IMG/VR virus record: IMGVR_UViG_3300027499_000005
Coordinates: 1-64,000 of that record
DNA length: 64,000 bases
Strand: one strand, 5' to 3'
Source: a virus
Numbering within the stretch: the stretch's first letter is position 1; each line of letters starts with the position of its first letter. Made by a program: the position numbers and the translations under genes. The notes under the pieces are model-generated. The model ran no database searches. It had not been told where the DNA came from and saw only the letters and a program-made list of their open reading frames with translations. This document shows positions 1-64,000 of the stretch, in pieces.

Positions 1-111
1 CAAAGAAGGATGCTGGAAGAAGAACTGAATAGTGCGAAAAGTTTCTTGGAACAAGTTTCCTACCAGCGCGCTTACAAGAAGCAGTTAGAGAAGCGCCTTT
101 CAAAGCCTTGA
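1..111 (+). CDS. C-terminal end of a truncated coiled-coil-like protein
   Basis: An open frame enters from the left edge in frame 1 and stops at the TGA at 109-111. The 36 visible residues are charged and probably helical (ending KQLEKRLSKP). The stop codon lies inside the first TTGAC box of the promoter that follows. The start is outside the window and no family is recognisable. Confidence 0.6.
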   Translation, partial: QRRMLEEELNSAKSFLEQVSYQRAYKKQLEKRLSKP

Positions 112-123
112 CGAACCCTTGAC

Positions 124-152
124 TTGACTGCTGACACTCTATCTGTTAAACT
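124..152 (+). promoter_or_regulatory. Early promoter, TTGACT-17-TAAACT
   Basis: The -35 TTGACT is at 124-129 and the -10 TAAACT at 147-152, 17 nt apart. Two more TTGAC boxes lie just upstream, at about 108 and 119. Nearly the same promoter recurs before the genes at 8163 and 8507. It should drive the repeat-protein genes at 176 and 398. Confidence 0.75.
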
Positions 153-175
153 GCTTTCATCAACGGGAGAGCAAA

Positions 176-394
176 ATGTCGCAACCTGAAATGGAAAATA
201 GTCTTGACGGATCAAAGTATTGGCGTCTAAACGGCCTGTACCATCGCGAAGATGGTCCTGCTATTGAATATCCTAACGGACGAAAGTATTGGTTCCTCAA
301 CGGTAAACAAGTCACTTGGAAAGAAGTCTTTCGTCAAGCAAAGAACCCTGAAATTGAGTTGCGAATCCTAATCACCGCCTTCACAAATGGATAA
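176..394 (+). CDS. MORN-like repeat protein, one repeat (paralogue 1)
   Basis: This 72-residue protein starts at ATG 176 after a GGGAGA ribosome site. It begins MSQPEM, has one unit of the family repeat (YLNG..HREDGPA.E.PNG.K.W, about 23 residues), and ends with the family tail TWKEVFRQAK...ELRIL. The repeat resembles MORN_2-type repeats in aromatic and glycine spacing. Seven paralogues lie in this window (176, 398, 8163, 8507, 8735, 13005, 13437). Function is unknown; an early, host-directed role is only an inference from promoter and position. Confidence 0.75.
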   Translation: MSQPEMENSLDGSKYWRLNGLYHREDGPAIEYPNGRKYWFLNGKQVTWKEVFRQAKNPEIELRILITAFTNG

Positions 395-397
395 ACA

Positions 398-688
398 GTG
401 TCGCAACCTAAAATGAGAGTTGATTCTGACGGATCAAAGCGGTGGTATCTAAATGGCAAACTCCATTGTGAGGATGGACCGGCTGTTGAGTGGCCTGACG
501 GAGAAAAGCAATGGTATCTCAACGGCAAACTACACCGCGAAGATGGACCTGCTGTTGAGCGTTCTAACGGAACAAAGCGATGGTTCCTCAATAACAAAGA
601 AGTCACTTGGAAAGAAGTCTTTCGTAACGCAAACGGCGATTTGGAAAAGGAATGTCGCATCCTGACTTATGCCTTCACAACTTCTTGA
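398..688 (+). CDS. MORN-like repeat protein, two repeats (paralogue 2)
   Basis: It starts at GTG 398, four bases after the stop of its neighbour; the equivalent position in the near-identical gene at 8735 is ATG. It is 96 residues with two HREDGPA-type units (the first reads HCEDGPA) and the tail EVTWKEVFRNANGDLEKECR. The first half is almost identical in DNA to 8735-8900, so the two loci were duplicated or converted recently. Its TGA stop (686-688) lies in the TTGACT box of the next promoter. Confidence 0.75.
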   Translation: MSQPKMRVDSDGSKRWYLNGKLHCEDGPAVEWPDGEKQWYLNGKLHREDGPAVERSNGTKRWFLNNKEVTWKEVFRNANGDLEKECRILTYAFTTS

Positions 689-689
689 C

Positions 690-718
690 TTGACACCGAC
701 CGCCCTTCCGGTTACAAT
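690..718 (+). promoter_or_regulatory. Early promoter, TTGACA-17-TACAAT
   Basis: TTGACA at 690-695 and TACAAT at 713-718 are separated by 17 nt. An overlapping TTGACT box lies 5 nt upstream. It precedes the four-gene run starting at 743. Confidence 0.75.
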
Positions 719-742
719 AGAAGGGCAAGAGCGAGGAATAAA

Positions 743-1102
743 ATGAATAAGTGGCCTGATGATATTCGTTTGTTTGTCAATGGTGGTCCTGACGACGACC
801 ACGAACTATGGGACATTTGGCACGACGGAGGCCCCGGCGGTCACGCTTTTGACGCTTATTCAGAGCAAATGGCAAACGGTATTTGTTCTGCTATTGACGA
901 ACTACAAGACCTCCGACAAGAGAACAAGCAACTTATTGTGGAAAGAGAAAGTTTGCGTAGGGAAATAACCGAACTTGAACTAAAACTATCACAGTATCAT
1001 TCTCTACTTGATAAGGGATTTGATATCATAAATGATCATTTGTTCTTCTCTTATGAAGTATGGCTGGATAAAGCAACCAAACTTCTACAAGGGGAGGAAT
1101 AA
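743..1102 (+). CDS. Hypothetical early protein with coiled coil
   Basis: This 119-residue acidic protein starts at ATG 743 behind AGCGAGGAATAAA. Residues 1-45 are rich in Asp, Gly and His (NGGPDDDHELWDIWHDGG). Residues about 50-90 form a clear heptad-like coiled coil (LQDLRQENKQLIVERESLRR). The stop overlaps the next start (ATGGA at 1102). First gene of a translationally coupled run 743-1936. No family recognised. Confidence 0.7.
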   Translation: MNKWPDDIRLFVNGGPDDDHELWDIWHDGGPGGHAFDAYSEQMANGICSAIDELQDLRQENKQLIVERESLRREITELELKLSQYHSLLDKGFDIINDHLFFSYEVWLDKATKLLQGEE

Positions 1103-1293
1103 TGGACCTAAATGACATTATTGGAATTTCAGCAGTAATGGCGATTGCTTGTATTCTATCTGCTCTTCTTTCTTCTGCTGTTATGAGTCATACTTGGGCG
1201 AGTGGTTGTGAGCGTTATTGCGAACCATTCGCTATGGATAGAGATAAGACCTATGAGTATAGAGTTTGTTATTGTATGGGGCAAGACAAATGA
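1102..1293 (+). CDS. Small membrane protein with Cys-rich tail
   Basis: 63 residues. Residues 6-30 form one hydrophobic membrane segment (IIGISAVMAIACILSALLSS). The rest is polar with four cysteines (CERYC and CYC), suggesting disulphides or metal binding outside the cytoplasm. The start overlaps the previous stop and the end overlaps the next start (ATGA at 1290). No homologue recognised. Confidence 0.65.
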   Translation: MDLNDIIGISAVMAIACILSALLSSAVMSHTWASGCERYCEPFAMDRDKTYEYRVCYCMGQDK

Positions 1294-1730
1294 ATAAAGA
1301 AATGTTGGATTTTTCTACAATAACTGATTTAGGAAGAAAGGCAAGAAATCTAAAAGATTGGGAATGGATGCAGGGAATGAGGGTCATGAATGGTCGTTCC
1401 GGCCCTCGCGGAACTGTATTAGAAGGCGATAAAGATTATGCCGTTTGGTATGGCGAAGGTTCAACGAGAGAAGGTGGCGGTTATCAAGAACAATACCCAC
1501 CGCATCCCGACATTATCCCTGACTTTTCCGATCCAGCAACACTAGGTTGCCTTCTTTATCTTGTGAGAAAGTTAGCAGGAGATCCGACTGTTTGGACTGT
1601 TATGAGGGATGGAACTTGGTATGTTTGCTGGTCCGGTGCAACACACGGTGGCGATTTCGGAAAAGGTAACACAGAAGCAGAAGCATTAGTAGATGCCTTT
1701 ATCTTTCTTTCAAATGGTATAATCAAATGA
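1290..1730 (+). CDS. Hypothetical early protein
   Basis: 146 residues. ATG 1290 is chosen over upstream in-frame TTG codons because it makes an ATGA overlap with the previous gene. The N-terminal 30 residues are basic and Trp-rich; the middle has GSTREGGGYQEQYPPHPDIIPDF; the C-terminal third (DPTVWTVMRDGTWYVCWSGA..GGDFGKG.TEAEALVDAF) resembles phage ABA-sandwich-type small proteins that are usually uncharacterised. Function unknown. Confidence 0.65.
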   Translation: MNKEMLDFSTITDLGRKARNLKDWEWMQGMRVMNGRSGPRGTVLEGDKDYAVWYGEGSTREGGGYQEQYPPHPDIIPDFSDPATLGCLLYLVRKLAGDPTVWTVMRDGTWYVCWSGATHGGDFGKGNTEAEALVDAFIFLSNGIIK

Positions 1731-1936
1731 GCAGATTTCAGAAAGGCGATCTTGTTTATATTACGCCTTGGATTGATGATACAAGGTTAGCGATTATAAA
1801 GGTAGCAACAACAAGTTGTGTGTATGAAGTTATTCACTTGGATCAACGAACACAAAATGCTCCCACTTATCACATCAACGCTTTGGTTCCTATCGACAGT
1901 TGGCCCACCCACAAACGCCGCTTGACAAACTCTTGA
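1727..1936 (+). CDS. KGDL-motif small protein
   Basis: 69 residues starting MSRFQKGDLVYITPW, the signature of a large paralogous family here (positive residue, QKGDLV, then short beta strands). The pattern suggests a small SH3- or KOW-like barrel, which I infer rather than see. It overlaps the previous gene by ATGA. Its stop is the TGA in the TTGACTTGACA box of the next promoter. Confidence 0.65.
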   Translation: MSRFQKGDLVYITPWIDDTRLAIIKVATTSCVYEVIHLDQRTQNAPTYHINALVPIDSWPTHKRRLTNS

Positions 1937-1937
1937 C

Positions 1938-1966
1938 TTGACACCCGACACCCTTCAGGTTATAAT
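1938..1966 (+). promoter_or_regulatory. Early promoter, TTGACA-17-TATAAT
   Basis: A consensus promoter: TTGACA at 1938-1943, 17-nt spacer, TATAAT at 1961-1966. The spacer CCGACACCCTTCAGGT is nearly the same as at 2541. Upstream TTGAC boxes are present at about 1922 and 1933. Confidence 0.85.
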
Positions 1967-1988
1967 AGAAGCGTTAACGGGGTACAAA

Positions 1989-2495
1989 ATGCGAGATCAT
2001 CTTAGTGTGAGAGATAACTGGCAGGACGATACTAGCAAGAAGGCTAGACACAACGAAGATCGTACATATTCTATTTTATTCTCTGAGTTAGACCGAGATA
2101 CCTACAAAATTGAACTAAAGCCAAAATTGAGGATTGGTGAAGCCTCATTTGTTCCTGAACTTTTGGTAGAAAACATTACTACCGGTAAGAAGATGATCAT
2201 TGACGACAAGTACGGTGATAATGGCGGAAACGCTCACGAAAGGTGTTATAGATATTTCACGGGTCAAGTCAAAGAATCGGGTTTCATTCCTATGGTGGTG
2301 TTCAGTGGTCGAACTTTTGCAGAGGAAAAGCCCTATTATCTGATTACGAAAAATGGAAAGAAAGTGAGAGTTAATCCTCAAAAGTATAGAGAAGAACTAT
2401 CCTCTTTGCTGCAACCAACTGATTACTTTATCTTTAAGCAAGACCTTTCTAACCAAAAGGAGCTTATTGACCGGATCACTAGCATTCTAAAGTAG
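1989..2495 (+). CDS. Possible PD-(D/E)XK restriction-endonuclease-like protein
   Basis: 168 residues. The frame is open to 1938 but that lies inside the promoter, so ATG 1989 is the likely start. In the middle, PELLVEN (E), then MIIDDKYGDNGGNAHERCYRY, gives an Asp-Asp-Lys after a beta strand and a conserved-looking GGNAHER helix. This resembles the core of some type II restriction enzymes in the PD-(D/E)XK superfamily, which cut DNA using Mg2+. No methyltransferase lies beside it. The family call is an inference from the motif only. Confidence 0.5.
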   Translation: MRDHLSVRDNWQDDTSKKARHNEDRTYSILFSELDRDTYKIELKPKLRIGEASFVPELLVENITTGKKMIIDDKYGDNGGNAHERCYRYFTGQVKESGFIPMVVFSGRTFAEEKPYYLITKNGKKVRVNPQKYREELSSLLQPTDYFIFKQDLSNQKELIDRITSILK

Positions 2496-2540
2496 ATCGG
2501 TTATTGAAACCAAGTTTTGTTTCCTTGACAACTTCTTGAC

Positions 2541-2569
2541 TTGACACCCGACACCCTTCCGGTTATAAT
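2541..2569 (+). promoter_or_regulatory. Early promoter for tRNA-Leu genes
   Basis: TTGACA 2541-2546, 17-nt spacer, TATAAT 2564-2569, 23 bases before tRNA-Leu. Extra TTGAC boxes at about 2524 and 2536. Confidence 0.85.
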
Positions 2570-2592
2570 AGAAGGGTAAGCGAAAGGAACTT

Positions 2593-2673
2593 GGCGTCGT
2601 GATGGAATGGCAGACATGGGAGACTCAAAATCTCCTGCCGGAAGGCGTGTGGGTTCGACTCCCACCGACGCTA
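2593..2673 (+). tRNA. tRNA-Leu(CAA)
   Basis: A class II tRNA. Acceptor 2593-2599 pairs with 2666-2672 (first pair G-T). The anticodon stem GGAGA/TCTCC holds the loop CTCAAAA, and the T-arm is GTGGG TTCGACT CCCAC. A73 is consistent with leucine. No CCA is encoded. Confidence 0.9.
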
Positions 2674-2679
2674 TTGTAC

Positions 2680-2761
2680 GCTCCGATGGTGGAATAGGTA
2701 GACGCGGCGGACTTAAAATCCGCTTCCGAAAGGAGTGCCGGTTCGATTCCGGCTCGGAGCA
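2680..2761 (+). tRNA. tRNA-Leu(TAA)
   Basis: A class II tRNA with acceptor GCTCCGA/TCGGAGC and A73. The anticodon stem GCGGA/TCCGC holds the loop CTTAAAA. It has a long variable arm and a perfect T-arm (CCGG TTCGATT CCGG). It lies 6 bases after tRNA-Leu(CAA). No CCA is encoded. Confidence 0.9.
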
Positions 2762-2782
2762 TCCACTTGACAACAACTTGAC

Positions 2783-2811
2783 TTGACACCGCCGCTGCTT
2801 CCGGTTATAAT
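2783..2811 (+). promoter_or_regulatory. Early promoter, TTGACA-17-TATAAT
   Basis: TTGACA 2783-2788 and TATAAT 2806-2811, with TTGAC boxes at about 2767 and 2778. It precedes the unusual tRNA-like gene at 2826 and the genes from 2921. Confidence 0.85.
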
Positions 2812-2825
2812 AGAAGCAACAAAAC

Positions 2826-2902
2826 GGGAAAGTATAGGCTCCGCCTTATAAGCGGTTGAAACCTTAGATGGTCACACGCGGGTTCGATCCCCGCCTTTCC
2901 CA
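2826..2902 (+). tRNA. tRNA-like gene with irregular core (TAT anticodon loop)
   Basis: The acceptor stem (2826-2832 with 2895-2901, A73) and T-arm (2878-2894, GCGGG TTCGATC CCCGC) are perfect. Only 7 nt follow the 5' acceptor strand before a 4-bp anticodon-like stem (CCGC/GCGG, loop CTTATAA). Then come 21 nt containing TTAGATGGT, which looks like a D-loop. There is no normal D-arm before the anticodon arm. The gene at 10964 has the same layout. If the loop is the anticodon, it would be tRNA-Ile(TAT). Whether it is functional is open. Confidence 0.55.
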
Positions 2903-2920
2903 CTTCACTTTGAGGATTTT

Positions 2921-3157
2921 ATGACACCTTCACAGCAGAAATACCTAGAGGAATACGAGAAATACAAGAATGTTCCTATTGATGCTGGCTGTCGGTACGT
3001 CGTTACCAGTAAACCAACCACGATTTACGAGGTTGTGTCTATTGATCAAACAGACGAAAGGGTTTCGCTAAAGAACAACACTGGTTTGATCATTAGCAAA
3101 ACGCTTCATTGGTGTCGTAAAAATCTTACTTTGCTTGTAACACAGGAGAATGTATGA
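2921..3157 (+). CDS. Hypothetical early protein
   Basis: 78 residues, ATG 2921 after TGAGGA. The N-terminal 20 residues are helical and charged (QQKYLEEYEKYKN). The remainder looks like short beta strands (YVVTSKPTTIYEVVSI), similar in length and pattern to the KGDL-type proteins but without the motif. It overlaps the next gene by ATGA. Function unknown. Confidence 0.65.
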   Translation: MTPSQQKYLEEYEKYKNVPIDAGCRYVVTSKPTTIYEVVSIDQTDERVSLKNNTGLIISKTLHWCRKNLTLLVTQENV

Positions 3158-3645
3158 GCTACCGTGATTCTTTGATTCAGATGAACCTTGATGACGCGAC
3201 AGATGTTGTTTTTAGTTACACAACTGAGCGTGATGTATGGTTTACCGAAGATGTAAATGAAGAAGATACCATTGTGAATCGAACTGATTCGTTTGATGTA
3301 TGGTGGAAGATCGTTAATGCTCCCGGTTTTGAGCAGCACCTTCGAAATGCTTTGCTAAATGCTGTTGAGTTTGTGAACATCGAAACTGAATCTCCCGAAG
3401 AGATTGATCTTAGCAGGGCGTATCAAGCATTCAAGGATAATCCTTATGAACTCTTTGAGGATTGTGAGTGCGAAACAATCCGATACGACCATAAGCGTGG
3501 TTATGTCAGGGGAGTTTGGGAGTTTCCTACGGAATGGGAGACTATTCGTGATAATGACCAGTTTTGGCAGATTTTCGATGATGCCAAGGGAGAACTGGAG
3601 ATTTTTGTATACACCGATGCCGGTGTTCTAACCTTGGCAAAGTGA
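3154..3645 (+). CDS. Hypothetical acidic protein
   Basis: 163 residues, starting at ATG 3154 overlapping the previous stop. It is strongly acidic, with Trp and Phe spread throughout (DVWFTEDVNEEDT, FPTEWETIRDNDQFWQ). Such compositions are common in early phage proteins that mimic nucleic acid or bind host factors, but nothing here shows that. No family recognised. Confidence 0.65.
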   Translation: MSYRDSLIQMNLDDATDVVFSYTTERDVWFTEDVNEEDTIVNRTDSFDVWWKIVNAPGFEQHLRNALLNAVEFVNIETESPEEIDLSRAYQAFKDNPYELFEDCECETIRYDHKRGYVRGVWEFPTEWETIRDNDQFWQIFDDAKGELEIFVYTDAGVLTLAK

Positions 3646-3652
3646 GAAAACC

Positions 3653-3748
3653 ATGAACAACGAAGTATACTACGAAGCAGTTTCCTATGGTTTTGATCCC
3701 GATTATGATCCAGTACCGGAAGATGATTGGGATTATAACGATTTTTGA
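3653..3748 (+). CDS. Very small acidic, Tyr-rich peptide
   Basis: 31 residues from ATG 3653, ten bases after the previous stop. It is rich in Asp and Tyr (YGFDPDYDPVPEDDWDYND). The stop TGA (3746-3748) lies within the TTGACA of the next promoter, the same stop-promoter fusion seen at other genes here, which supports it being real. Function unknown. Confidence 0.5.
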   Translation: MNNEVYYEAVSYGFDPDYDPVPEDDWDYNDF

Positions 3749-3773
3749 CAACTTAGGCGGGTAAGGTTATATT
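3745..3773 (+). promoter_or_regulatory. Promoter, TTGACA-17-TATATT
   Basis: TTGACA 3745-3750 and TATATT 3768-3773. Transcription would start near 3780, at the edge of the structured non-coding stretch 3780-3945. Confidence 0.7.
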
Positions 3774-3779
3774 ATTTTA

Positions 3780-3945
3780 GTGTTCAAAGCCTGTACGAAC
3801 ACCACGTTTCAGACCATTTTTGTGGGTATTACTGAAAGGTCATTTGACCAGTTGACGCTTGGCTAGGGAGGCAAGCCCTTAAGAGAGCTACCCCTTATTT
3901 TCGAAAGGAAGGCCGGGATCTCTATTCTATCACGATCCCGGCTTC
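3780..3945 (+). ncRNA. Candidate structured non-coding RNA
   Basis: There is no usable reading frame between 3749 and 3978, but a string of hairpins is visible: GTGTTC/GAACAC (3780-3785, 3797-3802), TTTCAG/CTGAAA (3807-3812, 3832-3837), GGTC-ATTT-GACC (3838-3849), GCTTG/CAAGC (3857-3861, 3872-3876) and a perfect 9-bp stem GCCGGGATC/GATCCCGGC (3912-3920, 3934-3942). A promoter ends just upstream. It could be a small regulatory RNA or a structured leader for the gene at 3979. Confidence 0.45.
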
Positions 3946-3978
3946 CGCCACCCCTCTCAAACAAAAAAGGAATAAGCA

Positions 3979-4140
3979 ATGTCTGATGTTATCGATGCTA
4001 CCGAGATTGAGACTGTTACCGAGGATCAACTTGATGATCTTGTAGGAATGCTTGATGCAGTTGCGATGCAACATCATCCAAAGCTCAGGTTCGAACACAT
4101 TTCTGCTTGGCTCCGCATGTGCCAACCAGCCAACTCGTAA
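3979..4140 (+). CDS. Small acidic hypothetical protein
   Basis: 53 residues from ATG 3979, preceded by AAAAAGGAATAAGC. The first half is acidic (ATEIETVTEDQLDDLVGMLDAV). The second half is more basic and ends LRMCQPANS. It lies between the structured stretch and the next promoter. Function unknown. Confidence 0.5.
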   Translation: MSDVIDATEIETVTEDQLDDLVGMLDAVAMQHHPKLRFEHISAWLRMCQPANS

Positions 4141-4157
4141 AGAGAATGTAAAGCGAT

Positions 4158-4186
4158 TTGACGACCAACCAACAACGGGATACATT
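4158..4186 (+). promoter_or_regulatory. Promoter, TTGACG-17-TACATT
   Basis: TTGACG 4158-4163 and TACATT 4181-4186. Its position rules out ATG 4187 as the start of the following gene and supports ATG 4211. Confidence 0.65.
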
Positions 4187-4210
4187 ATGAACGCAACAAG
4201 GGAGAAGCGT

Positions 4211-4375
4211 ATGCACATCGGTTCGAAGGTTATTTCCAAGGGCAACCCCCAAAATGCCGGTATTATCACCGAGCGTCCTGCCATTCATGGATTTTGGACT
4301 GTTCGCTGGTGGCGCGGTAAGTATCAAGGACAGTTGCGTATTTGCAACGAAGATCAACTTGAACTCGCTGGATGA
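4211..4375 (+). CDS. Small SH3/KOW-like protein
   Basis: 54 residues. ATG 4211 has a good GGGAGAA site at the right distance, and an upstream ATG at 4187 lies against the promoter. The sequence (MHIGSKVISKGNP..AGIITERP....WTVRWWRGKY) reads as a small all-beta barrel of KOW or SH3 type, related in style to the KGDL proteins. Function unknown. Confidence 0.6.
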   Translation: MHIGSKVISKGNPQNAGIITERPAIHGFWTVRWWRGKYQGQLRICNEDQLELAG

Positions 4376-4401
4376 ACCTAGTTATCTAGGGGGCCATTCC
4401 A

Positions 4402-4653
4402 ATGAGCGATAACGACGAAGATAAGCCAGTACCGCGTATTACTTTCATCATTCGCAAGAACGATGAAATGACACCGGAGCAAGAAACAGAAATGAGAAAC
4501 CGATTGGTTGAACTCATGAAGATGTATGCGGAAGATCCGAATGCTCTTGGTGGGTTGCCGCTCGGCCAAAAGACAAAGCGCAGAAAGAAGGTTGAGTTTC
4601 GACCATATCCTACTGTCGCTAATGAAGTGAATAATCGTGAGGATTTAGATTGA
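4402..4653 (+). CDS. Hypothetical early protein
   Basis: 83 residues from ATG 4402 (TAGGGGG upstream). It has an acidic start, a strand ITFIIRK, a helix with EQETEMRNRLVELMKMY, and a basic stretch KTKRRKKVEFRPYP. A CTAGTTATC sequence at 4378, similar to the proposed late motif, lies 24 bases before the start. Overlaps the next gene. No family recognised. Confidence 0.6.
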   Translation: MSDNDEDKPVPRITFIIRKNDEMTPEQETEMRNRLVELMKMYAEDPNALGGLPLGQKTKRRKKVEFRPYPTVANEVNNREDLD

Positions 4654-5018
4654 CAAGGGTATTTGTTTATGGTACATTAAGAAGGGGTGATTACAATCAC
4701 TACATTCTGAAAGAGAGTACCTTCTTGGGTACTGCCAATACAGAACCAAGGTTCACCCTTGTCAATCTTGGAGTTTTTCCGGCAATGATAAACAAGGGAA
4801 ATACCTCTATTCGTGGAGAAGTCTACGAAGTCGATGATAGTACCTTGCGAACTCTTGACAGTTTAGAAGGACACCCGAACTATTATGTTCGTGGTAAGAT
4901 TCAACTACAAAATGGGATGGAAGCAAATGCTTATGTATTACCTAATCGTCGGGCAGATTTTCACCCAACGATTCCTAGCGGCGATTGGTTTGATATAAAG
5001 TCAAACATTCCAGTATAA
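4650..5018 (+). CDS. Gamma-glutamylcyclotransferase-like protein (YtfP/GGCT family)
   Basis: 122 residues from a TTG start at 4650 that overlaps the previous stop (ATTGA), with GTGAGGA upstream. It has the family hallmarks VFVYGTLRRG at residues 4-13, GEVYEVD near 60-66, and LDSLEGHPNYYVR near 70-82. Members of this fold release 5-oxoproline from gamma-glutamyl amines or peptides, and the acidic residue in the EVYEV/EGHP region is the usual catalytic position. The phage substrate is not predictable. Confidence 0.85.
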   Translation: MTRVFVYGTLRRGDYNHYILKESTFLGTANTEPRFTLVNLGVFPAMINKGNTSIRGEVYEVDDSTLRTLDSLEGHPNYYVRGKIQLQNGMEANAYVLPNRRADFHPTIPSGDWFDIKSNIPV

Positions 5019-5028
5019 GGGATGAATA

Positions 5029-5220
5029 ATGTTCAAGACTATATTCTATAACTTGTTATGGTTTTTATCTCTAACAAGTGCTGCCTTTACTATCTCAGAT
5101 GTTGCGAGATCAATGTTTGAGGGAACAGCAGGCGATTTGATAAGATCGTTGGTATTGTTTTTCTTCGCCGTAGCAACATTTATAACTGTTGATTACAGGA
5201 TTAAGACAGACAATAACTAA
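5029..5220 (+). CDS. Small membrane protein, two membrane segments
   Basis: 63 residues with hydrophobic stretches at about 5-25 (IFYNLLWFLSLTSAAFTI) and 38-56 (LIRSLVLFFFAVATFITV), a short polar loop, and a charged C-terminus. Its start follows the cyclotransferase gene by ten bases. Possible roles in the host membrane are speculation. Confidence 0.65.
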   Translation: MFKTIFYNLLWFLSLTSAAFTISDVARSMFEGTAGDLIRSLVLFFFAVATFITVDYRIKTDNN

Positions 5221-5226
5221 AACAAA

Positions 5227-5308
5227 GGGAGAATGTCCCGAGCGGCAAAGGGGGCGGGCTGTAAACCCGCTGTCACAGACTTCGTAGGTTCGAGTCCTAC
5301 TTCTCCCA
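5227..5308 (+). tRNA. tRNA-Tyr(GTA)
   Basis: A class II tRNA with acceptor GGGAGAA/TTCTCCC, A73, and anticodon stem GCGGG/CCCGC around the loop CTGTAAA. It has a variable arm and the T-arm GTAGG TTCGAGT CCTAC. It begins six bases after the preceding stop codon. No CCA is encoded. Confidence 0.9.
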
Positions 5309-5318
5309 TTTTCATAGA

Positions 5319-5392
5319 CGCGGGTTAGAGCAGTCAGGTAGCTCGTCAGGCTCATAATCTGAAAGTCGTGGGTTCGAATCCCACACCCGCAA
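5319..5392 (+). tRNA. tRNA-Met(CAT), initiator-like
   Basis: The acceptor strand CGCGGGT pairs with ACCCGCA except for a C1-A72 mismatch, the hallmark of bacterial initiator tRNA. The D-arm (AGCAGTCAGGTAGCTCGT) closely follows bacterial tRNA-fMet. The anticodon stem TCAGG/TCTGA around CTCATAA has G30-C40 but lacks the three consecutive G-C pairs of typical initiators. A73. So initiator-like, with one feature missing. Confidence 0.85.
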
Positions 5393-5400
5393 TAAACAAA

Positions 5401-5586
5401 ATGACATTCCAAGATTTCATAGAAAGAATAAACAAAGCGCATGACTCACCGGATAATCCCGGTTGGGATAAATACAGGATACTCTTAGAAGTACTAAGAG
5501 AGTACCGCTACGATCTTTGGATTATTATTGTTGGACAAGAAATCGATTTGGCAAGATTATTGCCTTTTCTACAAAATAAATGGTAA
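5401..5586 (+). CDS. Small hypothetical protein, paralogue of the gene at 16198
   Basis: 61 residues from ATG 5401; the frame extends upstream only through the tRNA. It begins MTFQDFIERINKAHDSPDNP and continues with a helix (KYRILLEVLREYRYDLWIII) and PFLQNKW. The 79-residue protein at 16198 has the same layout (MTFEEFIDFYDKEATNPEN..LLFTILREVRPDL...LKNNW), so the two are probably related. Function unknown. Confidence 0.65.
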   Translation: MTFQDFIERINKAHDSPDNPGWDKYRILLEVLREYRYDLWIIIVGQEIDLARLLPFLQNKW

Positions 5587-5630
5587 AAGTAGATTAGATT
5601 TCCAACAAACTATCTACTTTAGAGGGCAAA

Positions 5631-5789
5631 ATGATAACGCTAAGTATTTTTGACGAGTTAGAAGATTGTGATGATGATTTAGATTTTGAGATAATCGAGG
5701 AGTCACCTAGTAGAAGCGTAACAGCCTACAATCGTATTGCAGAGTGCGATGCTATCCCAATGGGTGTCAGCAACAGAGAGGATTGGTAA
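5631..5789 (+). CDS. Small acidic hypothetical protein
   Basis: 52 residues from ATG 5631 behind AGAGGGC. Very acidic (FDELEDCDDDLDFEIIEES) with a more neutral C-terminus. Its TAA overlaps the next ATG (TAATG at 5787-5791), which supports it being translated. Function unknown. Confidence 0.55.
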   Translation: MITLSIFDELEDCDDDLDFEIIEESPSRSVTAYNRIAECDAIPMGVSNREDW

Positions 5790-6049
5790 TGTCTACTACC
5801 ACAAATCGAACTGTTTTAAATCCTAGGTGGAGATCGGCATCCTTCACAATCGTACCCGAGGACGATTTTGATGAATACATTCCTAGCTTTCTACAACAAC
5901 CCGAAGAAGTTCCTGCTCGCCTTTCATGGACTAGACCAAATACTGCTAACAATAGGACAGTTGTTCCTGTTCTAAGAAATAGCGGCGGTGTGCTTCTTAC
6001 AGATAATCGTCAGTTATTAGAAGAAGATTCTTACGCACCTTGGAGGTAA
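5789..6049 (+). CDS. Hypothetical early protein
   Basis: 86 residues. ATG 5789 overlaps the previous stop; the frame is open further upstream but without a better start. The sequence is low in hydrophobics, with Pro, Asn and Arg (LNPRWRSASFTIVPEDDFDEYIPSF), and likely flexible. No family recognised. Confidence 0.6.
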   Translation: MSTTTNRTVLNPRWRSASFTIVPEDDFDEYIPSFLQQPEEVPARLSWTRPNTANNRTVVPVLRNSGGVLLTDNRQLLEEDSYAPWR

Positions 6050-6050
6050 T

Positions 6051-6356
6051 GTGAGTGGTTTTATGGGCCTTTTGGCCGCAGTATTAGTTTCTAACATTGT
6101 TGATAGTGCAAAGACGGAAATGAAAAACTCAGAAATAACTGAGTATTCTGTCAGCCAAGTGATTTCACATAGAGACATGTATGTAATCCAAAACGAGACA
6201 CAAAAGTATCTTTGTAGGTCTTTGACTCCATGTTTTGGGCTTTACAAGGGAGAAATGATTCTTTTCACCAAGAATCCTGTTAGTTACAATGGCGATAAAG
6301 CGTACTACATGGATCATTCGGAATGCAGGATAGAAAGTTGTGAACGAGTTTTCTAG
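6051..6356 (+). CDS. Possible membrane-anchored or exported small protein
   Basis: 101 residues from GTG 6051, behind GGAGG in the tail of the previous gene. The first 16 residues are hydrophobic (MSGFMGLLAAVLVSNIV), like an uncleaved signal anchor. The rest looks like a small beta domain with three cysteines. Function unknown. Confidence 0.6.
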   Translation: MSGFMGLLAAVLVSNIVDSAKTEMKNSEITEYSVSQVISHRDMYVIQNETQKYLCRSLTPCFGLYKGEMILFTKNPVSYNGDKAYYMDHSECRIESCERVF

Positions 6357-6546
6357 TACCGTACTGACTATTTACAGTATGGATGACATTGACGAGAAAG
6401 AAATAAGGATTTTACTGAAGTATGCTGATCAGATTCAGTATTTCTCTCGCGAAGAAGTCGGGTACTTACTTTGGAAAGTCGAGTACCTAAGAGATAAAGT
6501 TCACCAATCTTCTGAAGCACCCAAAGTCGAAGTAGAACCCGTATAA
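6340..6546 (+). CDS. Small hypothetical protein
   Basis: 68 residues from GTG 6340, overlapping the previous gene by 17 bases with AGGAT upstream; ATG 6379 is an alternative start. It contains ILLKYADQIQYFSREEVGYL and an acidic, Pro-containing tail. The motif FSREEVGYLL is similar to YRLSEEEVSYLI in the 57-residue protein at 7406, so the two may be related. Confidence 0.55.
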   Translation: MNEFSSTVLTIYSMDDIDEKEIRILLKYADQIQYFSREEVGYLLWKVEYLRDKVHQSSEAPKVEVEPV

Positions 6547-6547
6547 A

Positions 6548-6619
6548 CGAGGTGTAGTGCAGCGGTAGCACGCTTGATTTGGGATCAAGAAGTCGCAGGT
6601 TCGATCCCTGCCACCTCGA
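6548..6619 (+). tRNA. tRNA-Pro(TGG)
   Basis: Acceptor CGAGGTG/CACCTCG with A73. Anticodon stem CTTGA/TCAAG around TTTGGGA. The T-arm is GCAGG TTCGATC CCTGC. It starts one base after the preceding stop codon. No CCA is encoded. Confidence 0.9.
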
Positions 6620-6623
6620 TACT

Positions 6624-6710
6624 GGAAGATTGGCTGAGTGGTCGATAGCGGCGGCTTGCTAAGCCGTTGAACGGGCAACTGTTCCACAGGTTCGAATCCT
6701 GTATCTTCCG
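6624..6710 (+). tRNA. tRNA-Ser(GCT)
   Basis: A class II tRNA with acceptor GGAAGAT/ATCTTCC and G73, as usual for serine. Anticodon loop TTGCTAA between CGGCT and AGCCG-like strands. Long variable arm (GAACGGGCAACTGTTC) and the T-arm ACAGG TTCGAAT CCTGT. Confidence 0.9.
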
Positions 6711-6727
6711 TTTGACATTCTCTTGAC

Positions 6728-6756
6728 TTGACGGGACGCACCCGGCATGATACATT
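6728..6756 (+). promoter_or_regulatory. Promoter, TTGACG-17-TACATT
   Basis: TTGACG 6728-6733 and TACATT 6751-6756, 43 bases before tRNA-Glu. An overlapping TTGACT box lies 5 nt upstream, as in the other early promoters. Confidence 0.75.
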
Positions 6757-6799
6757 AGAGACAGTCGAGGGCAGAGACTATAAACGCTGCCCGTACTTG

Positions 6800-6869
6800 G
6801 TCCCATAGTTTAGTGGTAAGAATCTCCGGTTTTCACCCGGACGGGTCGAGTTCGATTCTCGATGGGACT
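6800..6869 (+). tRNA. tRNA-Glu(TTC)
   Basis: Acceptor GTCCCAT/ATGGGAC with T73. Anticodon stem TCCGG/CCGGA around TTTTCAC. The T-arm is TCGAG TTCGATT CTCGA. Short D-arm with GTTTAGTGGTAAGAAT. No CCA is encoded. Confidence 0.9.
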
Positions 6870-6886
6870 ATTCCAAGGAAATAACT

Positions 6887-7150
6887 ATGATTATTCTAAA
6901 AGAAGAAACTGTAAACCACAACGGAAAATCTTATGTTGTTCGTATGTGGAAACAAGACGAAAGCAAAGCAAGAATCTACTGTTCGGCAGAACCCGGACCC
7001 GAGATTCCGTTTGCCCTTCGTATTGAACAGTTTGCTACTAATAGACAAAAAGCAGAGCAACTATTTCTAAAGGTAAAAGGATACGCCGCCCAAGAACTAA
7101 AGTGGCGTGAAGATAAGTTTAAAAGCGGGTATAATTCAGCGGTAGAATGA
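6887..7150 (+). CDS. Small hypothetical protein whose end overlaps tRNA-Gly
   Basis: 87 residues from ATG 6887. The body has alternating strands and a helix (NRQKAEQLFLKVKGYAAQEL). The last nine residues (GYNSAVE region) are encoded by the first 26 bases of the tRNA-Gly gene, and the stop TGA is inside the tRNA D-arm. This may be secondary extension of the frame after loss of its own stop. Function unknown. Confidence 0.6.
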   Translation: MIILKEETVNHNGKSYVVRMWKQDESKARIYCSAEPGPEIPFALRIEQFATNRQKAEQLFLKVKGYAAQELKWREDKFKSGYNSAVE

Positions 7151-7196
7151 TAGCCTTCCAAGCTATTCGTCGTCGGTTCGAATCCGACTACCCGCT
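7125..7196 (+). tRNA. tRNA-Gly(TCC)
   Basis: Acceptor GCGGGTA/TACCCGC with T73 as expected for glycine. Anticodon stem ATAGC/GCTAT around CTTCCAA. The T-arm is GTCGG TTCGAAT CCGAC. Its 5' 26 bases overlap the upstream coding frame. Confidence 0.9.
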
Positions 7197-7223
7197 CTTT
7201 GTTCCAATAGAAGATAAATAAAT

Positions 7224-7306
7224 GCTGCTGTGGCCGAGTGGTTAAAGGCAAAAGACTGTTAATCTTTCGGGGAAACCCTACATAGGTTCGAATCCTATCG
7301 GCAGCG
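7224..7306 (+). tRNA. Class II tRNA with GTT (Asn) anticodon and serine-like body
   Basis: Acceptor GCTGCTG/CGGCAGC with G73. Anticodon stem AAAGA/TCTTT around CTGTTAA gives anticodon GTT. It has a long variable arm (GGGG-AAA-CCCT) and a D-arm GGCCGAGTGGTTAAAGGC typical of serine or leucine tRNA. Bacterial tRNA-Asn normally has a short variable loop. G73 plus the long arm are SerRS identity elements, so charging with serine is possible. A plain class II relic read as Asn is the alternative. Confidence 0.8.
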
Positions 7307-7311
7307 TAATC

Positions 7312-7384
7312 GGATCCATAGCTCAACTGGCAGAGCGGGACACTCTTAATGTCAAGGTTACAGGTTCGATTCCTGTTGGGTCCA
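7312..7384 (+). tRNA. tRNA-Lys(CTT)
   Basis: Acceptor GGATCCA/TGGGTCC with A73. The anticodon stem GACA/TGTC holds the loop CTCTTAA (anticodon CTT). The D-arm is AGCTCAACTGGCAGAGC and the T-arm ACAGG TTCGATT CCTGT. Confidence 0.88.
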
Positions 7385-7405
7385 CTTTCACAAACTGGAG
7401 AATAA

Positions 7406-7579
7406 ATGTTTTCTTATCGTCTTAGCGAAGAAGAAGTTTCATACTTGATTGACTTGCTTAGTCAGAACGGAACAGAACAATCCCAACAAATCCAAGTGTC
7501 TCTTGTAAATCAACTGCGATCTTGGCACAAGTGGGAGCAAGAAATGTATCGACAAGAAGAAATCTTTACAGGCATCTAA
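7406..7579 (+). CDS. Small hypothetical protein
   Basis: 57 residues from ATG 7406 behind CTGGAG. It reads MFSYRLSEEEVSYLIDLL followed by a Gln-rich helix (QSQQIQVSLVNQLRSWHKW). It lies between two tRNA genes. It may be a distant relative of the protein at 6340. Function unknown. Confidence 0.6.
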   Translation: MFSYRLSEEEVSYLIDLLSQNGTEQSQQIQVSLVNQLRSWHKWEQEMYRQEEIFTGI

Positions 7580-7585
7580 CTTACT

Positions 7586-7657
7586 GTTTCCATAGTTCAA
7601 CGGACAGAATGACTCTCTCCTAAAGAGTAGATACAGGTTCGATTCCTGTTGGGAACA
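7586..7657 (+). tRNA. tRNA-Arg(CCT)
   Basis: Acceptor GTTTCCA/TGGGAAC with A73. Anticodon stem ACTCT/AGAGT around CTCCTAA. The T-arm is ACAGG TTCGATT CCTGT. Starts six bases after the preceding stop codon. Confidence 0.9.
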
Positions 7658-7671
7658 TTGGATAAATAACA

Positions 7672-7680
7672 CTATTTATC
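7672..7680 (+). promoter_or_regulatory. CTATTTATC motif (candidate late-type promoter)
   Basis: CTATTTATC lies 14 bases before the HAD gene start at 7694. The same motif precedes many virion-type genes after 27 kb, so this gene may be transcribed with the late set. Confidence 0.4.
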
Positions 7681-7693
7681 TGAGGGTACAAAA

Positions 7694-8098
7694 ATGGTTA
7701 TTACATTTGATTTCGATGATACATTGCTTTATACCAAAGCAGTTTTCGATGAAGAAGGCAACTATGATCACTCCGAAATCGTTGGTAAGAATCCCATTGT
7801 TTATCCAGTATTCGAAAAACTACTGAACGATCCCAAGAATAAAGTCTACATTGTCACAACTCGTTCTTCGTCTAGTCGTCAGAAAACCGAGGATCAACTT
7901 CGAAAATGGGGAGTTCTTGACAAACTTGCTGGGATTTATTTTACGGATGGGCAGTATAAAGTACGAACTTTGCAAGCATTAGGCTCTAAGCTACATTTTG
8001 ACGATGATGAAGAAGAAATCGCTAGAATGCCTGCTGGTTGTAAAGGAATGAAGATTGATCCTCACCCTTCTTGGACTCAACTCCAAAATCGTCCTTGA
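7694..8098 (+). CDS. HAD-superfamily phosphatase
   Basis: 134 residues from ATG 7694 (GAGGGT upstream). HAD motifs in order: ITFDFDDTLL (catalytic Asp6 and Asp8), VYIVTTRSS with the motif II Thr near residue 55, and LHFDDDEEEIAR for the acidic metal-binding motif near residue 100. The size fits a minimal capless HAD domain, as in the phosphatase half of phage polynucleotide kinases and in small nucleotidases. The substrate is not determined. Confidence 0.8.
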   Translation: MVITFDFDDTLLYTKAVFDEEGNYDHSEIVGKNPIVYPVFEKLLNDPKNKVYIVTTRSSSSRQKTEDQLRKWGVLDKLAGIYFTDGQYKVRTLQALGSKLHFDDDEEEIARMPAGCKGMKIDPHPSWTQLQNRP

Positions 8099-8110
8099 CG
8101 AACCCTTGAC

Positions 8111-8139
8111 TTGACTGCTGACGCTGCCTATGCTAAACT
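8111..8139 (+). promoter_or_regulatory. Early promoter, TTGACT-17-TAAACT
   Basis: TTGACT 8111-8116 and TAAACT 8134-8139. The HAD gene stop lies in the upstream TTGACGAACC box. Nearly identical to the promoters at 124 and 8455. Confidence 0.75.
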
Positions 8140-8162
8140 ACTTTCATCAACGGAGGCAACAA

Positions 8163-8453
8163 ATGTCGCAACCTGAAATGAAAGTTTGGCCGGACGGGGT
8201 AAAAGAATGGTTCTTCAACGATGTTCTACATCGTGAAGATGGTCCTGCTATTGATACTCCTGACGGAGCAAAACTTTGGTATTTCCACGGCAATCTTCAT
8301 CGTGAAGATGGGCCAGCCGTTGAGTGGCCTAATGGAACTAAGTTTTGGTATCTCAACGATGAAAAGGTAACTTGGGAGCAAGTCTTTCGTCAAGCAAACG
8401 GCGATTTGGAAAAGGAATGTCGGATTCTAGTCGCTGCCTTGACAACCTCTTGA
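8163..8453 (+). CDS. MORN-like repeat protein, two repeats (paralogue 3)
   Basis: 96 residues. ATG 8163 follows CGGAGGCAAC; an upstream in-frame ATG lies in the promoter. It begins MSQPEMKVWPDGVKEW, has two LHREDGPA units, and ends with EKVTWEQVFRQANGDLEKEC. The stop TGA is in the TTGACT box of the next promoter. See paralogue 1 for the family. Confidence 0.75.
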   Translation: MSQPEMKVWPDGVKEWFFNDVLHREDGPAIDTPDGAKLWYFHGNLHREDGPAVEWPNGTKFWYLNDEKVTWEQVFRQANGDLEKECRILVAALTTS

Positions 8454-8454
8454 C

Positions 8455-8483
8455 TTGACTGCTGACGCTGCCTATGCTAAACT
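8455..8483 (+). promoter_or_regulatory. Early promoter, TTGACT-17-TAAACT
   Basis: TTGACT 8455-8460 and TAAACT 8478-8483; identical in core sequence to the one at 8111, including CTGACGCTGCCTATGC. Confidence 0.75.
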
Positions 8484-8506
8484 GCTTTCATCAACGGGAG
8501 AGCAAA

Positions 8507-8731
8507 ATGTCGCAACCTGAAATGAAAGTTGAATATCCTAACGGAACAAAGTATTGGTATCTCAACGGCAAAAGGCATCGTGAAGATGGACCTGCTATTG
8601 AATATCCTAACGGAACAAAGTATTGGTATCTCAATAACGAAGAAGTCACTTGGGAACAAGTCTTTCGTCAAGCAAACGGCGACTTGGAAAAGGAATGTCG
8701 GATTCTAACTTACGCCTTGACAAATGGATAA
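8507..8731 (+). CDS. MORN-like repeat protein, one repeat (paralogue 4)
   Basis: 74 residues from ATG 8507 (GGGAGAGCAAA upstream). Contains MSQPEMKVEYPNGTKYW, one HREDGPAIEY unit and the EEVTWEQVFRQANGDL tail. It is the shortest of the second group. Followed after three bases by paralogue 5. Confidence 0.75.
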   Translation: MSQPEMKVEYPNGTKYWYLNGKRHREDGPAIEYPNGTKYWYLNNEEVTWEQVFRQANGDLEKECRILTYALTNG

Positions 8732-8734
8732 ACA

Positions 8735-9025
8735 ATGTCGCAACCTAAAATGAGAGTTGATTCTGACGGATCAAAGCGGTGGTATCTAAATGGCAAACTC
8801 CATTGTGAGGATGGACCGGCTGTTGAGTGGCCTGACGGAGAAAAGCAATGGTATCTCAACGGCAAACTACACCGTGAAGATGGTCCTGCTATTGAATATC
8901 CTAACGGAGAAAAGCAATGGTATCTCAACGGCAAAGAAGTCTCTTGGGAACAAGTCTTTCGCAACGCAAACGGCGATTTGGAAAAGGAATGTCGGATTCT
9001 AGTCGCTGCCTTGACAACCTCTTGA
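8735..9025 (+). CDS. MORN-like repeat protein, two repeats (paralogue 5)
   Basis: 96 residues from ATG 8735, with no strong ribosome site, so probably coupled to the gene before it. Nearly identical to paralogue 2 (398) through its first two-thirds, then switching to IEYPNGEKQW units. The mixture of identical and different blocks points to gene conversion. The stop TGA lies in the next TTGACT box. Confidence 0.75.
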   Translation: MSQPKMRVDSDGSKRWYLNGKLHCEDGPAVEWPDGEKQWYLNGKLHREDGPAIEYPNGEKQWYLNGKEVSWEQVFRNANGDLEKECRILVAALTTS

Positions 9026-9026
9026 C

Positions 9027-9055
9027 TTGACATTGCTTGCCCTTCCGGTTATAAT
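9027..9055 (+). promoter_or_regulatory. Early promoter, TTGACA-17-TATAAT
   Basis: TTGACA 9027-9032, TATAAT 9050-9055, with further TTGAC boxes at about 9011 and 9022. Drives the gene at 9081. Confidence 0.85.
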
Positions 9056-9080
9056 GTGAGAAAGAAAAGGGGAAACTAAA

Positions 9081-9314
9081 ATGGACGAACTTTATCGTAG
9101 CGATGTTCTAGAACTTCCTATGGACGTTGCTCAAAGGGTCGAGCAGATGATTTCCGGCGAGGAATCCTCAGAATGGATTATCTTCCGTAGTGCGTATGAG
9201 CGTAGATTGTGGCTTGTGAAACGGCTCTTCGAAGATGAAGAAGGATTGATCTACCAAGTCATTGCTAGCCCTATTATGTTCATGTCTGATCTAATCGAGT
9301 CCGCAACCTCTTGA
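9081..9314 (+). CDS. Hypothetical early protein
   Basis: 77 residues from ATG 9081 behind AAGGGGAAAC. Acidic and probably helical (DVAQRVEQMISGEESSEW, RRLWLVKRLFEDEEGL). Its TGA stop lies in TTGACGAACC at the front of the next promoter array. No family recognised. Confidence 0.65.
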   Translation: MDELYRSDVLELPMDVAQRVEQMISGEESSEWIIFRSAYERRLWLVKRLFEDEEGLIYQVIASPIMFMSDLIESATS

Positions 9315-9336
9315 CGAACCCTTGACAAGAAAATCC

Positions 9337-9365
9337 TTGCAACCCATAACCAGCTAGGCTATAAT
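9337..9365 (+). promoter_or_regulatory. Promoter, TTGCAA-17-TATAAT
   Basis: TATAAT at 9360-9365 preceded by CTAGGC; the -35 by spacing is TTGCAA at 9337-9342. TTGACG and TTGACA boxes lie at about 9312 and 9322. This is the first example of the second promoter class (CTAGGCTATAAT) common at 12.9-19.8 kb. Confidence 0.75.
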
Positions 9366-9394
9366 GTGTGTGTAAGAAAGAGAGGGAACGCTAG

Positions 9395-9586
9395 ATGAAG
9401 ATAACCAAAGGTTCACTTTTGTATTCTATGTACAACCCCGACCTTTATTCCATTGCTATGACTGATCAATACATGAACCCAAAATCCCGAGCAATCGAAT
9501 GGGTTTTTGATGCGTTCGTTCTAACAGGCGAATACTCCGGTACAAGGCAAACTATGGCAACTTTCGCTTGGCTTCACTTGCAATAA
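9395..9586 (+). CDS. Small hypothetical protein, KG-x-L start
   Basis: 63 residues from ATG 9395. Begins MKITKGSLLYSMYNPDLYSI, which is similar to the K-G-D/S/T-L starts of the small beta-barrel family, then EWVFDAFVLTGEYSGTRQTM. Possibly a distant member. Function unknown. Confidence 0.6.
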   Translation: MKITKGSLLYSMYNPDLYSIAMTDQYMNPKSRAIEWVFDAFVLTGEYSGTRQTMATFAWLHLQ

Positions 9587-9605
9587 CAAACTCAAAGGAA
9601 AACAA

Positions 9606-10001
9606 ATGACTAATCAAATCAATCTTCTACTGCGTGACATTAATCCAAGTGGTTGGGTCGCTATTAGTGATAGCGATGTGGAAGCATACAACGCTATTAA
9701 CGAACTTGTTGATGGTGGCCTTGGAGACAGGTATCCACTTTACACCTTGACTAGTTATGACGAGTTTTGCGATTGGTTGGAGAACTTCGGTCTTGAAGAT
9801 CAAGATTCAGATGGTTTTTGGGACTGGATGAAGGCGAAGGTTCATTGGCCCTTTTCACCGCAAGAAACTGGAGAGAAGTTTGATGAACTTGCTGAATGGT
9901 TTAATCAGTACAAACTTGATAATGAAATCGAGAACACACCGGAACCAGTAGAGAATGTTATTACCATCCACGGTAAGCGTTACAAGTTGGTTGAAATCTA
10001 A
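9606..10001 (+). CDS. Hypothetical acidic protein
   Basis: 131 residues from ATG 9606 behind AAAGGAAAAC. Trp- and Asp-rich central part (FGLEDQDSDGFWDWMKAK). The C-terminal 15 residues (NVITIHGKRYKLVEI) resemble the IxxxGKxYKLVEI tail often seen in phage proteins. Function unknown. Confidence 0.65.
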   Translation: MTNQINLLLRDINPSGWVAISDSDVEAYNAINELVDGGLGDRYPLYTLTSYDEFCDWLENFGLEDQDSDGFWDWMKAKVHWPFSPQETGEKFDELAEWFNQYKLDNEIENTPEPVENVITIHGKRYKLVEI

Positions 10002-10019
10002 ATAACAAAGGAAAACAAA

Positions 10020-10316
10020 ATGATCTCAGGTCTGCCCGATAATCTTCCTTCTTTTACCGAACAGGAAAAAGAGAACATTATCTTACAAAACAGGATTTAT
10101 GCTTGGATTGTGAATAACTCTGACTTGGGATCTTCTTGGGAAATCTCTCGTTATGGATGGGGATTCGAACTTTCTTATCTAAAACGCGGTGGCTATCATT
10201 ACATCGGAAAGGTTTGGTGGAATCTAACTTGGATTGCTTCGCCCGCTGATGGAGAAACAAAAGGTTTTGATTCCATTTCTGACGCAATCAAATACATTGA
10301 GAGTTTCTTGACTTGA
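10020..10316 (+). CDS. Hypothetical early protein
   Basis: 98 residues from ATG 10020, with the same AAAGGAAAACAAA leader as the previous gene. Central aromatic-rich region (SRYGWGFELSYLKRGGYHYI, VWWNLTW). The TGA stop (10314-10316) lies inside the TTGACA of the next promoter. No family recognised. Confidence 0.65.
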   Translation: MISGLPDNLPSFTEQEKENIILQNRIYAWIVNNSDLGSSWEISRYGWGFELSYLKRGGYHYIGKVWWNLTWIASPADGETKGFDSISDAIKYIESFLT

Positions 10317-10341
10317 CACCGCTGTCGCCCCCGGTTATAAT
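10313..10341 (+). promoter_or_regulatory. Early promoter for tRNA-Lys
   Basis: TTGACA 10313-10318, TATAAT 10336-10341; 14 bases before tRNA-Lys(TTT). The upstream gene ends within the -35. Confidence 0.85.
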
Positions 10342-10354
10342 AGGGGCGTGAAAA

Positions 10355-10427
10355 GGGTTCGTCGCCTAGCGGTTTTGGCAGCAGACTTTTAATCTGATAA
10401 ACGTGGGTTCGAATCCCACCGGACCCA
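10355..10427 (+). tRNA. tRNA-Lys(TTT)
   Basis: Acceptor GGGTTCG/CGGACCC with A73. The anticodon stem CAGA/TCTG holds the loop CTTTTAA. The T-arm is GTGGG TTCGAAT CCCAC. The second lysine tRNA in the window, complementing the CTT one. Confidence 0.9.
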
Positions 10428-10430
10428 TCT

Positions 10431-10452
10431 GATTATGTGGCTTAATGGTAAT
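10431..10452 (+). pseudogene. Possible 5' half of a broken tRNA gene
   Basis: GATTATG followed by TGGCTTAATGGTA reads as an acceptor 5' strand and D-loop but no anticodon arm follows. The 3' remnant at 11044-11078 ends CGGGATCA, which could pair with 6 of 7 bases of GATTATG. The HNH gene and tRNA-Arg sit between the halves. Confidence 0.35.
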
Positions 10453-10496
10453 ATTTATTTTAGACTACTATTTAGTATGTAATAGAGGTCTAAAAC

Positions 10497-10937
10497 ATGG
10501 CGAATAAAAGAAAGAAGAAGGTTTCCGAATGTTTAAATTGTAGTTGTAGTTTTGAGTTCTCCGAATCACAATCAACTGGTAAGTATTGTTCTAACAAATG
10601 CCAGCAAGAGTTCCAAAATAATAAGTACGTCAAAGAGTGGATGGAAGGCCGAGTAGATGGAACAAGGTGTAATGGAAATGCTCTTTCCAAGACAATAAGA
10701 GCATATCTGTTAGATACCGCAGAACATAAATGTTCAGAATGCGGTTGGTGTAAAGTCCATCCCAAAACTGGTAAAGTTCCATTGGAAATAGACCATATTG
10801 ATGGTAATAGTAAGAATAATAGACCAGAAAATCTTAGAGTTTTGTGCCCAAACTGTCATTCTTTGACGGAAACTTACCGTTTTTTGAATGCTGGAAAAGG
10901 AAATAGGGATAGGATGAAATATTTTAAACTAGTTTAG
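10497..10937 (+). CDS. HNH endonuclease, probably homing
   Basis: 146 residues from ATG 10497 (AATAGAGGTC upstream). An N-terminal zinc-binding region (CLNCSC..F and YCSNKCQQEF) is followed by a second pair (KCSECGW) and the HNH core EIDHIDGNSKNNRPENLRVLCPNCH. The core residues His-His-Asn plus CPNCH give the metal site that cuts DNA. Placement inside a tRNA cluster, between apparent tRNA halves, fits a mobile homing endonuclease. Confidence 0.88.
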   Translation: MANKRKKKVSECLNCSCSFEFSESQSTGKYCSNKCQQEFQNNKYVKEWMEGRVDGTRCNGNALSKTIRAYLLDTAEHKCSECGWCKVHPKTGKVPLEIDHIDGNSKNNRPENLRVLCPNCHSLTETYRFLNAGKGNRDRMKYFKLV

Positions 10938-10963
10938 AAAACAAGATAAGTTTGAAACACAAC

Positions 10964-11039
10964 GCGGACGTATGCCGCTCGCCTTCTAAGCGAGAGAAAG
11001 CTAACTGGATACATACAGGTTCGAGTCCTGTCGTCCGCA
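10964..11039 (+). tRNA. tRNA-like gene with irregular core (TCT anticodon loop)
   Basis: Acceptor GCGGACG/CGTCCGC with A73 and T-arm ACAGG TTCGAGT CCTGT are perfect. The anticodon arm CTCGC-CTTCTAA-GCGAG begins only 7 nt after the acceptor strand. After it come 20 nt with AGCTAACTGGATACAT, which looks like a D-loop region. There is no D-arm in its normal place. The same order occurs at 2826. By anticodon it would be tRNA-Arg(TCT). Confidence 0.6.
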
Positions 11040-11043
11040 TTCT

Positions 11044-11078
11044 GACCCTCGTTACAGGTTCGAATCCCTCCGGGATCA
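11044..11078 (+). pseudogene. 3' remnant of a tRNA gene
   Basis: ACAGGTTCGAATCCCTC resembles a T-arm with a decayed stem, followed by CGGGATCA like a 3' acceptor strand. No matching 5' acceptor lies within normal distance; GATTATG at 10431 is a partial match. Confidence 0.45.
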
Positions 11079-11096
11079 TAACAAATAGGAAAATGT

Positions 11097-11318
11097 ATGT
11101 CTTTTGAGAAAGGTGATTTAGTAGACATTCTATCTCACGAATACAAAGGCGTCGGTATTTTCTTGGAGTTCGATAAACTGCCAACTTCCTCGTCAATGAT
11201 TGACGATGCGCCATTCGTTAAAATCTTCATTTTAGACGACCAACCCATTGGTTTTAAACAGACTCTTTGGTTTCATCCAACAGAAGTAAGAAAGCATACA
11301 ACAAAGGTAACTACATGA
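11097..11318 (+). CDS. KGDL-motif small protein
   Basis: 73 residues from ATG 11097 behind AATAGGAAAA. Begins MSFEKGDLVDILSHEYKG, with later strands FVKIFILDD and LWFHPTEV. Member of the KGDL family. Overlaps the next gene by ATGA. Confidence 0.65.
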   Translation: MSFEKGDLVDILSHEYKGVGIFLEFDKLPTSSSMIDDAPFVKIFILDDQPIGFKQTLWFHPTEVRKHTTKVTT

Positions 11319-11479
11319 ATAACTTAGGTCTATATTACTTTCTTCTAAGCGTCAATCTGGTGTTGGCCGGTCTTTATTCTTATAATGGGAATCTTGGCGG
11401 TTGTATTTTCAGTTTGATCATTGCTTCGGCTAACGTCGTCAGCATTTACCTAACTAACAAAGGAAATAGAGAACCATGA
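11315..11479 (+). CDS. Small membrane protein, two membrane segments
   Basis: 54 residues from ATG 11315, overlapping the previous stop. Two hydrophobic segments, about 5-22 (LYYFLLSVNLVLAGLYSY) and 27-46 (CIFSLIIASANVVSIYL), with a short Asn/Gly turn. Function unknown. Confidence 0.6.
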   Translation: MNNLGLYYFLLSVNLVLAGLYSYNGNLGGCIFSLIIASANVVSIYLTNKGNREP

Positions 11480-11532
11480 TTTTCTCATTTTTCATGCTTA
11501 TAACTGTTCTTTACTTCTTGACAGTCTCTTGA
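11476..11532 (+). CDS. Possible 18-residue membrane micropeptide
   Basis: ATG 11476 overlaps the previous stop (ATGA) and gives MIFSFFMLITVLYFLTVS, entirely hydrophobic. The TGA stop lies in the next promoter's TTGACT box. It resembles the other hydrophobic micropeptides at 17.8-19.7 kb, but at this length it could be chance. Confidence 0.35.
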   Translation: MIFSFFMLITVLYFLTVS

Positions 11533-11533
11533 C

Positions 11534-11562
11534 TTGACAGCGGGTGGCCCCCGCGCTATAAT
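11534..11562 (+). promoter_or_regulatory. Early promoter, TTGACA-17-TATAAT
   Basis: TTGACA 11534-11539 and TATAAT 11557-11562, preceded by TTGAC boxes at about 11518 and 11529. Drives the run 11580-12889. Confidence 0.85.
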
Positions 11563-11579
11563 GAATGGGCGAGGTAAAG

Positions 11580-11786
11580 ATGGATTCAGGTTTGTTTGTC
11601 TGCCACAAAAATGACCGAAAGACCCTTGGTGTTGTCGAAAAGGTCGTTGATAACATGGTTTTCGTCCGTTGGTTGGAGCCACCCGTCAGCGTCCAAAAGA
11701 ACTGGGAAAAGTTCTTCTTTGACGAGGACATGCGTAACGAGCCTATCGGCTATCCTTCTGCTGCGATTGAGATTCGGGCGATTTGA
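11580..11786 (+). CDS. Small hypothetical protein, barrel-like
   Basis: 68 residues. ATG 11580 follows GAGGTAAAG; the ATG at 11565 is too close to the promoter. Sequence VEKVVDNMVFVRWLEPPVSV suggests a small KOW-like barrel. Its stop overlaps the next leader. Function unknown. Confidence 0.6.
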   Translation: MDSGLFVCHKNDRKTLGVVEKVVDNMVFVRWLEPPVSVQKNWEKFFFDEDMRNEPIGYPSAAIEIRAI

Positions 11787-11788
11787 CA

Positions 11789-11995
11789 ATGGTATCAGAA
11801 AAAATCGATCCTTTGGGCGAACAACACCGAAAAGTATTTGCTATTGGTGATTTGGTTTCTCACTTCATTTATAAAGATCAGTTATACATCGTCAAATCCA
11901 TCGAAGAGAATGGTGATGTTCGTCTTTATTCTGTAAAGCAAATGACTTCTGATGAATGGGTGACAGACCCAAAAGTCTTAGACTTTGTGGAATAA
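11789..11995 (+). CDS. KGDL-related small protein
   Basis: 68 residues from ATG 11789 (the in-frame TTG at 11783 lacks a site). After 20 variable residues it carries FAIGDLVSHFIYKDQLYIVKSI, the GDLV barrel signature. Three bases separate it from the next gene. Confidence 0.6.
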   Translation: MVSEKIDPLGEQHRKVFAIGDLVSHFIYKDQLYIVKSIEENGDVRLYSVKQMTSDEWVTDPKVLDFVE

Positions 11996-11997
11996 AA

Positions 11998-12243
11998 ATG
12001 TATGATCCAAAGGAATACTTGAGAAAACTAAAAACTCTCAAAAGAAAGTGGGATCCAACTTTTGTTTTGTCCTTACAACCTATTGTTGTAGGAGACTTGG
12101 TTAGAATAAAAGGCACCGATTCTATCTCTATTGTAAAAGACATAGTACACCCTTCTCATGCAATAATCATGAGTTTGAGCGAGGAACAGAAAACACAAAA
12201 AGTCTACCTTGCTGCCTTGGAGTTGTTAGAGGAGCAAGAATGA
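11998..12243 (+). CDS. KGDL-related small protein with N-terminal helix
   Basis: 81 residues from ATG 11998. A basic helix (YDPKEYLRKLKTLKRKW) precedes the barrel signature VVGDLVRIKGTDSISIVKDI. Overlaps the next gene by ATGA. Confidence 0.6.
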   Translation: MYDPKEYLRKLKTLKRKWDPTFVLSLQPIVVGDLVRIKGTDSISIVKDIVHPSHAIIMSLSEEQKTQKVYLAALELLEEQE

Positions 12244-12449
12244 AGTTTGAGCGTGGTGATCTTGTTGTCCTAAAAAAAGGTAGTTGGAAGGAAGATTTTG
12301 TTGGAAAAGTCGGAATCGTTCTGAATGCTGTTCGGCATGAACCTAGATTTATTCTTTATGAAGTTAGAGTTTTTGGCAAGAAAGATACTGTAAGAGCAAC
12401 TGCTAGATTTTTCGAACACATAATAAAAGGAAACGAAAATGCTATCTGA
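12240..12449 (+). CDS. KGDL-motif small protein
   Basis: 69 residues. MKFERGDLVVLKKGSW, then GKVGIVLNAVR and ILYEVRVFGKKDTV. Good candidate for a KOW-like barrel. Overlaps the next start by 11 bases. Confidence 0.65.
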   Translation: MKFERGDLVVLKKGSWKEDFVGKVGIVLNAVRHEPRFILYEVRVFGKKDTVRATARFFEHIIKGNENAI

Positions 12450-12654
12450 TTATCTGAACTCAAAGCCGCCGAAATACAAGGTTGGTGATCTTTACTATGG
12501 AGAAAAGAAAATGATTGGCGTTGTCAAAAGCGTCGAAACTTTCTCCTATGTTCATCATTACCGAGTAATGGTTGTTTGTAGGGGTGATTCTGATTATCTC
12601 CTCGATCAGATTATTCTGACAAGTAGCCCTTCTCATGAAAATGTTGGAGAGTAA
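12439..12654 (+). CDS. KGDL-related small protein
   Basis: 71 residues from ATG 12439. YKVGDLYYGEKKMIGVVKSV marks the family. AAAGGAAACGAAA upstream lies inside the previous gene. Overlaps the next gene by 20 bases. Confidence 0.6.
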   Translation: MLSDYLNSKPPKYKVGDLYYGEKKMIGVVKSVETFSYVHHYRVMVVCRGDSDYLLDQIILTSSPSHENVGE

Positions 12655-12889
12655 ACATAAAGTTGGCGATGTAGTGTACATTCAGAGTGAAAAATCTTAC
12701 CACATCGTTACTAAAATCATAATAACAAAAGATAAAGTGTTAGGCATTTATGAAGATGTTCTGATAGGAACAAGAGTTTTGGCTGTCGAGCAGGATGCTG
12801 AACCTCGATTGTTCACGTTGCCCGCCGGTTCTCATGATCTTATCAATGAAAAGTGGCTTTTAGAAAATGGCTCGATAATCACTGGTTGA
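12635..12889 (+). CDS. KGDL-related small protein
   Basis: 84 residues from ATG 12635 (ATG 12641 is an alternative). HKVGDVVYIQSEKSYHIVTKI is the family signature. The C-terminal part ends WLLENGSIITG. Last gene of this run; a promoter follows at 12932. Confidence 0.6.
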   Translation: MKMLESKHKVGDVVYIQSEKSYHIVTKIIITKDKVLGIYEDVLIGTRVLAVEQDAEPRLFTLPAGSHDLINEKWLLENGSIITG

Positions 12890-12931
12890 GCCTTATTTTT
12901 TATCGTTGACGATCCCTTGACAACAAAACGC

Positions 12932-12960
12932 TTGCGGCTGGCAACCTCCTAGGCTATAAT
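12932..12960 (+). promoter_or_regulatory. Promoter class 2, TTGCGG-17-TATAAT
   Basis: TTGCGG 12932-12937 and TATAAT 12955-12960 with CTAGGC before the -10. TTGAC boxes at about 12906 and 12917. The transcript begins with the shared leader GGGTCAGCGGGCGATGG. Confidence 0.8.
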
Positions 12961-13004
12961 GATTGGGTCAGCGGGCGATGGGGCCACGACAGCGGAGGCA
13001 ACGA

Positions 13005-13433
13005 ATGTCGCAACCTAAAATGGTACTCGGTTCTGACGGAACAAAGCGGTGGTATCTAAATGGCAAACTCCATTGTGAGGATGGACCGGCTGTTGAATGG
13101 CCTAACGGAGAAAAGCATTGGTATCTCAACGGCAAACTCCATCGTGAAGATGGTCCTGCTATTGAATGTGCTAACGGAAGAAAGTGCTGGTATCTCAACG
13201 GTAAAAAGCACCGTGAAGATGGACCTGCTGTTGAGTGGCCTGACGGCCAAAAGGAATGGTTCCTCAAAGGAAAACTCCATCGTGAAGATGGACCCGCCGT
13301 TGAGCGTTCTAACGGATCAAAGTTTTGGTATCTCAACGGCGAAGAAGTCACTTGGAAAGAAGTCTTTCAACAAGCAAAAGGTGACTTGGAAAAGGAATGT
13401 CGGATTCTAACTTACGCCTTGGCAAATGGATAA
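13005..13433 (+). CDS. MORN-like repeat protein, four repeats (paralogue 6)
   Basis: 142 residues, the longest of the family. ATG 13005 follows GCGGAGGCAACG; upstream in-frame ATGs lie in the leader. It begins MSQPKMVLGSDGTKRW, has four HxEDGPA units in tandem (each 23 residues, 69 bases), and ends EEVTWKEVFQQAKGDLEKEC. Unit number differs between paralogues (1 to 4), so units expand and contract. Confidence 0.78.
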   Translation: MSQPKMVLGSDGTKRWYLNGKLHCEDGPAVEWPNGEKHWYLNGKLHREDGPAIECANGRKCWYLNGKKHREDGPAVEWPDGQKEWFLKGKLHREDGPAVERSNGSKFWYLNGEEVTWKEVFQQAKGDLEKECRILTYALANG

Positions 13434-13436
13434 ACA

Positions 13437-13790
13437 ATGTCGCAACCTGAAATGAAAGTTGATTCTGACGGAACAAAGCAATGGTTCCTCAACGGCGAAA
13501 GGCATCGTGAAGATGGACCTGCTATTGAGTATCCTAGCGGATCAAAGTGGTGGTATCTCAACGGCAAATACCATCGCGAAGATGGACCCGCTATTGAATA
13601 TCCTAACGGAGAAAAGCAATGGTATCTCAACGGCAAACTACACCGTGAAGATGGACCTGCTGTTGAATATCCTAACGGAACAAAGTATTGGTATCTCAAT
13701 AACGAAGAAGTCACTTGGAAAGAAGTCTTTCGCAACGCAAACGGCGACTTGGAAAAGGAATGTAGGATTCTAACTTATGCCCTAACATAA
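13437..13790 (+). CDS. MORN-like repeat protein, three repeats (paralogue 7)
   Basis: 117 residues, three bases after paralogue 6 and probably coupled to it. Three HREDGPA units with IEYPNG-type linkers, then EEVTWKEVFRNANGDLEKEC. The pairing of two tandem paralogues repeats the layout at 176/398 and 8507/8735. Confidence 0.78.
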   Translation: MSQPEMKVDSDGTKQWFLNGERHREDGPAIEYPSGSKWWYLNGKYHREDGPAIEYPNGEKQWYLNGKLHREDGPAVEYPNGTKYWYLNNEEVTWKEVFRNANGDLEKECRILTYALT

Positions 13791-13821
13791 TCTATTTACT
13801 CAAAACCTATTTGGAGGCAAA

Positions 13822-13980
13822 ATGTCCAAGAAGCAGAAACAACCAAAAGAACGCTCGCTTATTGCGCTTGGAATGATCCTCCGAACGGGAAACCACGCGG
13901 GCAAACATCATAACCGCGATTGGGATGTTGAGAAAGGCAAGTCCCGAAAGCAAAAGCATAGGAAAAACTATGACGGTTGA
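13822..13980 (+). CDS. Small basic protein
   Basis: 52 residues from ATG 13822 behind TTTGGAGGC. Very basic (SKKQKQPKERSL, KGKSRKQKHRKNY), with LGMILRTGNHAGKHHNRDW in the middle. It could bind nucleic acid by charge alone. It overlaps the start of the next gene (13970) by 11 bases. Function unknown. Confidence 0.6.
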   Translation: MSKKQKQPKERSLIALGMILRTGNHAGKHHNRDWDVEKGKSRKQKHRKNYDG

Positions 13981-14173
13981 GAAGGGCGATCTGTTTAGGT
14001 TCAAAAGCGAAGTTTATCACAACGACTTGTTTATCATTCTTGGTAAAAAGGAAGATTTACCTTATGTTGACGGAAAGTATGGCGAACCGTTTAGATACCT
14101 TGTGTTAGAAACAAGCGAAGAAGGTTGGGATTATTCTAGTTTTATCTTCGAACAAGCAGAAAAGATAGGATAA
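13970..14173 (+). CDS. KGDL-motif small protein
   Basis: 67 residues from ATG 13970 (AGGAAAAAC upstream). MTVEKGDLFRFKSEVYHNDL, then FRYLVLETSEEGWDY, and the C-terminal EKIG-stop whose ATAGGATAA provides the ribosome site for the next gene. Confidence 0.68.
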   Translation: MTVEKGDLFRFKSEVYHNDLFIILGKKEDLPYVDGKYGEPFRYLVLETSEEGWDYSSFIFEQAEKIG

Positions 14174-14177
14174 ACTA

Positions 14178-14372
14178 ATGAAACCAGAAAAAGGTGATCT
14201 TTATTGCTGGAAGCGTAATGGCGATGTTTTCGTTATTCTCGGTTTGGAAGAAGATTTTTTTCACGGTAAAGAAAATCCAACAATAAAAGTAAACTATTTT
14301 TCTTTGCGTTACAATAAAAGGTTTTGGGATAGAGCGGCTTACATCATAAACAATGCCGATAAGTTAGGATAA
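14178..14372 (+). CDS. KGDL-motif small protein
   Basis: 64 residues. MKPEKGDLYCWKRNGDVFVI, FSLRYNKRFWDRAAYI, ending DKLG-stop. Four bases after the previous gene; translation appears to rely on the AGGATAA of that gene's end. Confidence 0.68.
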   Translation: MKPEKGDLYCWKRNGDVFVILGLEEDFFHGKENPTIKVNYFSLRYNKRFWDRAAYIINNADKLG

Positions 14373-14376
14373 ACCA

Positions 14377-14550
14377 ATGGAATTCCAAAAAGGCGATTTG
14401 GTTGCTATTGATGTTTCCGGTTGGTATCAAACAATCGGGATTGTTTTGGATGATGATCCTACACCTCGTCCTCACGGATTTACTGCCTTTGATCTTAAGA
14501 AACAAACAAAGTTATTTGTTCTTGTAAAAAACGCTAAAAAGATCGCATAG
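14377..14550 (+). CDS. KGDL-motif small protein
   Basis: 57 residues from ATG 14377. MEFQKGDLVAIDVSGWYQTI, GIVLDDDPTPRPHG, ending KNAKKIA. The preceding gene's TTAGGATAA serves as ribosome site. Confidence 0.65.
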   Translation: MEFQKGDLVAIDVSGWYQTIGIVLDDDPTPRPHGFTAFDLKKQTKLFVLVKNAKKIA

Positions 14551-14559
14551 GAAAACAAA

Positions 14560-14736
14560 ATGGAAATCAAACTTTACACCTTCCAAATGGGCGATTTGGT
14601 CCAATGCGGAAGCATCACCGGAATCGTCGTCAGGCATTATTTCGGTTGTAGTTCGTTAATGCCGATTGACTTTCGAAACATTGCAAATGGTTCGCTTTGC
14701 ATGAGCCACGCCGAAAATCTCCAAAAACTTGGATGA
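14560..14736 (+). CDS. KGDL-related small protein
   Basis: 58 residues from ATG 14560 behind AGGAAAACAAA. MEIKLYTFQMGDLVQCGSIT marks the family, with GIVVRHYFG following. Ends QKLG-stop (CTTGGATGA), which positions a GGATGA sequence before the next ATG. Confidence 0.6.
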   Translation: MEIKLYTFQMGDLVQCGSITGIVVRHYFGCSSLMPIDFRNIANGSLCMSHAENLQKLG

Positions 14737-14740
14737 ATGG

Positions 14741-14944
14741 ATGAAATACCAAAAAGGTGATTTGATTAGATTCCAGTCGCACTACATGAGTGACGAGGAA
14801 AAAGGTCTTTTCTTGGTTATTGACTCCCACAAAACACAGGGATACTATTGTTATTGTCTAAAAAGTGGACAACCGACAAAACAGTTAGAAGGAACTAGGG
14901 GATACCTTCCTTATTCTGTACCTTACGAAACATTCGAAATCTAA
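14741..14944 (+). CDS. KGDL-motif small protein
   Basis: 67 residues from ATG 14741, the MKYQKGDL start shared with the array at 24-25.7 kb. Then FLVIDSHKTQGYYCYCL. This links the two KGDL blocks. Confidence 0.68.
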   Translation: MKYQKGDLIRFQSHYMSDEEKGLFLVIDSHKTQGYYCYCLKSGQPTKQLEGTRGYLPYSVPYETFEI

Positions 14945-14960
14945 TAAAAGTAGGTGACTC

Positions 14961-15161
14961 ATGGCAATCTGTTATAAGTGTGGTGATGATTTCTCCGAAA
15001 AGAGGCTTTCCCTAGGTTACCGAACTTGCTTGGTTTGTGGCGATAAGGAAGCAAATACCGAGGCAAATCGGCGGCGCAAGTGTGTCGCACCAGCCTACAA
15101 TAAAGGTGCTTACATGTATGTTTCGAATGTATCTGATGCCATGTTCGCTGGCAAAAAGTAA
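14961..15161 (+). CDS. Small zinc-ribbon protein
   Basis: 66 residues from ATG 14961. Two CxxC pairs (CYKCGDDF at residues 4-11 and CLVCGDKEA at about 24-32) make a four-Cys zinc site, as in phage proteins of the DksA-like or HNH-accessory zinc-ribbon type. The tail is basic, then YNKGAYMYVSN. DNA or RNA polymerase binding would be typical but is not shown. Confidence 0.7.
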   Translation: MAICYKCGDDFSEKRLSLGYRTCLVCGDKEANTEANRRRKCVAPAYNKGAYMYVSNVSDAMFAGKK

Positions 15162-15166
15162 GTAAA

Positions 15167-15364
15167 ATGTTGGAACCTGTTTTCTACGAAATCTACAAAA
15201 AAGGAGATTTGGTCGAGATTTCTGCGATTTCTCCAAAAAGCACCAAAATGTACGGAATCGTAAAATGCCTCAGTAGACACCACAAAAACTATTATCGAGT
15301 GAAAGTATTCGGCATTCATCGTGATGTTTTTGCTGGTGCCGACCAAATGAGACGTATAACCTAG
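15167..15364 (+). CDS. KGDL-motif small protein
   Basis: 65 residues from ATG 15167. YKKGDLVEISAISPKSTKMY, then GIVKCLSRHHKNYYRVKVFG. Ends at a promoter array. Confidence 0.65.
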   Translation: MLEPVFYEIYKKGDLVEISAISPKSTKMYGIVKCLSRHHKNYYRVKVFGIHRDVFAGADQMRRIT

Positions 15365-15398
15365 TTTTTTCTTTGCTGTCAAAAAAAGGTCAAGGCGT

Positions 15399-15427
15399 TT
15401 GACGGTGGCCGCTTGATCGGATAAGAT
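15399..15427 (+). promoter_or_regulatory. Promoter, TTGACG-17-TAAGAT
   Basis: TTGACG 15399-15404 and TAAGAT 15422-15427. A third promoter variant; a close match occurs at 19350. Drives the run 15454-16141. Confidence 0.7.
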
Positions 15428-15453
15428 GTGTAGGAAAGGGAGCGAGGACCAAA

Positions 15454-15681
15454 ATGGAAATCGGAACGCTTTGTCGGCTTTCTAACTGCAACATTTACGT
15501 TGCGACAGAATATCGAGGTTTGACCTTGGTTGTTCTAGAACATCAAAAGTTCCAACCTCTCAAAATCCCCGGTTGTCAGGAAATCCCAAGTAGAACCATG
15601 CTTACTTGCTTTGTGGTCGAAAAGAACGAAAAAACCATGTTCTTTGACTATCAACTGAGCGATGCCGAGGTTCTAGGATGA
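15454..15681 (+). CDS. Small hypothetical protein (paralogue pair, first)
   Basis: 75 residues from ATG 15454. MEIGTLCRLSNCNIYVATEY, GLTLVVLEHQKF, and FFDYQLSDAEVLG. The next gene repeats this layout (MKFGTLCRLSSDSIYL, GLTVIVMEE, WFFDYQLKDAEVL), so the two arose by tandem duplication. Ends VLG-stop with GGATGA overlapping the next start. Probably a variant of the KGDL barrel (EIGTL for KGDL). Confidence 0.65.
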   Translation: MEIGTLCRLSNCNIYVATEYRGLTLVVLEHQKFQPLKIPGCQEIPSRTMLTCFVVEKNEKTMFFDYQLSDAEVLG

Positions 15682-15869
15682 AGTTTGGAACGCTTTGTCG
15701 GCTTTCTAGCGATAGTATTTACCTTAGTAGGGATCATCATGGTTTGACGGTCATTGTCATGGAAGAAGGAAATCCTGCTAGCGGATTTTACTGCTTTGTC
15801 GTAGAAAAGTCCGAGAAACTTTGGTTTTTCGACTATCAACTCAAAGATGCCGAGGTTCTAAGCCAATGA
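15678..15869 (+). CDS. Small hypothetical protein (paralogue pair, second)
   Basis: 63 residues from ATG 15678, overlapping the previous stop by ATGA. Tandem duplicate of the gene at 15454, lacking its internal 12-residue insert (QEIPSRTMLT region). Overlaps the next start by ATGA. Confidence 0.65.
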   Translation: MKFGTLCRLSSDSIYLSRDHHGLTVIVMEEGNPASGFYCFVVEKSEKLWFFDYQLKDAEVLSQ

Positions 15870-16141
15870 ACGACAAGTTTTGGGAAGAAGGCAAACTTTT
15901 CTCCTTTGAGGATACTGGCTCAAAGTTTTGGGCGATTATCAAGGGTTTTGTTCATTCCGACTATGGTAATAAGGTTCTGTTTACCATTTTCGCCCGAGAA
16001 GAATGGCGGCCAGCCGGTGATTTTAACTCGTTCTTTAATAACGGATCCGATTACAAAGTCGGGCAAACCTACTCTTCTTCCAAACTCTGGCTTGTAAGCC
16101 GAATGTTGGACGGCTCGCCCGACTACGAGGAACAAACTTGA
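15866..16141 (+). CDS. Hypothetical early protein
   Basis: 91 residues from ATG 15866. Begins MNDKFWEEGKLFSFEDTGSKFW, again a G-K-L beta start like the KGDL family, followed by IIKGFVHSDYGNKVLFTIF and an aromatic C-terminal half. Function unknown. Confidence 0.6.
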   Translation: MNDKFWEEGKLFSFEDTGSKFWAIIKGFVHSDYGNKVLFTIFAREEWRPAGDFNSFFNNGSDYKVGQTYSSSKLWLVSRMLDGSPDYEEQT

Positions 16142-16197
16142 TTTTTCCTCCTCGTCAGCCAAAGTTTTGCAACTAATCTAAAACAAAGGAATAACCA

Positions 16198-16437
16198 ATG
16201 ACTTTCGAAGAGTTCATCGATTTCTACGATAAAGAGGCTACGAACCCCGAGAACTACAATCTTCGGCGTGGCCAGTTGCTTTTCACGATCCTTCGCGAAG
16301 TGCGCCCCGATCTTTCCGAAAAGATCCGTTCTACCTCGCTAGACCCTTTCTACCTTGATTCTTCGCTTCCGGTCTGCTGGCTCTACCTAAAGAACAACTG
16401 GCAAAATCAAGGTTCGCAGTCCCTTTGTTGGCCTTGA
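16198..16437 (+). CDS. Small hypothetical protein, paralogue of the gene at 5401
   Basis: 79 residues from ATG 16198 behind AAAGGAATAACC. Shares MTFEEFID, LLFTILREVRPDL and LKNNW elements with the protein at 5401. Followed by a class 2 promoter; the TGA stop is in TTGACGATCC. Function unknown. Confidence 0.65.
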   Translation: MTFEEFIDFYDKEATNPENYNLRRGQLLFTILREVRPDLSEKIRSTSLDPFYLDSSLPVCWLYLKNNWQNQGSQSLCWP

Positions 16438-16459
16438 CGATCCCTTGACAAGAAAACGC

Positions 16460-16488
16460 TTGCGGCTGGCGACGGCCTAGGCTATAAT
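16460..16488 (+). promoter_or_regulatory. Promoter class 2, TTGCGG-17-TATAAT
   Basis: TTGCGG 16460-16465 and TATAAT 16483-16488 with TTGAC boxes at about 16434 and 16445. The leader GGGTCAGCGGGTGATGGGCACCC follows and can form a hairpin. Confidence 0.8.
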
Positions 16489-16546
16489 GAATGGGTCAGC
16501 GGGTGATGGGCACCCGTCAAACCAACAGCGAAAAAACGAGGAATAA

Positions 16547-17347
16547 ATGGCTTACAAGCGTACTATCTACTGTCGGGCTTGCGGTTCTGCCGGTCATAAC
16601 CGCTCTTCCTGCCCCCGCGAAAAGGCGCGCATCGAAGAACTGCGGGCAAACCACGGTTCCGACCATTGGCAAGTTTCGTCCTATGATCGTAAGCGTATGC
16701 GCTCTAAGGAACGGGCTTGCTCGTACTGTCAGGAACAGGACCATAATCGTGTTTCTTGCCCGACTATGAAGGCCGACATGGATAAGATTCGTCCGCACAT
16801 TTCGGCGTACCGTAGGGCTTTCATCGATGCACTTTGCAAGATTGGTATGGTTCCGGGTACCATTGCCGTGCATAATCACGGCCAAGGTATCCGTAACATG
16901 TACCTTGTTGAGCGTATCAACTTCGAAGAGATCGACCTGTTTCTTCCGAGCCGGAATCCCTGCGTTGTTCGCGGCCTTTCGGTGACGGGCTTTGACGATA
17001 GCGAAGATTATCGTCGTCGCTGGTACATCAACGATACTGGCCTTCTCGGCTTTGCCCTTGATTCTACGTCGGCAATCGGCTATGATAACACTCCGCGTTA
17101 TGATGACGTTGTTGCGGCTGGTTGCGCTGATTCTTTCCGCGCCTCTGTTCCAAAGGATTGGTTGGAGGCTAAGAATCTTTGTAAGACTCATTTCTCTAAC
17201 ACTCGTCAGTCTCGCGGTCGCAACGCTAAGAACGGACAATGGCTGATTAACGAGGTGGAAAGTGGAGAGTTTAGCCGAAAGGCCGAAAACCTGCCTTCCA
17301 ACGTCGATAGGTTCTTGGACTTTAGCGGGCAGAATCCCTATGCGTGA
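16547..17347 (+). CDS. Protein with two CCHC zinc knuckles
   Basis: 266 residues; ATG 16547 follows ACGAGGAATAA. Two zinc knuckles of the C-x2-C-x4-H-x4-C type are at residues 9-22 (CRACGSAGHNRSSC) and 58-71 (CSYCQEQDHNRVSC). Such knuckles bind single-stranded nucleic acid in retroviral nucleocapsids and cellular RNA-binding proteins. The remaining 190 residues are unrecognised, with a helix-rich middle and a basic stretch RQSRGRNAKNG. GC-rich codons mark the start of the 16.5-23.2 kb block. RNA or ssDNA binding is likely. Confidence 0.75.
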   Translation: MAYKRTIYCRACGSAGHNRSSCPREKARIEELRANHGSDHWQVSSYDRKRMRSKERACSYCQEQDHNRVSCPTMKADMDKIRPHISAYRRAFIDALCKIGMVPGTIAVHNHGQGIRNMYLVERINFEEIDLFLPSRNPCVVRGLSVTGFDDSEDYRRRWYINDTGLLGFALDSTSAIGYDNTPRYDDVVAAGCADSFRASVPKDWLEAKNLCKTHFSNTRQSRGRNAKNGQWLINEVESGEFSRKAENLPSNVDRFLDFSGQNPYA

Positions 17348-17403
17348 GAAGCCTAGGGTTTTCCTCCCTTCTCGCTCTTGACAATCGCTTGACAAGAAAA
17401 CGC

Positions 17404-17432
17404 TTGCGGCTGGCGACCGCCTAGGCTATAAT
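17404..17432 (+). promoter_or_regulatory. Promoter class 2, TTGCGG-17-TATAAT
   Basis: TTGCGG 17404-17409 and TATAAT 17427-17432. The leader has GCGGGCGATAGTGCCCGC, a clear 6-bp hairpin. TTGAC boxes at about 17379 and 17389. Confidence 0.8.
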
Positions 17433-17493
17433 GATGGGGTCAGCGGGCGATAGTGCCCGCTGGCCAAAAAAACCAAAAGATAGGAAGAACCTA

Positions 17494-17805
17494 ATGAACA
17501 CGAATGACTGGCAGATTATCAAGGATGATGCGCGCTTTCTCGTCGTTGGCGGGCACGATGTTGACTTCGAACTTGATTCCTACGAGGAAGCGGCTTCCTT
17601 CCTTGACTTCATGAACGAGGACGAGACTCGTAAGGAAGATCCTGACTTTTTCTTCGATGAGTGGTGCTACCTGCACTTCGAACTCCGCGCGCCGTCTTTC
17701 GATGAAAACGAAACGAACGACGAGCAAAACGAAGGTTCCTCCGAAATCGATTTCGAAGCGGAACTTGGCGAGGTTCTTTCGTACCTCGGCGTTAGCACGG
17801 TCTGA
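17494..17805 (+). CDS. Acidic hypothetical protein
   Basis: 103 residues from ATG 17494 behind ATAGGAAGAACCT; earlier ATGs are in the leader. Strongly acidic (SFDENETNDEQNEGSSEIDF, FMNEDETRKEDPDFFFDEW). A nucleic-acid mimic is possible but unproven. First gene of a run with a micropeptide and the SWIM protein. Confidence 0.65.
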   Translation: MNTNDWQIIKDDARFLVVGGHDVDFELDSYEEAASFLDFMNEDETRKEDPDFFFDEWCYLHFELRAPSFDENETNDEQNEGSSEIDFEAELGEVLSYLGVSTV

Positions 17806-17819
17806 AAAAGGTAGGAACA

Positions 17820-17897
17820 ATGCTCACAATCGCTAAGATTTTCTTTGCCCTTTGCATTTTCGACGTTGCCTTTAGACTCTGGAGAATGCCAGAATGA
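17820..17897 (+). CDS. Membrane micropeptide, 25 residues
   Basis: ATG 17820 behind GGTAGGAACA gives MLTIAKIFFALCIFDVAFRL and a short basic end. One membrane span. Its stop overlaps the start of the SWIM gene (ATGA at 17894), which supports translation. Confidence 0.55.
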   Translation: MLTIAKIFFALCIFDVAFRLWRMPE

Positions 17898-18232
17898 ACC
17901 TAGACAATCCGAATCAAGAAACTCGCTTGGTTGTTTCTTGCCCTCCGGTTATGCTCGCTCCAAGGGACGGTTTCCGTTTGGCGGGTTGCTACGGTACTTG
18001 GATTAGTGTCCCGGCCCACACGAAAATCGAGGATCTTTCTCGTTACTTCATCGTTCGCCCCTATGGCGCACCCCCGCCGGAAAGCAGGGTAGAACCTAAG
18101 ACTTTGACCGTCGCTGGTTCTCGCGGAGGAACCTACACCGTTCGACTGCGTGAAAACGGGCAAACAACCTGCACTTGTCCCGGCTTTGGTTACCGTCGCA
18201 CTTGCAAGCATCTAACTCTTCTTTCGGCATAA
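17894..18232 (+). CDS. SWIM-type zinc-finger protein
   Basis: 112 residues from ATG 17894. The C-terminal end has CTCPGFGYRRTCKHL, fitting the SWIM pattern C-x-C-x(n)-C-x-H. SWIM domains bind DNA or proteins in bacteria, archaea and eukaryotes, often with SWI2/SNF2 enzymes or in transposase and recombination contexts. The first 70 residues are Pro-rich and unrecognised. No partner enzyme is adjacent. Confidence 0.78.
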   Translation: MNLDNPNQETRLVVSCPPVMLAPRDGFRLAGCYGTWISVPAHTKIEDLSRYFIVRPYGAPPPESRVEPKTLTVAGSRGGTYTVRLRENGQTTCTCPGFGYRRTCKHLTLLSA

Positions 18233-18242
18233 GGTAGGAACA

Positions 18243-18314
18243 ATGGACACTTTCATCCTGTTCGTAGTTTTCGGCTTTTTCTCGTTGATGGCTTTCCTTA
18301 GCGTTCCCGAGTAA
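18243..18314 (+). CDS. Membrane micropeptide, 23 residues
   Basis: ATG 18243, with the same GGTAGGAACA site as the micropeptide at 17820, gives MDTFILFVVFGFFSLMAFLS and ends VPE. One membrane span. Matching ribosome sites suggest both are real. Confidence 0.5.
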   Translation: MDTFILFVVFGFFSLMAFLSVPE

Positions 18315-18362
18315 GGTACAACCTAATCTTTCAGCCTTGACGAACGCTTGACAAATCGTGAC

Positions 18363-18391
18363 TTGCGGACGCTCGCCGCCTAGGCTATAAT
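18363..18391 (+). promoter_or_regulatory. Promoter class 2, TTGCGG-17-TATAAT
   Basis: TTGCGG 18363-18368 and TATAAT 18386-18391; TTGAC boxes at about 18337 and 18348. A variant leader (GGGTCGCTGGATGAACCAGC) follows. Confidence 0.8.
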
Positions 18392-18435
18392 GTACGGGTC
18401 GCTGGATGAACCAGCACCACTAACGGAGTCAACGA

Positions 18436-19305
18436 ATGAACGCCAAGAATCGCAAGAACACCGAGAATACCCCGACGACCCGCCGCTTTCAGGCACTCTT
18501 CGATAGCGGGCTTTTGACCGACCGTGACCGCTCGTTCCTTGATAGTCTGCTTTCTTCCTACAAGCGTTCGGGTTCGCTCACCGCTGGTCGCCGTCAAGCC
18601 TTGGAAAAGGTTGAGGCTCGCATCCAAGAAACGAGGAACAACCCCGTTTCTGTCGATACCGCTACGGAAACGCGGCTCAATGGCCTTCTTTCGTCGGGTG
18701 CGTTGGATTCTTGGGCTACTACCTTTGTTTCCTCGCTCCTGTCGCAAGTGAAGGTTGGACGTACTCTTTCGGCTGCTCAAACTGCACACCTCGTCAAAAT
18801 CGAAGGAAAGATCAAGGCTAACGCCGACTTTGCTTCGACCTACGACGATGCCGCTCGTACCTTGTTTTCCAAGGCTGTCAACTACTACCGTTCTACCTCG
18901 TACTTCAGCGATGTTGTCGCTAAGCACGATTCGGACTCCTCTTTCGTCCCTCCTGCGATTGTTTTCGAGAAGATGACGAACAACCCCTACTTTCGGAAGG
19001 TTCTTGCTGCTATGGAAGAACCGGCAAAGTTCTCCGATGGGGACATTGTGCGCCTTGGAACTTTGAGCGGGGAAAACGGGCGTTCGACTTGGGTCAGGAT
19101 TAGGGAGGCTCGACGCGGCGATCTCGGCCAGTCGATGCACACCTACGATAAGGCTGGTGCTACCGTCATTCGTGGCATGGTGCTGAAAAGCGAGGGAAAT
19201 CCTGTCGTCTCGGCTGTCAAGGGCGGGAAGCAGTATTCGGTTCTCTTCTTTGGGGCTTCTACGCCGGTTTTGGTTGAGGAGCGTTGGCTTCGGCGTTCTA
19301 AGTGA
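18436..19305 (+). CDS. Hypothetical protein with internal duplication
   Basis: 289 residues from ATG 18436 behind ACGGAGTCAACGA. Two similar helical units lie at about residues 18-65 (FDSGLLTDRDRSFLDSLLSS, then KVEARIQ) and 82-130 (LLSSGALDSWATTFVSSLLS, then KIEGKIK). The C-terminal 110 residues look like a beta domain (DGDIVRLGTLSGENGRSTWV...VLFFGASTPVLVEERWL) with GDIV/L similar to the KGDL barrels. Function unknown; a nucleic-acid or protein adaptor is possible. Confidence 0.7.
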   Translation: MNAKNRKNTENTPTTRRFQALFDSGLLTDRDRSFLDSLLSSYKRSGSLTAGRRQALEKVEARIQETRNNPVSVDTATETRLNGLLSSGALDSWATTFVSSLLSQVKVGRTLSAAQTAHLVKIEGKIKANADFASTYDDAARTLFSKAVNYYRSTSYFSDVVAKHDSDSSFVPPAIVFEKMTNNPYFRKVLAAMEEPAKFSDGDIVRLGTLSGENGRSTWVRIREARRGDLGQSMHTYDKAGATVIRGMVLKSEGNPVVSAVKGGKQYSVLFFGASTPVLVEERWLRRSK

Positions 19306-19349
19306 ACAATCGCCAAATCGAACATTTTCGAACAAATGCGTTCGACGGC

Positions 19350-19378
19350 TTGACCGTCCGGCCCGGATGCGATAAGAT
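19350..19378 (+). promoter_or_regulatory. Promoter, TTGACC-17-TAAGAT
   Basis: TTGACC 19350-19355 and TAAGAT 19373-19378, like the promoter at 15399. Its leader (GGGGTCGCTGATGATAGCGGC) resembles the class 2 leaders. Confidence 0.7.
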
Positions 19379-19417
19379 GTAGGGGTCGCTGATGATAGCG
19401 GCTAACGCGGGGTTCGC

Positions 19418-19495
19418 ATGGACAAGGCTCTTATGGTAGGTTCTCTCTCTCTTTCTCTTGTCTCTGGCTTCCTTTGCCTCTTTTGGGGCCTCTGA
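19418..19495 (+). CDS. Membrane micropeptide, 25 residues
   Basis: ATG 19418 gives MDKALMVGSLSLSLVSGFLC and LFWGL. One hydrophobic segment. It is the first of three micropeptide frames in a row. Confidence 0.45.
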   Translation: MDKALMVGSLSLSLVSGFLCLFWGL

Positions 19496-19529
19496 TTCAC
19501 AAACCGACTAACTGATGAGGTATAACGTC

Positions 19530-19646
19530 ATGAACTTCACGATCATCGCCATTTCCGGCTTTGTTTCTGCTCTTTCGGCTTTGGTGCTTGGCTCCATCGC
19601 TTTCGCAACCGTCGCCGAAATCGGCATTGTCCTTACCACCATCTGA
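19530..19646 (+). CDS. Membrane micropeptide, 38 residues
   Basis: ATG 19530 behind TGAGGTATAACGTC gives MNFTIIAISGFVSALSALVL and continues hydrophobic to LTTI. Nearly all Ala, Val, Leu, Ile and Gly, so one membrane span of about 30 residues. Confidence 0.5.
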   Translation: MNFTIIAISGFVSALSALVLGSIAFATVAEIGIVLTTI

Positions 19647-19659
19647 TAAGAGGGCTACA

Positions 19660-19746
19660 ATGGACCTTTTCGACCGTCTTTTCTTCACCGCTCTCGGCAT
19701 GGCCGAGGTTGCTACTTTCGTCCTTGGCTTTGGAAGCATCTGCTGA
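19660..19746 (+). CDS. Membrane micropeptide, 28 residues
   Basis: ATG 19660 behind AGAGGGCTACA gives MDLFDRLFFTALGMAEVATF and ends VLGFGSIC. One membrane span, with a C-terminal Cys. An in-frame upstream extension exists but lacks a ribosome site. Confidence 0.5.
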   Translation: MDLFDRLFFTALGMAEVATFVLGFGSIC

Positions 19747-19802
19747 TAACCAAGGTCTAACCAACGTCAACGCGCCTTGACAATCGCTTGACAACTAAAC
19801 GC

Positions 19803-19831
19803 TTGCGGACGACAACCGCCTAGGCTATAAT
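19803..19831 (+). promoter_or_regulatory. Promoter class 2, TTGCGG-17-TATAAT
   Basis: TTGCGG 19803-19808 and TATAAT 19826-19831, TTGAC boxes at about 19777 and 19787. Leader GGGTCAGCGGGTGATGGACACCC. Drives the MoxR-type ATPase gene. Confidence 0.8.
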
Positions 19832-19932
19832 GAATGGGTCAGCGGGTGATGGACACCCTACGGTCTGACTCACGGGACAAACGGCAATGTCGCCGTCCCC
19901 ATCCAAAACAACGTAGTTTCCGAGGTTCTAAC

Positions 19933-21090
19933 ATGGCTATCGACTTCTCCACCGCTTCCAAGGCTCTTCCCTACGTCGCAGCGGCGCGTCATCCTATCCT
20001 TTGGCGCGGTCGTCACGGTATCGGCAAGTCTGAGGCTATCAAGGCTTTTGCCGCTTCTATCGGGCTTCCCATCGTTGAGCGTCGCGCCGCACAGTTGCAG
20101 GAAGGCGACCTTTTGGGGCTTCCTTCGCCCACTATGGTTGAGGTCAACGGCGTTGAGGCTGCACAGTTGCGCCCCTTCGCGTGGCTTATCAAGGCTTGCA
20201 CCGAGCCTGTCGTTCTCTTTCTTGACGAGGTTGATCGCGGCACTTCCGAGGTTCGTCAAGGTATCTTCCAACTTTGCGATTCTCGCACGGTTGGCGATTG
20301 GCGGCTTCACCCCGACACTATCATCGTTGCAGCCGTGAACGGCGGCGAGAATGCCTCCGAGTACCAAGTTGGCGAGATGGATCCTGCGGAGTTGGACCGC
20401 TACACGACTTTTGACGTTGCTCCGTCCGTTGACGATTGGCTTTCGTGGGCCGGTGGCGAGAACGATGCTTCGTCCGTTGCTTCTGCCTTCGCAGCCATTC
20501 GCTCGTCGGTTGACAGCCGCGATAAGTCCGGTTCGCCCATCGATTCGCTGATTGTGGACTTCATTCGTCAGAATCCGTCGCACTTGGAACACCGCGATAC
20601 CTTCGAGCCTAACAAGGTTTACCCGTCGCGCCGTTCTTGGAAGCGTCTGAGCGATACGCTGGTTGCAGGCCGTCTTTTGGACGATGCCAAGGCTAACCGT
20701 GGTCTTATCGCTTGCCTTACCACCGCATACGTCGGGTTGGAGGCTTCTGTCGCATTCTCCGACTTCGCGGCCAACTATGAGCGTCAGGTGACTGCCGAGG
20801 AGATTATCAATGCCGGAAAGTTGGCTCGCGTGGCCGACTTTGGCGTGGTCGAGCATACCGCGCTTGTCGGTAAGATGAAGGATTCGGGTATCTTCAAGAG
20901 CGTGCTTTCCCCTGCACAGTTGAAGAACTTGGCGAACTACATCACTCTTCTTCCTTCCGAGGTTGCAATGGTGCTTTTCGCTCACATCCCTGTCGCTGGC
21001 GATACCGGTCCTGCGAACATCGGCGCACTCTACAAGACTAAGGCCGACAATGGCAAGACCGTGCGTGAGTTCATCGTGAGCCTCATGTGA
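19933..21090 (+). CDS. MoxR-type AAA+ ATPase
   Basis: 385 residues. ATG 19933 follows CCGAGGTTCTAAC; the open frame upstream is leader. Walker A WRGRHGIGKSEA at about residue 22-33, Walker B VVLFLDEVDR at about 92-101, then VAAVNGG (sensor 1) and MDPAELDRY (arginine-finger region). These are features of MoxR/RavA-like AAA+ ATPases, which work as chaperones that load or activate VWA-domain partners. The VWA/HExxH protein downstream is the natural partner. Confidence 0.85.
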   Translation: MAIDFSTASKALPYVAAARHPILWRGRHGIGKSEAIKAFAASIGLPIVERRAAQLQEGDLLGLPSPTMVEVNGVEAAQLRPFAWLIKACTEPVVLFLDEVDRGTSEVRQGIFQLCDSRTVGDWRLHPDTIIVAAVNGGENASEYQVGEMDPAELDRYTTFDVAPSVDDWLSWAGGENDASSVASAFAAIRSSVDSRDKSGSPIDSLIVDFIRQNPSHLEHRDTFEPNKVYPSRRSWKRLSDTLVAGRLLDDAKANRGLIACLTTAYVGLEASVAFSDFAANYERQVTAEEIINAGKLARVADFGVVEHTALVGKMKDSGIFKSVLSPAQLKNLANYITLLPSEVAMVLFAHIPVAGDTGPANIGALYKTKADNGKTVREFIVSLM

Positions 21091-21113
21091 TAAGCGGCGA
21101 CCAACGCCCACTA

Positions 21114-21145
21114 AGCCCAGCCTAACCCGCTGGGCTTTCTTTTAT
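21114..21145 (+). terminator. Rho-independent terminator after the MoxR gene
   Basis: Stem AGCCCAG/CTGGGCT (21114-21120, 21130-21136) with a 9-base loop, then a T-rich run TTCTTTTAT. Confidence 0.8.
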
Positions 21146-21215
21146 CCACGTTCTTCCTCGATAGTACTACGCTTGTCAGAACCCGAGTTTAGCAAGGAGA
21201 TAGCTGGTCTTTCGG

Positions 21216-21400
21216 GTACCAACGGAGAGGCATCTAGCAGCCGTTCTGAGCGAGCCTAGACGCTAGGGCTACCGTGAGCCACCTAGGCCACCCTAACGCG
21301 CTCCTAGAGCCGTTCTAGCCCGTCCTGCGGCGGTTCCCGCCCTAGCCTTGACGCTCGCCGTTCTAGCCGCTGGACGTTGACGCCGCCACCGACGACTGAT
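21216..21400 (+). repeat. Direct repeat unit A of the MoxR-VWA intergenic region
   Basis: Begins GTACCAACGGAGAGGC, continues with CAGCCGTT, GAGCGAGCCT, GACGCTAGGGCTACCGTGAG and CCGTCCTGCGGCGGTT. The same blocks occur in order in unit B with substitutions. Confidence 0.55.
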
Positions 21401-21475
21401 AACTATTCAGGATCTACCTTGCATAGAACCAAGCCCTCTAGGACTGCAAACTGCAAAGGATAAAGCCTGACTTTG

Positions 21476-21640
21476 GAGTACCAACGGAGAGGCGTCTGAC
21501 AGACGTTTGGAGCGATCCTCGACGCTAGGGCTATCATGAGTCACCCGAGCGTCTAGGGCGTCTGCTAGGGCCGTCTGAGAGCGTTTTATAACGTGTCCTG
21601 CGGTTGTTCGGGCTAGCCGTCAACCTCGCCACCGAGCCAG
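21476..21640 (+). repeat. Direct repeat unit B of the MoxR-VWA intergenic region
   Basis: GGAGTACCAACGGAGAGGC, CAGACGTT, GAGCGATCCT, GACGCTAGGGCTATCATGAG and CGTGTCCTGCGGTTGTT mirror unit A. About 260 bases separate the two. Confidence 0.55.
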
Positions 21641-21779
21641 CAGCACCAATGGAGCAACGCCGATTTTCAGGGTTCACAAACGCTTGACAACCCCTTTGCT
21701 CGTCCACCTAAACCAAAGACAAGGAAGGAAGGGAACAATAACCAAATCGAACAACTTCGAACAATCGCTCCCGGCTTCC

Positions 21780-21808
21780 TTGACGCTGCGAGCGTAGCCG
21801 GTTACATT
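21780..21808 (+). promoter_or_regulatory. Promoter, TTGACG-17-TACATT
   Basis: TTGACG 21780-21785 and TACATT 21803-21808. It excludes the ATG at 21809 and supports ATG 21869 as the start of the next gene. Confidence 0.7.
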
Positions 21809-21868
21809 ATGGGGGACGGTAATCCTTCCGTTATTCGCGGCTCAACCAAACAACCAAGGTACAAACTG

Positions 21869-23170
21869 ATGACCGCAACTTCTCCTGCTCCTATGCCGAC
21901 TTTCGACATGAACCTGCACATTCACAAACTCATGCTGAAAGAGCCGTTTTTCGCCGCTATTTCGCGACGCATGAACAAGGTCGCTACTACCTCCATTCCT
22001 ACCGCTGGCGTCCGTGTCAACCCCGATTCGCTCGCGTTGGAAATGGCTTACAACCCTGCTTTCTTCAACCGGCTTGTGGCGGAACACGCTGATTTTGTCG
22101 GTTCTATGAAGGTTAAGGAACGCAAGGCTTACGCTTCTGCTCACCCCGGCGATAATGGCGAGGTTGATCCTTACGTTTGGGTGCGTGGCGTCCTGTTGCA
22201 TGAGTTGTATCACATTGTCTTTGGTCACATTACCGAGCGTTTGCCCGATGGTACCATGACTAAGAAGTGGAACCATGCGACGGACCTTGCTATCAATAGC
22301 AACCTTCAAGGTCAACTTCCGTCGTACTGCCTCATGCCCGGTGTTGGCGAATACGCTGATTTGCCCCTTGGCAAGTCGGCTGAGTTCTATTTCCGTTCCA
22401 TCGTGGACCCCGAGGAGAAAAGCAAGGATCAAAGCCAACAAGGTCAAGGTCAGCAGGGTCAAGGTGATGGTCAAAATGAAGGTCAAATCGATGACCATTC
22501 CGGTTGGGGCGACCTTCCCGACGACGTAAAGGACGCTGCAAAGGAAGCAATGCGTCAGATTACGGAGCAAGCGGTCAATGAGGCAAACGGCAACTCGCAA
22601 GGTTGGGGGTCGGTTTCTGCTTCTATGCGTGAAAAGATCCTTGATTCTATCCGTGTCAAGGTTAACTGGCGCGCACACTTGCGTTATTTCGTAAAGACCT
22701 CGATGAAGGCCGATAAGCGCACTTCTATCTTCCGTATCAATAAGCGGTTTCAGTACGTTCATCCGGGAAAGAAGGCTAGCCGTACTGCTAAGATTGCAAT
22801 CTCTATCGACCAGTCGGGTTCGGTGGATGATGGGCTTCTTACTGCCTTTTTCTCGCAACTGGATTCCCTCGCTCAGATTGCGGAGTTCACGGTTGTTCCC
22901 TTTGATACTCACGTTGACGATTCCAAGGTTTACGTTTGGAAGAAGGGCCAACATCGCAAGGTTGAACGTGTGCTTTGCGGTGGCACCGACTTCAATGCGC
23001 CCACCAAGTGGGTCAATGAACGCAACTTTGATGGTCACATCATTTTGACCGATTTGGAGGCCCCTATTCCGGTGTCCAGTAAGTGTCAGCGTATGTGGAT
23101 GACGGATAAGTCCTGCTACAACCGTCGTTCCTTCAACATCAATGAGCGAATCATCGTTATCGAAGGATAA
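21869..23170 (+). CDS. VWA-domain and HExxH protein, partner of the MoxR ATPase
   Basis: 433 residues from ATG 21869. The N-terminal half carries a zinc-peptidase motif, LLHELYHIVFGH at about residues 109-120. A Gln/Gly-rich linker follows near residues 188-212. The C-terminal half has a VWA fold with the MIDAS motif SIDQSGSV at about 313-320. This layout matches the DUF2201/COG3864 family of putative metallopeptidases, often encoded beside MoxR ATPases. The zinc site may be structural rather than catalytic. Role in the phage is unknown. Confidence 0.82.
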   Translation: MTATSPAPMPTFDMNLHIHKLMLKEPFFAAISRRMNKVATTSIPTAGVRVNPDSLALEMAYNPAFFNRLVAEHADFVGSMKVKERKAYASAHPGDNGEVDPYVWVRGVLLHELYHIVFGHITERLPDGTMTKKWNHATDLAINSNLQGQLPSYCLMPGVGEYADLPLGKSAEFYFRSIVDPEEKSKDQSQQGQGQQGQGDGQNEGQIDDHSGWGDLPDDVKDAAKEAMRQITEQAVNEANGNSQGWGSVSASMREKILDSIRVKVNWRAHLRYFVKTSMKADKRTSIFRINKRFQYVHPGKKASRTAKIAISIDQSGSVDDGLLTAFFSQLDSLAQIAEFTVVPFDTHVDDSKVYVWKKGQHRKVERVLCGGTDFNAPTKWVNERNFDGHIILTDLEAPIPVSSKCQRMWMTDKSCYNRRSFNINERIIVIEG

Positions 23171-23224
23171 CGGTGGTTCCCTCGTTTTCGAAGAGGCAAC
23201 ATTGCGACAATCAAGGGCAAAACT

Positions 23225-23440
23225 ATGAGGTATAAGAAAGGCACCTTGCTCCGTGGTATCTCAAACGAGTATACTGAAAACTTCGTTTTGATCGAGAGTT
23301 ACGGAATGCATAAGTCAGACGTTTCCGGTAATGAAGCACCAATCTATCATTTTTTTATCTTGGATGAAAACATGAAACGAGATTGGCACTACGCTACCTA
23401 CGTTGAGTCAGATAACGTCTTTGTTCAGGTTGTACCATGA
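23225..23440 (+). CDS. KGDL-related small protein (array member 1)
   Basis: 71 residues from ATG 23225. MRYKKGTLLRGISNEYTENF, with KGTL in place of KGDL, then YHFFILDENMKRDWHY. First gene of a twelve-gene array that has no visible promoter of its own. Overlaps the next gene by ATGA. Confidence 0.65.
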   Translation: MRYKKGTLLRGISNEYTENFVLIESYGMHKSDVSGNEAPIYHFFILDENMKRDWHYATYVESDNVFVQVVP

Positions 23441-23652
23441 CTTCTCCTAGGTTTGAGCCAAATGATTTGGTAAAACTCCAAGAATGTGTTGCAGATAAGA
23501 GATCCGTCGAGAGACTAGGAACAAAGGTGTTTATGGTCATTCAGCATGGAACGGAACAAAACGAGAATCTATGCCTGCTTCGAACAATCGGAGGACCGTA
23601 TGATGGAAAGACCAAGATGATTCACTATTCTTTACTAACCCACATCGAATAA
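23437..23652 (+). CDS. KGDL-related small protein (array member 2)
   Basis: 71 residues. RFEPNDLVKLQECVADKRSV replaces the KGDL signature with PNDLV; then VFMVIQHGTEQNENLCLLR. The most diverged member of the array. Confidence 0.6.
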   Translation: MTSPRFEPNDLVKLQECVADKRSVERLGTKVFMVIQHGTEQNENLCLLRTIGGPYDGKTKMIHYSLLTHIE

Positions 23653-23673
23653 ACGAAAGCCAAGGTTGAAAGC

Positions 23674-23856
23674 ATGAAATACGAAGTTGGCGATTTGGTT
23701 GCATGGAACTACAAAGAAGGCAAAGATGATTACTTCATCATTACAGGCATTAGCACGGATGAAATGACGTACTGGCTCAGATACATTGATAGTGGAAAGG
23801 AAACATTCGAACCAACCTCAACTTTTTTCGAAGAAGCCACAAGCAAGATAGGATAA
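23674..23856 (+). CDS. KGDL-motif small protein (array member 3)
   Basis: 60 residues. MKYEVGDLVAWNYKEGKDDY, FIITGIS, TYWLRYIDSGKETF, and SKIG-stop. The ATAGGATAA end carries the ribosome site for member 4. Confidence 0.7.
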   Translation: MKYEVGDLVAWNYKEGKDDYFIITGISTDEMTYWLRYIDSGKETFEPTSTFFEEATSKIG

Positions 23857-23859
23857 GCA

Positions 23860-24072
23860 ATGCGAAGGCAGAACAGCCGAAAGCCCAGGTTCAAGGTCGG
23901 TGATTTGCTCTACGGGGAGCCGCACCATGCGCCTGAGGGACGCTACATCATCATTACCAAGGTTGAATCTAGGTCTACCAACAGCCTTTATCATTTTCGC
24001 GAAATAGCCAATAATAAGAGTGTTTATTGGCTTTGTTCGGACATTGAGCGAACCTACGAAATGATAGGATGA
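23860..24072 (+). CDS. KGDL-motif small protein (array member 4)
   Basis: 70 residues with a basic N-terminal extension (MRRQNSRKPRF) before KVGDLLYGEPHHAPEGRY and IIITKVES. Ends EMIG-stop, with the GGATGAACGG ribosome site for member 5. Confidence 0.7.
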   Translation: MRRQNSRKPRFKVGDLLYGEPHHAPEGRYIIITKVESRSTNSLYHFREIANNKSVYWLCSDIERTYEMIG

Positions 24073-24076
24073 ACGG

Positions 24077-24289
24077 ATGAAATACCAAAAAGGCGACATT
24101 GTAAAGTGGAGCGATTATGCCTTCGATCCCAAAGAAAACATCATGATCGTTAACGAGGTTGTACCCATTGATTCTATCAGCCGATCCGGCACGGAACAAT
24201 ACTATTACAGATACACATACCTTGAAACAGGAAGGCAAGATTCGTACATGGGTACCCTCTACGAAAGCGACACCTTTCTAATGGCATAA
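24077..24289 (+). CDS. KGDL-motif small protein (array member 5)
   Basis: 70 residues. MKYQKGDIVKWSDYAFDPKE, IMIVNEVV, YYYRYTYLETGRQDSYM. The motif (Y/F)xxTGR(Q/K)D is shared with members 9 and 11. Confidence 0.7.
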   Translation: MKYQKGDIVKWSDYAFDPKENIMIVNEVVPIDSISRSGTEQYYYRYTYLETGRQDSYMGTLYESDTFLMA

Positions 24290-24304
24290 ACCAAGGAACA
24301 AAGC

Positions 24305-24508
24305 ATGAAATACCAAGTCGGTGATTTGCTTTTTGTAGAAGCAGGAAGTTGGCTTCCCAAAACTCCCGAAGAATTTTACATTGTCAAGTGCATTGATCAC
24401 AGCGACGACGAAGAAGAATACTCTTACATTCTTCACAGCATAACACACAGCGAAACAGAATACATAAACAAGCATTGGGTTGAGCGTTGGTGTAATAAGG
24501 TAGGTTGA
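24305..24508 (+). CDS. KGDL-motif small protein (array member 6)
   Basis: 67 residues. MKYQVGDLLFVEAGSWLPKT, FYIVKCIDHSDDEEEY, ending NKVG-stop (GGTAGGTTGA). Confidence 0.7.
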   Translation: MKYQVGDLLFVEAGSWLPKTPEEFYIVKCIDHSDDEEEYSYILHSITHSETEYINKHWVERWCNKVG

Positions 24509-24511
24509 ACC

Positions 24512-24706
24512 ATGAGTTTTCAGAAGGGCGATCTTCTTTACATTCCAGAATTGAGGAAATACCCAGCAGAATACGTTTTGATTATTGAGGCAAATATGCT
24601 GGAAGGCACTTTTGCCGGTTCATATTCCGTTTTCAGCCTAACAGAAAACAGGAAAGATTATTATAACGCCGAATGGCTGGACAACAAAGCAAAGAAGATA
24701 GGATGA
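24512..24706 (+). CDS. KGDL-motif small protein (array member 7)
   Basis: 64 residues. MSFQKGDLLYIPELRKYPAE, YVLIIEANMLEGTF, ending KKIG-stop. The start follows the previous stop by three bases. Confidence 0.7.
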   Translation: MSFQKGDLLYIPELRKYPAEYVLIIEANMLEGTFAGSYSVFSLTENRKDYYNAEWLDNKAKKIG

Positions 24707-24710
24707 AAGC

Positions 24711-24908
24711 ATGAAATATCAAATTGGCGATTTGGTGAAATACAGAGACGACATTCTAATCATAACGGGAGTTGTTTCTTACAAAGGCGACCCTACCTAT
24801 GCTGAGTTTTATTACACCTACACAAACATTACCACAACCATACATCATCTAAAACGAGGCAAGTATACAGAAAATTTCTTGGATCTTATGAGTGAAAAGA
24901 TAGGATGA
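24711..24908 (+). CDS. KGDL-motif small protein (array member 8)
   Basis: 65 residues. MKYQIGDLVKYRDDILIITG, EFYYTYTNITTTIHHLKRG, ending EKIG-stop. Confidence 0.7.
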   Translation: MKYQIGDLVKYRDDILIITGVVSYKGDPTYAEFYYTYTNITTTIHHLKRGKYTENFLDLMSEKIG

Positions 24909-24912
24909 AAGT

Positions 24913-25119
24913 ATGAAATATCAAAAAGGCGATTTGCTAATGTGGATCGATGATAACGTCATTATCAGAGACAACTACAAAGAAAGATACATGATAATAA
25001 TCCAGCATGATATAATCAAAAGCGGCGGAGGTTATTATACCTATCGCTACATTGATACAGGAAGGAAAGATGGATACATCGATCAACTCTTGGAACAAGC
25101 AACGCAAAAGGTAGGATGA
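24913..25119 (+). CDS. KGDL-motif small protein (array member 9)
   Basis: 68 residues. MKYQKGDLLMWIDDNVIIRD, YMIIIQHDII, YYTYRYIDTGRKDGYI, ending QKVG-stop. Confidence 0.7.
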   Translation: MKYQKGDLLMWIDDNVIIRDNYKERYMIIIQHDIIKSGGGYYTYRYIDTGRKDGYIDQLLEQATQKVG

Positions 25120-25123
25120 ACGG

Positions 25124-25345
25124 ATGAAATACCAAAAGGGGGATTTGATCGAGATTATCGAAAACATTCCCGGATTGTTCCCTTACAAGGGTCTTGCCCT
25201 TATTGTGCGAGCAGTAAAGGTTGATACTATGGGCGGAATTTACTATTTCCGTCGTTTGAGTAAGATCGCCCAGGATGATTTTGTGGAAGGTAGTTATTGG
25301 GGCCAGTTCATCGATGATCCCGAATATGTGAGGATGATCCAATGA
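25124..25345 (+). CDS. KGDL-motif small protein (array member 10)
   Basis: 73 residues. MKYQKGDLIEIIENIPGLFP, ALIVRAVKVDTMGGIYYF. Overlaps the next gene by ATGA, unlike most array members, and so lacks the IG-stop ending. Confidence 0.7.
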   Translation: MKYQKGDLIEIIENIPGLFPYKGLALIVRAVKVDTMGGIYYFRRLSKIAQDDFVEGSYWGQFIDDPEYVRMIQ

Positions 25346-25557
25346 GATACCAAAAGGGCGACTTGGTTATTTGGAAGCATGAAGTTCTCAAACCCGCCAA
25401 AGGCAACGAAAGAATCATGATCGTCACAAATGCAAAAAGCAGCACAACCAAATACGGCTTTGGCATTTATGAATACATGTATTTGGAAACAGGAAGAACA
25501 GATCATTATGTTGATCACTCTTACGAATCCGACACAAAACTTTTGGAAGAACAATGA
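25342..25557 (+). CDS. KGDL-motif small protein (array member 11)
   Basis: 71 residues. MRYQKGDLVIWKHEVLKPAK, RIMIVTNAKS, YEYMYLETGRTDHYV. Overlaps the next gene by ATGA. Confidence 0.7.
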   Translation: MRYQKGDLVIWKHEVLKPAKGNERIMIVTNAKSSTTKYGFGIYEYMYLETGRTDHYVDHSYESDTKLLEEQ

Positions 25558-25760
25558 AATACCAAAAGGGCGATCTTGTAAGGTTCAAAGAACCCAGCCG
25601 ATCTAACTTACCAGAACGCATTATGCTTATTACAAGCATCATTGATGAAGTATATACGATTCCCTACGGCGAAGGCTACAAATACAGGTTTCTCGATTCA
25701 GGTAGAGAAGAAATGTGTACCAAAGCCACTTTTGAGAAGATAACCGAAATGATAGGTTGA
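25554..25760 (+). CDS. KGDL-motif small protein (array member 12, last)
   Basis: 68 residues. MKYQKGDLVRFKEPSRSNLP, RIMLITSIIDEVY, YKYRFLDSGREEM, ending EMIG-stop (ATAGGTTGA). Last coding sequence before the early/late boundary. Confidence 0.7.
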   Translation: MKYQKGDLVRFKEPSRSNLPERIMLITSIIDEVYTIPYGEGYKYRFLDSGREEMCTKATFEKITEMIG

Positions 25761-25767
25761 ACGACAA

Positions 25768-25815
25768 ACATTCCCCCATAAAAACCCACATTCCCCCACA
25801 ATCCCCCATAATGCC
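25768..25815 (+). repeat. Short C-run repeats (TCCCCCAYA)
   Basis: ATTCCCCCATA, ATTCCCCCACA and ATCCCCCATA occur within 48 bases, right after the last array gene. The opposite strand would read TGGGGGA repeats. Possibly a protein-binding or replication element. Confidence 0.45.
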
Positions 25816-25855
25816 CATCCAAACATAACAAGACAAGATACAGACAAAGAACCCC

Positions 25856-25898
25856 GAATCCTGCCCCGAACGATCCATCCGTTCGCGGCGGGATTTTT
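25856..25898 (+). terminator. Strong Rho-independent terminator
   Basis: ATCCTGCCCCGAACG and CGTTCGCGGCGGGAT pair around a short loop (with two small mismatches), followed by TTTTTT. It closes the early region. Confidence 0.88.
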
Positions 25899-26419
25899 TC
25901 ATTTCACCGACAGCAATAACCAATAATGACCATTCATCCAAACCTTTTCGGCATTACAAAATAGAATAATAAACATTGGATAAGCCAGTAAATACCAATG
26001 TTCTCTTCTTATACTTCTAATACAACAATAACGACCGCAAATAAATAACCATTACACCTACCCTTCGCTTGGCTATTCTAATAACTGTTGTATAACGTCA
26101 GCAATAATCCATTATTCTCTGTGAGGGTGGGCCAACCTACTGTATTGGTGTCTGCTCTTAGTACCACCACAAAGCCCAAATAACAAGCATTTAAAGCCAC
26201 TCACAGCAAAGCCTGCTAGTTACAGGCTTCTCTGCTATTCGCTACCACTTCATTGTGAGGTTCTTTGATCCTATGTTATCTACTATCCAGCTCTTGGATG
26301 GCTCCTATCGGCTTGTGAGAAAGCTTCTAAGCACTCTTTCAGGTACCGTTTTATCTACCACCTAGAGAAAGTGTAATCAAATGATACTGGTGCTTTATCC
26401 TCGCTGTCAACGGAAGAAC

Positions 26420-26480
26420 AGAGAATGCAGTAGCTATCAGCATTCTCTGGCTAATGGGCATTGTAAGTCCCTCACAACGG
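26420..26480 (+). repeat. Structured repeat unit 1
   Basis: Perfect 9-bp stem AGAGAATGC/GCATTCTCT (26420-26428, 26440-26448) with 11-nt loop AGTAGCTATCA, then CTAATGGGCATTGTAAGTCC and CTCACAACGG. See unit 2. Confidence 0.6.
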
Positions 26481-26593
26481 TATGCTTTAGGATACCTGAA
26501 AGGAGTGTTTCGACTTGTACTATTCTATCTTCACCTAGAGCAAAGTGAATAAAACAATAATAGTGCTTGTAAGCCCCTCACAGCGAATACGGC

Positions 26594-26653
26594 GATAACA
26601 TAGGCGCTATCAATGTTCTCTCGATAATGGGCTTCTAAAGCGCCTCACAACGG
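26594..26653 (+). repeat. Structured repeat unit 2
   Basis: Stem AACAT/ATGTT (26597-26601, 26613-26617) with an 11-nt loop AGGCGCTATCA, then ATAATGGGCTTCTAAAGCGC and CTCACAACGG. Same order as unit 1 with a different stem sequence, so the pairing is kept while bases change. Confidence 0.6.
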
Positions 26654-27029
26654 CCATCCCCAAATGCCCCCAAAGGTATTCAGTTTTCTCTAGGTGCTAA
26701 CAGAACTATCACCAATACCTAAATAACAAAGGTCAAAGGATTCCTTTCAGAAGCCTCCGAAAATGACTGTCTTTTAAAAGTCGATGTTCTTCGAAACTAC
26801 CTTATCAGGGTACCCCCTCCCCCTCCCCTCCTCTGTGAGCCAGGTTGTAAGTACCATAGGGGGAAACCGGTTTTTTGCGGGCCTAATACACTCGCACAAC
26901 CCCAAGAAAAAATGAGAGATTTAAGAAGAGGCTCCAAGCATGGCTCCCTGTTATTCCCGAAAAAACAAATGACCTTTCAAAAGGCAGGTTGGCAAAAAAA
27001 TCCCAAGGGAAAAATGTGAGATTTTTTGA

Positions 27030-27040
27030 CTATTTATTGG
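27030..27040 (+). promoter_or_regulatory. CTATTTATTGG motif (candidate late promoter)
   Basis: CTATTTATTGG ends 21 bases before ATG 27061. First of a series of such motifs in the virion region; it also argues against any start upstream of 27061. Confidence 0.5.
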
Positions 27041-27060
27041 TGAACCATAAGGGAAAAAAT

Positions 27061-28572
27061 ATGAGATTTTCAGTAAGCGAATTTCGGGATATCATCAAGG
27101 AGGAAATCACAAGGGTATTGGATGAAGCAACAGCCGATCCTTCAGGACAAGATGAGCAAGGCTCTTTCAGACTTCCACCAATCAAGATTGCAGAAACTTG
27201 GGGTCGTCTGGAGAATGGTGACCGCGAGCGTTTATGGCGTTTTGCCAAGAATCTGCAAGGTGAAACTCTAGAAGCCAAAATTACACAAATTAACAAGTAT
27301 CTCACAGCCCCGGCCAAAGGTGCAGATGTAAACGAGATTTTGTCTGTAATGATGATTACAGAAATTCTATCTAACATCCTTACAGACTTTACCGAGTCTG
27401 CCGCTGGCTTCATTTTTGAAGCTTTCTTAGCTGGTTTGTTCGGCAAAGATTCAGTCCAAATCGTAGACGTTGAAGGCGTCGAAGACGAGGACGATTCACA
27501 AGGCGAAGGTCAAAAAGGCAAGCCAATTACCGACGTTGTTTTAGGCGGAAAGCATTACTCCCTAAAGCTACTCAAAGCCAAAGGAATGTTGGATCCAAAT
27601 ACAGGTAAAAGGTCAGCAGGAACTCAAGTTAAAGGTTCTTGGAGAAACATGTTAAGCCACCTTTTGAGCCAACCAGAGGTAACTTATCTTGATGTTAGAA
27701 AAGAGGCTACTGGTCAGCAACTTTCGTTTGGCGAAGTCACTGTCAAACTAGAAAACTTGTATAAAATCTTTATTGATCCATTCTTGCAACCAGTTGCTAA
27801 AGGCAAAGCAGTAACTATTAAAGACGTAGATCAGTTTATCGATCTTGTTATCAATCAGGCCAAAAATGATCTATTTATTGGAAGATCTGTGGTTGAATTG
27901 AAACCAAACCTTCCAGATGAAACTGAAGAATTCGTGAGACAATACGCAAAGAGACGCCCCGGACCATTACAAGAAGATTTGAGTCCAAATGAGAGACAGT
28001 TTACATTTGATGATTTTGCAGACATGGCCAATAGCGACCCAGAGGTTCTAAGAGATAAATTTGAAGATGTAAAATTCCCAACCGATATGAAGTATCGCCC
28101 ACTAAGTCAAGCTCCAATTCTATTCAGAATGTTTGGAGGTCCAGATAACATGCGTAAATTCTATGACCTATCCAAGCAATACGAAGAAAATCCAAGTCAG
28201 GAAACAAGAGCAGCGTTATTCGACATGATTAAAAAGCTGCCAGATGTTGTTGGCAAAGTTCAATTCGCATTCAGCCAAAAACAATTTGAAAGCATTTCTG
28301 AATTTAGACACATTGGCTCTTTGAACCTCGAAGAAGGCAGTCTAAAACAACTATGGCTACAGAACGCTCAATTACTAGAACAAACAATCGCACCTGTTTA
28401 CCGTGCATTTGACGATTTCAGCAATAGCATAGAAAACTACTTTACATCAGGCCAAGGGGATTTCGGACGCAAAGCATACGGTGACAAAGCCATTACATCC
28501 TCCGCAGACTTAAACAAAACCACGACAGCAGCCGTTACAAAGATGGAAGCTGCCCGCGACCAAAACAAGTAA
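27061..28572 (+). CDS. Virion-type protein with IIKEE tag and possible PD-(D/E)XK-like core
   Basis: 503 residues from ATG 27061 (TAAGGG upstream). The N-terminus MRFSVSEFRDIIKEEITRVL is one of four related tags in this region. Residues about 115-185 read ESAAGFIFEAFLAGLFG...ITDVVLGGKHYSLKLLKAKG; the Glu-helix followed by D-x(n)-S-x-K on strands resembles a PD-(D/E)XK nuclease core. The C-terminal half is helical and unrecognised. Packaging into the capsid is inferred from the tag. Confidence 0.65.
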   Translation: MRFSVSEFRDIIKEEITRVLDEATADPSGQDEQGSFRLPPIKIAETWGRLENGDRERLWRFAKNLQGETLEAKITQINKYLTAPAKGADVNEILSVMMITEILSNILTDFTESAAGFIFEAFLAGLFGKDSVQIVDVEGVEDEDDSQGEGQKGKPITDVVLGGKHYSLKLLKAKGMLDPNTGKRSAGTQVKGSWRNMLSHLLSQPEVTYLDVRKEATGQQLSFGEVTVKLENLYKIFIDPFLQPVAKGKAVTIKDVDQFIDLVINQAKNDLFIGRSVVELKPNLPDETEEFVRQYAKRRPGPLQEDLSPNERQFTFDDFADMANSDPEVLRDKFEDVKFPTDMKYRPLSQAPILFRMFGGPDNMRKFYDLSKQYEENPSQETRAALFDMIKKLPDVVGKVQFAFSQKQFESISEFRHIGSLNLEEGSLKQLWLQNAQLLEQTIAPVYRAFDDFSNSIENYFTSGQGDFGRKAYGDKAITSSADLNKTTTAAVTKMEAARDQNK

Positions 28573-28581
28573 TCGCCTCTT

Positions 28582-28617
28582 GACGCCCTGTTCTTTTGAG
28601 CAGGGCGTCTTTGTTTT
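28582..28617 (+). terminator. Rho-independent terminator
   Basis: Perfect 9-bp stem GACGCCCTG/CAGGGCGTC (28582-28590, 28601-28609) followed by TTTGTTTT. Confidence 0.88.
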
Positions 28618-28625
28618 CAAAATGA

Positions 28626-28635
28626 CTATTTATTG
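28626..28635 (+). promoter_or_regulatory. CTATTTATTG motif (candidate late promoter)
   Basis: Located between the terminator and ATG 28650 (14 bases before it), where a fresh promoter would be expected. Confidence 0.55.
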
Positions 28636-28649
28636 GGCGAGGTTCAATA

Positions 28650-29636
28650 ATGTATTCGTCGTTTAAGAAGCACCAACTCATAACCGAATCGTGGAGAAGG
28701 TTTCTTCTTGAAGCATCCGAAGAAGAGAAGAAGCATTTTGGTGATTGGATTGATGAAGAATTTCTTGATCAATTTCAAAAATATATATACGAAAAATCCC
28801 AAGATTATTACCTCGAAGAAGTTCCAACAGATAAGCTTAAGTTTATTGGGCAAGGTTCTTTCCGAGGAGTCTATCGTCCAAAGGGCGATAAGGATTATGT
28901 TGTTAAGTTTGCTCTTGGTGACGACGGCAGAGAAATGAATAAAACGGAATTTGAATTCCAAACCAAAAACGATTTATTTGCAAAAGTGTTTAAACATTCA
29001 GATGATTTTTCTTGGATTGTTATGGAATCTTTGAGAACAATTAAAAAGAATTCAGTTTTTAACGACTTCTTTCCGGAAATTGCAAGCATGTTTAACCAAC
29101 TTGGAATGGAATGGCAGACCCACAGGTTTATAACAGAAACAGTTTTTGGTCCCTTGAAGGTTAATAATCAAAGCGGTGCTTTGTCCCAAAGCTCCCCAAG
29201 CGCATCCGGTTGGGATATTGCTTATAAGGATGTTATTATCGCTGCGTTCCATAGATCAGCATATCTTGACTCTCCTGAATTTCAGGATAAGATTCTTGTT
29301 CCTGGGTTGGAGGAATTGAGGAAAAAAATCGAATCAGAAGGCGATCCAGAAAAGCTGAATGAGTTTATGGAAATGCAAAAAAGTTTGTTTGATAAAAAAC
29401 AATCCATTTCAATCAGAAAAGAACAAAGATTTAAATTATTATTTTCAACCCTTGAAAAAATCCTTGAACAAAGACTTATTCAGTTTTGCATCAGCTTTCC
29501 TCTTGTTCAAAGAATAAGAAGGGTCATCAAAGACTTTGGACTTCTTCATTCAGAGATAAGAGTGCTTAATACCGGTGTTAACTCAAAAGGAGAATTCAAA
29601 ATCTTGGATGCTTCGGTTGAAGAACAAATAGGATAA
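28650..29636 (+). CDS. Protein-kinase-like virion protein
   Basis: 328 residues. Tag-like N-terminus QLITESWRRFLLEA at 10-23. A kinase-style glycine-rich loop FIGQGSFRGVYRPKG (about 72-86) and VVKFAL with the candidate ATP-binding Lys follow. WIVMESL (about 120) looks like the hinge region. DFGLLHSEIRVLNTGV..GEFKILDA near 295-320 looks like a catalytic loop (H-x-E-x4-N) and metal site (LDA), but departs from the usual HxD and DFG. So an active or degenerate kinase, perhaps injected with DNA. Confidence 0.65.
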   Translation: MYSSFKKHQLITESWRRFLLEASEEEKKHFGDWIDEEFLDQFQKYIYEKSQDYYLEEVPTDKLKFIGQGSFRGVYRPKGDKDYVVKFALGDDGREMNKTEFEFQTKNDLFAKVFKHSDDFSWIVMESLRTIKKNSVFNDFFPEIASMFNQLGMEWQTHRFITETVFGPLKVNNQSGALSQSSPSASGWDIAYKDVIIAAFHRSAYLDSPEFQDKILVPGLEELRKKIESEGDPEKLNEFMEMQKSLFDKKQSISIRKEQRFKLLFSTLEKILEQRLIQFCISFPLVQRIRRVIKDFGLLHSEIRVLNTGVNSKGEFKILDASVEEQIG

Positions 29637-29637
29637 A

Positions 29638-29647
29638 CTATTTATTG
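29638..29647 (+). promoter_or_regulatory. CTATTTATTG motif (candidate late promoter)
   Basis: Directly after the kinase-like gene stop and 49 bases before ATG 29697. Confidence 0.5.
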
Positions 29648-29696
29648 TTAAAAAGTGTGTCGCGACATTTTATGTTAAAATCAAAAGGAGAATGAG

Positions 29697-29975
29697 ATGA
29701 AACTTACAGTGAATCAACTTCGTCGCATTATTAAGGAAGAAGTTGCAAGAACCCTTGGTGAAGCTCGCGGAGCAATCAACGAAATGACATTACCAGAAAT
29801 GTATGAGCAATTTATCAGCGCGCTGGAGGCCGAGCTATCGGATCCAGATACACAAGAAACCGCATTGGCCGGTCTTCGCAGATTGCTGGGAGTTAAGGTT
29901 AGTGATGAACTACTTGCCCGTGAAAAAGCAGCTCGCGAAGAGAAGAAAGCCAAAGGCGAGAAATTTAATATTTGA
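29697..29975 (+). CDS. Small IIKEE-tagged protein
   Basis: 92 residues from ATG 29697 behind AAAGGAGAATGAG. Tag MKLTVNQLRRIIKEEVARTL, then a helical body (TLPEMYEQFISALEAELSDP) and a Lys/Glu-rich end. The body has no recognised domain. Possibly cargo or scaffold of the prohead. Confidence 0.7.
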   Translation: MKLTVNQLRRIIKEEVARTLGEARGAINEMTLPEMYEQFISALEAELSDPDTQETALAGLRRLLGVKVSDELLAREKAAREEKKAKGEKFNI

Positions 29976-29999
29976 TTCTTAACCTTGTCCAACCCGAAT

Positions 30000-30030
30000 G
30001 CCCTGTCTTTATGGCAGGGCGTTTTTGTTT
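30000..30030 (+). terminator. Rho-independent terminator
   Basis: GCCCTG/CAGGGC stem (30000-30005, 30015-30020), 9-nt loop, then GTTTTTGTTT. Confidence 0.85.
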
Positions 30031-30039
30031 GTTGCTCTC

Positions 30040-30048
30040 CTATTTATC
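30040..30048 (+). promoter_or_regulatory. CTATTTATC motif (candidate late promoter)
   Basis: Between the terminator and ATG 30065, 16 bases before the start. Confidence 0.5.
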
Positions 30049-30064
30049 CTACTAGGGGAACATA

Positions 30065-30415
30065 ATGAAAATCACAATAAACCAACTTCGTCAGATTATC
30101 AAGGAAGAAATCTCAAAATCTGCTTTGATGAAAGAAATGAACGACTTTGCAGAAGAAGATGCTGCTTGGAAAGCTTTCACAACAGCGGTGAAAAATGCCA
30201 AACCTCACGACAATCTATTGAGTGATATTCTGCATGGTAGTCTTGAAAAGCTTGTTTATGTTATGCCGTATAACCCACAACTGAAGTCTATCCAATCAGA
30301 CTTGTTGGATCAAATCAAACAGGATCTGTCTGCCGAAGAACAAATGGAAATAATCGATGGTCTGGAGGATAGAGTAAGGGAAGCTCTTGGATTTGAAGGT
30401 GAAGGATACTACTGA
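30065..30415 (+). CDS. IIKEE-tagged protein
   Basis: 116 residues from ATG 30065 (TAGGGGAACATA). Tag MKITINQLRQIIKEEISKSA, then a helical acidic body (DFAEEDAAWKAFTTAVKNAK, QSDLLDQIKQDLSAEEQMEI). No known domain. Confidence 0.7.
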   Translation: MKITINQLRQIIKEEISKSALMKEMNDFAEEDAAWKAFTTAVKNAKPHDNLLSDILHGSLEKLVYVMPYNPQLKSIQSDLLDQIKQDLSAEEQMEIIDGLEDRVREALGFEGEGYY

Positions 30416-30427
30416 TCTGAGCGGGTG

Positions 30428-30436
30428 CTATTTACC
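30428..30436 (+). promoter_or_regulatory. CTATTTACC motif (weak candidate late promoter)
   Basis: A variant of the motif, only 6 bases before ATG 30442, so weaker evidence than the others. Confidence 0.3.
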
Positions 30437-30441
30437 TTATA

Positions 30442-30876
30442 ATGCTCAAGAAACTTATCTTCGGTTTTGCTATCGCAATCATTCTTCTTGCTTGCGTTGT
30501 TGTTGAGACAGCGGAAAAAAGTATTATCGAGGTTGTCCAGTATGAATGGTGGAGTCTAAAGCAAGCAAACCTCTTTATCTCGGAGGATGCTTGCTTTTAT
30601 ATTGATCCAAATAACTTGCTGCTTTATATTCATTATGTTGATTCAGGAGATTACTGGACTTATAACCTTGAATATGATGTGAATAAAAATGTCTTTTCTG
30701 TTGCAGATACTTCATTCTCTTTTTGGTTTCTTGGAGAAGAAGAAGCCCCAGAGGTTATTGTGAAGATGGGCGGATTGCAAAAGAAAAGCGAAATGGCCTT
30801 GTGCTATCCGCCAGATACGGTCGCGACCAGACTTGTCGAAAACGTCTCCAAAATGGTAAGGTTTGTTATAAACTAA
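30442..30876 (+). CDS. Putative lipoprotein
   Basis: 144 residues from ATG 30442. Basic start MLKK, hydrophobic segment IFGFAIAIILL, and a lipobox LLAC with Cys18, which is the usual site for lipid attachment. The rest is a beta-rich outside domain (VQYEWWSLKQANLF, FYIDPNNLLLYIHYVDSGDY) with two more cysteines. Phage lipoproteins often block superinfection; that role is inferred. Confidence 0.6.
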   Translation: MLKKLIFGFAIAIILLACVVVETAEKSIIEVVQYEWWSLKQANLFISEDACFYIDPNNLLLYIHYVDSGDYWTYNLEYDVNKNVFSVADTSFSFWFLGEEEAPEVIVKMGGLQKKSEMALCYPPDTVATRLVENVSKMVRFVIN

Positions 30877-30877
30877 A

Positions 30878-30887
30878 CTATTTATTG
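30878..30887 (+). promoter_or_regulatory. CTATTTATTG motif (candidate late promoter)
   Basis: Immediately after the lipoprotein stop, 16 bases before ATG 30904. Confidence 0.55.
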
Positions 30888-30903
30888 ACGGAGTGCCCAA
30901 AAA

Positions 30904-31209
30904 ATGAAAATGCGTTTGCTTATGGAAAACTGGTCTAACTATGTTGCTGAGAATGAGGAGAAGACTCTCGATGAGGGTCTTGCGAACAAAGCGGCTGCTA
31001 TTCCAGTTTTAGTTGCTGCCTTGTGGGGCGCAGATGCCACGAAACATGGTGATGTGACAACCCCTGTCAAACATGTACTCGATGTAATGCAGGTCGTTGC
31101 TAACGAGATCCCTGAAGGAGAGGAAATCAACGCTGCTAGCTTTATGGAGGCTCTTGCTACTAAGCTGGCGAATAAAGCAAGCGAAGTTGTATCTGGTGAG
31201 GAAGACTGA
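30904..31209 (+). CDS. Small tagged virion-type protein
   Basis: 101 residues. The N-terminus LLMENWSNYVAENEEK fits the second tag type (L-x-E-x-W). The body is Ala-rich and helical (ANKAAAIPVLVAALWGADAT). Its stop overlaps the next start at 31209 (TGATG). Confidence 0.65.
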   Translation: MKMRLLMENWSNYVAENEEKTLDEGLANKAAAIPVLVAALWGADATKHGDVTTPVKHVLDVMQVVANEIPEGEEINAASFMEALATKLANKASEVVSGEED

Positions 31210-31538
31210 TGAAAGTATCTCAGGATCGACTTCGCCAAATCATCAAGGAAGAAGTCACAAAACAAATCAGCGAAATCGTTGGTGACTTGACTATTCCTTA
31301 TGATGATGAGACTTTGACAAAGGCCGGTATTCTTGGACCCCACGGCAAGCCAAGACCAAGGAAGCCAATCTCTCCTTTCATTCCTTGGGAAGAAGTTAGC
31401 GATGAAGCTAAACAAATCGCTAGTGAACTTGAGAATGCCGAAGACTTCCGTGTTCTTGTTGGCCACAGTGAAACAACTTCTCTTGTACAGAAAGTGCTTG
31501 ATTTATTGCGCCGCAAAGGTGTAGGATTCGGTGAATGA
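31209..31538 (+). CDS. IIKEE-tagged protein
   Basis: 109 residues. Tag MKVSQDRLRQIIKEEVTKQI, a Pro/Lys-rich middle (GPHGKPRPRKPISPF), and a C-terminal helix region. The Pro-rich part and ISPFIPWEEVSDEAK are also seen in marine phage proteins of unknown function. Overlaps the next gene by ATGATG. Confidence 0.7.
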   Translation: MKVSQDRLRQIIKEEVTKQISEIVGDLTIPYDDETLTKAGILGPHGKPRPRKPISPFIPWEEVSDEAKQIASELENAEDFRVLVGHSETTSLVQKVLDLLRRKGVGFGE

Positions 31539-32332
31539 TGAAACTATTCGAAGCTAAGTGGAGACAGTTTATCAACGAAGAAGTTTCTCCTTCAAAGACT
31601 GCTTACTTTTTTGATTTTGATGAAACCTTGGCATTTGATAAGAATCCAACATATCTTTATTTTTTCGATAATGAACAAACTGCTGATGATCCAATCGCCA
31701 AGCAACTTCAAAGTAAAGAAGAACCAAGTCCTGTTTTTGACGCCGAAGGCGGCGAGATTATCGATCCATCAACTGGCGAACAAGCTGCTGGTTGGGTATA
31801 TCAGGTAATCGAAGACCAACATACTCTTGACAAAATGACAAAGCAGTTTGATAATGATCAAAATCGTCATCGTTTTTTCTTTGATTATTCTCGCTCTAGA
31901 ATCGTTAACGAACCAACAATCAATGTTCGTGTTATGAATATCTTCCTTAACAAGCTGCAAGATTCTCAAAATAATACTGTTTGCATCTTGACCGCTCGCG
32001 GTTCTGATGTTCAAGACGATTTGATGAATCTTTTCGATGATCTTCTCCGTCAAAAGAAAAGACAAACCTCTGTTCTCTCTGACCTTCACATTTTTACACT
32101 CGGATCAGGAGAATATGGCACAAGATCAAAAGGCGAGTTCATGGCTCAGTATTACCGCGAGAATCCTGAAGTTCAGAACGTTGCATTCTATGAGGATTCT
32201 GAAACAAACTTGGCCGGTGCAAAGGCAGCATTTGAGAATCCAGAGTTCAGAATGATGCTTGAAGAGCGCGGCGGAAATGCTGTTATTTACAAGGTTGTCC
32301 ACGGCGATCCACAAGTTTATTTGACCGTTTGA
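31535..32332 (+). CDS. HAD-superfamily phosphatase with N-terminal tag
   Basis: 265 residues. Tag MMKLFEAKWRQFINEEV. HAD motif I YFFDFDETLAFD at about residue 23-34, motif II CILTARGSD (about 150), and the acidic motif VAFYEDSETNLAGAK (about 215-229). Large cap insert between motifs I and II. The HAD domain could cleave phosphate from nucleotides or proteins. The tag suggests capsid delivery. Confidence 0.78.
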   Translation: MMKLFEAKWRQFINEEVSPSKTAYFFDFDETLAFDKNPTYLYFFDNEQTADDPIAKQLQSKEEPSPVFDAEGGEIIDPSTGEQAAGWVYQVIEDQHTLDKMTKQFDNDQNRHRFFFDYSRSRIVNEPTINVRVMNIFLNKLQDSQNNTVCILTARGSDVQDDLMNLFDDLLRQKKRQTSVLSDLHIFTLGSGEYGTRSKGEFMAQYYRENPEVQNVAFYEDSETNLAGAKAAFENPEFRMMLEERGGNAVIYKVVHGDPQVYLTV

Positions 32333-32335
32333 TCA

Positions 32336-32377
32336 GATATAACACCTCAGAACTATTTATTGTCTGAGGTGTATATC
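32336..32377 (+). promoter_or_regulatory. Hairpin with candidate late promoter in its loop and RBS in its stem
   Basis: GATATAACACCTCAGA (32336-32351) and TCTGAGGTGTATATC (32363-32377) pair over about 15 bp with one bulge. The loop is ACTATTTATTG, the proposed late motif. The 3' arm holds the Shine-Dalgarno GAGGTG of the gene at 32380. Read-through RNA would bury the site; RNA starting after the loop would expose it. Confidence 0.7.
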
Positions 32378-32379
32378 AA

Positions 32380-33879
32380 ATGTCAGGATTCGCCCACAAA
32401 ACTTACGGTACTGTCCAAATCGGCGGTCCTAATACTTCCTTTGATGAAATAAGAGTTGCAGAGCTTACACCTGTTGCTCAATGTGATTACGCATACGGCA
32501 TAAATACCGATGTTGTAAATACAATCACATTTGCTGGCGGGACCGTAACGCACGAAAACGGTATGGCTTCTGTCAATACTGGTACAGGTTCAACTGGTAT
32601 CGCTGATGTTTCTTTGCGCCGTATCTTAAAGTATCGTGCTGGCGTTGGATCTTTGTCCAGAGCTACTGCTATGTTTGACACGCCTATCGCAAACACGACA
32701 CAACTTGTTGGTCCCTCTAATGCGGAGTGTGGTTATTTCTTTGGATACACGGGAACAAACTTTGGCATTTTTCACTTTGAAAGAGGACAGAGAGAGATAA
32801 GAAAACTAACAGTCTCTACTGGTGCTGGAACAGGGTTGGTTACTGTAACTTTGGATGGTGTATCGGTACAAGTTCCTGTCACTGGTGGTAGCAACGTCAA
32901 TCGCACTTCCTACGAGTTGGCACGATACGATTATTCAAATGTTGGCGATGGTTGGTTGGCAGACGCTATTGATGGTACTGTGTTCTTTTTGTCTTCCCGG
33001 CCAAGTTCTCACACCGGTTCTTACTCGGTAAGCGATAACTCTATTACTGGATCGTTTAGTTCCATTACTGCTGGTAGCGGTAGTTCTGTTGCATTTATTC
33101 CGCAAAGCACTTGGAACATAGACAAAATGGATGGTACCGGACAAAGCAGAATGGTATTGAATCCCCAGAAAGGCAACGTCTACCAAATAGGGTTTCAATA
33201 CCTTGGATTCGGAAATGCGTTCTTCTCTATTGAAGATAGCAAAACAGGTAGACCTGCACCAGTTCATATGATTGAGAACACAAACAACCGTACAACGCCT
33301 GTATTGAAGAACCCGCAAGTAACTTCCAGAGTCGTTGCTATTAACAATGGCAATACTTCAAACTTGTCAATCAAAACTGTTAGTATGGCGAACTTTACAG
33401 AAGGTAAAGCAGTAAAACTTGATCCAAGATACTCACATTCTTTCAACTATTCCGCCGTTAATACTGCTGGTGCTTTTCAGCCAATCGGTGCGTTAAAAGT
33501 CAATAGAGTATTCAACAGCCTAACCTGTTTTGGTGAAATGGATTTGTTGAGAGTTGGCGCTTCAAATGAAAGTACTTCCAAGAATCTAACCATCGCCTTG
33601 TACAAAGGTGTCAGAATAAATGGAAACGTAAACTTTCAATATGTAAGTCAAAACAACAGTATTGTATCGTATGCTATCCTTACACCGGGAACAGATACCA
33701 TCACTACAAACGGGGCTGTTCCATTTTTGATTTTCCAAGTAGGCTCAAATAACGCTACTTCAATAGACATAATACCGGATGATTTTATTATCGCAGCAGG
33801 AGAAGTAGTTGTTGTAGCCGTATCTACTACTGGTCCAGTAAGCGGTGACTTTACAGTAAACTGGTATGAGCAACAATAA
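32380..33879 (+). CDS. Virion structural protein, fibre or capsid-decoration type
   Basis: 499 residues from ATG 32380. Rich in Ser, Thr, Gly, Asn and Val with beta-strand patterns throughout, few Cys, as typical for exterior virion proteins. No enzyme motif. The C-terminal part (TIALYKGVRINGNVNFQYVS...NNATSIDIIPDDFIIAAGEVVVVAVS) looks like a jelly-roll domain. Together with the next gene it probably forms a head or tail appendage. Confidence 0.65.
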   Translation: MSGFAHKTYGTVQIGGPNTSFDEIRVAELTPVAQCDYAYGINTDVVNTITFAGGTVTHENGMASVNTGTGSTGIADVSLRRILKYRAGVGSLSRATAMFDTPIANTTQLVGPSNAECGYFFGYTGTNFGIFHFERGQREIRKLTVSTGAGTGLVTVTLDGVSVQVPVTGGSNVNRTSYELARYDYSNVGDGWLADAIDGTVFFLSSRPSSHTGSYSVSDNSITGSFSSITAGSGSSVAFIPQSTWNIDKMDGTGQSRMVLNPQKGNVYQIGFQYLGFGNAFFSIEDSKTGRPAPVHMIENTNNRTTPVLKNPQVTSRVVAINNGNTSNLSIKTVSMANFTEGKAVKLDPRYSHSFNYSAVNTAGAFQPIGALKVNRVFNSLTCFGEMDLLRVGASNESTSKNLTIALYKGVRINGNVNFQYVSQNNSIVSYAILTPGTDTITTNGAVPFLIFQVGSNNATSIDIIPDDFIIAAGEVVVVAVSTTGPVSGDFTVNWYEQQ

Positions 33880-33890
33880 AGAGGTAACAA

Positions 33891-34289
33891 ATGTCAGCAA
33901 ACTTCCATTACAACTCTGGCGTCTACGCAGTCGGTCAATACCAAATGAGCGCAAAGCCTTATGCGACAGGTTCGCTCGCTGTTACTTCTGGAACTCCGTT
34001 AGAGGTTAGTTTCCCATTTGTCACAAAGTTTGTCACAATCAAGAACTCCACAACAGGATCTAACTCTACTATGCGCGTTGGATTTTCGGCAAATGGCGTA
34101 AACGGAACAAACTATTACACTTTGGAAAACGGCGAAAGTTACACAGCAGACCTTCGCGTTGTCTCTGTATTCTTACGCGGTGATGTTGCGCCTTGTACTG
34201 CGACAGTTATTGCGGGACTCACTGGTATTCAGTCTGAACTTCGTGATACATCTGGGCCTAACTATTCTGGTTCAGTAGGCGTCGGCTGA
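33891..34289 (+). CDS. Small virion structural protein
   Basis: 132 residues from ATG 33891 behind AAAGAGGTAACAA. Gly/Ser/Thr-rich, beta pattern (LEVSFPFVTKFVTIKNSTTG, YTADLRVVSVFLRGDV). Ends SGSVGVG. Such small proteins often decorate capsids or make fibre tips. Confidence 0.62.
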   Translation: MSANFHYNSGVYAVGQYQMSAKPYATGSLAVTSGTPLEVSFPFVTKFVTIKNSTTGSNSTMRVGFSANGVNGTNYYTLENGESYTADLRVVSVFLRGDVAPCTATVIAGLTGIQSELRDTSGPNYSGSVGVG

Positions 34290-34313
34290 TTATTGATTAT
34301 CTGTCTTTCAGAA

Positions 34314-34323
34314 CTACTTATAG
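34314..34323 (+). promoter_or_regulatory. CTACTTATAG motif (candidate late promoter variant)
   Basis: One mismatch from CTATTTAT, 18 bases before ATG 34342. Confidence 0.4.
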
Positions 34324-34341
34324 TGTTATAAAGGGCAGACA

Positions 34342-35814
34342 ATGAGAATAATCATCGGAGAAAGATGGACTGGAAAATACAAAAAGTCCATTGACTGCAA
34401 CAATCCAAAAGGCTTTTCGCAAAAGGCTCATTGTGCCGGTCGCAAGGCTCGTCAGGCTGGTCGTGACACGAAATCCGAACCGGTTGATGAAGAAATAATG
34501 CCTGTTAGTTTCGATGATGATCAATACTACTTTCCCGAAGAGATAGAAGATGCTCCTCCGGTTCAAGTCTACGATGAAGAACTTGACCGGTGCGCTCGTA
34601 TTGCAAAAAGAAAATACAAAGTTTGGCCTTCCGCCTATGCTTCTGGTGCAGCCGTCAAATGTCGTCAAGGCAAGATTTGGAAGGATGTCAAAGAAGAGAT
34701 CGAAGAAGAGAAGGAATACAAGCCAAGATTTGATCGCGAGGAGAAGGAAGGTCTTCACGGTTGGTTCGCTCGCAACCGTGGCAAAGGATGGGTCAACTGC
34801 CGCACAGGAGGCCCCTGTGGACGCGAGAGCGCCGATGAGGGGGGCAAGTACCCTGCCTGTCGTCCGACGCTCGCACAATGCAAATCAGCGGGTCGTGGAC
34901 CTCTTCGCAAAAAGAAAAGCTCCAAGCCTATTTCTTGGACGCCAAAAAAGGAATCAGTCGAAATGGACATTCATAACTTGATCTTGGAAGAGTTCCGAAA
35001 TGTAAAGTTGGAGCTTATGTCGGAAGGAACCAGATACCATGTCGAAACCAAGACATCACTTTACAACCCAATCTATCGTCCCGGTTCTAAGTGCTTTACA
35101 CGCCTTATGTCAGAAGCTCGTCAACTAAAGAAGCTCGGACATTCATTTACAGCCGAGGAAGAAGAACTATTAGAAACTGATTGTGGAAAATATGGAATGT
35201 ATGAAGGCGAAAGAGTTCCTTTGGATGTTCCAATGATCGAAGAAGATCAAATCCCTCCAGAGCTTGCCGATCTTGCTAAGAAAGAAAGCGGTATTGCTGC
35301 TAGCCAAATCGAAAAAGCAGCTTCTGCATTAGACGCTTTGATTGGTGGGGCAAAAACTCAACAACTTCAGCAGTTAGCAACCGCTATCAAGCAACCCACT
35401 AGTTCGGACGCCCAACAGCTTAAGATGGGCGGCGATTTCTCTCAGGTTGATCCAAAACAGTTTTTGAGTTATTACCTAACATCTAGAAAGATAAAGCCAG
35501 AAACTTTAGGTCTAAAACCAGAACAACTTACAGAAGCGGAATACAAAGGCAAACAAGTGCCACTTGGCAAACCACAACGCGGTGGATCCAAGAAGTTTTA
35601 TGTTTATGTAAAAGACGGCGACAGAGTAAAGAAGATTTCCTTTGGAGATCCAAACCTTTCGGTCAAAGTTGGTGATCCAAAGCGTCGTGCTTCTTTCGTT
35701 GCTCGCCATAACTGCAAGGAGAAAAATGATCGTCTTACTGCTGGTTATTGGGCTTGTCGTATTGGCAGATACCCTCATCTAACAGGTGCAAAGCAAAGGT
35801 ATACTTGGTGGTAA
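34342..35814 (+). CDS. Multi-module Cys/Lys-rich virion-type protein (DUF5872-like modules)
   Basis: 490 residues. Modules in order: KYKKSIDCNNPKGFSQKAHC (about 13-32), DRCARIAKRKYKVWPSAYAS with GAAVKCRQGKIW (about 82-114), GLHGWFARNRGKGWVNCRTG with PCGRES and KYPACRPT (about 138-180), a tag-like MDIHNLILEEFRNVKLELMS at 208, and C-terminal RASFVARHNCKEKNDRLTAG with YWACRIGRY. The middle modules resemble DUF5872 of giant viruses and phages. High Lys/Arg and paired Cys suggest DNA-associated virion protein. An old fusion at residue 208 is likely. Confidence 0.62.
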   Translation: MRIIIGERWTGKYKKSIDCNNPKGFSQKAHCAGRKARQAGRDTKSEPVDEEIMPVSFDDDQYYFPEEIEDAPPVQVYDEELDRCARIAKRKYKVWPSAYASGAAVKCRQGKIWKDVKEEIEEEKEYKPRFDREEKEGLHGWFARNRGKGWVNCRTGGPCGRESADEGGKYPACRPTLAQCKSAGRGPLRKKKSSKPISWTPKKESVEMDIHNLILEEFRNVKLELMSEGTRYHVETKTSLYNPIYRPGSKCFTRLMSEARQLKKLGHSFTAEEEELLETDCGKYGMYEGERVPLDVPMIEEDQIPPELADLAKKESGIAASQIEKAASALDALIGGAKTQQLQQLATAIKQPTSSDAQQLKMGGDFSQVDPKQFLSYYLTSRKIKPETLGLKPEQLTEAEYKGKQVPLGKPQRGGSKKFYVYVKDGDRVKKISFGDPNLSVKVGDPKRRASFVARHNCKEKNDRLTAGYWACRIGRYPHLTGAKQRYTWW

Positions 35815-35815
35815 G

Positions 35816-36088
35816 ATGAGATTTCCTTTCTCTGAAAAACAACTATCCGAGAATAGATACCGTCGCGTCTTTGATGAAGCTATAGATTCTAATGAACTTA
35901 TCTGGCATCGTGACAGAGAAGACAGGATCGTAAAGATTATCGAAGGAAAAGGATGGGGCTTGCAACTAGATAATCAAATGCCATTTATGTTGCAAGAAGG
36001 AAAAAACTATGTTATTCCAAAAGAACAATGGCATCGCGTCATAAAAGGTGACGGAAAACTTATTATAGAAATACAAAAAGTTTTATAA
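35816..36088 (+). CDS. Small cupin-fold protein
   Basis: 90 residues; ATG 35816 follows GGTGGTAAG at the end of the previous gene. LSENRYRRVFDEA at the N-terminus is tag-like. The rest matches a single cupin barrel: FMLQEGKNYVIPKEQWHRVI with the typical G-x5-P and H, then GKLIIEIQ. Cupins bind small ligands or metals; only one His is seen. Role unknown. Confidence 0.6.
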   Translation: MRFPFSEKQLSENRYRRVFDEAIDSNELIWHRDREDRIVKIIEGKGWGLQLDNQMPFMLQEGKNYVIPKEQWHRVIKGDGKLIIEIQKVL

Positions 36089-36101
36089 AGGATCATTAGT
36101 A

Positions 36102-38858
36102 ATGTCTCTTCGTATCAATATTGGCCGACAAAATCTGAAAGAAGCTAAACAGCTTATTCTTGAGTTCTCTGAAGCTCAGAAAAAAGAGCTTATGGCTATC
36201 GAAAATCAGTTTACAGTTTCATATGAAATCGAACTAGAAAGTCGTGGTAGCATGTTTTCTGGTGACGGTGGAGGTGGAAACGCCGAAGAGGAATACGAGA
36301 GGGCCAAAGAATCTGCCCAAGAACAATACAGAGAAGCAAAAGAAACAGAAAGACTAGAAGATGCATGGTGGCAATACGATGATGCTGTAAATCGTGGATC
36401 ACATAGCGGCCCTCACGACGCAGCCAAAAACGTTCTTGAGTATCTTTGTAATGAAGGAGATCTCGACGGTGTAAGTGCATCTGTTGATTTATCATCAGAT
36501 ACATTTTTGGCAGAAGTATGTATCTTTCTTATTGGGTGTGAAGTACAATCTGACGTTGCACAAGCGTTTCATAAAGATCTAATAAAACAACTGGACATTC
36601 ATGGAACTAACTTGCTTTTGCAACTTGCAAGAAAATACGAAGATCTCGGTGAGAAACTTCGTGGTCCTGTAAACCTTGCTGCTGGTATAGCTTTGTCTAC
36701 AGGCAAAATAAAATCACAAATCACCGATCCTCTTGGAATCGAGACTTACCAGATTGCTGATTATCTTGTTGCTGGCAAGATTCCATCTGACTTGCTAGAT
36801 CCCGGTACCCAAGCGAACATAATGGCAGAAGGTATGAAAGAGTTCATCTCCCGTTATTATTTTGATCTTGGAGGATCCTTCGAAATAAACCTAGGTTATG
36901 AGGCCGAAGAAGTAAACTTCGCTGAGCCTACCTTCAGGGAACTTTGTTCTGCTCTCAATCTTTCGAATAGCTACGAAGCTTTGTTCGAAAGAGGTGCTAG
37001 GTATCTGAACAACACTCTAGCTGATGGAAGCGAAACATTATTGGAAGTTTGTGAAATACTAGGTAGAAATGCTAGGTTTGCAAAGAATAGTCCTACAAAA
37101 GTAAATCTTGTGCGATCAATCAACCAGAATGTAGGACTCCCGCTTTATAGCTCTATTGATGATTTTGTTGATGAAATGATGAACATGTGGGAAAGAGAGA
37201 ATAGCCTAGAAGATTTTTATGATCGCTACGGGTACCCTGTTGATGACTCGGATGAGCAGTATCTCGCAGAGACATACTCTGATACAGTTAGTCGATACCT
37301 ACCAAGATTTTACAAGAGATTTGGTAAAGAACTGAAGTTCGAATCTGATGGTTCTCTTGACACCCAGCGAGGTTTGGAGTTCTCTTGTGAGACTTACCTA
37401 GACGGACTTCAGGAAGCAATGGACTTCTTGGATCTTTTCTTCACTGACTACGATGATCAAGATTTCTTGTATCTTTCCGAAAAGACAGGTATGCACATCA
37501 ACATTGGTCATAAGTCTGTTGGTAACGGCGAAGAGGCAGATTTTAATCTAATCAAAGGATTCTTGTATCTAAGCGAAGATGTTGATGATGCTTCTAAACG
37601 CTTGGGTGCAGGGAAAGTTGCAAGAGCTAGAAAGGGACTTCCAACTTCTAGAATAAACTCTAGATGGGCAGGTGCGATAGCACCAACAACAAAGCTTGGT
37701 GAGGTTGCTCAGGAAGCAAAGGCTAGAGTACTTGCAGACTACATTGCAGATGCCAGCCACTTGTCGGGCAAGATGAGTCCGTTCTACAAAAAAGGAAAAG
37801 GATTCGATGTTGCCGAGATTGGTAATGACTTCCTTGATTCTCTAAAGACCGGCGAAATGTCAATGATCGAAAAGCTATTCAGTGATTCTCTTTATGGTAA
37901 AGCTGCTGATCTTGGTTCGAAGAGTGTCGGCTTTAACATCAACTATTCACGCGGAAAGTTTGGAGATGACGACATCAAATACGTCGAGTTCAGATTCCCC
38001 GGTCACCAGATTGATGTAGAAGCAGCCAAAGATTTGACTTTGTACTATGCTTTCTTGGTTCGACACATGGTTGACAAATCCTACATGAGAGAAGATTACA
38101 CCAAGAAGTTGGTTGCTCTTCTCAGTAGATCAGCAGAAGCAATGTTACCAACAGGCGACCAGCTAAACATGGTTCTCAAGCCTGGAAATCTAATCTTCGT
38201 TGACACACGCCGCCCAGCAGAGGGAATAGACGATTTGGTTGAGATGGTGGATAACATGACAGCATTAAAAGACTACTTGTTGTTCGCAAATGAACCAGAT
38301 CCAAACATCAAAAATACGAATGTGTTTCAGATTCCTTTAAAAAAGCTTCGTCTTTCTGCTAGAATAGATCGTACAACAGTCGGACCATTTATTATGGCTT
38401 ACTGTAAGCTAAAAGGAGAACCTATTTTTGAGTGGAAAGACTACGGACTCAGAATGCCTAGTGTATTTAGTCGTGGTGGTTGGAGTTCGACACCAGCTAT
38501 AATAACTGAAGTTTCTGGCGAAGGAGCTACTGCCAAAGTAAAGATTGAGTTGTATACGTTATCAACTGACAGCGGAGAAATACCACCAGAATACACAGGT
38601 AATGACTATCTCTTATCAACTCCAGACTATTCTCCCGTCAAAGTTATTCGCTTGACCGGCACCCTGACTGGTGCTGACATTATAAGCTTACTAACTTCGA
38701 AGTCTGGGCTGATGTCGAGCATGTATCCAACTAGAAAAGGTAATGTGTCTGCTGACCATTTCACGAAAGTTTCTAAGATCGCTAAAGAACTCAAGCAGTT
38801 CTTCGATCAAAACAATGGTGAAGTACCATTGACTCCTAATGCTGGGGATTTACGATGA
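36102..38858 (+). CDS. Large virion-type protein with amidoligase-like fold
   Basis: 918 residues from ATG 36102. The N-terminus (INIGRQNLKEAKQLILEFSE) is tag-like. Elements of amidoligase or glutamate-ligase folds are visible: VSYEIELES near residue 34, TGMHINIGH near 462, and YVEFRFPGH near 629 followed by helical LYYAFLVRHMVD. In known amidoligases the matching strands bind ATP-Mg and amino-acid or peptide substrates. The N-terminal 300 residues and the C-terminus are unrecognised. A peptide-bond-forming enzyme in the virion or a scaffold are alternatives. Confidence 0.5.
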   Translation: MSLRINIGRQNLKEAKQLILEFSEAQKKELMAIENQFTVSYEIELESRGSMFSGDGGGGNAEEEYERAKESAQEQYREAKETERLEDAWWQYDDAVNRGSHSGPHDAAKNVLEYLCNEGDLDGVSASVDLSSDTFLAEVCIFLIGCEVQSDVAQAFHKDLIKQLDIHGTNLLLQLARKYEDLGEKLRGPVNLAAGIALSTGKIKSQITDPLGIETYQIADYLVAGKIPSDLLDPGTQANIMAEGMKEFISRYYFDLGGSFEINLGYEAEEVNFAEPTFRELCSALNLSNSYEALFERGARYLNNTLADGSETLLEVCEILGRNARFAKNSPTKVNLVRSINQNVGLPLYSSIDDFVDEMMNMWERENSLEDFYDRYGYPVDDSDEQYLAETYSDTVSRYLPRFYKRFGKELKFESDGSLDTQRGLEFSCETYLDGLQEAMDFLDLFFTDYDDQDFLYLSEKTGMHINIGHKSVGNGEEADFNLIKGFLYLSEDVDDASKRLGAGKVARARKGLPTSRINSRWAGAIAPTTKLGEVAQEAKARVLADYIADASHLSGKMSPFYKKGKGFDVAEIGNDFLDSLKTGEMSMIEKLFSDSLYGKAADLGSKSVGFNINYSRGKFGDDDIKYVEFRFPGHQIDVEAAKDLTLYYAFLVRHMVDKSYMREDYTKKLVALLSRSAEAMLPTGDQLNMVLKPGNLIFVDTRRPAEGIDDLVEMVDNMTALKDYLLFANEPDPNIKNTNVFQIPLKKLRLSARIDRTTVGPFIMAYCKLKGEPIFEWKDYGLRMPSVFSRGGWSSTPAIITEVSGEGATAKVKIELYTLSTDSGEIPPEYTGNDYLLSTPDYSPVKVIRLTGTLTGADIISLLTSKSGLMSSMYPTRKGNVSADHFTKVSKIAKELKQFFDQNNGEVPLTPNAGDLR

Positions 38859-39217
38859 TAAACGCTAAGAACTATAAAGAAATCTTGTTATCTTTCCCCG
38901 GTGAAGGACAACAGAGAATCGCAGAGAGTACCGAAAAGCTAAAAGAAGAGATTTATAAGTCTGGCGAAGTTCCAGCAGCCTACTCATCTACTTCTTATAA
39001 ACACCAGCCCTATGAAGCTCTAGTCACAGCTATGCACGATATGGTGGATAACTTTCTAAAACGTGTCAGAGCCGACATGGATAGCAATAATCTAGCTCCA
39101 GAAGATGTTGACTTTCTACTTACTGATGTAATAGAAAGGATGCAGAGCCAAGTAGATTATGCTAGATCTACCATTTCGGCCATATATGCTAAGAAAACCG
39201 ATGAAGGCACTCCATAA
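38855..39217 (+). CDS. Hypothetical helical protein
   Basis: 120 residues from ATG 38855, overlapping the previous stop by ATGA. Helical, with MHDMVDNFLKRVRADMDSNN and VIERMQSQVDYARSTISAIY. Possibly works with the large protein before it. No family recognised. Confidence 0.6.
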   Translation: MINAKNYKEILLSFPGEGQQRIAESTEKLKEEIYKSGEVPAAYSSTSYKHQPYEALVTAMHDMVDNFLKRVRADMDSNNLAPEDVDFLLTDVIERMQSQVDYARSTISAIYAKKTDEGTP

Positions 39218-39230
39218 AACATTCGGAAAA

Positions 39231-39434
39231 ATGAAGGATTTCCAGATCGGAGATCTAGTGTGGTGGACTGACCTCAAGAAAATAAAGAAAAGAACGGTTG
39301 GAATCATCCACGAAATCAAAAAAGAGCTAAAAGGCGGTCGAGAAGTCTTGATCGCTAAGGTCTATTGCGTCGAAACTCAAGAATACAAGCAGATTCTTCT
39401 CGCAATACTACATAAAGTAGAAGACGAAAACTAG
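39231..39434 (+). CDS. GDLV-motif small barrel protein
   Basis: 67 residues; ATG 39231 follows CGGAAAA (ATG 39201 is an alternative). KDFQIGDLVWWTDLKKIKKR, VGIIHEIKKELKGGREVLI, AKVYCVETQEYK. The phage family with GDLVWW and GIIxxIxxE is widespread beside structural genes. It is related in pattern to the KGDL array proteins but lies in the late region. Confidence 0.65.
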   Translation: MKDFQIGDLVWWTDLKKIKKRTVGIIHEIKKELKGGREVLIAKVYCVETQEYKQILLAILHKVEDEN

Positions 39435-39462
39435 TTATACAGGTATTTTGGAGATTTTTCGA

Positions 39463-40161
39463 ATGGGTTTTAAGATTTACAACTATTCTCCGAACAAGTT
39501 CAGAGGCATGATCAAGCTTTTGAGAATGTTTTTGCCTTTTGCAAAGGAAGAACTTGGATTCGATAAGGATCCTGTCATAAAACTGCTTGATCGCGAGCTA
39601 GATAAGGCAGAAATCCTCGGAAAAACAGCTTTTTACGACCCAGAAAAGATGATTATTTCGGTTTATACGCACGGAAGGCACCCAAAAGACATTATGAGAT
39701 CGATTGCACATGAACTAGTGCATCATTTGCAAGCTTGTCGTGGTGATTTAGGGAATGGTGAAGAAACCGATCCCGGTTATGCACTCAAAAATGATCATTT
39801 AGCCGAAATGGAACGTGAAGCATATGAACAAGGCAATATGTGTTTCAGGAAATGGGAGGATTTGTACAAACAAGATCCAGAATCCATGAAGTCTTACTTA
39901 ACAAAAGTAGATTTCGAACAACAAGAACTACAGGAGAAGCCTATGAAACCATTAAATGAATGGAAAAACGAAGAAATCTTCGGAATGCTTATGGAACGCT
40001 TTGTTCCAGAAGGTAAAAAGTACTCTTCTAAGGAAGAACTTGCTTCTATGATGCCACCAAAAGATAAAGTCACCCAAGCTGACGTATTAAAGGCCCGTGG
40101 AGCTATCGAAGAAGAGCAAGAAGATGAAGAACTTCTTGAGATTGTAGACGAAGAAGAGTGA
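39463..40161 (+). CDS. Zinc metallopeptidase-like protein (HExxH)
   Basis: 232 residues. ATG 39463 follows TTTTGGAG; the in-frame TTG at 39448 overlaps that site. RSIAHELVHHLQACRG at about 80-95 holds HExxH plus a second His, and HLAEMEREAYEQGN (about 112-125) offers the third, acidic ligand. The C-terminal 70 residues are acidic and hold EIFGMLMERFVPEGK. A virion maturation or host-protein-cleaving role is possible. Known in cyanophages and similar phages only as putative peptidase. Confidence 0.72.
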   Translation: MGFKIYNYSPNKFRGMIKLLRMFLPFAKEELGFDKDPVIKLLDRELDKAEILGKTAFYDPEKMIISVYTHGRHPKDIMRSIAHELVHHLQACRGDLGNGEETDPGYALKNDHLAEMEREAYEQGNMCFRKWEDLYKQDPESMKSYLTKVDFEQQELQEKPMKPLNEWKNEEIFGMLMERFVPEGKKYSSKEELASMMPPKDKVTQADVLKARGAIEEEQEDEELLEIVDEEE

Positions 40162-40170
40162 TAATCTAAT

Positions 40171-41769
40171 ATGGCTATTTCAGTACCTCCGTTTTACAGA
40201 CTAACGATATTAAGTTCATCTGATAACTTTTCGAATACAAATACTAGTATTTTTGCTTCGGGTTCATATGCTACTAATGGATTCGGTACTGATGCTTTGT
40301 CATCATCTTTCACTTTTAATGCTAGCCAAGGTGCTTTTACGGCATCACAAGGTGGCTACTACCACGTTATCCTCAACACGATTATGGGACCGGGTGGAGG
40401 CGTTTCGGATTCTGACAGAACTATAAGATTCTATAAGAATGAATCTACGCAAGTGTATGGAGCAACCATAGCATATGACTATGGTGATTATCCCACCGGT
40501 ATTGAGAGAACATTTAATGCCGTTGTCAGTATGTCTGCTGGTGATGGGCTAAAGTTTAGTTCACAAGCCGGTACTACTGCTGCTAACAACTACCTGTCCG
40601 GTACGACTGTTATAATCAAGAAGATTGAATCTGATTTTGCTTGGGCCTCTCGATTAACAAACTCTACCGCAATCACTGGAGATGAAACAGGCTATCTTGT
40701 AGGAACTGTCGGAACGTCATTCGAAACGGCTTCTAGTGGCGTATCTATCACAACTGGTAGTAATGGATTTTTTACAGTTAGTAGCACGGGCAGCTACTAC
40801 ATGTTCTATACAAATACTATTGATGATGCTACAACCGGCGCTCAATGGATGACAGAATCAGTGAATGTGGATTTCGGTGGCGGATTCATGACAGTAGCTC
40901 AGAGAATCCTCTCTTTGCCTGCTGCTACTTCTGTTGACGAGAGAACGTTCACGTTTTTTGCCAATCTTGATGGTAATGATGTTCCAGTTCCAGCAAAGAT
41001 TCAAATCAAAACTGATACGAACGGTGCTTCTGGTTATACTTCTCGTGTCGGTAACAGTTTTGCAGTTATTAAAACGCCACAGCAAGCTCAGTTTCAGTTA
41101 GTTTGTAACGATGTTAGTTCAAGTCTAATATCAACTTCTTCTACTCCAACTAACATATTGTCGTCGAACTTTATGTCGGGTTCCGTTGATAACGCTACAC
41201 CGGGATCTTCTTCAATACCTCTCGGTATGACCTTTTCCACTTCAAGCGGCATCATTACGGTTGCTAGTGGCGGTTTTTATCACTTAACTTATGTACCAAA
41301 GTTTAGTAACAATGGCACAACGGACGCAACTGTCCTGTTTACTATTCGCAAAAACAGTACAAACTGTACTGATGGTACTTTGCTACATTCTGTCACTACG
41401 ACTGTTGGTAACTCCACAGATCCAATCGATTATGTACTCACGACTATCGTAAGTGCTTCTGCAAACGATACGCTCTCTATCTGTGCGCGGGATACTTCTG
41501 GAACTGCCAAGGTTTTTGCAGAGACACCTAGCTACTTTAATATCTATAGGATTGATTCCTATGTTCCAGACCCTATTCCAACGGGCGCTTATATCTATAC
41601 ACAAAGTTTAGGTAGCACACCCTACGGTGCTAACTACAATATTAATACATACTCAAAGTCTAACCAATACGATAGAAACGCCGAGCAGGTACCTTTCTTT
41701 TTGGGAACTCCCGGTGTTCTAAGTTTGAGAGGAAGGTCAACAACCGGTTCGGTAACCTCGACCGGCTGA
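40171..41769 (+). CDS. Fibre protein with three C1q-like domains
   Basis: 532 residues from ATG 40171. Three consecutive domains each end with the C1q/TNF-like signature: FTASQGGYYHVILNTIM (about 52), FTVSSTGSYYMFYTNTI (about 205), ITVASGGFYHLTYVPKF (about 365), followed by RFYKN or TIRKN. C1q-like trimers occur in phage fibres that bind surface sugars. The C-terminal 60 residues are Tyr/Gly-rich (GAYIYTQSLGSTPYGANYN). Confidence 0.72.
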   Translation: MAISVPPFYRLTILSSSDNFSNTNTSIFASGSYATNGFGTDALSSSFTFNASQGAFTASQGGYYHVILNTIMGPGGGVSDSDRTIRFYKNESTQVYGATIAYDYGDYPTGIERTFNAVVSMSAGDGLKFSSQAGTTAANNYLSGTTVIIKKIESDFAWASRLTNSTAITGDETGYLVGTVGTSFETASSGVSITTGSNGFFTVSSTGSYYMFYTNTIDDATTGAQWMTESVNVDFGGGFMTVAQRILSLPAATSVDERTFTFFANLDGNDVPVPAKIQIKTDTNGASGYTSRVGNSFAVIKTPQQAQFQLVCNDVSSSLISTSSTPTNILSSNFMSGSVDNATPGSSSIPLGMTFSTSSGIITVASGGFYHLTYVPKFSNNGTTDATVLFTIRKNSTNCTDGTLLHSVTTTVGNSTDPIDYVLTTIVSASANDTLSICARDTSGTAKVFAETPSYFNIYRIDSYVPDPIPTGAYIYTQSLGSTPYGANYNINTYSKSNQYDRNAEQVPFFLGTPGVLSLRGRSTTGSVTSTG

Positions 41770-41772
41770 CCA

Positions 41773-41781
41773 CTATTTATC
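41773..41781 (+). promoter_or_regulatory. CTATTTATC motif (candidate late promoter)
   Basis: 14 bases before ATG 41796, with the ribosome site AAAGGAG directly after it. Confidence 0.5.
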
Positions 41782-41795
41782 TAAAGGAGTTTATT

Positions 41796-41999
41796 ATGGG
41801 ACGAAAGAAGAGAAGGATGTTTTTGGCTGGACTAGCTGCCAGAAGCGAAGAAGTGGTAGCACCAGTTGCTGCTCCTACTCCAGAGGTTGTTGTAGAACAA
41901 CCAGTTGTAGCAGCAGAACCAGTTCCTGTTGTCGAAGTAGAAGAACCAGTTGCTGCTAAACCAGTAGCTAAAGTAACCAAAGCTGTCAAAGCTAAGTGA
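41796..41999 (+). CDS. Pro/Val/Ala/Glu-rich linker protein
   Basis: 67 residues. A basic start MGRKKRRMFLAGLAARSEE, then low-complexity repeats of VVA/PVP/VEEPVAAKPVA and a basic end. Likely extended. It overlaps the next frame's upstream part. Could tether or neutralise DNA; function unknown. Confidence 0.55.
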   Translation: MGRKKRRMFLAGLAARSEEVVAPVAAPTPEVVVEQPVVAAEPVPVVEVEEPVAAKPVAKVTKAVKAK

Positions 42000-42007
42000 G
42001 GATTCAC

Positions 42008-44062
42008 ATGACTTCTGAGCTTTTATTAGAAGGCGGTGTCGCTGGACACATGAGCCACCTTTATGATAACTATGGCTTATCATTTTCTCAAATCAAAGAT
42101 GTCTTTACCAAGGCCGCAAATGGCGAGTTGGAAGGGACCGAGAAAACTGATGGTCAAAACTTGTTTATTTCTTATGACGTAAAAACCGGCAAAGCCAAAG
42201 GTGCGCGTAACAAAGGAAATGTCAAAGATGGTGGTCTTGATGCCTCTCAACTAGCTCAGAAGTTTGGTGGTCGTGGAGCTTTGGAGTTTACATTCTCTGA
42301 GGCTCTATCTGCTTTCGAAGAAGCAGTTAGTATGTTTTCAGAAGAAGAACAAATAGAGATCTTTGGTCCAGATACCAACATCTATTACAACTGTGAGATT
42401 CAGGATCCTCGTACTGCAAATGTTATCAACTATGATATCAAAACTTTGTCAATCCACCGCCTTGGCGGTGCAGAGTTCGACCGAGAAACCGGAAACAAAA
42501 CAGATCGTGATGTTACCGAGAATGCTGTCAAACTAGAGAAAGCTTTGGAACGTGTGCAAGACGAAAAGAAATCAGAGTACGGAGTCGCATTTGATGCTAT
42601 AAGGCGTCTAAAGGCTTTGGATGATAAGACTGTTCTCCAATCAGCTATCGACCGCCTAGAGGCTGTTATGAACGAATACGGCGTTTCTGACAACGAGACT
42701 ATAGGTGATTATATCGTGGTTCGTCTTGGTCTGACAATCGATAAGAGATTGCCAGCTTTGCCGGAAGATAAAAAAGCTGCTTTGATCAAGCGTATCCTAA
42801 ATGTCAAGGGTGTGTCAATCAAACAAGTGACTGATGGGCTTAGTAAAGAAGAAGCGCAAACGGTCAAGGAGTTTATTGGGAAAGCACCAGCTATCATGAC
42901 AGCCTTGATTAGACCAATCGAAGAAGTTGTTCACGACTTCTCGGTTGAAATGCTAAAAACACTAGAATCAGCATTCGTTCTTGATAACAAGAAGGAAGTT
43001 GAGAGACTTCGTGGTGAAGTATCAAAAGCCGTAGATGCTATCGAGTCATCAGACAACGAAGAAGCAATGGAAATCCTTAAGAAGCAAATGGAGAAACTGA
43101 AGTCTGTCGAGAATATCAGTACTGCTGCCGAAGGATTTGTGTTTGCTTACGATGGACACAGCTACAAGTTCACTGGCAACTTTGCCCCGATGAATCAGCT
43201 ACTTGGTCTATTCAAGTATGGCCGCGGCAATGTACCACCACTACAAAAACTAGATGAGAACGAATCAATCGAAATAATACCAGAGGCCGATGGTTCAACT
43301 CAAACTGTTGGTGTATTCGCTGGATCTTTTAAGCCGCCACATAAAGGTCACATGGCAGTTGTAGAATATCTAGCAAAGAAGTTTGATAAAGTACTTGTAT
43401 TTGTTTCGGATCCGAAGAGCGCAGCTTCTGTCAGAATGAACCTGAATGCTTCAAAAGCTGCTGAGATATTTAATATTTACATTGCTGCTGCTGGTCTAGC
43501 TGATAGAGCAATGGCGATTGGATCTGAGCTTCCGAGTCCTTTAACAGCGGCGTTTACTTACGCTGAAAAGGAACAGTTTAGTCCAAGAGCAAAACTGTAT
43601 TTTGCAGTATCTTCGAAGGATGCTGATAGATTTGCTAAGTTGAATGCTGCTCCTTTTTTGGAGAAGAACCCGACTTTAGATTCACTAGAGGCTGTCGTTA
43701 TTCCTGCTATTACTGGTCCACAAGGCGAGATCTCGGCTAAACAACTGAGAGCTATAATAGCAGATACAAATCTGAGTAGAGAAGATAAGGAAGAACAACT
43801 AGTAGCTTACTTACCTGACTTCTTAGAAGAAGATGATAGAAGGATGGTTTATAACATAATGATGCCAAGTGAAATAGTTGAAGTTATGAACCAAATGTTT
43901 GAGGATATATTAGCTGAGATATCTAAAGAGTCTAAAGAGGTCGAAGATATAGAAATATTAGATGAAATGTCAGCTATGGGTCTTGGATCAGTTGGTGGTT
44001 TTTCAAGACCATTAATCACTACTAAATCAAAACCTAAAAAATCACTACCAAAAAAGAAATAA
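42008..44062 (+). CDS. Fused RNA-ligase-like and HIGH-type nucleotidyltransferase protein
   Basis: 684 residues. ATG 42008 is chosen over GTG 41996, which lies in the previous stop. N-terminal part: EGTEKTDGQNLFISYDV (about 43) matches the K-x-DG nucleophile motif of RNA or DNA ligases; YYNCEIQD (about 126), EGFVFAYDG (about 375) and SYKFTG (about 387) match motifs III, IV and V. C-terminal part: GVFAGSFKPPHKGHMAVVEY (about 434) carries the HxGH motif of NMN/cytidylyl transferases. A role in RNA repair or NAD/nucleotide metabolism is likely; the exact reaction is open. Confidence 0.7.
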   Translation: MTSELLLEGGVAGHMSHLYDNYGLSFSQIKDVFTKAANGELEGTEKTDGQNLFISYDVKTGKAKGARNKGNVKDGGLDASQLAQKFGGRGALEFTFSEALSAFEEAVSMFSEEEQIEIFGPDTNIYYNCEIQDPRTANVINYDIKTLSIHRLGGAEFDRETGNKTDRDVTENAVKLEKALERVQDEKKSEYGVAFDAIRRLKALDDKTVLQSAIDRLEAVMNEYGVSDNETIGDYIVVRLGLTIDKRLPALPEDKKAALIKRILNVKGVSIKQVTDGLSKEEAQTVKEFIGKAPAIMTALIRPIEEVVHDFSVEMLKTLESAFVLDNKKEVERLRGEVSKAVDAIESSDNEEAMEILKKQMEKLKSVENISTAAEGFVFAYDGHSYKFTGNFAPMNQLLGLFKYGRGNVPPLQKLDENESIEIIPEADGSTQTVGVFAGSFKPPHKGHMAVVEYLAKKFDKVLVFVSDPKSAASVRMNLNASKAAEIFNIYIAAAGLADRAMAIGSELPSPLTAAFTYAEKEQFSPRAKLYFAVSSKDADRFAKLNAAPFLEKNPTLDSLEAVVIPAITGPQGEISAKQLRAIIADTNLSREDKEEQLVAYLPDFLEEDDRRMVYNIMMPSEIVEVMNQMFEDILAEISKESKEVEDIEILDEMSAMGLGSVGGFSRPLITTKSKPKKSLPKKK

Positions 44063-44069
44063 TATAAAA

Positions 44070-44080
44070 CTATTTATATA
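44070..44080 (+). promoter_or_regulatory. CTATTTATATA motif (candidate late promoter)
   Basis: 22 bases before ATG 44103, directly after the previous gene. The sequence ACTATTTATATAGT is also a short inverted repeat. Confidence 0.5.
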
Positions 44081-44102
44081 GTCAATAATAAGGAATCACT
44101 AC

Positions 44103-44918
44103 ATGATCAGCAGACAAGAAATACTAGAAGAACAAATGCTTAGAAAAGCTATCAGAGGATTTCTAAAGAAGAAGATCACTGAAGGATTACAATCTAATAA
44201 TAAGGAGATTCATATCCTTGGTCAAGTGATCAAGACAAAATCTTTACAACTTGAAGCCAAGACAGGCTCGGCTTCACCCGATGCTCCGCTTGATATTACA
44301 GCTATGAACTTTCTTCGTGACTTGCTTCGTAATATTGTACCAGTTGTTCAGTCAGCTTACAAGTCTTTAACGACAGATGTTAAACAAAGAGATTCTTACA
44401 AAGCTCACGTTCTTGCTTCCGTGGAAGATATCATGGATACCGAGTCAGCTAGCCCCGGTGAGCAAAGTGATGGGGCAAGCTCAGAGAGTGAACTAGAGGA
44501 AGAGATCAATATCGATCTTGGTGATGACGATCCTACACCTGAAGGTTTTATTGAAATCGAACCAGAAGAGGAACCCGAAGAGGTAGAACCTGAGCTATCA
44601 CCAGAAGAAGAGTTTTCACAAAACTTAGGTTTGAATGACAAGGGATTAGACACCACAGGCCGTCAGCAAGCAATGGAAACAATGAACTCCGTATCGAAGC
44701 AGATTGCTGATATGTTCAGAAAGATCGATCCAGACAGTCGTGTTTCCACTGACAAAGTACCTGAGCTATCACAAGCATATCCAGAACTTGTCAAAGATGG
44801 AGGTGTCTCAGAACGCTCTGTGTTCAAAACTTATCTGCTTAAGAACTTGATGCTCTACTTTGACCGCTTCGAATCAGAACTAAACGCTAACCCACAAGCA
44901 CCTCAAGTGAAAATCTGA
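44103..44918 (+). CDS. Acidic virion-type protein with N-terminal tag-like helix
   Basis: 271 residues. ILEEQMLRKAIRGFLKKKIT at residues 7-26 resembles the tags. The middle (about 110-170) is extremely acidic (EPEEEPEEVEPELSPEEEF). C-terminal helices (SVFKTYLLKNLMLYFDRFES). An acidic, helical protein near structural genes could be a scaffold. Its TGA overlaps the next ATG. Confidence 0.6.
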   Translation: MISRQEILEEQMLRKAIRGFLKKKITEGLQSNNKEIHILGQVIKTKSLQLEAKTGSASPDAPLDITAMNFLRDLLRNIVPVVQSAYKSLTTDVKQRDSYKAHVLASVEDIMDTESASPGEQSDGASSESELEEEINIDLGDDDPTPEGFIEIEPEEEPEEVEPELSPEEEFSQNLGLNDKGLDTTGRQQAMETMNSVSKQIADMFRKIDPDSRVSTDKVPELSQAYPELVKDGGVSERSVFKTYLLKNLMLYFDRFESELNANPQAPQVKI

Positions 44919-45271
44919 TGCATTGGAAGAGAGAGCGAGTTTATAAGGGAAAATACAAAAACTATTCTATCTCTTCTAAGCTTCGCAAAGAAGGTAAATC
45001 AAACGATGAGTTTGAAGCCATGCTTTCTAATCTGCCTTTAGAAGACTTGGTAGCTCTAAAGTTAGAGATATCTTCCCGTCCAATAAACAACAGACTCTAC
45101 GGAGTCCCTATTTGGAATACCATTACCGATATAGTCAGAGAAGCAGTATTCAAGTTTGCATATTCAGCTTCTAGAACTCAGGGCGAGGCAATGAACTTTT
45201 TGGGACTTCCAGAAATAAAGTTTTACGAACTCAAGAATCGATTTGGAATAGAAAGATTTTTTGAGAAATAA
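44918..45271 (+). CDS. Phage structural-region protein with helix-turn-helix-like end
   Basis: 117 residues. The C-terminal 35 residues (SRTQGEAMNFLGLPEIKFYE and LKNRFGI) look like a Fis-type helix-turn-helix. The front includes a basic region (KRERVYKGKYKNYSISSKLR). Similar small proteins occur in T4-like cyanophages without known function. A transcription or DNA-binding role is an inference. Confidence 0.6.
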   Translation: MHWKRERVYKGKYKNYSISSKLRKEGKSNDEFEAMLSNLPLEDLVALKLEISSRPINNRLYGVPIWNTITDIVREAVFKFAYSASRTQGEAMNFLGLPEIKFYELKNRFGIERFFEK

Positions 45272-45273
45272 TC

Positions 45274-45329
45274 AAACCTCCTGTTGACGCTACAGTAGCC
45301 GTGTCTAAGCTGTAGATAACAGGAGGTTT
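45274..45329 (+). promoter_or_regulatory. Hairpin masking the hsp20 ribosome-binding site
   Basis: AAACCTCCTGTT (45274-45285) and AACAGGAGGTTT (45318-45329) are a perfect 12-bp inverted repeat; the 3' arm is the Shine-Dalgarno of the Hsp20 gene at 45332. An inner stem CTACAG/CTGTAG extends it. TTGACG (45284-45289) and TAAGCT (45306-45311), 16 nt apart, lie inside the structure. Could be an RNA thermometer, or a promoter-in-hairpin switch. Confidence 0.72.
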
Positions 45330-45331
45330 TT

Positions 45332-45748
45332 ATGTATACAGCAATCGCAACCCCAACTAGAGTGGGGAACTTTTTTGACTCTGCACCGCTCGATAGGTTG
45401 CTTGACAACCTATTTACAGGCGATAGTTTTGGTTTGAGGGATAATATGGATAGGATTTATTCTACTGAGCGCAAGAACGAGGATGGGTCGGTTACTCTTA
45501 CCCTAAGCACTCCCGGCGCTGAAAGGAGTGATATTGACGTTTCCTACGAGAAGGGGATCCTTGCTATTTCTTATAATAAACCAGAAGGTTCCAATGCGTT
45601 TGTGAACTCGTTCACTCGTCGTTGGAGAATCCCATCACATCTAGACGCGAATAGTATTGCAGCTAGCTATTCAAACGGGATTCTAACAATCGTAGCGCGC
45701 CCGCTACAACCAACAGAATCTAGATCACGAAAGATAACCGTGAACTGA
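45332..45748 (+). CDS. hsp20: Small heat-shock protein, Hsp20 family
   Basis: 138 residues from ATG 45332 behind an ideal AGGAGG. Alpha-crystallin domain from about residue 40 to 130 (DGSVTLTLSTPGAERSDIDV, SFTRRWRIPSHLDANSIAAS, YSNGILTIVARP). The C-terminal KITVN provides the I-x-V motif that docks in oligomers. Hsp20 is an ATP-independent holdase; phage copies are common in T4-like cyanophages. Regulation by the hairpin just upstream is likely. Confidence 0.9.
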   Translation: MYTAIATPTRVGNFFDSAPLDRLLDNLFTGDSFGLRDNMDRIYSTERKNEDGSVTLTLSTPGAERSDIDVSYEKGILAISYNKPEGSNAFVNSFTRRWRIPSHLDANSIAASYSNGILTIVARPLQPTESRSRKITVN

Positions 45749-45754
45749 TTTTTT

Positions 45755-45779
45755 GAGGAGGCTTCGGCCTCCTCTTTTT
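45755..45779 (+). terminator. Rho-independent terminator with TTCG loop
   Basis: GAGGAGGC-TTCG-GCCTCCTC (45755-45774) followed by TTTTTA; ends the hsp20 transcript. Confidence 0.9.
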
Positions 45780-45804
45780 ATTTTGGTGGCTAGTTATTAC
45801 TGAT

Positions 45805-45996
45805 ATGAACAACATAGTCTCAAATATTAGATTCATGGTAAAACAATATTTCTCATTTGTTTTGGGAACTATTTTTGGTTCGACTATTGCAACCGTCGTG
45901 ACATATGTTATACTGTCATTAGGCATAGTTGAGAAGTTGGTTGTCGAAGAACCGGCTGAACTTGCTATCTGCCTAATGGAAAATATAAATGAGTGA
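45805..45996 (+). CDS. Small membrane protein
   Basis: 63 residues from ATG 45805. One or two hydrophobic segments between residues 16 and 42 (FSFVLGTIFGSTIATVVTYV, ILSLGIV), then an acidic tail (VVEEPAELAICLMENINE). A CTAGTTATTA sequence at 45790, like the late motif, lies just upstream. Overlaps the next gene by 8 bases. Confidence 0.6.
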   Translation: MNNIVSNIRFMVKQYFSFVLGTIFGSTIATVVTYVILSLGIVEKLVVEEPAELAICLMENINE

Positions 45997-46411
45997 AAAA
46001 ACAATAATGGTTTCTGGTGGATTCGATCCACTTCACATTGGTCATCTTCGCATGATCAAAGAAGCTGCCAAATATGGTAAGGTTATTGTTGTAGCAAACT
46101 CTGATGCTTGGTTGCTTCGCAAGAAAGGTTATATCTTTATGCCTTGGACAGAGCGTAAGGAAATAATCGAAGGATACGCAGAAGTCGATAGGGTCGAAGC
46201 TGTCGATGATTCTGACGGATCCGTTTGCGAAGCAATCCGGCGATTGAGGCCAACATACTTTGCTAACGGTGGCGATAGGACTAATAAGAACACGCCAGAA
46301 ATGGCGGTTTGTGATGAACTAGGTATTACGATGCTTTGGGAAGTTGGCGGCGGAAAGATCCAAAGCAGTTCAGAAATGGTCGCCAACGCAAATACCGCTA
46401 AAGGAAAGTAA
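45989..46411 (+). CDS. Cytidylyl/adenylyltransferase (HIGH family)
   Basis: 140 residues. GGFDPLHIGHLRMIKEAAKY (about 10-29) holds the HIGH nucleotide-binding motif; VANSDAWLLRKKGYIFMPWT and NGGDRTNKNTPE match the second half of the RfaE-C/glycerol-3-phosphate cytidylyltransferase-like family. These activate sugar or polyol phosphates with CTP or ATP. A link to the glycan operon downstream is plausible. Heptose-1-phosphate adenylyltransferase is one candidate. Confidence 0.82.
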   Translation: MSEKTIMVSGGFDPLHIGHLRMIKEAAKYGKVIVVANSDAWLLRKKGYIFMPWTERKEIIEGYAEVDRVEAVDDSDGSVCEAIRRLRPTYFANGGDRTNKNTPEMAVCDELGITMLWEVGGGKIQSSSEMVANANTAKGK

Positions 46412-46696
46412 ATGAGTTCAGGATTTCCTACTAGAACTAGCATGGTCCGAGGTGGTATTCCCTGCCACCTTTCGGAAATAGGACAGTATAACTATTGGTA
46501 TCCGGTTAGAAACCGTACCTGTGTTATCACAAAGGATGCTATAGTAGATACCTTACCTTGGTTTGATCCTTCGAATAGAAGTTTAACAGCGATTAAGGTT
46601 AAAACTACTTATATTGATGGTTGCAGCGATCTTATAAATCGTAATAAAGAAACAACCGTTGTTTGGGTTGACACAGCCCAAATCCTAAAGTGGTAA
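46412..46696 (+). CDS. Hypothetical protein
   Basis: 94 residues from ATG 46412 (AAAGGAAAGTAA). TSMVRGGIPCHLSEIGQYNY is followed by RNRTCVITKDAIVDTLPWFD and a beta C-terminus. It lies between the nucleotidyltransferase and PhoH. No family recognised. Confidence 0.6.
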   Translation: MSSGFPTRTSMVRGGIPCHLSEIGQYNYWYPVRNRTCVITKDAIVDTLPWFDPSNRSLTAIKVKTTYIDGCSDLINRNKETTVVWVDTAQILKW

Positions 46697-46708
46697 AGGT
46701 GCAAAATA

Positions 46709-48091
46709 ATGGCTAAGAAAACATACGTTCTCGATACAAGTGCTTGTTTAACAGACTCCGAGAGCATTCAAAAATACGGTAATAACGACATCGTTTTGCC
46801 TATCAAAGTTTTGGAAGAGATCGACAAGCATAAGAAGAGACAGGATAGCGTCGGCATCAATGCTAGATCTATCATTCGCGCCCTCGATGGAATGCGTGAA
46901 CGAGGAGACTTAGATAAAGGTGTTCGTTTGGGTAAGGGCAAGGGTATCCTCCAAGTCATTAGCTTAGGTAAGGATGATGCTTTCTGGGATGAAAGCTTCC
47001 CAATGGAACTCGATAGAGAAGTTCCTGATCATTTGATCATCGCTACAGCGGTTCAAATCGCTCGCGAAGATCCAAAGAAGAAAGTTATTCTTGTCTCTAA
47101 CGATATCAATATGCGAGTTATTGGTAACTCTGTTGGTTTAACCACAGAGGATTATACCAATGATAAGATTATCGAGAATCAAAGCGATTTGTATTCTGGC
47201 TTAGCAGACGTTCTCGTAGACGATCAGTTCATTGATCAGTTCTACTCTGGAGAGAAGATGTATTTGGAAGATGAACAACAAGACTTACTTCATCCAAACC
47301 AATACTTAATGCTTATCTCATCAGCAAACGACAAGAAGACAGCAATCGCACGTTTTCGTGGCCGTGATTATCCACTGAAGAGAGTCAACGAACCTAAGAA
47401 TCCAATCTCTGGTATTAAGGCAAAAAACAAAGAACAGCTATTTGCTTTGGACCTCCTGATGGATCCTGAAATCAAGGTTGTCTCACTTGTGGGTAAAGCA
47501 GGCTCAGGTAAGACCCTGATAGCCATTGCAGCGGGACTTCAACAGGTAATCACATCAATGTCCGTCACAGAACTCGCTTCCTCTAGGAAGCCAGTAACGC
47601 TAAATAACGGCATTTACAAAAAGCTTGTAGTTTCGCGTCCTGTTATGCCAATGGGTAAAGATATTGGATTCCTTCCGGGTACAATGCAAGAGAAGATGGC
47701 TCCTTGGTTAGCACCTGTCCAAGACAACCTAAAGTTTTTGACCGGTGATGACCAAACGACACTTGACCAATATATTGCAAATGGACTTATTGAGATGGAA
47801 GCTCTGACTTACATCCGTGGTCGCTCAATCTCCAATGCTTTTATCATTATTGATGAAGCCCAGAACTTGACAAGCCATGAGATTAAGACTATATTGACTA
47901 GAGTAGGTGAGAACACCAAGATTGTTCTAACTGGTGACGTTGAACAGATCGATAACATTTACATAAATGAAACATCATCTGGTCTAACCCACGCAGTAGA
48001 AAAGCTAAAAGAGTTCTCAATCGCTGGACACGTTACACTTCGCAAGGGCGAGCGTTCCGATGTTGCAACGATAGCTGCTAAAGTACTATAA
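46709..48091 (+). CDS. phoH: PhoH-family ATPase with N-terminal PIN domain
   Basis: 460 residues from ATG 46709. PIN domain at 1-150: VLDTSACLTD, EEIDKHKK, and DHLIIATAVQIA with VSNDINMR supply the acidic nuclease residues. PhoH ATPase from about 235: Walker A VGKAGSGKTL (about 260), Walker B FIIIDEAQN (about 379), TGDVEQID. PIN-PhoH (PhoH2) proteins act as RNA helicase-nucleases in bacteria. phoH is a common marker gene of marine phages, and not always under phosphate control. Confidence 0.92.
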   Translation: MAKKTYVLDTSACLTDSESIQKYGNNDIVLPIKVLEEIDKHKKRQDSVGINARSIIRALDGMRERGDLDKGVRLGKGKGILQVISLGKDDAFWDESFPMELDREVPDHLIIATAVQIAREDPKKKVILVSNDINMRVIGNSVGLTTEDYTNDKIIENQSDLYSGLADVLVDDQFIDQFYSGEKMYLEDEQQDLLHPNQYLMLISSANDKKTAIARFRGRDYPLKRVNEPKNPISGIKAKNKEQLFALDLLMDPEIKVVSLVGKAGSGKTLIAIAAGLQQVITSMSVTELASSRKPVTLNNGIYKKLVVSRPVMPMGKDIGFLPGTMQEKMAPWLAPVQDNLKFLTGDDQTTLDQYIANGLIEMEALTYIRGRSISNAFIIIDEAQNLTSHEIKTILTRVGENTKIVLTGDVEQIDNIYINETSSGLTHAVEKLKEFSIAGHVTLRKGERSDVATIAAKVL

Positions 48092-48100
48092 GGAAGTAAA

Positions 48101-48394
48101 ATGTCAGAAGAGTCCGAAAACCCAGTTCTCAGAACACCTGTAGCTCCAGAGACACCGCTACAGAAGATGATTGTAGAGTATGTAGGCAATAAGCTAAATC
48201 CAGAGAATCGACAAGTAACAGTAGAAATGATTGTGGAAGTTATGGCTGAAGAGTTCCCACATTTTGTTTTGGCACTTGCCGAGGAAAACTGGATTCGTGG
48301 CTACCGTCAAGCACTAGACGACGTTGAGCGTGAAGTGCAATCGGCAGAACAAGATTCCGAAGGAACTGCACAAGAACCTTCGGAGGAAACGTGA
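48101..48394 (+). CDS. Hypothetical acidic protein
   Basis: 97 residues from ATG 48101 (AAGGAAGTAAA). Helical core (MIVEVMAEEFPHFVLALAEE with NWIRGYRQAL) and acidic tail. The WIRGYRQALDDVE stretch is often seen in small cyanophage proteins next to nuclease genes. Overlaps the next gene. Function unknown. Confidence 0.62.
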   Translation: MSEESENPVLRTPVAPETPLQKMIVEYVGNKLNPENRQVTVEMIVEVMAEEFPHFVLALAEENWIRGYRQALDDVEREVQSAEQDSEGTAQEPSEET

Positions 48395-49161
48395 AGGGAC
48401 ATATCTCTTTCTCAGAGTTTAAGCTTTGGTCAGAATGTGCCTTTCATCACAAACTAAAATACATCGATAACTTAGAGGGATTCACTGGATCCCTCTATAC
48501 TATTTTTGGGACTGCTATTCATAGTGTTTGTGAGAATAGTGTAGGTCAACCCGAAGGCTTCGATCCTGAGAAGCATTTTCTAGAGATCTTCGAAGACGGA
48601 AAGAATAAGCTCCTGTCAGAAGGTATCTCTGTAAACCAGCAAGAATATGATGCTATGATTCCTCAAGCAAAAGGAATCATTTCGTCTTATCTGCCTGCAT
48701 TACAGAAGAAGTTTCCCGGATTCGAAGTCGTCGTGACAGAAGAAGACTTGATGGAGGAGATCGAAGGTTCCGAGATAAAGTTCAAAGGCTTCATCGATTT
48801 TATTATCAAGACCCCAGACGGCAAATATCATATTATCGATTGGAAGACCTGTTCTTGGGGTTGGGATGCTCAAAAGAAGTCAGATAAGATTGTCTCCTAT
48901 CAGTTGACATTCTATAAACATTTCTGGGCTAAGAAACATAATATCGATCCAAAGAATATTGAGACTTACTTCGGGTTGCTGAAGAGAACAGCTAAGAAGG
49001 ATAATGTTGAGATTTTCCGAGTTACAAGCGGAGAAAAAAAGATCAATAATGCCTTGACAGCATTACGAAATGCGATTATAAACATAGAAAGACAAAAGTT
49101 TTATAAGAATAGAACTTCATGTAAGTTCTGTCCATTCTATAAGACCGAACATTGTAAGTGA
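48391..49161 (+). CDS. Cas4/RecB-like PD-(D/E)XK nuclease with Fe-S cysteines
   Basis: 256 residues from GTG 48391, overlapping the previous stop. FKGFIDFII (Asp near 135) and YHIIDWKT (near 147-154) form the PD-(D/E)XK core; HSVCEN (H43 region) is the N-terminal RecB His. Cys16 and Cys244, 247, 255 fit the four-Cys iron-sulphur cluster of Cas4 and AddB. Such phage exonucleases process DNA ends in recombination and replication. No CRISPR lies here. Confidence 0.85.
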   Translation: MKGHISFSEFKLWSECAFHHKLKYIDNLEGFTGSLYTIFGTAIHSVCENSVGQPEGFDPEKHFLEIFEDGKNKLLSEGISVNQQEYDAMIPQAKGIISSYLPALQKKFPGFEVVVTEEDLMEEIEGSEIKFKGFIDFIIKTPDGKYHIIDWKTCSWGWDAQKKSDKIVSYQLTFYKHFWAKKHNIDPKNIETYFGLLKRTAKKDNVEIFRVTSGEKKINNALTALRNAIINIERQKFYKNRTSCKFCPFYKTEHCK

Positions 49162-49168
49162 GGAATAA

Positions 49169-50440
49169 ATGACAGAAAGAAAGAAGAAGATCTTTGTGAT
49201 TGCGGATCATCCTTATGCTCCGTCTGGTGTCGGAACTCAAACAAAGTATATTATTGAGACACTTCTAAAAACTGGTAAATACCAGATTGTATGCTTTGGA
49301 GGTGCTGTAAAGCATCAAGATTACAAACCACAGAAGACAGAACAATGGGGCGATGATCTGATTATCTTCCCTGTCGATGGTTATGGCACACAAGAAATGG
49401 TACGTTCTTTACTCTGGACCCATAAGCCGGATATGCTCTGGTTTATGACAGATCCACGATTTTATGTATGGCTTTGGGACATGGAGAACGAGATTCGCTC
49501 ACTAGTTCCTATGGTTTATTACCATGTTTGGGATAACTTCCCACTCCCGAAGTTCAATCGGAACTTCTATCTTTCTAACGATTACATCGCTACAATCTCA
49601 AAAGTTACAGACGAGATCGTTCGTAATGTTGCACCCGAGATTGAAACTAAGTATGTTCCTCACGCTGTTGACACTGAAATCTTTAAACCGCTTGAAGAGG
49701 AAGAAATAAACGCCATTCGTGAACAGCATTTTGGTAAAGACCATAAGAAAAAGACAATCTTCTTCTGGAATAATAGAAACGCTCGTCGTAAGATGTCTGG
49801 ATCTCTACTGTGGTGGTTTAAGACTTTTGCCGATAAAGTCGGTAGAGAAAATACAAAACTCATTTTACATACCGACAGTAAAGATCCAAATGGACAAGAT
49901 CTAGATGCAATCATTCAAGAGCTTGGTCTAACAGATGGAACCGTTCTTCTATCGCGGGAGAAGATAACACCACAAGATCTTTCTAGAATGTACAATATTG
50001 TAGATTTCACAATCAACATTTCGGATGCTGAAGGATTTGGTCTAGCAACTCTAGAATCTCTTTCCTGCGGTACACCGATCATTGTAAATATGACAGGTGG
50101 TCTACAGGAACAAGTAAAGGATGAAGATGGGAACTACTTTGGATACCCAATAGAACCAGCTTCAAGGGCTGTTATCGGATCACAAGAAGTGCCATACATT
50201 TACGAGGATAGAATCTCTGAAGAAGATTTTGTTCATGCTCTTGTAATGTCCCACACGATGACAAGAGAAGGACGTAAGCAACTAGGGCTTGAGGGGCGTA
50301 ATCACGTTCTAAAGAACTATAGTTTCGAAAACTTCCAAAAACAGTGGCTTGAAATATTTGAACATGTTATAGACAAGCATGGTTCTTGGGATACAAGACA
50401 AAACTATCAAGCTTGGGAAATGAGAGAGGTAACACCATGA
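49169..50440 (+). CDS. Glycosyltransferase family 4-like
   Basis: 423 residues from ATG 49169 (GAGGAATAA). GT-B fold: N-terminal YAPSGVGTQTKYIIETLL, linker VPHAVDTEIFKP, and the nucleotide-sugar site DAEGFGLATLESLSCGTPII (about 285-304) with the E-x7-E pair. Retaining transferase using a nucleotide sugar. First gene of the glycan operon. Confidence 0.85.
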   Translation: MTERKKKIFVIADHPYAPSGVGTQTKYIIETLLKTGKYQIVCFGGAVKHQDYKPQKTEQWGDDLIIFPVDGYGTQEMVRSLLWTHKPDMLWFMTDPRFYVWLWDMENEIRSLVPMVYYHVWDNFPLPKFNRNFYLSNDYIATISKVTDEIVRNVAPEIETKYVPHAVDTEIFKPLEEEEINAIREQHFGKDHKKKTIFFWNNRNARRKMSGSLLWWFKTFADKVGRENTKLILHTDSKDPNGQDLDAIIQELGLTDGTVLLSREKITPQDLSRMYNIVDFTINISDAEGFGLATLESLSCGTPIIVNMTGGLQEQVKDEDGNYFGYPIEPASRAVIGSQEVPYIYEDRISEEDFVHALVMSHTMTREGRKQLGLEGRNHVLKNYSFENFQKQWLEIFEHVIDKHGSWDTRQNYQAWEMREVTP

Positions 50441-52449
50441 AGAAAAGAGTAATAGTTCGCGGACCAGCCTTGTCACAAAGTGGATATGGCGAACATGCGC
50501 GTATGATATTGCGTGGTCTAAAAGAACGGCAAGATCTGTTTGAAACATTTATCATTCCTACTGGATGGGGTCATACTGGATGGATCTCTGACAATAGTGA
50601 ACTACGAACTTGGATAGATTCGCGAGTTCAAGTAACACAGCCATTGCTACAACAAAATCCTTCCTTTGATATCTCGATTCAGGTCTCTATTCCTAACGAG
50701 TTTGAGAGACTAGCTCCAATCAATATCGGTGTTACTGCGGGTGTTGAAACCACCAAGGTATCTCCACAATGGATACAGAAGTGCAATGAAATGACTAAAA
50801 TCATTGTACCTTCTAACTTTGCTAAGTGGGGATTTGAAACCACAACATATCAAGGGCAAGACAAGCTTGGAAATCCAGCTACATTAGAGGTACAGGTTCC
50901 AATCGAAGTCATCTCATATCCGGTTCGTGATGATGTGGAAGAAGCCACAGATTTCGTAGATAAACTTGGTCTTTGGGAAGACGACTTCGCTTACCTCATG
51001 GTCGGCCAGTGGGGTCCAAGAAAGAATATGGACAATGCGATTCGCTGGTGGCTAGAGGAAAACTGGGAGGAAGATGTTGTACTAGTTGTAAAGACTAGCC
51101 ATCGCCGCAATAATGTTATGGACAGGGAGTTCACACAGAATCGTCTAACCGCTCTACTACGCTCAATCGGAGCAGATCCTACTAAACGTAAATGCTCTCT
51201 AAAGCTTCTACACGGCGATATGAGCGAGGCAGAAATGAAGAGTCTCTACGCCCATCCTGCTATCAAATGTATGGTTACAGCCACCCACGGCGAGGGATTT
51301 GGACTACCTTTATTTGAGTTCGCACAAACAGGTAAGCCAATCGTGGCACCCGGCTGGTCAGGAGAACTAGACTTTCTAACTTACCAAAATGAAAAGGGAG
51401 AATCAATCAAAGGTTTTCTAACAGTTGATTATACGATTGGTCCAGTCCAACAAGAAGCAGTTTGGGACGGAGTAGTGCAGGCTGATTCATCTTGGTGTTT
51501 TCCTGTTGAAGCCTCTTATAAACAGAGGGTCAGACAAGTCAGAACTAAGTGGCGCAAATGGAAGCCAAGAGCAGAAGAGCTAGCAGCTAATATCAAGGAA
51601 AGATTCTCTATGAGTCGGATCAACCATTTAGTTGCCGAGAGTGTACTTGGTTCTCCAATCAAGCCTCCCGTAGTCGTTTCTAGAGAGCAGATTCCTAAGA
51701 TTTCGTTGATTACATCTGTGTTTAAGGCAAAACAGTTTATCGATCAACTTATGGAAGATGTGACAAGACAAACTATTTTTGAAGATAAGTGTGAATGGGT
51801 TATCTTGAATGCCAATAAAGCAGGAGATGATTACGAAGAGCGAGTCATACAAAAGTATGTACAAAAGTATCCAAATAATATTATCTATAAGCGTCTTAAG
51901 GAAGATGCTGGTATTTATGACACTTGGAACAAAGCTATTGAAATGTCAACTGGCGACTTTATCACGAATATAAACTGCGACGACCGGCGCGCCCCTTGGG
52001 CACTCGAAAGACAAGCTTCTATACTAGTCTCGGACGCAGAGGTGGATTTGGCTTATAATGATTCTTATGCCGTTCAAGTACCAAATCTATCTTGGGAAGA
52101 TATAAGTCCTGAAATGCAACGATATAACTTCGAACCGTTTTCTAAAGAAGCATTACTGAGATGTAATCTACCACACAACAATCCAATGTGGCGACGAACT
52201 TTACACGATACTAATGGGTATTTTGAAACCAAATACCGTTCTGCCGCTGATTGGGATTTCTGGTTAAGGTGTGCATTCTCTGGTTCTAAGTTTGCAAAAG
52301 CTGATGAAGTCCTTGGAATATATTATGTAAATCCTCTCGGAATGTCAACCAATCCTGAAAACGATTCTTGGAAGAAGCAGGAAGAGAAAGAGATCTTTAA
52401 GAAATACTTCATGAAACTTAAAGAACAACAGCAGGTAGGATCAGCTTGA
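50437..52449 (+). CDS. Fused GT4-GT2 glycosyltransferase
   Basis: 670 residues; ATG 50437 overlaps the previous stop (ATGA), and upstream in-frame starts lie within that gene. The N-terminal ~400 residues are a GT-B domain (THGEGFGLPLFEFAQTGKPI, about 281-300). From about 425 a GT-A/GT2 domain follows (ISLITSVFKAKQFIDQLMED, the DxD-like NCDDRRAP near 513, and YRSAADWDFWLRC). Two different linkages may be made by one protein. Confidence 0.85.
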   Translation: MKKRVIVRGPALSQSGYGEHARMILRGLKERQDLFETFIIPTGWGHTGWISDNSELRTWIDSRVQVTQPLLQQNPSFDISIQVSIPNEFERLAPINIGVTAGVETTKVSPQWIQKCNEMTKIIVPSNFAKWGFETTTYQGQDKLGNPATLEVQVPIEVISYPVRDDVEEATDFVDKLGLWEDDFAYLMVGQWGPRKNMDNAIRWWLEENWEEDVVLVVKTSHRRNNVMDREFTQNRLTALLRSIGADPTKRKCSLKLLHGDMSEAEMKSLYAHPAIKCMVTATHGEGFGLPLFEFAQTGKPIVAPGWSGELDFLTYQNEKGESIKGFLTVDYTIGPVQQEAVWDGVVQADSSWCFPVEASYKQRVRQVRTKWRKWKPRAEELAANIKERFSMSRINHLVAESVLGSPIKPPVVVSREQIPKISLITSVFKAKQFIDQLMEDVTRQTIFEDKCEWVILNANKAGDDYEERVIQKYVQKYPNNIIYKRLKEDAGIYDTWNKAIEMSTGDFITNINCDDRRAPWALERQASILVSDAEVDLAYNDSYAVQVPNLSWEDISPEMQRYNFEPFSKEALLRCNLPHNNPMWRRTLHDTNGYFETKYRSAADWDFWLRCAFSGSKFAKADEVLGIYYVNPLGMSTNPENDSWKKQEEKEIFKKYFMKLKEQQQVGSA

Positions 52450-53111
52450 AAAAAGTGATCTCCTTTTCATTATGGGGGGACAATCCCAAGTATACCGTAG
52501 GTGCATTGAGAAACATCGATTTGCTTCCTATGGTATACCCAGATTGGGATGCGTACTTCTATGTTGGAAAAACAGTCCCGGATAAGATACTTTATCATAT
52601 GGAAATATATGATAATGTTAAGATTATCCATAAAGAAGAGAATAACGATTGGACTTCAATGTTTTGGAGATTTGAAGCGGTAAGTGAGAAAGATTCATAT
52701 ATTATATTTCGGGACACAGATTCAAGGCTTAATATTAGAGAGAAGTTGGCCGTAGATCAGTGGATAGAAAGCGGCAAAACATTTCACATTATGAGAGATC
52801 ATCCTTTCCATCGTGTACCTATTCTGGGAGGGATGTGGGGATATCATAACAACGGCAAGTACGCAGTAGAACAGATGCTTAATAAGTTTAAGACCTCCGA
52901 AGCCACTAATGAATATGGTACAGATTACGCATTCCTTCAGAAGTATATCTACCCTCTAACATTACAGGACTCGGTTGTACATGACGAGTTCTTCGATCAA
53001 AAGCCATTCCCTAGTAGCAGAGAAGGATTGCAGTTTGTTGGACAAGTTTTCGATGAAAACGAGAATACCGTCGAAGAGCATTTGAAAGCACTCGCGGAAC
53101 ATATAAGATGA
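52446..53111 (+). CDS. Glycosyltransferase-like protein with DxD
   Basis: 221 residues from TTG 52446, overlapping the previous TGA. VISFSLWGDNPKYTVGALRN, YIIFRDTDSRLN (DxD near 88-90) and ILGGMWGYHN (about 121) fit GT-A enzymes related to GT32/GT8-type proteins. Overlaps the next start. Acceptor unknown. Confidence 0.72.
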   Translation: MKKVISFSLWGDNPKYTVGALRNIDLLPMVYPDWDAYFYVGKTVPDKILYHMEIYDNVKIIHKEENNDWTSMFWRFEAVSEKDSYIIFRDTDSRLNIREKLAVDQWIESGKTFHIMRDHPFHRVPILGGMWGYHNNGKYAVEQMLNKFKTSEATNEYGTDYAFLQKYIYPLTLQDSVVHDEFFDQKPFPSSREGLQFVGQVFDENENTVEEHLKALAEHIR

Positions 53112-54136
53112 GATTCTTCAACATAGATGTTCATGTATCGGTCATAAAAGATATAGAAACTATTTTTAGATCATTTGGTCATAAAATAGATAGTTTATCT
53201 CTATCATCGCATAGCTGGGTTTTTGGCGAAGAAGCAAAAAGACCAGAAATAATAACTTCTGATAACTGGAAGATGATCGATGATGACATGGTAGACAGGT
53301 TTTATGATTTCTATAAAGGAAAGTTGGACGACTATGATGGTTTTGTCGTAACGTATCCACCTGTTTTTTCGAAACTATACGAAAGGTTTAATAAACCAAT
53401 AATAGTTGTGTGTGCTACGAGGTACGAGTTTCCATACACAAACGATGTAGATAAATGGAAAGACTTTAATGCATATTTAGAGAACAACAAAAACATCATC
53501 CTTGTTTCCAATAACTTATTCGATAAGAAATACACTGAGTTATTTGTGAATCGAGAAGTTAAGCTGATAGAGAGCTTATGTTCTTATACAAACTTCAACT
53601 ACGCTCCGACTAAGAAAGAATCTGTTCTATATTCTAAAGTCCATACTCCACCGGTCGAGGGACTAGTCAACAAAAGCATGTTAGGCAGAGTTTCGTGGCA
53701 AGAGTTGTTCTCTTATAAATCTATAGTTCACATACCCTATAATGCTTCCACTATGTCTATATTCGAACAATATTATGCTAATGTACCAATCATATTCCCA
53801 TCAATAGATCTAGCGTCTAAACTATTGAGACAAAACGTACCAATATTTTCTGAAATATCATTTAGACAGATACTTTCGTTAAGACCCGATAGTTTATTTA
53901 ACAACGAAAAAGATATTAATGATTACAAGAATATGGATAATGTGATAGAATGGATAAAACTATCAGATTTTTATAGATTTCCTCACATCACTTATTTCGA
54001 TTCTTTCGAAGAACTAAAATATAGAATAAATGAAGATTACTCATTTTTGTCTTTAGAGATGAAAGATTACAACCTCTCTAGGCAAAGCCAAATATATCAA
54101 GATTGGCGAGAGATATTAGATGGACTAAAATCATAG
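53108..54136 (+). CDS. Probable glycosyltransferase (GT-B like)
   Basis: 342 residues from ATG 53108. FFNIDVHVSVIKDIETIFRS at the N-terminus and SKSIVHIPYNASTMSIFEQY/YANVPIIFPSIDLASKLL in the C-terminal half resemble glycosyltransferase families that act on surface sugars in other phage and bacterial clusters. No DxD. Low AT-rich codon choice matches neighbours. The family assignment is tentative. Confidence 0.55.
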   Translation: MRFFNIDVHVSVIKDIETIFRSFGHKIDSLSLSSHSWVFGEEAKRPEIITSDNWKMIDDDMVDRFYDFYKGKLDDYDGFVVTYPPVFSKLYERFNKPIIVVCATRYEFPYTNDVDKWKDFNAYLENNKNIILVSNNLFDKKYTELFVNREVKLIESLCSYTNFNYAPTKKESVLYSKVHTPPVEGLVNKSMLGRVSWQELFSYKSIVHIPYNASTMSIFEQYYANVPIIFPSIDLASKLLRQNVPIFSEISFRQILSLRPDSLFNNEKDINDYKNMDNVIEWIKLSDFYRFPHITYFDSFEELKYRINEDYSFLSLEMKDYNLSRQSQIYQDWREILDGLKS

Positions 54137-54144
54137 GGTTTTAA

Positions 54145-55146
54145 ATGAGCGATAAAAGAGCATTCATAACGGGGATAAACGGACAAGATGGGTCTTATCT
54201 GGCTGAGTTGCTGCTAGAGAAGGGGTATACTGTTATTGGATTAGAAAGAAGGACAGCCCTGAACAGTTCTGAAAAGAACAAAAACTTATTGAAGATTCTT
54301 GATCATAATAAGTTTATCGTCGAACAGGGCGACGTTTCTGATTTTGCTTCGATATACTCTCTAATAAGCAAATATAGACCAAATGAAGTTTACAATCTAT
54401 CAGCGCAGTCGCATGTAGGTACTTCATACAAATCACCAGTTTCTACAATAGAAATAAACTTTACAGGATGCCTAAACCTTTTGGAGTCCATCAGAATGAT
54501 CGATTCCAACATAAAGTTTTATCAAGCCTCAACTTCTGAAATGTTCGGAGATAGTACCAAATCACCACAAAACGAAAATAGTAGTTTTTCACCTGTATCA
54601 CCATATGCCTGCTCAAAGGTAGCAGCACATCATTTAGTTTCTACATATAGAAAGTCTTATAATCTTTTTGCGTGTTGTGGCATTTTGTTTAATCATGAAT
54701 CTCCAAGAAGAGGAGAAGACTTTGTAACGAGGAAAATAACCAAAGCAGCAGCCAGAATCAAACTTGGGAAACAATCCGAGCTAAGACTTGGTAACTTGGA
54801 CGCTTATAGAGATTGGGGATTTGCAGGAGATTATGTTAAGGCAATGTGGATGATGCTACAACACCCCACTCCAGATGACTATGTTATCGCAACTGGCGAA
54901 AGCAATACAGTCCGTGAGTTCTTACAACATGTTTTTGATCGGGCCGGATTAAAAGTCGAAGATCATTTAAAGATCGATCCTAACTTATCCAGACCCTATG
55001 AAGTGTCTAAGATGTGGGGAGATTTCTCTAAAGCAAAAACGATTCTTGGGTGGCAACCTGATATTGGATTTCGTGAACTGGCAAATCTGATGTTTGATGA
55101 GGATTACGCCGAAGAGAAAAGAAATATATTTCTTGATTTACAATAA
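54145..55146 (+). CDS. gmd: GDP-mannose 4,6-dehydratase (copy 1)
   Basis: 333 residues from ATG 54145. Rossmann site ITGINGQDGSYLAELLL, S-T-S near 130 (YQASTSEMFGD), YACSK catalytic Tyr/Lys (about 153-157), and [16 protein letters not shown] with [20 protein letters not shown], all Gmd signatures. Converts GDP-mannose to GDP-4-keto-6-deoxymannose, the precursor for GDP-fucose, GDP-rhamnose and GDP-perosamine. A second copy lies at 60548. Confidence 0.92.
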   Translation: MSDKRAFITGINGQDGSYLAELLLEKGYTVIGLERRTALNSSEKNKNLLKILDHNKFIVEQGDVSDFASIYSLISKYRPNEVYNLSAQSHVGTSYKSPVSTIEINFTGCLNLLESIRMIDSNIKFYQASTSEMFGDSTKSPQNENSSFSPVSPYACSKVAAHHLVSTYRKSYNLFACCGILFNHESPRRGEDFVTRKITKAAARIKLGKQSELRLGNLDAYRDWGFAGDYVKAMWMMLQHPTPDDYVIATGESNTVREFLQHVFDRAGLKVEDHLKIDPNLSRPYEVSKMWGDFSKAKTILGWQPDIGFRELANLMFDEDYAEEKRNIFLDLQ

Positions 55147-55160
55147 GCACATGAGGGAAA

Positions 55161-55943
55161 ATGAGAAACGTCTTACAACTGAACAAGTTCGCTTTCTTGC
55201 ACGACGGTCAAACAATCTTTTTTTGTAAAACGGATTATTTAGGCAGTTTATTTGAAAGTCTAAAATCTAGAACCGAAGAATGTACTATCATCACCGGAAA
55301 TAGTGATTATGAGATAACAGACGAGATAGTTGGTCATGTTCCTCGGTGTGTAACCAAATGGTATGCACAAAACGCTAGCGCAACTTCCGAAATCATACAA
55401 GGTATTCCGATAGGTTTAGAGAATACTGCAAACTGCATTATACAAGGACACGGTATAGGTTGGGAACACGCCAAAAAGAAAGTAGAAATACTTAGTAAGC
55501 CACCGATAAACATCAAACCTACAAGAAAAATGTATGCTAACTTTAGTTTAGATACGCATTCAAGTAGAGTAGAAGTAGCAAGGATATGTTCGAATGTCCA
55601 TGATGTAACCTTGGAACTATCTGATAATCACTCGCAGATAAATAACAAATCCTATTCCGATTATACTAGTAACATACTCGACCATCAAATGATCGTATGT
55701 CCTAGAGGTAACGGTATAGACTGTCATAGAATATGGGAAGTTCTTTATTTGAATAGAGTACCAATCGTAAAGAAAGAAAAAGCTCTGAGATTCTTTGAAG
55801 AGCTACCGATATTATTCTTGGATAGCTGGGATCAACTACAAGACAGGGATTACATCGAAACACAATATAACTTAGTTAAAAACAATGCTTCTGATATGTT
55901 GGATATGGGATACTGGAATGAAAAGGTAGTTTTCGGTGAGTGA
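55161..55943 (+). CDS. Exostosin-like glycosyltransferase (GT47-type)
   Basis: 260 residues from ATG 55161. VTKWYAQNASATSEIIQGIP with IGLEN in the middle, and CPRGNGIDCHRIWEVLYLNR with VPIVKK (about 175-200), typical of exostosin-fold transferases found in phage and bacterial glycan clusters. Overlaps the next gene by 8 bases. Confidence 0.72.
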   Translation: MRNVLQLNKFAFLHDGQTIFFCKTDYLGSLFESLKSRTEECTIITGNSDYEITDEIVGHVPRCVTKWYAQNASATSEIIQGIPIGLENTANCIIQGHGIGWEHAKKKVEILSKPPINIKPTRKMYANFSLDTHSSRVEVARICSNVHDVTLELSDNHSQINNKSYSDYTSNILDHQMIVCPRGNGIDCHRIWEVLYLNRVPIVKKEKALRFFEELPILFLDSWDQLQDRDYIETQYNLVKNNASDMLDMGYWNEKVVFGE

Positions 55944-56766
55944 AAGAGAACACAATATACTCGTAATAGGTAATGGTTTTGTAGGAACTAATCTGTTCAA
56001 CTACTACAATCGTATTACGAACGTCTGCATGACCGACAGGAATATACTAGACCTGTCAGACAAGTCCAGTATTGAGCAGTATTTCCTCATAAACAATGAC
56101 TTTACCCATGTTATATATGCAGCAGGATGTAAAGATGTTAGATATTGTGAAAATAATGAGAATGAAGCATTCTACATAAATGCCGAAGTCGTTAACTTGC
56201 TAATATCATGCCTGAAAGGAGAAAAGTTTATATATATCTCAACTGATTATGTTTTTGATGGTATGGAAGGTAACTATTCTGAGAATCATCCTCCAAATCC
56301 AAAAACAGTTTATGGACTTTCAAAACTACAGGGCGAAGAAAATACATTAAAATACAAGAATGGTATTGTAGTGAGGACTTCTGGAGTTTATGGCTTAGGA
56401 AGTGGTTGGATGGAATGGATCACCGAACAAAGCAAGCATAATAAAGAGACTGTCTGTTATACTGATGTTCGAAATAGTCCGACTTACGCTGAAAACTTGG
56501 CCGAAATGATTCTAGATGTGATCAATGAAGATTTTAGTGGTGTAATAAATCTGAGCGGTCCTGACAGAATAAACAGATTTGAACTTTACAAATATGTTTT
56601 ATCGTGTTACAATATGAACGATAATATTCTAACACAAGGTACTTGTAACGGTACTTTGCCGTATGATATTTCGCTGGATACAAGCAAGTATACTTCCTTG
56701 ACCGGGAAAAGACCAGACTCATTGGAGTTTGGGTTAGATAGACTTATGACTGAGAGCAAAAGATGA
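55936..56766 (+). CDS. RmlD-like NAD(P)-dependent sugar reductase
   Basis: 276 residues from GTG 55936. VIGNGFVGTNLFNYY nucleotide site, IYAAGCKDVRYCE, ISTDYVFDGMEGNY, and YGLSKLQGEE with the catalytic Tyr-x3-Lys (about 127-131). Pattern of dTDP-4-dehydrorhamnose reductases and related SDR proteins. The GDP-sugar made by Gmd may be its substrate. Overlaps the next gene by ATGA. Confidence 0.82.
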   Translation: MSEREHNILVIGNGFVGTNLFNYYNRITNVCMTDRNILDLSDKSSIEQYFLINNDFTHVIYAAGCKDVRYCENNENEAFYINAEVVNLLISCLKGEKFIYISTDYVFDGMEGNYSENHPPNPKTVYGLSKLQGEENTLKYKNGIVVRTSGVYGLGSGWMEWITEQSKHNKETVCYTDVRNSPTYAENLAEMILDVINEDFSGVINLSGPDRINRFELYKYVLSCYNMNDNILTQGTCNGTLPYDISLDTSKYTSLTGKRPDSLEFGLDRLMTESKR

Positions 56767-57659
56767 AAATAAATATTCTAGTTCCATCTGTAAACTCGCT
56801 GAATACCAATAATGACGGTAATAATGTGCAGGGTGATGAACTCGTTGCAAGATTATGGGCAAAAAACTTATTGGATGATGATAGAGTTGGAATAGTAGAC
56901 TTAAACGGAAGACGTAGAGACTATGATGTCTCTATATCTTTTACACCACTTTTGGAAAGTACCGGAGGGTTTAAGGCTCTTTATATGCAGAACTGCTTCC
57001 CAAAACCAGCGTGGCCCGGCACCATCGAAATGTTTCAACAAGTAAAAAACAGATATGATGGGTTTATTTTTCCATCGGAAGGACTTAAAAATGCTTGCGG
57101 GGAGGACGGGCTAGTGTGCCAGTTCGCAACAGATTTAGATTTATTTAATAAGAAGACATACTCAGAAGCCTTCGATCATAATCTATGTTTTGTTGGGAAC
57201 AAAATCAGAAACGAAGGTACAAACCAAAGATATCTTTTCGCAGCCAAAAACAAGGGCCTAGCAATATATGGAAATCCACTCGCTTGGAACTCGGAATACT
57301 GTAAGGGGAAAATATCCATTCCAGATGAGGCAGTATTGTATTCTTCTTCAAAGATATGTCTTAATGCACATCTTGAAGAGCATCTACGATATGGATCGTA
57401 CAACTTCAGGATTTTTAATATACTTGCATGTAGCGGGTTTGTGATTTCTGATTGGTCTCCGCAACTTGAAAAGGAGTTCGGAGAAAGTATTATTTTCACT
57501 GATGGATTTGATGATCTTAACAAAAAGATTGATTTTTATCTTGCAAATCCAACAGAAACGGTTAAGTTTAGAGAAGCAGGTTTTGAGCTTATTAAAAATA
57601 AACATACATTCAAGCATCGTATGAACGACTTGCTTGATTGGTTAGGGAGAAAACTATGA
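56763..57659 (+). CDS. Glycosyltransferase (CgeB/group 1-like)
   Basis: 298 residues. The C-terminal half FRIFNILACSGFVISDWSPQ, LEKEFGESIIFTDGFDDLNK matches the Glyco_trans_1_2 type found in CgeB and many phage clusters. The N-terminus MKINILVPSVNSLNTNNDGN is unusual for GT-B but consistent. Overlaps the next gene by ATGA. Confidence 0.75.
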   Translation: MKINILVPSVNSLNTNNDGNNVQGDELVARLWAKNLLDDDRVGIVDLNGRRRDYDVSISFTPLLESTGGFKALYMQNCFPKPAWPGTIEMFQQVKNRYDGFIFPSEGLKNACGEDGLVCQFATDLDLFNKKTYSEAFDHNLCFVGNKIRNEGTNQRYLFAAKNKGLAIYGNPLAWNSEYCKGKISIPDEAVLYSSSKICLNAHLEEHLRYGSYNFRIFNILACSGFVISDWSPQLEKEFGESIIFTDGFDDLNKKIDFYLANPTETVKFREAGFELIKNKHTFKHRMNDLLDWLGRKL

Positions 57660-59047
57660 AGATTTTATTTGCTAATATTCCAAATATTAAGATCGTTGAT
57701 GGGGAAATACACACTGGTCCAAATGCTGGTTCTCGTTGGCCTTGGACGATCAAAGGAAATCACTTTCACGGATATGCACCATTTCCTTTTTGGTTAGGTT
57801 GGGCTGCTAAGTATGTTCAATCGCATGGTTTCGAAGTCGAACTGTATGATGGTGTAGCTTTGAGACACAGTAGCTTGAACGAAGTGAAACAGAGAATATT
57901 TGATTTTAAACCAGACATCATTTTCTATGATGTTTCGACTCCTACATATAATATTAATAATAGTATAGCTTTATGGGCTAAGAGGACAATAGATTGCAGA
58001 AATGTTTTCTGCGGTCCACACATGAAGGTTTATGCCGAGACATGTATACAAGAAGAACACATTGATAACTGTGTTATAGGCGAATATGACATTCCGGCAT
58101 TAGACATCTGCCAGAAACTAGAAAACTCAAAGGAAATATACAGATTCGAACATCTTACTAATATAGATACTCTTCCGAACGGCGAAAACTTTGTTCCGTT
58201 AAGACCACTAGAGTATATTGGCAACTACTACGAACCAACTATGATAACTCCCAGAGTACAGCTAACAGTTCAGACTTCTAGAGGATGTCCGTTTAAGTGT
58301 ACTTATTGTCAATGGCCGAAAGTAATCAATAATGGACAATATAGGGCTAGAAAACCGGAGTTCATTTTGGACGAAATAAGACAAGTTAAAAGACAGTTAA
58401 ATGGAAATCTTGGTAGTATTTTGTTTGATGACGACACTTGGAATCTAGGAAAATCTAGAATCGAAAGCCTTTGTGATGGTCTGAAAGACATCGGGGTTCC
58501 TTGGACAATGATGGGTAGGATTGATACAAGCACACCAGATATCTATAAAAAAATGGTTGATAGTGGATGTGTCGGAATGCGATTCGGTATAGAATCATTT
58601 AACCAAGAACTCTCCAATAACGTTAAAAAGAAACTCGATACAACAAAGGCATATAATAATCTTAAATACATTGTGACTAACTTCTCTAATATGGAGTTTC
58701 ATTTTACAACAATGAAGAACCTTCCCGGTGAAAAGGCGGGAAGTTGGGAAAGAGATCAGGAGATCTTAAAAGAACTAGAAGCTTTGGGCAGGAAGAACAA
58801 TAATAGAGTTCATTGGCAAATAAGTGATTGCGTTCCCTTTCCCGGTACTGAGTTATGGGAAGAGTTGGTTGAACTCGGTCATGGCGATAAGCTAAAAGAC
58901 TTCTCACTCTATGACGGGTCGCCAAGTAACAGTAGAACCTTGGCAGAAACTGTTGGCTGGCTTGGAGAAGACTATAGGCCAAAATATTCTGAATATTCTG
59001 GTATAGATGGGAAGTTATCAAACTACAATAAAGAAGAGGATAGATGA
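57656..59047 (+). CDS. B12-binding radical SAM protein
   Basis: 463 residues from ATG 57656. N-terminal Rossmann-like cobalamin domain (FANIPNIKIVDGE, FKPDIIFYDVSTPTYN). Radical SAM motif SRGCPFKCTYCQWP (about 207-220) gives the three Cys for the 4Fe-4S cluster. VGMRFGIESFNQELSNNVKK follows as in the BchE/HpnP-like class. These enzymes methylate or rearrange unreactive carbons. In a sugar operon it may modify a nucleotide sugar or glycan. Confidence 0.85.
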   Translation: MKILFANIPNIKIVDGEIHTGPNAGSRWPWTIKGNHFHGYAPFPFWLGWAAKYVQSHGFEVELYDGVALRHSSLNEVKQRIFDFKPDIIFYDVSTPTYNINNSIALWAKRTIDCRNVFCGPHMKVYAETCIQEEHIDNCVIGEYDIPALDICQKLENSKEIYRFEHLTNIDTLPNGENFVPLRPLEYIGNYYEPTMITPRVQLTVQTSRGCPFKCTYCQWPKVINNGQYRARKPEFILDEIRQVKRQLNGNLGSILFDDDTWNLGKSRIESLCDGLKDIGVPWTMMGRIDTSTPDIYKKMVDSGCVGMRFGIESFNQELSNNVKKKLDTTKAYNNLKYIVTNFSNMEFHFTTMKNLPGEKAGSWERDQEILKELEALGRKNNNRVHWQISDCVPFPGTELWEELVELGHGDKLKDFSLYDGSPSNSRTLAETVGWLGEDYRPKYSEYSGIDGKLSNYNKEEDR

Positions 59048-59626
59048 ATGATAACAAGCTATGAAGATATACACGGATGGTTTGATTATAAAGATCTATA
59101 TTCTGAGTTTTCTAGCTTATTAACCGATAGCAAAACTTTTGTTGAAGTTGGTGTATGGAAAGGTAAATCAATATCCTTTTTAGCAACCGACTTAAAACAA
59201 AGCAATAAAAAACCAACTTTATTTGCAATCGATACCTTTAAGGGTACCGCTGGCGACCCAGGGCATAGAGGTATGATAGACTCCCTTCAGGTCAGCTTGC
59301 TGGACCATTTCAAAGAAAATTTGAAACATCTTGAGATTGATGATTATGTAAATATAATAAAGAAAGATTCGGTTGAAGCGTCGGAAATGTTTCAAAACGA
59401 AACAATCGATATAATCTTTATAGATGCTGATCATTCATACGAAGCTGTAAAGAAAGATTTAGAGGCTTGGTATCCAAAAGTAAAGAGAAATGGAATAATA
59501 GCTGGTCATGATTACCTTGGTGATGACTGGCCGGGGGTTAAGAAGGCAGTAGATGAGTTTTTCGTTGATAAAAACACAACTGTTACAGAATGCCCACCTT
59601 CTTCGTGGAAAGCGATAAAGAAATGA
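59048..59626 (+). CDS. Class I SAM-dependent methyltransferase
   Basis: 192 residues from ATG 59048. FVEVGVWKGKSISFLA (motif I), LFAIDTFKGTAGD, IDIIFIDADHSYEAVKKDLE and IIAGHDYLGDDWPGV fit the Methyltransf_24 family, common in glycan clusters as sugar O-methyltransferases. Overlaps the next gene by four bases. Confidence 0.82.
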   Translation: MITSYEDIHGWFDYKDLYSEFSSLLTDSKTFVEVGVWKGKSISFLATDLKQSNKKPTLFAIDTFKGTAGDPGHRGMIDSLQVSLLDHFKENLKHLEIDDYVNIIKKDSVEASEMFQNETIDIIFIDADHSYEAVKKDLEAWYPKVKRNGIIAGHDYLGDDWPGVKKAVDEFFVDKNTTVTECPPSSWKAIKK

Positions 59627-60546
59627 AAAAAGTTCTTCTGACAGGTGCCACAGGATTTGTTGGCAAAAATATAGTTGAAAGATTATCGGACAAGTATGAA
59701 GTAACATCTATTGGTTCGAAACAACACAACCTTATACAACAACATGAATGCGAAGATATGTTGAGGCATATAAGACCGGATTTGGTTATTCATGCCGCAG
59801 GAGCAGTCGGCGGTATAGGTGCCAATAAGCTGAATCCCGGTAAGTTTATGTACGAGAACTTAGCTATGGGTATCAACATGATACACAGTTCTATGATACA
59901 TAACGTTGAAAAGTTTGTGCTTCTTGGTACTGTATGTTCGTATCCTAAGCACACACAGGTGCCGTTTAGAGAAGAGGATTTGTGGCTCGGCTACCCAGAA
60001 GAAACCAATGCTCCATATGGAATAGCTAAAAAGACTCTTATGAGTTTGCTAGAAAACTACCATTATCAATACGGATTCAACGGAGTAAACCTAATACCTG
60101 TTAATATGTATGGGCCATATGATCATTTTAATCTCACAACAAGCCATGTGATACCAGCACTTATATTAAAAATACAAAAAGCTCTTGAATCTAAACAAAA
60201 AGAGGTTATATTATGGGGAACAGGAAAAGCTTCTCGCGAGTTCCTGTATGCACCAGATTGTGCCGAAGCTGTAGAACTAGCTTTGGAAAAGCAGATCCCT
60301 CCAGATCCTATAAATATTGGAACTGGTAAAGAAATAACCATCTCTGAGCTTATGTCTTGCATTTGCGATATAATGAAATATTCTGGAGAGATTGTCTATG
60401 ACACTACGAAACCAGATGGGCAGCCAAGAAGAAGTCTAGATCTTACAAAATCTCGCGAACTTCTCGGATTTGAAGCAAAAACGGATTTGAGAGCTGGATT
60501 GGAACAAACTATAAAATGGTTTTTGAATAATAGGAATATCGAATAA
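59623..60546 (+). CDS. fcl: GDP-L-fucose synthase
   Basis: 307 residues from ATG 59623, overlapping the methyltransferase stop. [15 protein letters not shown] nucleotide site, [34 protein letters not shown], and YGIAKK catalytic Tyr-x3-Lys (about 131). These are WcaG/Fcl signatures: epimerase-reductase converting GDP-4-keto-6-deoxymannose to GDP-L-fucose. Works after Gmd. Confidence 0.9.
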
Positions 60547-60547
60547 T

Positions 60548-61519
60548 ATGAAAACAGCATTTATAACCGGTGTAACTGGACAAGACGGCTCTTATTTAAC
60601 AGAGTTGCTATTATCTAAGGGTTATCGAGTCGTTGGCCTAAAGAGAAGGACTTCTTTGATAGCAACTGAGAGAATCGATTCTGTGTTTGAAAATAGAAAC
60701 TTCAAGCTAGAATACTTTGAGTTGGATGATCCCATGTCATTCTACAGGCTGCTTCAAAAGTACAAACCAGATGAAGTGTACAATCTAGCTGCTCAATCGC
60801 ACGTTAGAGTTTCTTTCGATGTCCCAGCCTCTACAATCAACACTATAGTAAACGGCACTTTAGGGATTGTTGAAGCTATAAGAAACTTTAGGGATGTAAA
60901 AGAAGTAAAGCTTTATCAAGCATCATCCTCAGAAATGTACGGTGATAACCCAAACTATCCATTCAACGAAGATAGCGTCTTAATGCCTGCCTCACCTTAT
61001 GCTAACGCAAAAGTATTTGCCCATAGTCTTATGAGGAACTATCGCAAGTCCTACGGTATGTTTTGTACATCTGGGATTCTTTTTAATCACGAATCTCCTA
61101 GACGCGGCGAAACTTTTGTAACCAGAAAGATCACGCTAGCAGCAGCGAGAATCAAAGCTGGATTACAAGATAAACTTTTCCTAGGAAACTTAGACGCCAA
61201 ACGTGATTGGGGATTTGCTGGTGATTATGTCGAAGCAATGTGGCTAATGCTACAACAAGACAAGCCGGATGATTATGTCATAGCTACTGGTGAGACTCAT
61301 ACAGTTCGCGAGTTTTTGCATGAAGTATTTGAACATGCTGAACTGGATGTCGATAAATATGTCGAAGTAGATGCCAGATTATATCGTCCGCACGAAGTGC
61401 CATATTTGCTCGGGGATTATTCAAAAGCTAGAAAAGAACTTGGATGGGAACCTAAAGTAAAGTTTAAAGAACTCGCTAGAATGATGTATGATGAGGATCT
61501 TAGAGGACTAAAGCAATGA
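60548..61519 (+). CDS. gmd: GDP-mannose 4,6-dehydratase (copy 2)
   Basis: 323 residues from ATG 60548. [55 protein letters not shown] (Tyr-x3-Lys), [16 protein letters not shown]. Clearly paralogous to the protein at 54145 but well diverged, so not a recent duplication. Sits directly after Fcl, the usual gmd-fcl pair. Overlaps the next start. Confidence 0.92.
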
Positions 61520-62421
61520 GTAGAGTATTGGTAACAGGCGCGGCAGGATTTATTGGTTCAAACTTAGTAGATAGACTAATAAAAGACGGGCATAGCGTAG
61601 TAGCTGTGGATAACGAGTCATCTGAGGCTCATGAAACGTTTTACTGGAACGAGCTAGCAGAGAATCATAAACTGGATATTTGTGATTATGACAATATTCT
61701 ACCATTATTTGAAGGTGTAAATGTTGTTTTCCATTTAGCTGCGGAATCGAGGATACAGCCAGCAATAAATAATCCGCTATTCGCCGTAAGGGTGAATACT
61801 CTTGGAACTTGTAACGTCTTACAAGCCGCCCGAGAGCAGAGGGTAAAGAGAGTTGTCTATTCTTCCACATCTGCTGCTTACGGGCTTAGTAACAATATTC
61901 CTTATCGTGAAGATATGCCAAAAGATTGTTTGAATCCTTATTCCGTATCTAAAACAGCGGGCGAAGAGTTGTGTAAAATGTATTATACGCTATTCGGACT
62001 AGAGACTGTATCCTTCAGATACTTCAACGTTTATGGGAATAGGCAACCGACGAAAGGACAATACGCTCCAGTAATCGGATTATTCTTGAAACAAGTTGCA
62101 GAAGGAAAGAGCATGACAATAGTTGGAGATGGACTTCAAAGAAGAGATTTTACACATGTAGACGATGTAGTAGAAGCTAATATTAAGGCAGCGTTCTTAC
62201 AGAATAAGGCAATACTAGGCAACCTGTTTAATATCGGTACTGGTAAGAACTATTCAATCGTTGAAATAGCTAAAATGATTGGTGGCGAAGTTGAATATAT
62301 CCCTCCTAGACTCGGGGAGGCTAGAAATAGTCTATGCGACAATACAAAAGCAAAAGATTTACTTGGATGGAATCCAACAGTGACTCTAGATACATGGATC
62401 GAGGCAAACAAGAATGCATAG
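61516..62421 (+). CDS. NAD-dependent nucleotide-sugar epimerase
   Basis: 301 residues from ATG 61516. [40 protein letters not shown], and [14 protein letters not shown] (Tyr-x3-Lys). Closest in pattern to UDP-glucose 4-epimerase-type extended SDR proteins of the WbpP/WbgU kind. Ends WIEANKNA; overlaps the next gene by 8 bases. Confidence 0.85.
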
Positions 62422-63271
62422 AGTAGGAATAGTCGGTAACGGGTTTGTGGGAAATGCGGTGTATCAGAACTTCAAAGATTCTTTCGAAACAAGTGTCTAC
62501 GATGCATCGCCCGCAAGAACATACAACTCTCTTGGACAAGTATTACAAAGCGATTTCGTTTTTGTTTGCTTGCCAACTCCAATGGTAAGTCCACAAGGTG
62601 GTGGCTGTGATCTAACAATACTAATGGATTTCTTTAATAATCTTCCAAATAATCTAAAGTGCTTATTTATTATAAAGTCTACTGTTCCAATCGGAACAAC
62701 GAAATCGATATCCGCCAACAGGCCAGATCTGAAGATCGTCCACAGTCCAGAGTTTTTAACTGCAAAAAATGCTGTTAATGATTTTGCAAATCCTAGCAGG
62801 AATGTAGTGGGTGGTCCCATCGAGCTTGCCACGACGGTGAAAGAGCTATACCAGCAAAAGTACGGGGTCCAGATCCCTATCTTGTTGACTTCTTCTGACG
62901 AATCTGAAGCGATAAAGTATTTCTCAAATAGCTTTTTAGCTCTCAAAGTCAGTTACTTCAACGTTTTATTCCAGCTAGCTGATAAGATGGGATTTGATTA
63001 TCGTACTGTAGTCTCTGGGATAATCTCCGATCCAAGGATCGGTTCATCCCATACAAGTGTCCCCGGTCCAGATGGTTTTCTGGGCTATGGAGGAACTTGC
63101 TTCCCTAAAGATATCAACTCTTTGATATCTACTTTAAACAGTCACAATGTTAACTGTTCTATTTTAGAACAATCGTGGGAATACAATAAAGAAATAAGAG
63201 AAATGTGGGATTGGGCTTCCAATCCTTCGGCTGTGTCACAAACACTTAGTGTTCAAAATACAAAGGAGTAA
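62414..63271 (+). CDS. Shortened UDP/GDP-sugar 6-dehydrogenase-like protein
   Basis: 285 residues from ATG 62414. IVGNGFVGNAVYQNF (NAD site), FVCLPTPM, IKSTVPIGTT, HSPEFLTAKNA, and GYGGTCFPKDINSL with the catalytic Cys (about 225-238). Typical members are about 390-450 residues; the C-terminal UDP-binding domain is missing. It may be complete in this lineage, since stop and next gene are well placed. Would give a uronic acid sugar nucleotide if active. Confidence 0.78.
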   Translation: MHRVGIVGNGFVGNAVYQNFKDSFETSVYDASPARTYNSLGQVLQSDFVFVCLPTPMVSPQGGGCDLTILMDFFNNLPNNLKCLFIIKSTVPIGTTKSISANRPDLKIVHSPEFLTAKNAVNDFANPSRNVVGGPIELATTVKELYQQKYGVQIPILLTSSDESEAIKYFSNSFLALKVSYFNVLFQLADKMGFDYRTVVSGIISDPRIGSSHTSVPGPDGFLGYGGTCFPKDINSLISTLNSHNVNCSILEQSWEYNKEIREMWDWASNPSAVSQTLSVQNTKE

Positions 63272-63275
63272 TAAA

Positions 63276-63473
63276 ATGAGTGAGATGAGTCTAACCGATC
63301 AAGCAATCGGTGCATTAATGATGGCATTGCAAAAATCATTACTTGAACAAAGCGACATCGTTCCAGTTCTTAAAGGGTTTCGATTCAAGATGTCCGAAGA
63401 CGGATTGATAGTTATGAATCCGCCAATCGTAAAGTTTGATGAAGACTCTTTTGGCGAAGAACTAGAAGACTGA
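63276..63473 (+). CDS. Small hypothetical protein
   Basis: 65 residues from ATG 63276 (AAAGGAGTAATAA). Helix (QAIGALMMALQKSLLEQSDI) followed by strands and an acidic end. Similar small proteins precede FmdB-like genes in phages. Function unknown. Confidence 0.62.
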   Translation: MSEMSLTDQAIGALMMALQKSLLEQSDIVPVLKGFRFKMSEDGLIVMNPPIVKFDEDSFGEELED

Positions 63474-63475
63474 TC

Positions 63476-63739
63476 ATGCCGAGGTATGATTATCTCTGCC
63501 AAAAATGCGATAAGTCGCTGACTCTGGTACATGGTATATCAGAGTCAGTTGACTGTTGCGATTGTGGCCAGAACGGTAAGCTAGAAAGGCAACTATCAGA
63601 TTTATTTTGCAAAAGTTCTAAATCTTCCTTGTCAAAACCAGGCCAGCTTGTTATAGAGTATATAGAACAAACCAAGAGAGACCTCATAGAAGAAAAGAGG
63701 TCTTTGGCCAAGGAGTACAAAGATGATAGTCGAGATTAA
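63476..63739 (+). CDS. FmdB-like zinc-ribbon protein
   Basis: 87 residues from ATG 63476. MPRYDYLCQKCDKSLTLVHG, then CCDCGQNGKLERQLS: two CxxC-type pairs as in FmdB/CxxC_CxxC_SSSS regulatory proteins. Phage members are usually small and uncharacterised. C-terminal helix is charged. Overlaps the next gene by 17 bases. Confidence 0.78.
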   Translation: MPRYDYLCQKCDKSLTLVHGISESVDCCDCGQNGKLERQLSDLFCKSSKSSLSKPGQLVIEYIEQTKRDLIEEKRSLAKEYKDDSRD

Positions 63740-64000
63740 TGGTTGGACAATAGCTTTTCTGCTATCACTAGCCATTATGGTTGGGCTTGTCGCTTACATC
63801 CGTTTCTTACTAAAGAACATCAACTTTGTATCAAAAAACATTACTGAACTAAACAATGAAGCAGTAAGTTTCACTTCGCACTTAAAGAGTCTTTATGAAC
63901 TAGAGAGTTTTTATGGCGACGAAACACTTGGTGGTTTGTTAGAGCATGGTATGTATTTTACATCGAAGATCGAGCAGTTCTCAGAAATCATGGATTTGAC
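63723..64000 (+). CDS. Membrane-anchored protein, truncated by window end
   Basis: Open from ATG 63723 to the window edge (92 residues seen). One membrane segment at about 8-30 (WTIAFLLSLAIMVGLVAYIR), then a helical charged region (LLKNINFVSKNITELNNEAV). Small anchored proteins of this layout are common next to replication or recombination genes in T4-like phages. The stop is beyond the window. Confidence 0.62.
   Translation, partial: MIVEINGWTIAFLLSLAIMVGLVAYIRFLLKNINFVSKNITELNNEAVSFTSHLKSLYELESFYGDETLGGLLEHGMYFTSKIEQFSEIMDL

Follow-up and report, generated by a model that had tools for sequence, protein, structure and literature searches.

Several described RNAs depart from the canonical tRNA cloverleaf. 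D-armless and armless mitochondrial tRNAs have no D hairpin between the acceptor and the anticodon arm. In algae and archaea, circularly permuted tRNA genes encode the tRNA segments in a changed order, and processing restores a normal tRNA (PMC3978253). Allo-tRNAs and tRNA-Sec, with their non-7/5 cloverleaves, differ in stem lengths, but their D-arm, anticodon arm, and T-arm still follow one another in the usual order. YrlA, a bacterial Y RNA, contains a tRNA-like domain and has an RNA-repair gene neighborhood, but it is not a tRNA gene. We analyzed a viral DNA stretch of 64,000 nucleotides (IMG/VR record IMGVR_UViG_3300027499_000005, positions 1 to 64,000; here called the window) with two tRNA-like genes, gene 1 and gene 2, that can be set against each of these systems.

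Both genes share with canonical tRNA-Ile and tRNA-Arg (RF00005) the 7-bp acceptor, the T-arm, a 7-nt anticodon loop with U33, the bases U8, A14, R15-Y48, and G18G19, as well as A20 (Arg) or U20 (Ile) and A73 in Ile. Unlike in canonical tRNAs, the anticodon arm precedes the D-loop and one D-stem strand and is enclosed by the D-stem equivalent, and a canonical variable loop is missing. As in D-armless and armless mitochondrial tRNAs, no D hairpin separates the acceptor and anticodon arm; in contrast to them, these bacterial and phage RNAs keep a D-loop block and a D-stem equivalent elsewhere, along with canonical tertiary bases. Like allo-tRNAs and tRNA-Sec, they represent a natural noncanonical tRNA architecture. 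We rejected a circularly permuted gene (3' half upstream of 5' half), since in both genes the 5' acceptor strand comes first and the 3' acceptor strand last; the order differs inside the RNA itself, with the acceptor strands at the ends. The window genes also lack a Y RNA module, and YrlA-like matches (L135 and L136) were separate from the permuted tRNAs and under the gathering score. Our literature search, with preprints and most subscription papers outside its coverage, found no earlier description of the permuted family.

Our analyses make it probable that genes 1 and 2 are a functional elongator tRNA-Ile(UAU) and tRNA-Arg(UCU), respectively, from a phage-borne family with two internal segments swapped. 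In gene 1 (77 nt; positions 2826 to 2902), the strand AGG (2836 to 2838) pairs with CCT (2862 to 2864) around an anticodon arm (2840 to 2856) that has a U.U at 27-43 and the anticodon TAT at 2847 to 2849. The displaced D-loop block, TAGATGGTCACA plus C48 (2865 to 2877), contains A14, G15 (with C48), G18G19, and U20. Gene 2 (76 nt; positions 10964 to 11039) has a 2-bp form of the enclosing stem, GC (10974 to 10975) with GC (11000 to 11001), around a 5-bp anticodon arm (10978 to 10994) with TCT at 10985 to 10987, followed by the block TAACTGGATACA plus T48 (11002 to 11014) with A14, A15 (with U48), G18G19, and A20. All of these features are on the plus strand. In both genes, the acceptor stem forms 7/7 bp with an unpaired base 73, the T-stem forms 5 bp, and the CCA 3' end is absent from the DNA. 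This agrees with an earlier note on this DNA, which had described perfect acceptor and T-stems, a 7-nt spacing, TAT and TCT anticodons, and a block of 21 and 20 nt before the T-arm. The same note had stated that no D-stem forms in the displaced block; there is indeed no D hairpin, but the note had overlooked a 2- to 3-bp helix whose strands flank the anticodon arm (AGG/CCT and GC/GC in genes 1 and 2, respectively).

ARAGORN detected neither gene in the window. The Rfam tRNA model (RF00005; gathering score of 29 bits) scored genes 1 and 2 at 34.1 and 42.5 bits, and the window's 12 canonical tRNAs scored 50.5 to 71 bits. With covariance model R1, the window genes scored 82 to 89 bits (88.9 for gene 1 and 82.6 for gene 2) and canonical tRNAs ≤29 bits. 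Across the family, ARAGORN found 0/111 members in native order versus 66/111 with the segments placed in canonical order (65 with the right anticodon); because 47/111 were also found when the enclosing-stem strand was read first, this reordering favors, rather than proves, an exact swap. Where a canonical cloverleaf has a D-arm hairpin between the acceptor and anticodon arm, only the 7-nt linker was present. Single-sequence folding of the window genes was ambiguous, and RNAalifold without constraints on the family alignment recovered the same enclosing stem and the permuted layout. Neither of the outcomes that the earlier note had named as refuting, a normal cloverleaf on folding and a lack of homologues with this layout, was observed, and we rejected a normal cloverleaf reached by refolding on the basis of the family consensus fold. 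We also did not adopt a small U-G/C-A hairpin within the block (RNAalifold columns 44-51 and 45-50), which is invariant in the alignment and lost in divergent members (e.g., TGGATAGAT in L142 and GGAGTAT in L025).

We searched for relatives with a pattern consisting only of the displaced block and the T-loop, leaving out acceptor, anticodon-stem, and enclosing-stem bases. The pattern matched the window only at genes 1 and 2, with 0 matches in shuffles, and it matched at least 119 stretches in IMG/VR, with at least 110 distinct sequences on more than 100 contigs. The acceptor, anticodon, and enclosing stems formed in almost all of these distinct sequences despite being outside the pattern, providing the homologues with the same order that the earlier note had sought. 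Members occur on 14 bacterial contigs and in dozens of sequenced phages that infect Streptomyces, Microbacterium, or Bacteroides (10/10 tested phage records), and nearly all of the phage genes lack annotation. For example, Yaboi, a phage of Streptomyces lividans, has an Ile(GAU) member at 74542 to 74618 and an Arg(CCU) member at 91004 to 91080; the host of Mildred21 is S. viridochromogenes. No match was found in the plasmids searched or in the E. coli genomes searched with an Achromobacter member, and one scan of viral sequences for divergent Arg members was also negative, probably due to an incorrect spacing in the pattern. A general cellular tRNA of Cytophagales-like bacteria was rejected, as a search of 292 genomes from this order with strict filters produced a match in only 1.

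The anticodons of the family are essentially those for Ile and Arg only; anticodon scans of all IMG/VR gave 0 matches with a middle G or T and 2 with a last A or C (both UAC). Base 20, directly after GG, is A in 52/52 Arg members. It is U in nearly all Ile members, including 78/78 with UAU or GAU, and in 6/6 members with CAU. Base 73 is A in 78/78 Ile members. In bacteria, the identity sets are A20, C35, and U/G36 for Arg and U20 and A73 for Ile, with A20 being the main determinant for ArgRS (PMC9976931). The identity elements of the family match its anticodons, with A20/C35 in Arg members and U20/A35/U36/A73 in Ile members. As a single change on the tree accounts for the Arg/Ile split at base 35, the link between base 20 and the anticodon reflects conservation after one switch rather than many independent switches. 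The genes are located inside tRNA arrays, and a canonical tRNA of the same locus has the permuted anticodon in only 10/141 cases. AGA accounts for 48% of Arg codons and AUA for 31% of Ile codons, and ARAGORN found no canonical tRNA for AUA or AGA in the window.

These findings bear on whether the RNAs might be tRNA mimics rather than translating tRNAs, acting as decoys for tRNA-targeting defense nucleases, synthetases, or RNA-repair enzymes. In bacteria, copies are located close to RtcB (L131) and to the subthreshold Y RNA-like matches (L135 and L136), and phage tRNAs can evade host tRNA-targeting defenses (PMC10264068). We nevertheless consider mimicry unlikely given the whole identity sets at the anticodon, base 20, and base 73, a CCA encoded in 33/52 Arg members, placement in arrays where they complement the canonical anticodons, and heavy use of the decoded codons.

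Covariation further supports the swapped layout. The common order is the 5' acceptor strand, UA(U), a short stem strand, the anticodon arm, a linker (usually NGAAA), the complementary stem strand, the block (consensus A14 R15 N U G18 G19 N20 ... Y48), the T-arm, and the 3' acceptor strand. In an alignment of 39 diverse sequences, 93.5% of cells were paired, versus 58.5% in shuffled and 33 to 46% in slid alignments. The enclosing stem, of which there were 13 sequence types, was paired in all members used (of the short-form members, 8 had GC/GC and 2 had CC/GG); in the alignment, 100% of its cells were paired, and each of the three pairs had changes on both sides. The covariation score of the alignment was 0.910 versus 0.215 (0/500 shuffles). 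The acceptor stem was paired in 94.9% of cells and the T-arm (5 bp with a TTCRA loop) in 98.5%, although T-loop conservation is not independent because GGTTCRA belonged to the search pattern. Anticodon arms have a 7-nt loop with U33 and a purine at 37; most Ile members have a stem of 4 bp and a U.U, and many Arg members have 5 bp. Tree mapping gave about 13, 23, and 9 to 12 changes per stem pair. The earlier reading of an anticodon arm in the D-arm position with a D-loop block 3' of it, and of a shared design rather than decay, is therefore supported by a large covarying family.

Outside the helices, the strongest couplings were 35-20, 35-73, and 20-73, followed by 15-48 and 16-59. R15-Y48, the Levitt pair, was concordant in 114/121 members (A-U in 98 and G-C in 16), with 16 changes on each side on the tree. 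U8, A14, G18, and G19 are kept but invariant, making covariation uninformative on the putative G18-55, G19-56, and U8-A14 contacts. The D-stem equivalent has only 2 to 3 bp with a polarity deviating from the canonical Y11-R24 preference, and may therefore differ from a D-stem in its exact geometry.

The fallback in the earlier note was a tRNA that lacks a D-arm and has a long extra loop, in which the 20-nt block would be a flexible variable region without a D-loop role, as in D-armless metazoan mitochondrial tRNAs. The lack of a hairpin D-stem fits this proposal, as does the Rfam alignment of gene 2, in which the D-arm is deleted and 17 nt are inserted after the anticodon arm, and a D-armless tRNA can be made usable in E. 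coli (PMC11551756). However, the block is a conserved part of the molecule that keeps A14 and G18G19, its R15 covaries with Y48, its base 20 tracks the anticodon, and a covarying stem connects it with the strand that follows the acceptor. None of these features would be expected of a filler loop, and we regard this fallback as quite improbable. Decayed genes or a chance resemblance, despite the ARAGORN misses and Rfam scores under those of canonical window tRNAs, can be dismissed as extremely improbable and were rejected on covariation, given that every stem shows compensatory changes, that over 100 contigs share the layout, that the acceptor and T stems are perfect, and that a promoter with a perfect consensus match lies 15 nt upstream of gene 1.

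Segment-swapped tRNAs would have the order [1-9]-[22-43]-[10-21]-[48-73] instead of [1-9]-[10-21]-[22-43]-[44-73], with new joins at 9-22, 43-10, and 21-48. The strand leaving U8-A9 would descend into the anticodon stem, and the strand past the anticodon arm, after the NGAAA linker, would return upward and pair as the D-stem equivalent before forming the D-loop (A14 R15 N U G18 G19 N20 N A21) and reaching the T-arm via Y48. The helices and tertiary contacts (U8-A14, R15-Y48, G18-55, and G19-56) would be near those of a normal L-shaped tRNA, with backbone connectivity alone differing. Once transcribed, processed, and matured, the RNAs would receive their amino acids from the IleRS and ArgRS of the host and, during infection, would decode AUA and AGA/AGG. 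More tentatively, this may be a translating lineage with a non-cloverleaf backbone order and a retained L-shaped core whose topology was favored because host enzymes that cleave or monitor normal tRNAs fail to recognize its Ile and Arg tRNAs, which we consider possible but doubtful.

A permuted family would show that the tRNA fold survives a changed strand order. This would matter for tRNA evolution, for tRNA gene finders and phage tRNA counts, for the design of orthogonal tRNAs, and for how phages evade tRNA-targeting immunity. These ideas can be addressed directly in phages that grow in culture, among them Mildred21, Yaboi, and Targaryen (Streptomyces), Magritte and Zooman (Microbacterium foliorum), and Kehishuvirus 'tikkala' (Bacteroides cellulosilyticus).

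Apart from these analyses, we observed that the CA before Y48 is invariant and that U27.U43 is near-invariant in Ile members, both of which the swap model leaves unexplained. The promoter upstream of gene 1, TTGACA-17-TATAAT (positions 2783 to 2811, plus strand), matches the sigma-70 consensus at 12/12 positions. Six such perfect sites occur in the window versus 0.02 expected, including ones at 2541 to 2569 and 10313 to 10341, just upstream of a canonical tRNA-Leu and tRNA-Lys, respectively.

Besides the 12 canonical tRNAs that ARAGORN detected at 2.6-10.4 kb of the window, which belongs to a 147-kb virus record, Rfam placed two extra tRNAs at 2826-2902 (gene 1, tRNA-Ile(UAU); GGGAAAG-TAT-AGG-C-[TCCGC CTTATAA GCGGT]-TGAAA-CCT-TAGATGGTCACA-C-[GCGGG TTCGATC CCCGC]-CTTTCCC-A) and 10964-11039 (gene 2, tRNA-Arg(UCU); GCGGACG-TAT-GC-CG-[CTCGC CTTCTAA GCGAG]-AGAAA-GC-TAACTGGATACA-T-[ACAGG TTCGAGT CCTGT]-CGTCCGC-A). 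Their scores of 34.1 and 42.5 bits, respectively, were low compared to the 50.5 to 71 bits of the canonical tRNAs. These coordinates are identical to those in the earlier note, which correctly described two tRNA-like genes with the anticodon arm in the D-arm position followed by a D-loop-like block. That layout holds, but the note had overlooked a stem enclosing the anticodon arm, AGG/CCT in gene 1 and GC/GC in gene 2.

A search pattern built from the displaced block and T-loop only (GAAAN{2,3}TANNTGGNNACANNNNGGTTCRA), leaving free the acceptor, both the anticodon and enclosing stems, and bases 15, 16, 20, 48, and 73, matched gene 1 and gene 2 alone in the window and at least 119 stretches in IMG/VR; counts for this permuted family, whose members were collected by motif, are lower bounds. 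Nearly all of the 110 distinct sequences among the matches listed contained six or seven acceptor pairs and four or five T-stem pairs, and the enclosing stem was paired in every one, with 13 sequence types that included CCC/GGG, CTC/GAG, ACC/GGT, CGG/CCG, and GC/GC. Among 39 diverse sequences, 93.5% of cells were paired, compared to 58.5% after shuffling and 33 to 46% after sliding, with both-side changes at each enclosing-stem pair. On a FastTree tree, these pairs underwent about 13, 23, and 9 to 12 changes, both sides mostly changing together, and unguided RNAalifold recovered the identical stem. The canonical Y11-R24 pair preference was absent from the enclosing stem of the family. We also observed a U.U mismatch at 27-43 (alignment A1, columns 15 and 31) that was near-invariant in Ile members, and pairing at this position in many Arg members.

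Judged by its sequence, the displaced block behaves as a D-loop, with the consensus U-A14-R15-N-U-G18-G19-N20-N-A21-C-A-Y48. Positions 15 and 48 covaried (A-U in 98, G-C in 16, A-C in 4, and G-U in 3 of 121), with 16 changes per side on the tree, and the pair differed between the window genes, with gene 1 carrying G15-C48 and gene 2 A15-U48. Mutual information ranked helix pairs first; the top couplings outside helices were 35-20, 35-73, and 20-73, followed by 15-48 and 16-59.

In canonical tRNA, strand 22-25 runs on into the 5' half of the anticodon stem and strand 10-13 into the D-loop. In the permuted order, the chain passes from U8-A9 through one strand of the enclosing stem into the anticodon stem, and from the anticodon arm through the other strand into the D-loop. 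If the enclosing stem stacked on the anticodon stem in the manner of a D-stem, the molecule would have the order [1-9][22-43][10-21][48-73], with the helices and contacts of canonical tRNA and only the joins changed. In known tRNA structures, base triples bring the positions at the new joins close together: 9 with 12-23, 10-25 with 45, and likewise 21 with 8-14, adjoining 15-48. When the segments were rearranged to canonical order, ARAGORN recognized 66 of 111 members, 65 with the right anticodon, compared to none of 111 in native order and 0 to 47 in other orders. The permuted form did not appear in passages from a review of non-canonical natural tRNAs (PMC7609411); an earlier description elsewhere, for example in preprints, is possible.

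Base 20 was A in 52/52 Arg members and U in 78/78 Ile(UAU/GAU) and 6/6 CAU members, with a few Ile members parsed one base out of register, including L135 with C20, classed as "other." The Arg/Ile split required one change on the tree. Bacterial identity sets comprise A20, C35, U/G36, and A/G73 for Arg and A73, U20, A35, and U36 for Ile (PMC9976931). Anticodons among 144 sequences parsed with a motif-light descriptor (one, L070, being a tRNA-Ser artifact) were limited to UAU, GAU, CAU, UCU, CCU, ACG, UCG, CCG, GCG, and two UAC. Scanning IMG/VR with the family motif kept yielded no matches when a G/T middle anticodon base was required and two, both UAC, when a last base of A/C was required. Members lacking the GAAA linker (for example, L025, L075, L121, L138, L142, Yaboi 86686, and Zooman 95033) retained the order and again carried Ile or Arg anticodons. 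The CAU members could be Ile (via lysidine) or Met. The UAC (Val) anticodon occurred on an Ile-like body (U20, A73; L042:4-80 and L142:10637-10713), possibly denoting Val or recoding.

All 10 sequenced phage records scanned end to end held at least one member: Streptomyces phages TunaTartare, Mildred21 (four), Yaboi (three), and Targaryen; Microbacterium phages A3Wally, Zooman, and Magritte; and crAss-like phages Kehishuvirus 'tikkala', cr130_1, and bajarodcaudo virus 1. A third Zooman match to the family model R1 (28 bits) was rejected as canonical, coinciding with an annotated tRNA-Arg(cct). One Mildred21 copy is annotated as tRNA-Phe(gaa), its loop being UCG under the permuted layout, and the 'tikkala' gene lies where the annotation leaves 90 nt empty between tRNA-Trp and tRNA-Met. 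A BLASTN query with one Ile member matched 83 phage records, 78 of them with query coverage of 80% or more. Most of these matches share one position on Streptomyces phage maps and nearly all lack annotation; the counts are of sequence-similarity matches. With 14 matches among bacterial contigs of 84,980 species and a single match among 292 genomes of one order, the family is sporadic in bacteria. Bacterial tRNA-Ile(UAU) copies lay near RtcB (L131), M41 peptidases (L131, L136), a WYL-PhyH fusion (L135, L141), and sub-threshold Y RNA-like matches (L135, L136), a neighborhood that may represent an RNA-repair island with spare tRNAs.

A perfect sigma-70 promoter lies 15 nt upstream of gene 1. The window holds six such sites against an expectation of 0.02, all on the + strand in its first 11.6 kb (1938, 2541, 2783, 9027, 10313, and 11534); two directly precede canonical tRNA genes, most end in a common CCGGTTATAAT-like sequence, and together they probably mark a strongly transcribed tRNA region. 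Gene 2 comes after an HNH endonuclease gene (10497-10937), and the promoter preceding tRNA-Lys lies upstream of both. Among Arg codons in 24 phage ORFs, AGA accounted for 48%, and among Ile codons AUA accounted for 31%; ARAGORN found no canonical tRNA with anticodon UCU or UAU in the window. Across all loci, 10 of 141 permuted anticodons were duplicated by a canonical tRNA of the same locus.

Directly 3' of gene 2, a tRNA 3'-end-like fragment without a matching 5' part (11040-11080; ACAGGTTCGAATCCCTCCGGGATCA) is possibly a remnant or attachment-type site. A tRNA at 7223-7307 combines anticodon GUU (Asn) with a long variable region resembling that of Ser/Leu/Tyr tRNAs; since its body appears Ser-like with G73, charging with either Asn or Ser is conceivable. 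Others with GUU and a long variable region occur at L014:10395-10482, L019:1398-1489, L025:4425-4510, L030:6795-6883, and L039:2502-2590, and 17 of 67 Asn tRNAs in the tRNA-rich loci examined were at least 80 nt. Phage tRNA arrays also contained tmRNA genes at L142:6510-6874 (ARAGORN) and L148:5725-5991 (annotated in Mildred21).
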